25,494 nucleotides of DNA from positions 1-25,494 of the forward strand of contig CACFLM010000006.1 in NCBI GenBank assembly GCA_902567145.1, in the 5' to 3' direction. The DNA comes from an uncultured Alphaproteobacteria bacterium (GTDB taxonomy: Bacteria; Pseudomonadota; Alphaproteobacteria; TMED127). The translations under genes were made by a program, and so were the position numbers. The notes under the pieces are model-generated. The model worked only from the letters and a program-made list of their open reading frames with translations, was not told where the DNA came from and did not search any database. Positions 1 through 25,494 of this stretch are shown here, one piece after another (position 1 is the first letter of the stretch; each line of letters begins with the position of its first letter).

Positions 1-398
1 GGTTAAAATTTTCAGTTAATTCATGCGTTGTGGAATTTAGGAAGAATACCATACACTTTTTTAGAGAATATCAAAAGATTAAGAGAGATACTGAAAAAGA
101 AATTAAAGTAAAAAAAAGGAGTTCACTCTTCTGGGACAGTAGGTTTCAAATAGAGTCAATGTTAAGCTTATTAAAATGCTATTTATTTAATGATTCAATT
201 TGGTCAGAAATAAAAAAAGATTTTAATTTAATTAGATTAAGTAAAGGAATTAGCTACCAAAGTCTTAAAACACTCCCTGTTTTAAAAATAAAAAAAAAAA
301 TCATGATTCCTTTTTTAACGAGTGAAAAAGAATTGTTATCATATGGCGTTTCTGTTAAATTTACTCCCAAAATACCATTAACAAAAAAAAATTTTTAA
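1..398 (+). CDS. tilS: TilS C-terminal part (tRNA(Ile)-lysidine synthase), 5' end outside window
   Basis: The frame ending at 398 is open back to base 3, so this is the 3' part of a gene entering from the left. A GTG at 30 is probably internal. TilS makes lysidine at the wobble C of tRNA-Ile(CAU) in the cytoplasm. The catalytic PP-loop domain is not in the window. The visible part fits the C-terminal substrate-binding region: a FREY segment, then FWDSRF, then SLKTLPVLKIKKKIMIPFL, which follows the TilS pattern of a W-D-x-R-F strand and a later 'LP.L....I..P.L' element. Position directly before ftsH is the usual alphaproteobacterial arrangement and supports the call. It ends 42 bases before ftsH. 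The call rests on weak C-terminal similarity plus gene order. Confidence 0.72.
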   Translation, partial: LKFSVNSCVVEFRKNTIHFFREYQKIKRDTEKEIKVKKRSSLFWDSRFQIESMLSLLKCYLFNDSIWSEIKKDFNLIRLSKGISYQSLKTLPVLKIKKKIMIPFLTSEKELLSYGVSVKFTPKIPLTKKNF

Positions 399-405
399 AT
401 ATTAA

Positions 406-433
406 TTGAGATTAAAATATATATAATTATATC
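406..433 (+). promoter_or_regulatory. Possible promoter directly before ftsH
   Basis: TTGAGA at 406-411 and TATATC at 428-433 have a 16-base spacer. The predicted transcription start falls within a base or two of the ftsH ATG at 441, so the mRNA would be leaderless or nearly so, which fits the lack of a ribosome-binding site. The region is very AT-rich and such matches arise by chance, so this is only a candidate. FtsH may also be reached by transcription from tilS. Confidence 0.3.
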
Positions 434-440
434 ATAATTA

Positions 441-2372
441 ATGAACAATAATCTTTTAAAAAATCTAGCTATTTGGTTGCTAATTGGATTCTTAGTTTTT
501 CTTATTATTGACTTTTATAAAACTAATGATGTGTCCCAGAGAACATCACCCGTTTCCTACTCTAATTTTCTTACTGAGATAAAAAATGGAAATGTATCAA
601 GAGTAGAAATTAGAGGTAATAATATAAAAGGCGAATATACAAATGGTTCATTTTTTTCCACTTACGCACCTAATGACATGAATCTAATTGAAAAATTAGA
701 AAATAATAATGTAGAGATAATTGCTTTGCCATTAGACAAAGGTTCTCCAGGCCTAATTGATATATTAATCTCATGGTTTCCAATGCTTCTTTTAATTGGA
801 GTTTGGATATTCTTTATGAGGCAAATGCAGTCTGGAAGTGGAAGAGCTATGGGTTTTGGTAAATCTAGAGCAAAGCTTTTAAATGAAAATAAGGATAAAG
901 TTACATTCACAGACGTGGCTGGAATAGACGAGGCAAAAGCTGAATTAGAAGAAATAGTCGAATTTCTTAAAGATCCAACAAAATTTCAAAGACTTGGAGG
1001 AAAAATCCCCAAAGGAGCTTTATTGGTAGGACCACCCGGAACTGGAAAAACACTTCTAGCAAGGGCAATTGCAGGAGAAGCCAACGTTCCTTTCTTTTCC
1101 ATTTCGGGATCTGATTTCGTTGAGATGTTTGTGGGCGTTGGAGCAAGTAGAGTAAGAGATATGTTTGAGCAAGGAAGGAAAAGTGCGCCTTGTATAATTT
1201 TCATTGACGAAATAGACGCGGTTGGAAGACACAGAGGAGCTGGATTAGGTGGTGGAAATGATGAAAGAGAACAGACTTTAAATCAACTTTTAGTTGAAAT
1301 GGATGGGTTTGATTCAACGCAGGGAGTTATTTTAATTGCCGCTACGAACAGACCAGATGTTCTTGATCCCGCTCTTCTCAGACCTGGAAGATTCGATAGA
1401 CAGGTAGTAGTTCCTAACCCAGACATTAAAGGTAGGACAAAAATCCTTGAGGTTCATACTAGAAAACTTGCACTAGCTCCAGATGTGGATATCAAAGTCA
1501 TTGCTAGAGGAACCCCCGGTTTTTCAGGTGCAGATCTTGCTAATTTATCAAATGAAGCGGCTCTTCTAGCTGCAAGAAGAAATAAAAGACTAGTTACAAT
1601 GCTAGATTTTGAAGATGCAAAAGATAAGGTAATGATGGGTGCTGAAAGAAGATCAATGGTTATGACTTTAAAAGAGAAAGAACTAACTGCCTACCACGAA
1701 GCTGGACATGCACTCGTGGGAATTTTTACCCCTGGAAATGACCCTTTGCATAAAGTAACAATCATACCACGAGGTAGAGCCTTAGGAGTTACAATGAACC
1801 TTCCGGAAAGAGATAAATATTCTGAAACTAAGACAGAAATGAAAGCTAAGTTATCAATGATTTTTGGTGGAAGGGTTGCTGAAGAGCTAATTTTTGGTAA
1901 GGAAAATATTACTTCAGGGGCTTCTAATGATATTTTACAAGCAACTCAGAGAGCAAGAGCTATGGTTGTTGAGTGGGGTATGAGTGATACTTTAGGTCCA
2001 CTAAGATATTCAGAAAATGAAGAAGATGTTTTTCTTGGAAGATCTGTAACGCAGAGAAAAAGTATGTCAGATGAAACTGCTAAGTTAATCGATCAAGAGA
2101 TAAGAAAGCTTATAGATAATGCTGAATCTCATGCGAGAAGAACTCTGAAGAAGAACATTAAACATCTACATAAACTAGCAAAAGCATTGCTCGAATATGA
2201 GACGTTATCTGGCGATGAGGTAAAAGAACTTATTAGTAAAGGTAAATTTAAAAGTAAAAAAGGATCTGATAATAATCCTTCTAATAAGAAAACCTCAATA
2301 CCGTTAGGCGGAAGCAAGGATGTTAAAAAGAGAAGGAACCTTGGACTAAACCCTAACCCTGCGACAACTTGA
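441..2372 (+). CDS. ftsH: ATP-dependent zinc metalloprotease FtsH
   Basis: Membrane-anchored AAA+ protease that degrades misfolded membrane proteins and short-lived regulators; in alphaproteobacteria and E. coli RpoH is a known substrate, and rpoH lies about 10 kb away here. The 643 residues are full length. Seen in order: transmembrane helix at about 8-24, short periplasmic domain, second helix at about 105-126, Walker A GPPGTGKT (197-204), pore motif FVGVG (about 228), Walker B IIFIDE (250-255), second region of homology [17 protein letters not shown] (about 301), zinc site HEAGH (417-421), and a basic low-complexity tail. The ATG at 441 has no clear Shine-Dalgarno sequence; a promoter-like pair sits just upstream (see separate entry). 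Twelve bases separate it from folP. Confidence 0.98.
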
Positions 2373-2384
2373 CAAAAAATATAG

Positions 2385-3452
2385 TTGATTTCCTCAGAAT
2401 TAAAATACAATTTAAGACCGTTTGGATTAGTTAACAACGAGAACGGAAAGATTTTATCTAAAGAAAATCAAGCAGTTCTTATACAAGGATTATATTTTTC
2501 AAAGATTGAGGTTATTTCAAGGTTAAAATCAACTAAGAAGAGAGAAATACTTGCGTTCCCCCACTTCTTTTCTAAATTTGATAAAAATAAGGTTATATGC
2601 GATCTTTACAATAAACTTAACTATCAAGATAAAAATTTAAAAAGGACCTTATTTAAAAATAAAAAGTTTTCTATATTTGGTATTTTGAATATTACTCCTG
2701 ATAGTTTTTCGGATGGAGGAGTTAATTTAAGTTTGCTAGAAGCAACTAAAAATGCACATAAGATGGTTGATCAAGGAGCATCTTTTATTGATATTGGAGG
2801 GGAATCAACGAGGCCTGGTGCTAATGTTGTGAGTGCGGAGAACGAAATATCTAGAATAATGCCTATAATACAAAGACTTAACTCTGACAAAATAGATCTA
2901 TCCTTAGATACAAGAAATTCATCAACAATGGAGTTTGGAATTATATCTGGGGTAAAAATCATAAATGACGTTAGTGGTCTTCTCCATGACAAAAAAAGTA
3001 TAGAGGTAATTAAAAAATATAATATGCCTGTAATTATAATGCATATGCCTGGTACACCTAAGACAATGATGAAAAAAAACAAATACTCTGATGTGGTTCT
3101 TGATGTGTATGATTTTTTCCAAGAAAGAATCAATTTTATTACTCGATACGGTATAAAGCGTGAAAATATTATTGTTGACCCCGGGATTGGATTTGGTAAG
3201 GATTATAAACAGAATCTAGACTTAATTAAAAACTTATCAATTTTCCATTCTTTGGGTGTTCCTCTAATGTTAGGTGTTTCAAGAAAAAGGTTTATTCAGT
3301 CTATATCAAATGAAGCTGATCCTCAACAACGGCTAGGAGGGACTATTTCAGCTACTTTATCTGCAATGGAACAAGGTATCAGGATACATAGAGTTCATGA
3401 CATTAAAGAAGTGAATCAAGCATTAATGGTTTTTGAAAGATTAGTTAATTAA
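2385..3452 (+). CDS. folP: Dihydropteroate synthase with N-terminal extension
   Basis: Cytoplasmic folate enzyme joining 4-aminobenzoate to hydroxymethyl-dihydropterin diphosphate; the target of sulfonamides. The catalytic TIM barrel starts near residue 98 with FGILNITPDSFSDGG and continues with DIGGESTRPGA, INDVSG, MHMPGTPKTMM, DPGIGFGK and GVSRKRFI. These are the standard pterin, phosphate and pABA binding segments. The protein has 355 residues against about 280 in E. coli. The extra ~95 N-terminal residues are of unknown role; longer FolP proteins are common in alphaproteobacteria. Its TTG start at 2385 lies 12 bases after ftsH and has no strong ribosome-binding site, so translation may be coupled. 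The stop overlaps the glmM start in TAATG. Confidence 0.95.
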   Translation: MISSELKYNLRPFGLVNNENGKILSKENQAVLIQGLYFSKIEVISRLKSTKKREILAFPHFFSKFDKNKVICDLYNKLNYQDKNLKRTLFKNKKFSIFGILNITPDSFSDGGVNLSLLEATKNAHKMVDQGASFIDIGGESTRPGANVVSAENEISRIMPIIQRLNSDKIDLSLDTRNSSTMEFGIISGVKIINDVSGLLHDKKSIEVIKKYNMPVIIMHMPGTPKTMMKKNKYSDVVLDVYDFFQERINFITRYGIKRENIIVDPGIGFGKDYKQNLDLIKNLSIFHSLGVPLMLGVSRKRFIQSISNEADPQQRLGGTISATLSAMEQGIRIHRVHDIKEVNQALMVFERLVN

Positions 3453-4772
3453 TGAAAAAAAAATATTTTGGTACTGATGGTATTAGGGGAACTTTTAATA
3501 GATTTCCTATAACATCTTCTTTTTTTTTAGATTTAACTAAATCAATTAAAAAAACTTATAATAATATTGATAAGGTACTTATAGGTAAAGATACCAGAGA
3601 GTCATCTGATTTAATAGAATCTGATATTGCATTAGGATTTAAAAACGTTAACGTGAAATGTTCTTCATGTGGAATAGTATCCACTCCAATGTTGTCTTTT
3701 AATACCAAAGAATTTAACTATGATTTTGGGATAATGATTTCAGCATCACACAACCCTTATGAAGATAATGGGATCAAAATATTTGATAGTAATGGCGAGA
3801 AACTTAGTGATCAAGATGAGCTAAAAATAGAAAAGAATCTTAATTTAACTGGGATAGATCACTCCTCTGAAAATATTTTCAACAATCTTAATAATGTTAG
3901 TTATTCTAAATATGAGGATAGATTAGTAAAGAAATTTGCTGATTTAAAAGGATTTAATCAAAATATTTTTTTAGACTGCGCAAATGGATCATTAAGTCAA
4001 ATTGCTCCAAATATTTTTGAAAGATTAGATCTAAATTTCTCTTGTTCTGGAGTTCAACCTAACGGGATAAATATAAATAAAAATTGTGGAGCAACATTTC
4101 CTCTTGAACTTTCTAAAAATACAAGAAAAACTAAATCAAATCTTGGAATATCATTTGATGGAGACGCGGATAGAGTTATCTTTTGTGATGAATTAGGTAA
4201 GATTGTTGATGGGGATCATATCTTAGCAATACTGGCTTTATTTTTAAAAAACACAGATCAATTAAAGGATAATCTCGTGATAAGTACAAAAATGTCTAAC
4301 TTAGGTTTCAGAAATTTCTTAAATGAAAAAGATATAAACTTTCTATTATCAGATGTAGGAGATAGATATGTTGTTGAATTAATGAAGAAAAATAACTGTA
4401 TTTTAGGAGGAGAACAGTCTGGACATATAATTTTTTCAGAAAATTCTTTTTGTGGTGATGGAATATATACAGCGCTTATGATAATTAAAATCCTAGAAGA
4501 GAATAAATGTAATCTATCCAATTTATGTGAAAAGCTTTTCACTAAAGCTCCTCAAAAGTTAATAAACTTTAAATTAAAACAAAACCCACAAGAGGTTATA
4601 AAAAACTCAAAGGTTCAAAATATTTTAGATAGGATTTCAAATTTAGAAGATTGCGATGTTCTTTTAAGAAAGTCCGGTACTGAAAATTTATTAAGATTGA
4701 TGGTTCAAGGTACTTCTGAATCATTAGTAAATGATGTTATAAAAGAATTTCAATATGAAATTAACAAAATAG

Positions 4773-4783
<11 letters not shown>
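3452..4783 (+). CDS. glmM: Phosphoglucosamine mutase
   Basis: Interconverts glucosamine-6-phosphate and glucosamine-1-phosphate, the step before UDP-GlcNAc for peptidoglycan and lipopolysaccharide. The 443 residues match the family length. Seen: N-terminal KYFGTDGIRG; active-site serine loop ISASHNP with the phospho-serine at residue 99; metal-binding loop SFDGDADR near 240; sugar-binding GGEQSGH; phosphate-binding RKSGTE near the C-terminus. The ATG overlaps the folP stop by one base, and the 3' end overlaps thiD by 11 bases. Placement after ftsH-folP supports GlmM over other phosphohexomutases. Confidence 0.97.
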
Positions 4784-7445
<2,662 letters not shown>

Positions 7446-9272
7446 ATGTTTTTTTTATCTAATGAAATATTTATTTATTTAAGTCTCGTTATAGTTCTAA
7501 TGAGTATGATATTTTATGCACTTGATTTTTTATCTATTGTAGTGAAATCAATTGTTATCCTTACATTCTTGCTTATATTCTTTTCATTATTTCCATTTTT
7601 AGATAATGGTGGTCAAAATCTTTTAAATCCTCAAGCAATACTAAAGGGATTTAGTAATACGTCGTTGATTACCGTTTTGTGTTTGTTAATCCTTGGTCAA
7701 GGAGTTGTTCAGACAAGAGCATTGGACAATGTTTTATCTAATTTAACGAGAGCTTTTCCAGATAAACCTAACTTAATAATAATTTTTTGCTTATTGCTTG
7801 TTTTGATTTTGAGTGCTTTCATTAATAACACTCCAGTTGTAATAATTTTTATTCCTATTTTACAAGGTATAATTAAAAATATGAATTCGTCCCTAGGTAA
7901 ATTTCTAATGCCACTTAGCTATGTTGCAATTTTGGGAGGAATGACCACTTTAATTGGCTCAAGTACAAACTTGTTGGTATCCGATTCATTAAAAACATAT
8001 TCAGACATTGACTTAGGCTTTTTTGATTTTACTTTAGCCGGTTCTATCATAGCTTTATCGGGGTTTTTATACGTAATTATTTTTTCAAAGTTCAGATTAT
8101 TTCTCAAAGATAGGTCGCCAACTGCGAATATATTTTTAGATAACAGGGAAAATAACTTTATTACACAGGTAATAATTAATGAAAATTCTGATTTAATCGG
8201 AAAAAGTACTCTCGAGGGAAAGTTTCCGGGACTAGAAAAAATAAAAATATTAATGATTCAGAGGGGAGAGCATGCTGAACATGGTCCTTTCGAGGGTCTT
8301 ATATTAGAGAAGGATGATATTCTTGTTGTTTCTATCAGTCGTGAGAAATTAACAGAGATACTTGCTAAAAATATCGTTTCGTTAGAATATGCTCAAAAAG
8401 ATTCACAACCCTTGGAATATCAACTTATCACCGAAGCTATGGTTACACCTTCATCTAGTCTTGTTGGAAATACAATTGAAAATGTTAGTTTTAGGTATAG
8501 ATATAATTGTTTAGTAATTGGATTACAAAGAAAGTCTAGAATTTTAACTAAGCAAATGGGAGAACTTCCATTAGAACCTGGTGATATATTGTTGATTCAA
8601 GGCAATGCAGATGTCATTAAGAATTTGAGAACACAAAGCGATCTTCTTACGATGGAGTGGGCTACTTCTGAAATTCATAATAAAGAAATAGCTAATAAAT
8701 CATTATTAATTTTTCTTACTGTAATTTCATTGGGAGCTTTTGAGATACTTCCGCTAGTTGTTGCTTCTTTGTTGGGTGTTGTATCAATTCTTTTTTTTAA
8801 AGTCTTGAATATTAGACAGATTTTTAGAAGTATTGATAATAACCTTCTCCTTTTAATTGTTACCTCGTTAGCTCTTGGTCAAGTTATTCAGGTAACAGGA
8901 ACAGCTAACTTTTTATCTGAAATGCTCTTACAAATTTTAGAGGGATCATCACCAATGACTGTGATTCTTTGCTTTTATATATTAGTTTCAATAACAACAA
9001 ACTTTATATCAAATAATGCGTGTGCAGTATTATTTTCTCCAATAGCAATTGATATTGCCGACAAGTTATCTGTTGACCCTAAGACACTTGCTATAGCACT
9101 TATTTTCGCTGTTAATACTTCTTTCTTAACTCCTTTAGCTTATCAAACTAATCTATTGGTAATGGGCCCAGGACATTATAAATTTATTGATTACGTGAAA
9201 TTTGGACTTCCATTAACAATTTTGTGTTGGTTTATATTTTTTATTACATTCCCAATATTTTATAAAATATGA
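7446..9272 (+). CDS. SLC13-type (divalent anion:Na+ symporter-like) permease with two RCK_C domains
   Basis: Inner-membrane transporter of 608 residues. The N-terminal half has several hydrophobic helices (about residues 5-215) including INNTPVVIIFIPIL and GSSTNLLVSDSL, the paired 'NTP' and 'SSTN' loops of the SLC13/ArsB-like fold. The second membrane half repeats them as FISNNACAVLFSPIA and NTSFLTPLAYQTN (about 515-570). Between the halves are two TrkA-C/RCK_C-like regulatory domains (about 230-300 and 322-392), each ending in a GDILL/DDILVV strand. Substrate cannot be told; related proteins carry sulfate, thiosulfate, dicarboxylates or amino sulfonates. Its TGA overlaps the serC ATG (ATGA), so it heads an operon with serC-hisZ-purA. 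Confidence 0.88.
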   Translation: MFFLSNEIFIYLSLVIVLMSMIFYALDFLSIVVKSIVILTFLLIFFSLFPFLDNGGQNLLNPQAILKGFSNTSLITVLCLLILGQGVVQTRALDNVLSNLTRAFPDKPNLIIIFCLLLVLILSAFINNTPVVIIFIPILQGIIKNMNSSLGKFLMPLSYVAILGGMTTLIGSSTNLLVSDSLKTYSDIDLGFFDFTLAGSIIALSGFLYVIIFSKFRLFLKDRSPTANIFLDNRENNFITQVIINENSDLIGKSTLEGKFPGLEKIKILMIQRGEHAEHGPFEGLILEKDDILVVSISREKLTEILAKNIVSLEYAQKDSQPLEYQLITEAMVTPSSSLVGNTIENVSFRYRYNCLVIGLQRKSRILTKQMGELPLEPGDILLIQGNADVIKNLRTQSDLLTMEWATSEIHNKEIANKSLLIFLTVISLGAFEILPLVVASLLGVVSILFFKVLNIRQIFRSIDNNLLLLIVTSLALGQVIQVTGTANFLSEMLLQILEGSSPMTVILCFYILVSITTNFISNNACAVLFSPIAIDIADKLSVDPKTLAIALIFAVNTSFLTPLAYQTNLLVMGPGHYKFIDYVKFGLPLTILCWFIFFITFPIFYKI

Positions 9273-10339
9273 AACTACCTCAAATTGATAAACCTATTAA
9301 CCCAAAATTTTCTTCTGGTCCAACAACAAAACCAGGCGGTTGGAGTTTAAAAAAAATAAATGATAAGTATCTTGGTCGATATCATAGATCAGATGATGTG
9401 AAAGAATTCATTAAAAATCAGATGAGTAGGATAAAAGAAATCTTAAAGATCCCAAGTAATTTCAAAATTTTTCTTACTCCAGGCTCATGTACGGGTGCAA
9501 TGGAAGCAGTTATATGGAGTGTTCTTGGAAAAAGAGCAATTACTTGCCTCATTTATGATTACTGGTCAATGGAATGGCATGAGGATTTAAAAAAATTAAA
9601 TTTAAAAGTTGATGCTAGAATATCGCTAGATGGTTCGATTCCAGACTTAGATGATATTCCATTAGATAATGATTTATTATTTGTTTGGACAGGAACGACA
9701 ACAGGTATTTCTATAAATAATTTAGAATTTTTAAATTCTAAGCAAGAGGGTTTAATTGTTTGCGACATAAATTCAGCTGCTTTTATTTATGATATCCCTT
9801 GGAATAAAATAGATATATCTACCTTTTCTTGGCAAAAAGCATTGGGCTCAGAATCTCAACATGGTGTTGTGGTTATGAGTCCTAAGGCAATTGAAAGACT
9901 TGAGTCAAGAGCTGTACCAAAAATTTTTGATTTTATAAAAAATAATTTTGTAATTAATACTCCTTCATTATTAACAATTTCGGACTTAGAATTATGTTTA
10001 GATTTATATGAAAAGAATGGAGGCTTAAACAGAAGTAATAAGATTTCAAAGGAAAATAAGTTGGTTTTTGATAAATGGGAAGAAAGAAGCGAATTTGTTA
10101 GTTATTTTGTGAAAGAAAGAAGGTATCAAGCAATTTCGCCGGTTTATTTAGTATTTAAAAAAAAAATCCCATATGAAGATATCTTTAAATTTTTAAGTTT
10201 TAACAAAATTGCTTGCGATATAAGGAATTACAGAAAGACTCAACCTGGTGTTAGAATATGGACAGGACCTACAATAAAAAAAAATGATTTAATTGCTCTC
10301 ACAAATTGGCTAGATTGGTGTTTTAATAATTTTGAGTAA
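9269..10339 (+). CDS. serC: Phosphoserine aminotransferase, alphaproteobacterial type
   Basis: PLP enzyme converting 3-phosphohydroxypyruvate and glutamate to phosphoserine. The 356 residues match the SerC subfamily of alphaproteobacteria and Methanosarcina rather than the E. coli type. Supporting segments are FSSGPTTKPGGWSL at the N-terminus, LGRYHRS, TPGSCTGAMEA, VWTGTTTGISI, CDINSAAF and the PLP-lysine loop FSWQKALG with Lys190, followed by SQHGVVVMSP. NTPSLL and the C-terminal GVRIWTGPT also fit. It overlaps the permease by 4 bases and ends 3 bases before hisZ. In many alphaproteobacteria serA lies between serC and hisZ or purA; here it is absent. Confidence 0.93.
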   Translation: MKLPQIDKPINPKFSSGPTTKPGGWSLKKINDKYLGRYHRSDDVKEFIKNQMSRIKEILKIPSNFKIFLTPGSCTGAMEAVIWSVLGKRAITCLIYDYWSMEWHEDLKKLNLKVDARISLDGSIPDLDDIPLDNDLLFVWTGTTTGISINNLEFLNSKQEGLIVCDINSAAFIYDIPWNKIDISTFSWQKALGSESQHGVVVMSPKAIERLESRAVPKIFDFIKNNFVINTPSLLTISDLELCLDLYEKNGGLNRSNKISKENKLVFDKWEERSEFVSYFVKERRYQAISPVYLVFKKKIPYEDIFKFLSFNKIACDIRNYRKTQPGVRIWTGPTIKKNDLIALTNWLDWCFNNFE

Positions 10340-10342
10340 CAA

Positions 10343-11476
10343 GTGAAAAGTCAATTATTGCCAGAAGGTTTTAGGGATGGGCTGCCAGAGATAGCAGAAC
10401 TAGAATGTCAGATTAACTCTTTTTTTCTAGATTTGATGAGGTTGAATGGGTTTATGACTGTAAAGCCACCTCTTGTTGAATTTGAAAGTTCTTTATTCTT
10501 TCTTACAAAAGATTCGGATAATATTAATTCTTTTAGAGTGATGGATCCGTTGACGCAAAAAATAATGGGGATACGCTCTGATATTACAATGCAAGTGGCA
10601 AGAATTGCATGTGGTTCTTTATCCAATGTCAATAGACCCCTAAGGCTTTGTTATGCTGGTGAGATACTAAAAGTAAAAAATAATAATATTAATTTATCTA
10701 GGCAGTTTACCCAAATAGGTTCAGAAATAATTGGAGTAGGAGATAATTATTGCCTAAACGAAATAATCAACTTAATAATTGAAATTTTAAATAAACTTAA
10801 AATAAAAAAATTTATAATTAATTTTTCTATGCCAAATTTGATTAAATTAATTGCTAGAGATTTTAAATTGAATAAATCTGATTATGAAATTTTAGTTAAT
10901 TGTTACAGAAACAAAAATATTCATAAAATTAAAAATATTTCAACGAACTTATTTGAAATGTCTGAATATCTTTTAGGCGGCATAGGTAATATAGATAAAA
11001 AAGTAGATTATTTTAAAAAATATAGATTACCAAAGAATATAGAAAAAGAAATCGTTAACTTTATTGATGAAATTAAAAAAATCAAAGCTGAGTTCTTAGA
11101 TTGTGAAATAATTATCGATCCTCTTGAAATTGATGAGTCAAATTATCACGATGGATTTTGTTTTAAAATTTATTCTGAGAACTCAAAAGAGCTTTTCACA
11201 GGAGGTGGTTATAAAGTTGAAAATGAAAGGTGTGTTGGTTTTTCTGGTTTTTTAGAGAATCTTATCTTAGAATCCTCCATAAAGACTCCAAAGAAAAAGA
11301 AGATATTTGTAGAAAATAATTTGGATTTTAAAAAAATTAAATCACTTCAACAAAAAAATAAAATGATTGTAGTTAAAGCTGTAAAAGAATTTAATAAAGC
11401 AGAGTTAATAAAACAAGCAAAAGTTCAAGGATGTCAGAATTATTTCTATAAAAATTCAATTCATAAGGTTAAGTAA
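10343..11476 (+). CDS. hisZ: ATP phosphoribosyltransferase regulatory subunit HisZ
   Basis: HisRS-like paralogue that forms a complex with the short-form HisG and is needed for the first step of histidine synthesis. It has the class II synthetase core: LLPEGFRDGLPEIAELE at the start, a motif-2 region around FRVMDPLTQKIMGIRSDIT with RPLRLCYAGEI, and a Gly-rich FTGGGYKVENERCVGFSGF near 290. It lacks the C-terminal anticodon-binding domain of true HisRS. At 377 residues it has the HisZ length. GTG start at 10343. The stop abuts the purA ATG with no gap. It implies a short HisG elsewhere in the genome. Confidence 0.9.
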   Translation: MKSQLLPEGFRDGLPEIAELECQINSFFLDLMRLNGFMTVKPPLVEFESSLFFLTKDSDNINSFRVMDPLTQKIMGIRSDITMQVARIACGSLSNVNRPLRLCYAGEILKVKNNNINLSRQFTQIGSEIIGVGDNYCLNEIINLIIEILNKLKIKKFIINFSMPNLIKLIARDFKLNKSDYEILVNCYRNKNIHKIKNISTNLFEMSEYLLGGIGNIDKKVDYFKKYRLPKNIEKEIVNFIDEIKKIKAEFLDCEIIIDPLEIDESNYHDGFCFKIYSENSKELFTGGGYKVENERCVGFSGFLENLILESSIKTPKKKKIFVENNLDFKKIKSLQQKNKMIVVKAVKEFNKAELIKQAKVQGCQNYFYKNSIHKVK

Positions 11477-13652
<2,176 letters not shown>

Positions 13653-13660
13653 ATTTTATG

Positions 13661-13688
13661 ATAATACATACAAAAAAATAAATTTCAA
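13661..13688 (-). promoter_or_regulatory. Sigma-70-like promoter of rpoH
   Basis: On the minus strand TTGAAA (13688-13683) and TATTAT (13666-13661) are separated by 16 bases, a near-consensus pair. Only 8 bases lie between the -10 box and the rpoH ATG (first base 13652). The predicted start site is within a base or two of the ATG, so the transcript would be leaderless or carry a minimal leader. No Shine-Dalgarno sequence is present between them. Confidence 0.5.
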
Positions 13689-13703
13689 CAATAAAATGAA
13701 TAT

Positions 13704-13736
13704 AAGATGAACAAATTATTATTTTTCATTCATCTT
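13704..13736. repeat. 8-bp inverted repeat over the rluD stop codon
   Basis: AAGATGAA at 13704-13711 is matched by TTCATCTT at 13729-13736 with a 17-base loop, perfect over 8 pairs. It spans the rluD TGA (13728-13726) and lies upstream of the rpoH promoter. No T-tract follows on the minus strand, so it is not an ordinary terminator. It may stabilise the rluD mRNA end or may be chance in AT-rich DNA. Confidence 0.3.
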
Positions 13737-14736
13737 TTAAAGAATTTACTGAAAATATTGACAAATTCTTAAATAATTTATTGAAATCTTTTGGCATTCT
13801 TGAATTGAAAGATAGATATGTCTTCTTTTTTGGATGATAAAAACCAAGATAATTAGCGTGAAGCGCATGTCTTTGCGGTTTAATGAAGTCTTCGAATAGG
13901 ATGTTTTTAAGGCCATTGGGTATATTTAAATAGTAATTATTCCGACTATATTTTTTATCACCAATAATAGGGTTACCAATATGACTCATATGCAACCTTA
14001 TCTGATGAGTTCTTCCAGTTAACAGTTTGCATTTAATATGACTAATTTTTATTTTTTCATTTATTATAAATGTATCAATCAATGTGAATTTGGTAATAGC
14101 AATTTTACCTAAATTAGATGAAGTAACCGCCATTTTTTTTCTATTTAATTTTGACCTCGAAATTCTTGTTTCTATAACTCCTTTTGGCTTAGATAAATGA
14201 TTCCATGTTAATAGGTTATATTCCCTTTCTACAGACTTTTCTTTAAATTGTTTTGATAAACTATTGTGAGTAATATCGTCTTTAGCAAATACTAAAAGAC
14301 CACTTGTCATTTTATCAATTCTATGAACTACTCCCGGTCTCAGAACGCCACCAATACCTGAAAGATTTTTGCAATGTGATAGTAATGCATTGACTAAGGT
14401 TTTATCACTATTTCCTGCTCCAGGATGAACAACAATTCCAGCAGCTTTATCTAAAACAATTAAATTGTTGTCTTCATACACAATATTTAGATCTAATTTT
14501 TGAGGAGCTAATTCATATTTTTTAGGTTTGGGAATATGTAATGTAAGTTTTCCTGATTCTTTTAATTTAAAAGATGGCTGATAAATTACTTTATCGTTAA
14601 ACTTAAGCGATCCATCTAAAATTAAGTTCTTAAGACGATTTCTAGATAGATCTTTTAATTTTTGAGAAATATGTACATCAACTCTTTTATCTAGATCATT
14701 GCTAGTTACAAAAATAGTTATATAATTTGGCTTCAA
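13726..14736 (-). CDS. rluD: 23S rRNA pseudouridine synthase RluD family
   Basis: Converts uridines of helix 69 of 23S rRNA to pseudouridine. The 336 residues hold an N-terminal S4 RNA-binding domain (DKRVDVHISQKLKDLSRNRL, then LDGSLKFNDKVI) and the RsuA/RluD catalytic domain with NLIVLDKAAGIVVHPG, GGVLRPGVVHRIDKMTSG (catalytic Asp141 of HRID) and LLTGRTHQIRLHMSHIG. The start is a TTG at 14736 preceded by a good AAGGA ribosome-binding sequence 9 bases away, with an in-frame stop just upstream, so it cannot start earlier. This places its start codon directly on the ATG of the divergent gene. RluA/RluC family members look alike; linkage to rpoH favours the alphaproteobacterial RluD-type protein. 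Confidence 0.9.
   Translation of the reverse strand: MKPNYITIFVTSNDLDKRVDVHISQKLKDLSRNRLKNLILDGSLKFNDKVIYQPSFKLKESGKLTLHIPKPKKYELAPQKLDLNIVYEDNNLIVLDKAAGIVVHPGAGNSDKTLVNALLSHCKNLSGIGGVLRPGVVHRIDKMTSGLLVFAKDDITHNSLSKQFKEKSVEREYNLLTWNHLSKPKGVIETRISRSKLNRKKMAVTSSNLGKIAITKFTLIDTFIINEKIKISHIKCKLLTGRTHQIRLHMSHIGNPIIGDKKYSRNNYYLNIPNGLKNILFEDFIKPQRHALHANYLGFYHPKKKTYLSFNSRMPKDFNKLFKNLSIFSVNSLKDE
14699..14726 (+). promoter_or_regulatory. Promoter inside rluD for the small membrane protein operon
   Basis: TTGCTA at 14699-14704 and a perfect TATAAT at 14721-14726 have a 16-base spacer. The ATG of the plus-strand gene is at 14736, 9 bases after the -10 box, so the mRNA would have at most a 2-3 base leader. 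The promoter lies within the 5' coding region of the oppositely transcribed rluD. Confidence 0.45.
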
Positions 14737-15023
14737 TGAAAAGATTCCTTAAATTTATAGTGATTTTCTTTGGGTTTTTAATATGCTTACTGTTACTAAT
14801 TACAATCTTTTTAATTTATAATAAATACAATAATTACAATTCAAAAGACATTAATTTTTTAGAGTTAAAGCCCCAAATCGAAGATTTTTACGATGTAAAA
14901 GACTTTCATATAGATGGTAATAAGTTACACTTACAACTTGAAAATAAAATTGATAGTAGTCAAATAATACGTAGTTATAATATTAAAATGGGTAATCTAT
15001 TATCTGAGATAGAAATAAAATGA
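14736..15023 (+). CDS. Small single-pass membrane protein, unknown
   Basis: No family recognised. From the ATG at 14736 (a TTG three codons earlier is also in frame but less likely) it has about 95 residues: MKRF basic start, a strong hydrophobic helix (about residues 5-27), then a polar ~65-residue domain ending in EIEIK, predicted outside the cytoplasm. The stop overlaps the start of the next gene in ATGA, so the two are almost surely co-translated and may work together. A promoter lies immediately upstream within rluD. The helix could be an uncleaved signal anchor. Confidence 0.7.
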   Translation: MKRFLKFIVIFFGFLICLLLLITIFLIYNKYNNYNSKDINFLELKPQIEDFYDVKDFHIDGNKLHLQLENKIDSSQIIRSYNIKMGNLLSEIEIK

Positions 15024-15475
15024 TTTCAAAGACCTTATTGCTTTTCCTTAGTACGTGGATAATAGAAAATACTGAATTTAACGAAAAAATTGAAAGCCCG
15101 AACCTTTTTAAGTTATCTAAAAAAGAGATGGCTGATAAAGCATGTTTTTCATCAGATAATTGCAAGGTTAAAGCCTATTATGTCAAGGATAGTGGTATAT
15201 TTTATATTGATCAGCTAGAACCTGAAAATGACGTTTGTGATAGATCCATTATACTTCACGAACTCATTCATCATTATCAGAAAAATAATAATAGGGCATT
15301 TGATCTTGATGAGAAGACTCTATGGACACTTCAAGAAAGACAGGCAATTTATTATCAAAATCTCTTTCTAATTTCTCAAAAGCGATTGAATAACAATCAA
15401 GGTCCCGAAAATGTGCTTGAATGCGAGGGTGGATCCTATCTTGATTTGCAATACAAGTACAATGAATCAAAGTAA
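15020..15475 (+). CDS. Predicted exported HExxH zincin-like protein
   Basis: The 151-residue product begins with a hydrophobic stretch (MISKTLLLFLSTWI) that looks like a weak signal peptide or anchor. The core has a metal-binding helix IILHELIHHYQ, with HExxH at residues 80-84, followed about 22 residues later by LQERQAIYYQ, whose Glu106 is a good third zinc ligand as in gluzincins. Four cysteines (42, 48, 73 and one near 134) suggest disulfides and a periplasmic site. The pattern resembles small alphaproteobacterial zincin-like proteins of unknown role; DUF6647 is my guess and should be checked. It overlaps the membrane protein upstream by 4 bases. Peptidase activity is inferred from the motif only. 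Confidence 0.72.
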   Translation: MISKTLLLFLSTWIIENTEFNEKIESPNLFKLSKKEMADKACFSSDNCKVKAYYVKDSGIFYIDQLEPENDVCDRSIILHELIHHYQKNNNRAFDLDEKTLWTLQERQAIYYQNLFLISQKRLNNNQGPENVLECEGGSYLDLQYKYNESK

Positions 15476-15508
15476 ATTTATTTATGAAAATTACTAACAA
15501 AGTTTAGT

Positions 15509-16321
15509 GTGAAAAGACTATCCTACAATCAGTTATCTGAGAAAATCTTAAAAAAACGAATTTTTAAAGGTGAAGTTTTTATTATTGAAGATTCCGAGGA
15601 GATTATAAGAATAATAAATACTATACAAAGGTATTTCATCTATTTTTTTAATTTTAAAATGAGAAGTAAAGGAAAGACTAGATTATTAAATAATGATCAG
15701 ACAAATTTGTTTTTTACTATTTTACAAAACAGAGTTAAGCGATGCAAACTAATAAGAGGGTACTTTTCTGCATTTTTAGAAAAAGTAGGCCTTAATATTG
15801 AAGAAACATACATGGACTTTATTACTTTAAGGTTTAGTCCTAGTAATGGAAATAACTCTCTAGGCACCTTGGTTCCAACAGCTGCACATAGAGATACTTG
15901 GGCTTCTAACTTATTTCATCAAATAAATTTTTGGTTTCCGATACATAACGTTTCAGAAGAAAACTCAATTTTTCTTGTTCCAAAATATTTCAATAAAAAT
16001 ATAAAGAATAATAGTGGTATTTGGAGTTATGCTTTTCATAAACAAAAGAAAAATTATCCGTCCACACCAGTTGCTGAAGATATATTTGCTAAAAAGGAGA
16101 TTTTAAGTTTCAAGTTATCTAAAGGAGAGGTTTTGTGTTTTTCAGGCCATCATTTACACGGAAGTAATTTAGGAAATGACCAAAGATTTAATCTCGAGAC
16201 AAGAATTGTATGTAAAAATGATCATAAAGATTTTAAAATCCCGGAGAATTTAGACTCAAATAATAAAATAAAGAAAAAAAAGTGGTTTAAGAATTTAGTC
16301 TCAGGAAAAAATTTTACTTAA
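15509..16321 (+). CDS. Fe(II)/2-oxoglutarate-dependent dioxygenase, PhyH-like
   Basis: The 270 residues contain the facial triad of this superfamily: His127 and Asp129 in AHRDTW, a distal His in GHHLHGSN (His217 or His214), and an arginine for 2-oxoglutarate in RFNLETR (226 or 232). INFWFPIHNVSEENSIFLVP fits the phytanoyl-CoA-dioxygenase-type double-stranded beta-helix. Substrate is unknown. It starts at GTG 15509, 33 bases after the zincin gene, and has no signal peptide. Its stop overlaps the true blh stop by 4 bases, tail to tail with the carotenoid/retinal cluster. A role in carotenoid or lipid hydroxylation is possible but rests on position only. Confidence 0.8.
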   Translation: MKRLSYNQLSEKILKKRIFKGEVFIIEDSEEIIRIINTIQRYFIYFFNFKMRSKGKTRLLNNDQTNLFFTILQNRVKRCKLIRGYFSAFLEKVGLNIEETYMDFITLRFSPSNGNNSLGTLVPTAAHRDTWASNLFHQINFWFPIHNVSEENSIFLVPKYFNKNIKNNSGIWSYAFHKQKKNYPSTPVAEDIFAKKEILSFKLSKGEVLCFSGHHLHGSNLGNDQRFNLETRIVCKNDHKDFKIPENLDSNNKIKKKKWFKNLVSGKNFT

Positions 16322-17200
16322 TTATACTTCGTAAAATTTATTAAAATAATGTGTGAAATAGTAAGAGATGATAAACCAATAACGATATAATTTATGGACT
16401 GATTGTTAAGTGAGTCATTGAAGAAAAAAAATATAAAAATAAAAAAAATTATTGTTAATAAGGTCATTGGGATTGTTTTTAGTATTAATTTAGGTGTACT
16501 TAGTTGCAAGTTATTTTTCTCTTCGATTAGGTGACGTGTTGAATGAAGAAAACAGAAATAAATAAAAAAAGAAAATAAAGGTTCAAAAAAACCAAAAACA
16601 GAAAAATAATAAGGATATTTCTATTACTAAATTAATAGATTTATTTGATTTAAAGAAGAAGTTTAAATTCTTAACCAACCAAACCAATATAAGCAAGATT
16701 AGTAGAATATAAATATAGTCAAAATAAATGCTAATGACTGATAGAAAATTTTCATTAACAAGAAAAAATGAAAATATTTCAATTGATTTTTCTGAATGAA
16801 ATTTAAAAGGCAAAGAAATAACAATTAACCCTCTAACAAGAACCTCAATTAATTTATTTTTTGATATGCAATCACTTATTCCGAAATGTAAACATGATAA
16901 AAATAAAAATAATATAAAAATAAAATTGGGAAAATTTATCCACATTAAAAAAAAAATTAATGGAATGGATACATATGTTACTACAAAAAATATTGTTCCC
17001 AATTTACTTTTTATAACATTCTTATGTTTAGCAATTAAGATATCTAGACTTCCATGAGCAAGACCAGGCCATAGCAAGGGTAAAGAAAATAATATAATTT
17101 GATTAAAATATTTCCCTGAAAAATAATTTTCATACAATAATACAATCGGGATCGTTAGGACAATTGAAAAAAAAAATAATTTAGTCTCTAAAAATTTCAT
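16318..17200 (-). pseudogene. blh: Beta-carotene 15,15'-dioxygenase Blh, interrupted by a one-base frameshift
   Basis: Membrane Brp/Blh enzyme that cleaves beta-carotene into two retinals. The first frame (17200-16583) gives 205 residues ending FWFF-stop; the second (open to the stop at 16318) supplies the rest. The break is at a run of 7 T on the minus strand (16591-16585). Dropping one T gives an unbroken 293-residue protein continuing EPLFSFFIYFCFLHSTRH. Predicted iron ligands are His49 (GLAHGSLD), His105 (CLHFGISD), His219 and His223 (HSTRH). Their spacing matches His21, 78, 188 and 192 reported for the marine 66A03 Blh. The last two lie beyond the frameshift. The ATG abuts the crtY stop. 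Frameshift may be sequencing error, decay or recoding. Confidence 0.87.
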
Positions 17201-18313
17201 TTATTTCTCAAATACAGCTTTTATCAGTGAAAACTTCGGAAGCGTTATTATAATTTTTAATATTTCTAGAAAATTTGCTGAATTTGTTAAAAATTTAACT
17301 ATCGAATATAAATTATTATGCTTAAAAAAATTTTCAAAAAATAAATTTAACTCTCTTGGATTTTTTATAGCAAATTTACAAAATATATTATCTAAGAAAT
17401 CATACAGTAATTTTTTTTTAATTTGTGGGTTTTGACCTTTAATTATGCAGTCAACAATTTGTTTTGAGAAAATAAATGAGTTTTGTAAAGAATAGCCCGT
17501 AGATTGCTTTACCCAATTACCTGCTGTACCAATTTTAATATAATTATTAGTATTTCTTTCTTGAAACTTAAACATTGGGATAATTCCTGACTCGATATTT
17601 ATTATTTTATATTTTTTTCCATAAAATTTTTTTGATATATATGTGTTTATATCTTTTTTATAGTTTGAGATAGTTAGCGCTTTATTAGAAAAATAAGTAG
17701 TTTCAATTAAAACTTTTTTTTCACTAAATGGTAGCATATAGATGAAATTAAAGTTTTTATTATTATCTTGTAAATCCATTAGTATAACCTCATTTTTATC
17801 CACGGTATCATCTTGGAAGACGATCTCTGCACCATAGAAGTGCTGAATAAGTTTTTGAGGTTTATTAATATTTTTATCAATTCTGCTATCGAATAGTAGA
17901 GACGATTTATATTTAGTTCTTTTGGTACCGACAAAAATACTGTCATCTTCTTTTTTTAAATAATTTATCTTTTGTCCCATCAATAATTTAAAATTTTTAT
18001 GTTTCTTTAACTTTTCCAAGAAAAAGTTAAAAAGGTTGTGAGACCTTATTCTCAGATATTTTATTTTATTAGAAGTAAGTATTATTTTTTTTTTATTAAT
18101 AACTACACAAACCTTGTCCCATCCATTTTCTGCGTAGCTTGTTAAAATGTTGTGTGGAACGTTCCAAAAACATAGATTCTTGTCAAACCCTATTTTTTTT
18201 CTTTTCTCTAATAATAGAACCTTCTTATTTGTTCTCTTTATTATTTCATAAGCTAAGATGAGTCCTGATACCCCAGCGCCTATGATAATTATATCAAAAT
18301 TATTTTTAATCAC
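17201..18313 (-). CDS. crtY: Lycopene beta-cyclase CrtY
   Basis: FAD-dependent cyclase making beta-carotene from lycopene at the inner membrane. The 370-residue protein starts with a dinucleotide fold, FDIIIIGAGVSGLILAYEI and VLLLEKR; FWNVPH near residue 50 and YGAEIVF, VILMDLQD and FIYMLPFS in the middle fit the CrtY 'FxxMD.....F.Y.LPF' region. IKIGTAGNWVKQSTGYSLQ is the C-terminal FAD segment (G..TGY.L). GTG start at 18313. Its stop abuts the blh ATG. It sits in the expected place between crtB and blh. Confidence 0.93.
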   Translation of the reverse strand: MIKNNFDIIIIGAGVSGLILAYEIIKRTNKKVLLLEKRKKIGFDKNLCFWNVPHNILTSYAENGWDKVCVVINKKKIILTSNKIKYLRIRSHNLFNFFLEKLKKHKNFKLLMGQKINYLKKEDDSIFVGTKRTKYKSSLLFDSRIDKNINKPQKLIQHFYGAEIVFQDDTVDKNEVILMDLQDNNKNFNFIYMLPFSEKKVLIETTYFSNKALTISNYKKDINTYISKKFYGKKYKIINIESGIIPMFKFQERNTNNYIKIGTAGNWVKQSTGYSLQNSFIFSKQIVDCIIKGQNPQIKKKLLYDFLDNIFCKFAIKNPRELNLFFENFFKHNNLYSIVKFLTNSANFLEILKIIITLPKFSLIKAVFEK

Positions 18314-18384
18314 CTTATGCTGAATAAATATTTTTTAGAGCATTATTTAATTTATTTTCTAAAAGTTTATTATAGTATTCTTTT

Positions 18385-19221
18385 CTATAAAAAATTAATT
18401 TTAAAAAAACTCTTAAGGTTTTTTAAAACTTTTTCTAATTTTGAGAGATAAACTCTTTGCTGCCAAATATTGTAATTATTCTTTCTGATCTTATTTCCAA
18501 TTGACTGATATAGATACGAAGCAATACTTATTGGGATTCTATATTTTATTGGTAATAGAATAACACCTCTCCAAGCTAAATTATAAATCTGATCAGAAGT
18601 ATCCAAAAGTAATTTCAAATCTCCAGTGAATTTGGCTTGAAGCTCTTCATCAATAAGAAGGTTTGAAAAACTATCATTTACATTTTTTCGAATCTCTTCT
18701 GGGAAATAAACTCTTCCACTTTCTAAATCCTCTTTGATATCTCTTGCTATATTCGTCAGCTGCATAGCTATTCCTAAATAAATGCCTTTATTTATTAATG
18801 ATTTACTTTTCACTTCCATAATTTTACACATCATTAAACCTACAGTTCCAGCAACTTTATAACTATAAGTAAAAAGTTGGTCATAATTTTTAATATTTAC
18901 TCTATTCAAATCGAATAAAACACCATTTATTAGGTCTAAGGCTGTTGATAGATTGATATTGTATTTAGACATTAATGTAATGAACCCTAGAACGATTTCA
19001 TCATTTGATTTACTTTGTTTTAATTCTTTCTTAATAGTTTTTAGTTTGATTTTAGATTTTTTATTTGTATCGTCTTTATCATCTGCTATATCATCTACAA
19101 GCCTACAAAATAAATAAAGCTTGCTAATATCGATTTGTTTTTCTTTTGAAAAGAAAAGTGAAGCAAAATAAAAAGTTTTAGCTCTTTTTTTTAATGAGAG
19201 ATTAATAATATTTTTATTCAT
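18385..19221 (-). CDS. crtB: Phytoene synthase CrtB, probably missing its C-terminus through a frameshift
   Basis: Condenses two geranylgeranyl diphosphates to phytoene. Aspartate-rich motif one is LVDDIADDKDD (about residues 41-51); motif two is NIARDIKEDLESGRVYFPEEI; YKVAGTVGLMM also fits. As read the protein has 278 residues and stops at a TAG at 18387-18385. Removing one T from the 6-T run at 18394-18389 (or the 7-T run just before it) continues the frame as YRKEYYNKLLENKLNNALK and beyond to residue 301, with a TAA at 18317-18315, one base before crtY. That restores typical CrtB length and the zero-gap spacing of this cluster. The start overlaps the crtI stop by 8 bases. The catalytic core is complete as read. 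Confidence 0.94.
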   Translation of the reverse strand: MNKNIINLSLKKRAKTFYFASLFFSKEKQIDISKLYLFCRLVDDIADDKDDTNKKSKIKLKTIKKELKQSKSNDEIVLGFITLMSKYNINLSTALDLINGVLFDLNRVNIKNYDQLFTYSYKVAGTVGLMMCKIMEVKSKSLINKGIYLGIAMQLTNIARDIKEDLESGRVYFPEEIRKNVNDSFSNLLIDEELQAKFTGDLKLLLDTSDQIYNLAWRGVILLPIKYRIPISIASYLYQSIGNKIRKNNYNIWQQRVYLSKLEKVLKNLKSFFKINFL

Positions 19222-20686
19222 TTTTGAGAATATTTTCTAAAACTTTAGCTGAACTTATGACTCCTGGAACTCCAGCACCAGGGTGACAGCCTGCTCCAAC
19301 AAAATAAAGGTTTTTAAAGTTTTCCGACTTATTATGAAATCTAAACCAAGCAGACTGTTTGAATATTGGAGAGATTGAAAAGCCACTTCCATAAAGAGAA
19401 TTGTAATCATTTTTAAAATCATCTGGTGACATGTGAAAACATACCTTCAAATTCTTCCTTAGTCCTGGTAGAATAGAATTTTCCAGAGCAACTAATATTT
19501 TTTCTTGATAAACCTTACCATACTCTTTCCAATTAATTTTATTTTTAAGGTTTGGGACTGGAGATAAAACATAAAAGCAGTCGCAATTCTTCGGAGCCAT
19601 TGATTTATCTGTAGCTGTTGGTCTATGAAGGTATAAACTGAAATCATCTGCTAAGATTTGTTTGTTAAAAATATCTTTTAATAAACCTTCATATCTCTTA
19701 CCCATCCAAATAGTGTGGTGAGCAATATCTTTATATTGTTTTTTGGTACCAAAATATATAACAAATAGACCCATGGAAAAATCCATTTTTTCTATCTTTC
19801 TTTTATTCCATTTCTTATTAAGATGATTTTTAATTAAGTGTTTATAAGTGAATGCTGGGTCAGTATTTAAAATAATTTTGTTTGCATATATATTTTTCTG
19901 TTTAACCTTTATACCAACTGCTATATTTTTATTAAAAATAATATTTGTAACTTCTGTATTCTTAAATATTTTGATATTTTCTTCCTTCATTAATTTCTCA
20001 AAACCTTTTATTATTGTTCCTGTTCCACCCATTGCATAATGCACACCCCATTTTCTTTCCAAAAAGTGGATTAAATTATAAATTGAAGTTGTTTCAATAG
20101 GATTGCCTCCTAGTAGTAGAGGTTGAATACTAAAAGCTTGTCTAATCTGTTCGTTCTTTATAAACTTTGAAACCAATTGAAAGACGCTTAAATAACTTTT
20201 TAATTTTATTAAAGTTGGAATTTGTTTGAGCATAAAATAAAAATTATGAAATGGAACGAATGAAAGTTTATTAAAGCCAACATTAAAAATTTTTTCAGAA
20301 AATTTTAAAAGACGGCGATAGCCCGCAACATCTGTTTCACTAAATTTAGATATTTCTTTTTCTGTTTTTTCCAAACTGCGTGAGTAATCGAAGGTCTTTT
20401 TATTTGATGAAAAATAAAATCTATACCATGGGTCAATTTCTACAAATTTTACATAATTAGATCTATCTTTGCCAAAAAGACGAAACAGTTCATCAAACAG
20501 AAAGGGCGCTGTTATAACCGTTGGTCCTGCATCAAATGTGAATCCCGACTCTTTAAATACTCTCGCTCTTCCGCCAAGTTGTTCTAATTTTTCATAAACT
20601 GAGACTTCGTACCCAAGCGATCTCATTCGAAGTGCAGCTGAGATACCACCGAATCCAGAACCTACAACAATTGCAGTTTTTTCCAT
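19214..20686 (-). CDS. crtI: Phytoene desaturase (lycopene-forming) CrtI
   Basis: FAD enzyme introducing four double bonds into phytoene to give lycopene. The 490 residues match the bacterial CrtI length. Seen: N-terminal Rossmann fold AIVVGSGFGGISAALRM with VYEKLEQLGGRA; TFDAGPTVITAPFLFDELF; GVHYAMGGTGTIIKGFEKL; and the C-terminal FAD/substrate segment YFVGAGCHPGAGVPGVISSA. The ATG at 20686 abuts the crtE stop, and the 3' end overlaps crtB by 8 bases. Product specificity (lycopene) is inferred from the following crtY and blh. Confidence 0.97.
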   Translation of the reverse strand: MEKTAIVVGSGFGGISAALRMRSLGYEVSVYEKLEQLGGRARVFKESGFTFDAGPTVITAPFLFDELFRLFGKDRSNYVKFVEIDPWYRFYFSSNKKTFDYSRSLEKTEKEISKFSETDVAGYRRLLKFSEKIFNVGFNKLSFVPFHNFYFMLKQIPTLIKLKSYLSVFQLVSKFIKNEQIRQAFSIQPLLLGGNPIETTSIYNLIHFLERKWGVHYAMGGTGTIIKGFEKLMKEENIKIFKNTEVTNIIFNKNIAVGIKVKQKNIYANKIILNTDPAFTYKHLIKNHLNKKWNKRKIEKMDFSMGLFVIYFGTKKQYKDIAHHTIWMGKRYEGLLKDIFNKQILADDFSLYLHRPTATDKSMAPKNCDCFYVLSPVPNLKNKINWKEYGKVYQEKILVALENSILPGLRKNLKVCFHMSPDDFKNDYNSLYGSGFSISPIFKQSAWFRFHNKSENFKNLYFVGAGCHPGAGVPGVISSAKVLENILKNE

Positions 20687-21778
20687 TTATATTTTTTTTA
20701 TATTTTTAGTGAGTCTTATTATTATTGAACTTATTACAAAACTGACTATTTTAGATAAACCTTCATCAGTTTTATTTGAAATATCAATAGCTTTTTGAGA
20801 AACTGAATTTAAATGAAGAAATGAAAGGTCAAGTGCACCTTTTTTTTTAATTTTATCTAGCCAGAAACTTATCTCATCTTCAGAGATCGAGTCATATCTT
20901 TTTTTAAGAAATCTTTGGAGAATAAATTTCTCTCCATTGGATGCATTGGCTATAAAATGCATAATTAAAATATTCATTTTTCCTTCTTTTAGATCTCTTC
21001 CTGGTAGACCTCTATCTTTTAATCCAAGAAAATCTGATAAATCATCCTGTATTTGATAAGCAATTCCAGTCTCATAAAGAGGGGAAAAATAATCTTCCTC
21101 AAAATCAATCCCAGAGAGAATTAATGCCAATTTAACTGGTAAACATATTAATCCACCAGTTTTTGCTTTGGAAGTAGATTCATAATCTTGCATTTTCAGA
21201 TTAAAATCTGATCTACTTAATATCTCGATTGATTGACCTTTGACAGTCTGCTTTATTGTATTACTTAATTCTCTAATAGCTTTACACTTGAGACTAGGGT
21301 CAACTTCAGTATTTGCAAGAACTTCAAATGAAGCTGAAATAAAGAAGTCTCCTAAATTTATGGCTGTGTGATCTCCAAATCTATTCCAGATTGTAGGTAG
21401 TCCTCTTCTAAGTATGTCTCTATCTTGTAAATCGTCATGAATTAATGATGCATTGTGAATAAATTCACAACACATCGCAATGTTAAATGAAACTTTTTTG
21501 TCCAAGCCGAATATTTTGGATGATAAAAGAGCAAGAATAGCTCTAAACCTTTTTCCACCTGATTTTAATTGATATTTAGCACAATGTCCCATCCATGTGT
21601 CATCACATAGAATTTCTGACATTTTTTTATCAAGTTTTTTAAGATCATTTTTATAAAACCCATGGTCTAGAAAACTTAGATCAATACTTCTCTGAAAGTT
21701 ATTTAAGCCTAACCAGTTCTGATTAGTATACAAAAACTGTAAGTGGTTTTTATTTTCTGATGTTAGTAATTTATCCAT
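20687..21778 (-). CDS. crtE: Geranylgeranyl diphosphate synthase CrtE
   Basis: Trans-prenyltransferase elongating farnesyl or dimethylallyl diphosphate to GGPP. It has KSGGKRFRAILALL, the first Asp-rich motif in ASLIHDDLQDRD, KTGGLICLPVKLA, and the second Asp-rich motif YQIQDDLSDFLG followed by GLPGRDLKEGKMN. I take ATG 21778 as start, giving 363 residues, longer than the usual ~300, with about 20 extra residues before the GGKR block. An in-frame ATG at 21799 lies inside the terminator hairpin. Neither start has a good ribosome-binding site, which is unusual and may limit expression. It is the first gene of the retinal pathway, after proteorhodopsin. Confidence 0.93.
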   Translation of the reverse strand: MDKLLTSENKNHLQFLYTNQNWLGLNNFQRSIDLSFLDHGFYKNDLKKLDKKMSEILCDDTWMGHCAKYQLKSGGKRFRAILALLSSKIFGLDKKVSFNIAMCCEFIHNASLIHDDLQDRDILRRGLPTIWNRFGDHTAINLGDFFISASFEVLANTEVDPSLKCKAIRELSNTIKQTVKGQSIEILSRSDFNLKMQDYESTSKAKTGGLICLPVKLALILSGIDFEEDYFSPLYETGIAYQIQDDLSDFLGLKDRGLPGRDLKEGKMNILIMHFIANASNGEKFILQRFLKKRYDSISEDEISFWLDKIKKKGALDLSFLHLNSVSQKAIDISNKTDEGLSKIVSFVISSIIIRLTKNIKKI

Positions 21779-21782
21779 GATC

Positions 21783-21816
21783 AAAAAAAAGGGAAACATC
21801 AGCGTTGATGTTTCCC
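21783..21816 (-). terminator. Rho-independent terminator between proteorhodopsin and crtE
   Basis: A perfect 11-bp stem pairs 21791-21801 with 21806-21816 around a 4-base loop. On the minus strand it is followed by 8 T (21790-21783). It starts 23 bases after the proteorhodopsin stop and its T-tract ends 4 bases before the crtE ATG at 21778. It should end most rhodopsin transcripts and leave the crt genes to read-through. Confidence 0.88.
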
Positions 21817-21838
21817 TTATAAATTAATTACATAATTT

Positions 21839-22534
21839 TTAGGCTTTTGCAGAATCTGCTTTAGCAGCAGCCCAAATAATTACACCAAACGCAATTTTGT
21901 TGATGTAATCAGCAAGGTTATATACCCAGTTAAGCGTTTCAGGATCTGCTCCACCGCCTAAGTATCCTAGGAAATACCCAATTGGGTAAATTGACCAACC
22001 GATTGATACAATCCATTTCAGTGCATTAAAAGCAGATTTCATTCCTTCAGAATTACTTGATGCACTTGCTTGAGCCGCTTCACCAGCAAATACTTCATAA
22101 AGAATGTAAATCCATCCGGCCATTCCGACTATGAATCCTACCATTGCAGGAATATAGCCTGCTTCACCCATGAAACCACCGACTAACATTATTATAGTAC
22201 CTATTAACAATCTCCAGAAAATTCCGGCAGTAGCGGCGCCCACAGCAGCGAGAATTAGATAAAACTCAATCATTTGCAGAGGAACTGTTAGTAACCAATC
22301 AATATATCTGTATACTGTTGGAGATTCACCAGTAGAAACCCACACATCTCTCATGTAATAATAATGAACAGCTGCGATAAGAGTTACTAATCCGGCCACT
22401 CTTACTGATGTGGCCCATTGTTTAGAAACACTATTGGCTTCAAGGAAGAAGAATGCTGTAGATGCAACCATGGAAACTGAAATTATCCAGAAAGTAACAC
22501 CAACAAAATCTTCGGGTTTTAGCATATAATCCAT
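21839..22534 (-). CDS. pR: Proteorhodopsin, blue-absorbing type, proton pump
   Basis: Seven-helix light-driven proton pump of 231 residues with retinal bound to Lys213 (INKIAFG). Compared with green proteorhodopsin the residues align without gaps at an offset of 18: His57 (H75), Arg76 (R94), proton acceptor Asp79 (D97), tuning residue Gln87 (L105), donor Glu90 (E108), Asp209 (D227), Lys213 (K231). Asp/Glu at the acceptor and donor sites mark an outward proton pump, and Gln at 105 marks blue absorption. There is no signal peptide: the ATG has a good AAGGA sequence upstream and an in-frame stop lies a little farther upstream. First gene of the phototrophy cluster, ended by a strong terminator. 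Confidence 0.98.
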   Translation of the reverse strand: MDYMLKPEDFVGVTFWIISVSMVASTAFFFLEANSVSKQWATSVRVAGLVTLIAAVHYYYMRDVWVSTGESPTVYRYIDWLLTVPLQMIEFYLILAAVGAATAGIFWRLLIGTIIMLVGGFMGEAGYIPAMVGFIVGMAGWIYILYEVFAGEAAQASASSNSEGMKSAFNALKWIVSIGWSIYPIGYFLGYLGGGADPETLNWVYNLADYINKIAFGVIIWAAAKADSAKA

Positions 22535-22554
22535 ATGATTATCCTTTCGTATTA

Positions 22555-22560
22555 ATTATA
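22555..22560 (-). promoter_or_regulatory. Probable -10 box of the proteorhodopsin promoter
   Basis: A perfect TATAAT lies on the minus strand at 22560-22555. The start site would be near 22548, leaving a leader of about 14 bases that contains the AAGGA ribosome-binding sequence before ATG 22534. No good -35 box is visible; TTGGGC at 22585-22580 is the best match but at 19-base spacing. Confidence 0.45.
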
Positions 22561-22610
22561 AAATTTGGTATATTATTAAGCCCAAAAGTTAAAGTTTGTA
22601 CAAGTAGATT

Positions 22611-22645
22611 AGGTGGGCATGATTATGCTATTGCCCAAAAAACCT
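22611..22645. repeat. Inverted repeat upstream of the proteorhodopsin promoter
   Basis: TGGGCA (22614-22619) and TGCCCA (22632-22637) form a 6-bp inverted repeat around 12 bases. AGGT (22611-22614) and ACCT (22642-22645) can extend the pairing after a bulge of A residues. It is the only G/C-rich patch in the 208-base gap (22535-22742) upstream of proteorhodopsin and lies about 50 bases upstream of the likely -10 box, a place for an activator or repressor site. The rest of the gap shows only A/T-rich sequence. Confidence 0.35.
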
Positions 22646-22742
22646 CCCCATAAATGTTAATATCTAGGATGACTAAAATTTCTGTTAATTCAAGAAAAAA
22701 AAATACATTTTTTTGTAAATAATTGATCTTATTGATAAAAAA

Positions 22743-23159
22743 TTATAGCAAAAGAGAAAATGATGCCAAAATTGTTGCATTTAATCTTAATTTCCTAAAC
22801 CAAACTTCAGAATAACTTTTGAGAATTTTGAGATCAATAAAGAGGCTCAAAAAAAGTGAGATAAATATAATACAATTTGAATAATAACTAAAATAAGAAT
22901 TATCGTATGTTAGAACTAATAATAATGGAATTAATGGAATAAAAAGTGATTTTTGTTTTTTTTTAGTAATCAGCTTTTGCCATTGCATTCCAGATAGGAA
23001 AGAAATAATGAGAGATGCATATGTAAATGATATTTTTTCGATATCAAAAGAGTTTAAAAAAGTTTCATGATACTTAAAATACTTTGATAAAGGTGAAAAG
23101 TAAAATGGGACAACTCCTAAATATGTAATCAAAATTACTTTTTTATCAGAGGAATTCAT
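22743..23159 (-). CDS. DUF3429-like small membrane protein
   Basis: About 138 residues from ATG 23159; an in-frame TTG at 23171 would add four. It has four to five hydrophobic segments and the pattern of the DUF3429 family: GVVPFYFSPL near the start, YASLIISFLSGMQW (compare 'YGAVILSFLGGVHW'), a middle pair of helices and a closing WFRKLRLNATILASFSLL. Function is unknown; members are inner-membrane proteins found widely in proteobacteria. It runs divergently from the DUF3126 gene and is 208 bases upstream of proteorhodopsin on the same strand. Confidence 0.75.
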   Translation of the reverse strand: MNSSDKKVILITYLGVVPFYFSPLSKYFKYHETFLNSFDIEKISFTYASLIISFLSGMQWQKLITKKKQKSLFIPLIPLLLVLTYDNSYFSYYSNCIIFISLFLSLFIDLKILKSYSEVWFRKLRLNATILASFSLLL

Positions 23160-23197
23160 TTTCTCATACAATTAAAATTAATATTTATGTGTCTTGC

Positions 23198-23234
23198 TTG
23201 ATCAAATTTAATGTTTATCATATACTTTTTGGAG
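23198..23234 (+). promoter_or_regulatory. Promoter and ribosome-binding site of the DUF3126 gene
   Basis: TTGATC (23198-23203) and TATACT (23221-23226) with a 17-base spacer form a good sigma-70-type promoter. GGAG at 23231-23234 lies 9 bases before ATG 23244. The site selects the downstream ATG over an ATG at 23211 that would lie inside the promoter. Confidence 0.55.
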
Positions 23235-23243
23235 TTTCACACA

Positions 23244-23453
23244 ATGACAGATGATGAATTGATTAAAATCAGAAATTATCTAAATAAAACCTTCAATACC
23301 GAAGAATTTGTTTTAAAAAAAAGAAAAGCCATAGACGACTCCTGTGAAGTTTATCTTAAAGATGAATTTCTAGGTCTAATATATAAGGAGAATGAAGAAG
23401 GAGAGGATGACTATCAATTTCACATGTCAATTTTAAAAGAAGACCTCATTTAA
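23244..23453 (+). CDS. DUF3126 family protein
   Basis: A 69-residue acidic protein starting MTDDELIKIRNYL. It matches the alphaproteobacterial DUF3126 pattern: LNKTFN, then DDSCEVYLKDEFLGLIYKE (compare 'DSAEVYIGEEFIGVI'), an acidic NEEGEDDYQFHMSIL and a final DL. Function is unknown. The family is nearly restricted to alphaproteobacteria and so supports the taxonomic call. An ATG at 23211 is in frame, but the GGAG ribosome-binding sequence and promoter favour 23244. The next gene follows 24 bases later on the same strand. Confidence 0.85.
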   Translation: MTDDELIKIRNYLNKTFNTEEFVLKKRKAIDDSCEVYLKDEFLGLIYKENEEGEDDYQFHMSILKEDLI

Positions 23454-23477
23454 ATTAAGAGAGTAAGATTACTGGAT

Positions 23478-24197
23478 ATGATTAAGTTATTTGTTGTATT
23501 AATTCTATTGAGTTCATCTGTGAAGGCTCATCATAAAATTTATAGTCCAAGAGTAGAGGAGGGCAGACAATCTTTAGAATGGAGAGGACATGTTAATTAT
23601 GATGATAGAGTCGAATATAATAAATCACATCATCATGTGTTTGAAACAGAATATTCTTGGACAAGTTTTTGGCAATCGGAGTTAGAGTTTCACGTCTCTG
23701 ATAAAGAAGACACACCCCTTGACTGGGAAAAAACTGAGCTTCAAAATCAAATTCAAATATTTGAATTTGAAAACTTTGCTGGAGCTTTTTATTTTTCATA
23801 TAACTTCGTTTCGGAACAGGATGAAGCAGATGAAATCGAATATAAATATCTAAATGAGTTTAATAACAATTATCTTAGTTGGATAACAAACTTTATTTTT
23901 GAAAAAGGGGTTGGAAAAAAAGCATCAGGGTCTACTACTTTTGATCTTAGTAATCAGTTAATGATAAAAAATTTCTTTATCTCTGATTTAGATATAGGTG
24001 TGGTCGGATTTAGTACTTTTGGTGAACTTTCGAGTTTTGAGACTTTTAGTTTACAAAAACATCTATATGGTGTCCAATTTGAAACTGAACTTGAATTAAA
24101 TAAATTTGATTATGAAATTTCTTTATCTTATCTTCACGGACTAACTGATGCTTCAACAAATCATATGTTTTTATGGAATATGGAACTAGAATTTTAA
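23478..24197 (+). CDS. Predicted outer-membrane beta-barrel protein, unknown
   Basis: A 239-residue protein with a clear signal peptide, cut after SSVKA at about residue 17 to leave an N-terminus HHKIYSPRVEEGRQSLEWRG. The rest alternates polar and hydrophobic residues in strand-sized segments rich in Tyr, Phe and Trp and ends in MELEF, with the terminal aromatic typical of BAM substrates. Clustered histidines (HH at the mature start, HHH near 51-53) could bind metal, which is inference. No named family is recognised with confidence. It follows DUF3126 on the same strand and meets the lipoprotein gene tail to tail 2 bases away. Confidence 0.75.
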   Translation: MIKLFVVLILLSSSVKAHHKIYSPRVEEGRQSLEWRGHVNYDDRVEYNKSHHHVFETEYSWTSFWQSELEFHVSDKEDTPLDWEKTELQNQIQIFEFENFAGAFYFSYNFVSEQDEADEIEYKYLNEFNNNYLSWITNFIFEKGVGKKASGSTTFDLSNQLMIKNFFISDLDIGVVGFSTFGELSSFETFSLQKHLYGVQFETELELNKFDYEISLSYLHGLTDASTNHMFLWNMELEF

Positions 24198-24199
24198 AA

Positions 24200-25207
24200 T
24201 TAATAACCAAGCTCTTTTAATTTTTTAAGATAACTTTCTTCGCTAATAAGTCCTCTTTCTCTCATACTCTCCAATGATTTAAGAGTAAGTTGGTTCTGAC
24301 TTGATTGAATTGAGTTCATATTAGTTTGATTTTGTTGATAATATCCTTGGTATTGATTCTGATAATTTGGATAGGGTTGTTGAGAATTCATATCATACGG
24401 AGTTTGACGATAATTGGGTGGGTAGTAATTACCATATCTAGGTTGATACGGGTTTCTTAAAGATTTTAGCTCATTTTTTAAACTTTGAACTTCATTTCTC
24501 AAGTCTTGTACGCCAATGTTTGAGCGCAGGGCTGTTGTTTGTTCTTGACTACTTAAAAAACTTCTAGCTTTAAGAGCTTGATTGGTAAAAACTAACCAAT
24601 CTTTTCTGGTTTTTGCTTTTGAAGGTCTAAAAACTCCAGAATTTGGAAGAGCACTGAGTCTGTATCTATTATTAATGGTTTGGAATCTGGAACCAGGTGC
24701 ATAAGGGTTTTTTTTAAGATCAGGGTTAATGCCTGCAGACACCATTGGGTCGGTTTCTGACATATTACCTTTTCTAAGAATCGAGCCAAAAATTAGGTTA
24801 AGTCCAGTTTTATTATAAAATATTCTACCTGATGTAACTCTATTTGCGGATAGTCCTTTTTGTTTATACCAACCTTCAATTGTGAAAACAACGTCCTCAT
24901 TGGATTGAGCCTCCAATAGTGCTTCACTAATTGCTATTGCATAATCAGATACCTTGTTGTTAGGGAAAAGTTGTTGTGGTTTTGAACCATAAGTTGTAAG
25001 TACAAGTTTTAGTGCCCCTTCAACTCTTTGAGGATCAATTTTTATTGGGTGAATGTTTTTCACACGTTCATCCTCTACATCTAATTGAACCCTCTGAAAA
25101 CCACTTTTATAATAATACTTATTATCTTCAAAAAAATCTGAGACTGTTGAACAACTCATTAATAAAGTTGTTATAATTAAAGTTAATAAGAATTTCATAA
25201 AAAACAT
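24200..25207 (-). CDS. Lipoprotein with C-terminal SHOCT domain
   Basis: A 335-residue predicted lipoprotein. The signal is MKFLLTLIITTLLMSC with the lipobox LMSC; the lipidated Cys is residue 19 from ATG 25207, or 16 from ATG 25198, which gives the more usual MKF start. A globular region (about 40-220) contains IHPIKIDPQRVEGALKLVL. A short coiled-coil-like segment follows (LRNEVQSLKNELKSLRN, about 236-252), then a Tyr/Asn/Gln/Pro-rich linker (about 253-305), then a C-terminal SHOCT motif, LKSLESMRERGLISEESY. SHOCT domains are short oligomerisation or interaction modules. Function unknown; envelope location is inferred. Confidence 0.8.
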   Translation of the reverse strand: MFFMKFLLTLIITTLLMSCSTVSDFFEDNKYYYKSGFQRVQLDVEDERVKNIHPIKIDPQRVEGALKLVLTTYGSKPQQLFPNNKVSDYAIAISEALLEAQSNEDVVFTIEGWYKQKGLSANRVTSGRIFYNKTGLNLIFGSILRKGNMSETDPMVSAGINPDLKKNPYAPGSRFQTINNRYRLSALPNSGVFRPSKAKTRKDWLVFTNQALKARSFLSSQEQTTALRSNIGVQDLRNEVQSLKNELKSLRNPYQPRYGNYYPPNYRQTPYDMNSQQPYPNYQNQYQGYYQQNQTNMNSIQSSQNQLTLKSLESMRERGLISEESYLKKLKELGY

Positions 25208-25252
25208 ATATTTTAATTGATTCTATCTTTTTATTTATTTTTTTAAACAAAA

Positions 25253-25280
25253 AAAAAGGAGAGCTTAAGCTCTCCTTTTT
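25253..25280 (-). terminator. Terminator of the porin gene, palindromic
   Basis: GGAGAGC-TTAA-GCTCTCC at 25258-25275 is a perfect palindrome, extended by 5 A on one side and 5 T on the other. On the minus strand it lies 34 bases after the porin stop and is followed by a T-rich run, so it ends the porin transcript before the lipoprotein gene. The A/T flanks make it work in both directions in principle. Confidence 0.82.
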
Positions 25281-25309
25281 ATATAACTATAAACTAGTTA
25301 AATTGGTTT

Positions 25310-25494
25310 CTACCAGAAGAAGAAAGCTCCAACTCCACCAAAGGAATCTTCTTGTTCTTCATCAGCAAGATACCAAGTTTTTTCAGTGTATCCACCTTCG
25401 GCAACTAATCTGAAGTTATCAGTAACATTATGCCAGATCATACCAGAATGCATCGTTTGACCATTCATAACACCTCTAGCTTGCATATCATTAC
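25310..25494 (-). CDS. Porin-like outer-membrane protein, C-terminal fragment
   Basis: The minus frame ending at a TAG (25312-25310) is open to the window edge, giving the last 61 residues of a gene that begins beyond 25494. The translation includes GQTMHSGMIWHNVTDNFRL, VAEGGYTEKTWYLADEE and ends GGVGAFFFW. Alternating strands, acidic turns and a terminal aromatic residue (Trp) are typical of an outer-membrane porin or similar beta-barrel. Codon use is slightly less AT-rich than in its neighbours, as expected for a highly expressed gene. It is followed by a strong terminator. Confidence 0.7.
   Translation of the reverse strand, partial: NDMQARGVMNGQTMHSGMIWHNVTDNFRLVAEGGYTEKTWYLADEEQEDSFGGVGAFFFW

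Follow-up and report, generated by a model that had tools for sequence, protein, structure and literature searches.

Does a single extra T in blh, the last gene of a retinal cluster in an uncultured marine alphaproteobacterium, mark a site of recoding, a gene being lost or a flaw in the sequence? The stretch of DNA analysed here (25,494 nucleotides, G+C 29.8%; hereafter the window) carries on its minus strand (22534-16318) a cluster identified by Pfam matches as proteorhodopsin, crtE, a crtI-like desaturase, crtB, crtY and blh (Table 1; some of the crt names, including crtI for the desaturase, are those which we take to be usual). The blh frame opens with ATG at 17200 and runs for 205 codons to a TGA at 16585-16583. 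The first-pass annotation had ascribed this stop to an extra T, and its gene, base and coordinates proved correct (BCD profile; seven T at 16591-16585); it had also placed the TGA right after the seven T, of which the run and the stop codon stood and the word "after" did not, the seventh T being itself the T of the stop, which thus overlaps the run. Removal of one T gives, as had been proposed, a blh of 293 aa ending at 16320-16318, where its stop overlaps that of the convergent ORF at 15509-16321; the same 4-base overlap is found in the closest relative, genome G001 (20012-20893 versus 19203-20015).

Table 1. Features of the retinal cluster and its convergent neighbour in the window
Feature	Coordinates	Strand	Evidence
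Proteorhodopsin, 231 aa	21839..22534	-	Pfam Bac_rhodopsin; comparison with G001
crtE, polyprenyl synthase, 370 aa	20687..21799	-	Pfam polyprenyl_synt; comparison with G001
crtI-like phytoene desaturase, 490 aa, in frame	19214..20686	-	Pfam Amino_oxidase/NAD_binding_8; comparison with G001
crtB, phytoene synthase, 278 aa, shortened by a one-base insertion	18385..19221	-	Pfam SQS_PSY; relatives
crtY, lycopene cyclase, 370 aa, in frame	17201..18313	-	Pfam Lycopene_cycl; comparison with G001
blh first frame, 205 aa, His49 and His105	16583..17200	-	Pfam BCD, 70.9 bits
T run of 7 in blh	16585..16591	-	T6 in 12/12 congeneric genomes with blh
blh second frame, 88 further aa, HSTRH (His219, His223), stop 16320-16318	16318..16584	-
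Convergent ORF, 270 aa, stop overlapping the full-length blh stop	15509..16321	+

Against the BCD profile (PF15461), the 205-aa frame scored 70.9 bits over positions 7-170 of 267 and the gene read across the break 136 bits over positions 7-265, both above the curated cut-off of 28 bits, and the Blh protein of G001 matched both pieces of the window gene in two frames (tblastn). Profile and tblastn matches across the two frames confirmed that the predicted split is more than chance. The gene resembles the Brp/Blh beta-carotene 15,15'-dioxygenases of the marine proteorhodopsin type in its BCD match across the break (7-265), in its four conserved histidines and in its clustering with crtE, crtI, crtB, crtY and proteorhodopsin, as in G001; it differs from them in being split, in this record, by a single extra base that shifts His219 and His223 out of the frame.

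None of the four histidines varies among the 25 uncut blh genes of the family. From their spacing and this invariance, His49, His105, His219 and His223 would be the counterparts of His21, His78, His188 and His192 of the characterised marine 66A03 enzyme. His49 and His105 precede the break, and His219 and His223, within HSTRH, occur only behind it, so the earlier statements that this motif is confined to the second part and that half of the metal-site histidines are lost from the open frame both held; as written, the 205-aa frame has two of the four. In the accessible text of a review (PMC9227343), alanine at any of His21, 78, 188 or 192 of the 66A03 enzyme leaves less than 5% of the activity, and Blh as written, without His219 and His223, would not be expected to work. 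The further assertion that no retinal can be made without the motif was too strong, as Aurantimicrobium minutum produces retinal in the absence of blh, according to the accessible part of PMC7734400. A search by sequence for a solved structure of a Blh relative gave no match at E up to 1.

Among the relatives examined, the break is confined to the window's record. The first-pass annotation had proposed comparing close relatives at the site, with six T there as the refuting outcome, and six T were found in all the close relatives compared. A scan of GTDB genome contigs yielded seven related loci, all from uncultured marine Alphaproteobacteria and all with T6 and an open blh of 293-294 aa; these appear to be among the congeneric genomes, that is, those of the genus of G001, where blh is present in 12 of 13 and each of the 12 has T6 and an open gene of 293-296 aa. 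In these relatives the six-T run encodes Phe-Phe, and T6 there indicates that the window gene is an ordinary one carrying an extra base of its own. In the family as a whole, BCD was detected in 27 of 32 genomes, and after exclusion of G023 and G032, whose genes are cut by contig ends, all 25 remaining blh genes are open, with 290-307 aa (G018, which has HSIKH instead of HSxRH and is therefore absent from the site listing, is counted as open). A 284-aa ORF of G023 matched by a loose motif was discarded as another protein, and a T7 in G014 was rejected as an instance of the same break because that gene keeps its reading frame (TAT TTT TTT GAA).

The protein database contained 304 Blh homologues, of which 120 were listed. 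One of them (P0002) corresponds to the 205-aa frame of the window itself, and no other among those listed ends at 205 aa; the next best of the matches listed (P0001) is whole and 73% identical to the window Blh. Shorter than 270 aa among the 120 were only P0002 and P0070. The latter, the blh of another relative, has 175 aa, 68% identity over the aligned part and final residues foreign to the family, and is cut at another place than the window gene; blh breaks may thus recur. Among the database matches listed, neither blh nor crtB was represented by a second copy from the window's species; viral contigs searched for exact matches to the T6 site gave none, and a literature search found no broken blh in rhodopsin bearers in titles and abstract openings, which is not proof of absence.

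The part of blh behind the break is as constrained as the part before it. Compared with G001, dN was 0.099 and dS 1.174 behind the break (88 codons) and 0.188 and 0.821 before it (205 codons; Nei-Gojobori with Jukes-Cantor correction, dS near saturation). Residue changes were placed on the window side and the G001 side in similar numbers, 15 versus 20 before the break and 4 versus 4 behind it (Fisher p 1.0; the change could not be placed in 36 columns). An old pseudogene is rejected on these grounds, and a second part that is constrained and not drifting implies an insertion that is either artefactual, of very recent origin, or bypassed.

A second break, which had not been noticed in the first-pass annotation, lies in crtB. 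Among the 26 ORFs of the window compared with a G001 counterpart, a frame change was found in two, blh and crtB. The crtB insertion falls within TTTTTTTAAAA (18399-18409, minus strand), in a T or an A run, behind which the conserved tail continues in another frame to a stop at 18315-18317, for 301 aa in all. The gene as written encodes 278 aa, compared with 286-312 residues in 26 family orthologues (counted from the window's start); a wider database search returned four other entries below 280 aa among 89 listed (E up to 1e-60), and one crtB entry (P0122), on a contig equal in length to that of P0070, is whole. To judge from these comparisons, the crtB insertion is private to the window's record, similar to the break in blh. 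Since the 23 residues lost lie outside the Pfam domain, with profile positions 1-262 of 263 still matched, CrtB may still work and the loss may be harmless.

That the cell might bypass a real break, either through slippage of RNA polymerase along the seven U or through a +1 ribosomal slip at UUU-UGA-A, giving some full-length Blh, had been suggested at the outset and is very unlikely. In its favour, the second frame has stayed intact and under constraint, a tRNA-Phe slip is permitted by the sequence, and recoding can correct insertions in short A runs in chloroplasts, as described in the accessible portion of PMC8254509; in that same portion, however, an A8 tract was insufficient for slippage. 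The break occurs in none of the 12 congeneric genomes with blh and none of the 25 uncut family genes, so no recoding signal is conserved, and the T run was rejected as a conserved slip site given T6 in relatives. No unusual stimulating RNA structure was detected behind the site (121 nt, pseudoknot-free folds; z -0.14, with 85 of 200 shuffles as stable). Avoidance of runs appears at nine nucleotides in many of 108 bacterial genomes, according to the available text of PMC1088944, and the blh run, with seven, is shorter. The genes of the window gave no clear sign of avoiding slippage-prone A/T runs in 500 synonymous shuffles (62 runs of at least seven versus 61.1; 13 of at least nine versus 13.5; 5 of at least ten versus 7.5, with 87 of the 500 shuffles as low), and nine-or-longer runs as frequent as in shuffles would imply little slippage by the reasoning in that text of PMC1088944; efficient slippage would also scramble the two T10 runs within blh. 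With the "pseudo pseudogenes" rescued by transcriptional slippage, as that source presents them, blh shares a frame break at a T run and an intact second frame, but its run is seven and not nine, the window gives no sign of selection against long runs, and its relatives do not share the break. Recoding thus found no support in the tests made here, and the extra T is probably not a recoding site. It is highly improbable that T7 is the true fixed state and that low-level frame correction at UUU-UGA-A makes Blh and throttles the retinal supply to proteorhodopsin; in that event, selection for frame correction would have left its trace in the constraint on the second part. Phase variation, with the T run as a population on/off switch of retinal synthesis, is extremely improbable: the insertion does lie within a homopolymer, and the blh of another relative (P0070) is cut elsewhere, but at the run, which is fixed by its Phe-Phe codons, every one of the 12 congeneric genomes with blh has the on state, and a run of six or seven bases is short for a contingency locus.

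Very probably, then, this is an ordinary blh, the last gene in the proteorhodopsin-crtE-crtI-crtB-crtY-blh cluster of an uncultured marine alphaproteobacterium, and it is broken in one record alone by one extra T in a six-T run, the result of faulty sequencing or assembly or of a very recent mutation. We consider an error probable and a very recent slippage mutation rather unlikely; error is ranked first since a single contig holds a pair of disruptive insertions while the rest of its genes keep their frames. For a living gene set under constraint, two disruptive single-base insertions in 24.8 kb of coding sequence is a high number, and this speaks for a flaw in the contig. The first suspicion raised by such a pair is faulty sequence, and the second is that the retinal pathway has very recently begun to decay. 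Some observations run against an artefact. A length-dependent homopolymer error should affect longer runs first, but at the 33 coding A/T runs of 8-11 bases no frame break was seen relative to G001, the two in-frame T10 runs inside blh being among them; the breaks in blh and crtB are placed at runs of seven bases or shorter. Both fall in the six-gene retinal cluster, which makes up 24% of the window (chance of both 0.06), as pathway decay would give. The artefact reading is also limited by its nearest relative, which is 73% identical, with no copy from the same species among the matches listed. A real and very recent loss, with blh and crtB both hit and with retinal taken from outside or proteorhodopsin idle, is nevertheless unlikely. 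It would account for the position of both breaks in the retinal cluster; the long runs in the rest of the window keep their frames, which is not the pattern of a general homopolymer error, and rhodopsin-bearing bacteria without blh do exist (PMC7734400, in its accessible part). Against it, a rhodopsin without BCD occurs in no genome of the family (the rhodopsin family was detected in 25 of 32, and BCD in all 25 of these), the proteorhodopsin is 99.1% identical to its G001 counterpart, blh, crtY, crtI and crtE have no further decay, and the 23 residues missing from CrtB may be dispensable.

The blh break thus looks like an error in, or a very recent mutation of, an ordinary gene and not like a new mechanism, and the earlier reading is partly supported. 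The 205-aa database entry (P0002) is a fragment, and calls of blh or crtB from the window's contig are not to be taken as gene loss. If the break is real and fixed, the organism would be a proteorhodopsin bearer whose own retinal supply has just been lost or is throttled, unlike the rest of its family.

Some minor features of the window may be added. The ORFs at 15509-16321 and 9269-10339 (both plus strand) had no Pfam match at E 0.001 and are kept in G001 at 72% and 84%, respectively. The end of crtE (20687-20700, minus strand) has A8 in the window versus A7 in G001, by which the last residues are altered and the 4-base overlap with crtI in G001 becomes a direct adjacency; it was rejected as a third break, because only the last residues differ and the A7 frame would have no stop of its own in the window. 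The proteorhodopsin gene is 92.4% identical to that of G001 in DNA (99.1% in protein), compared with 75-88% DNA identity for the other matched genes.
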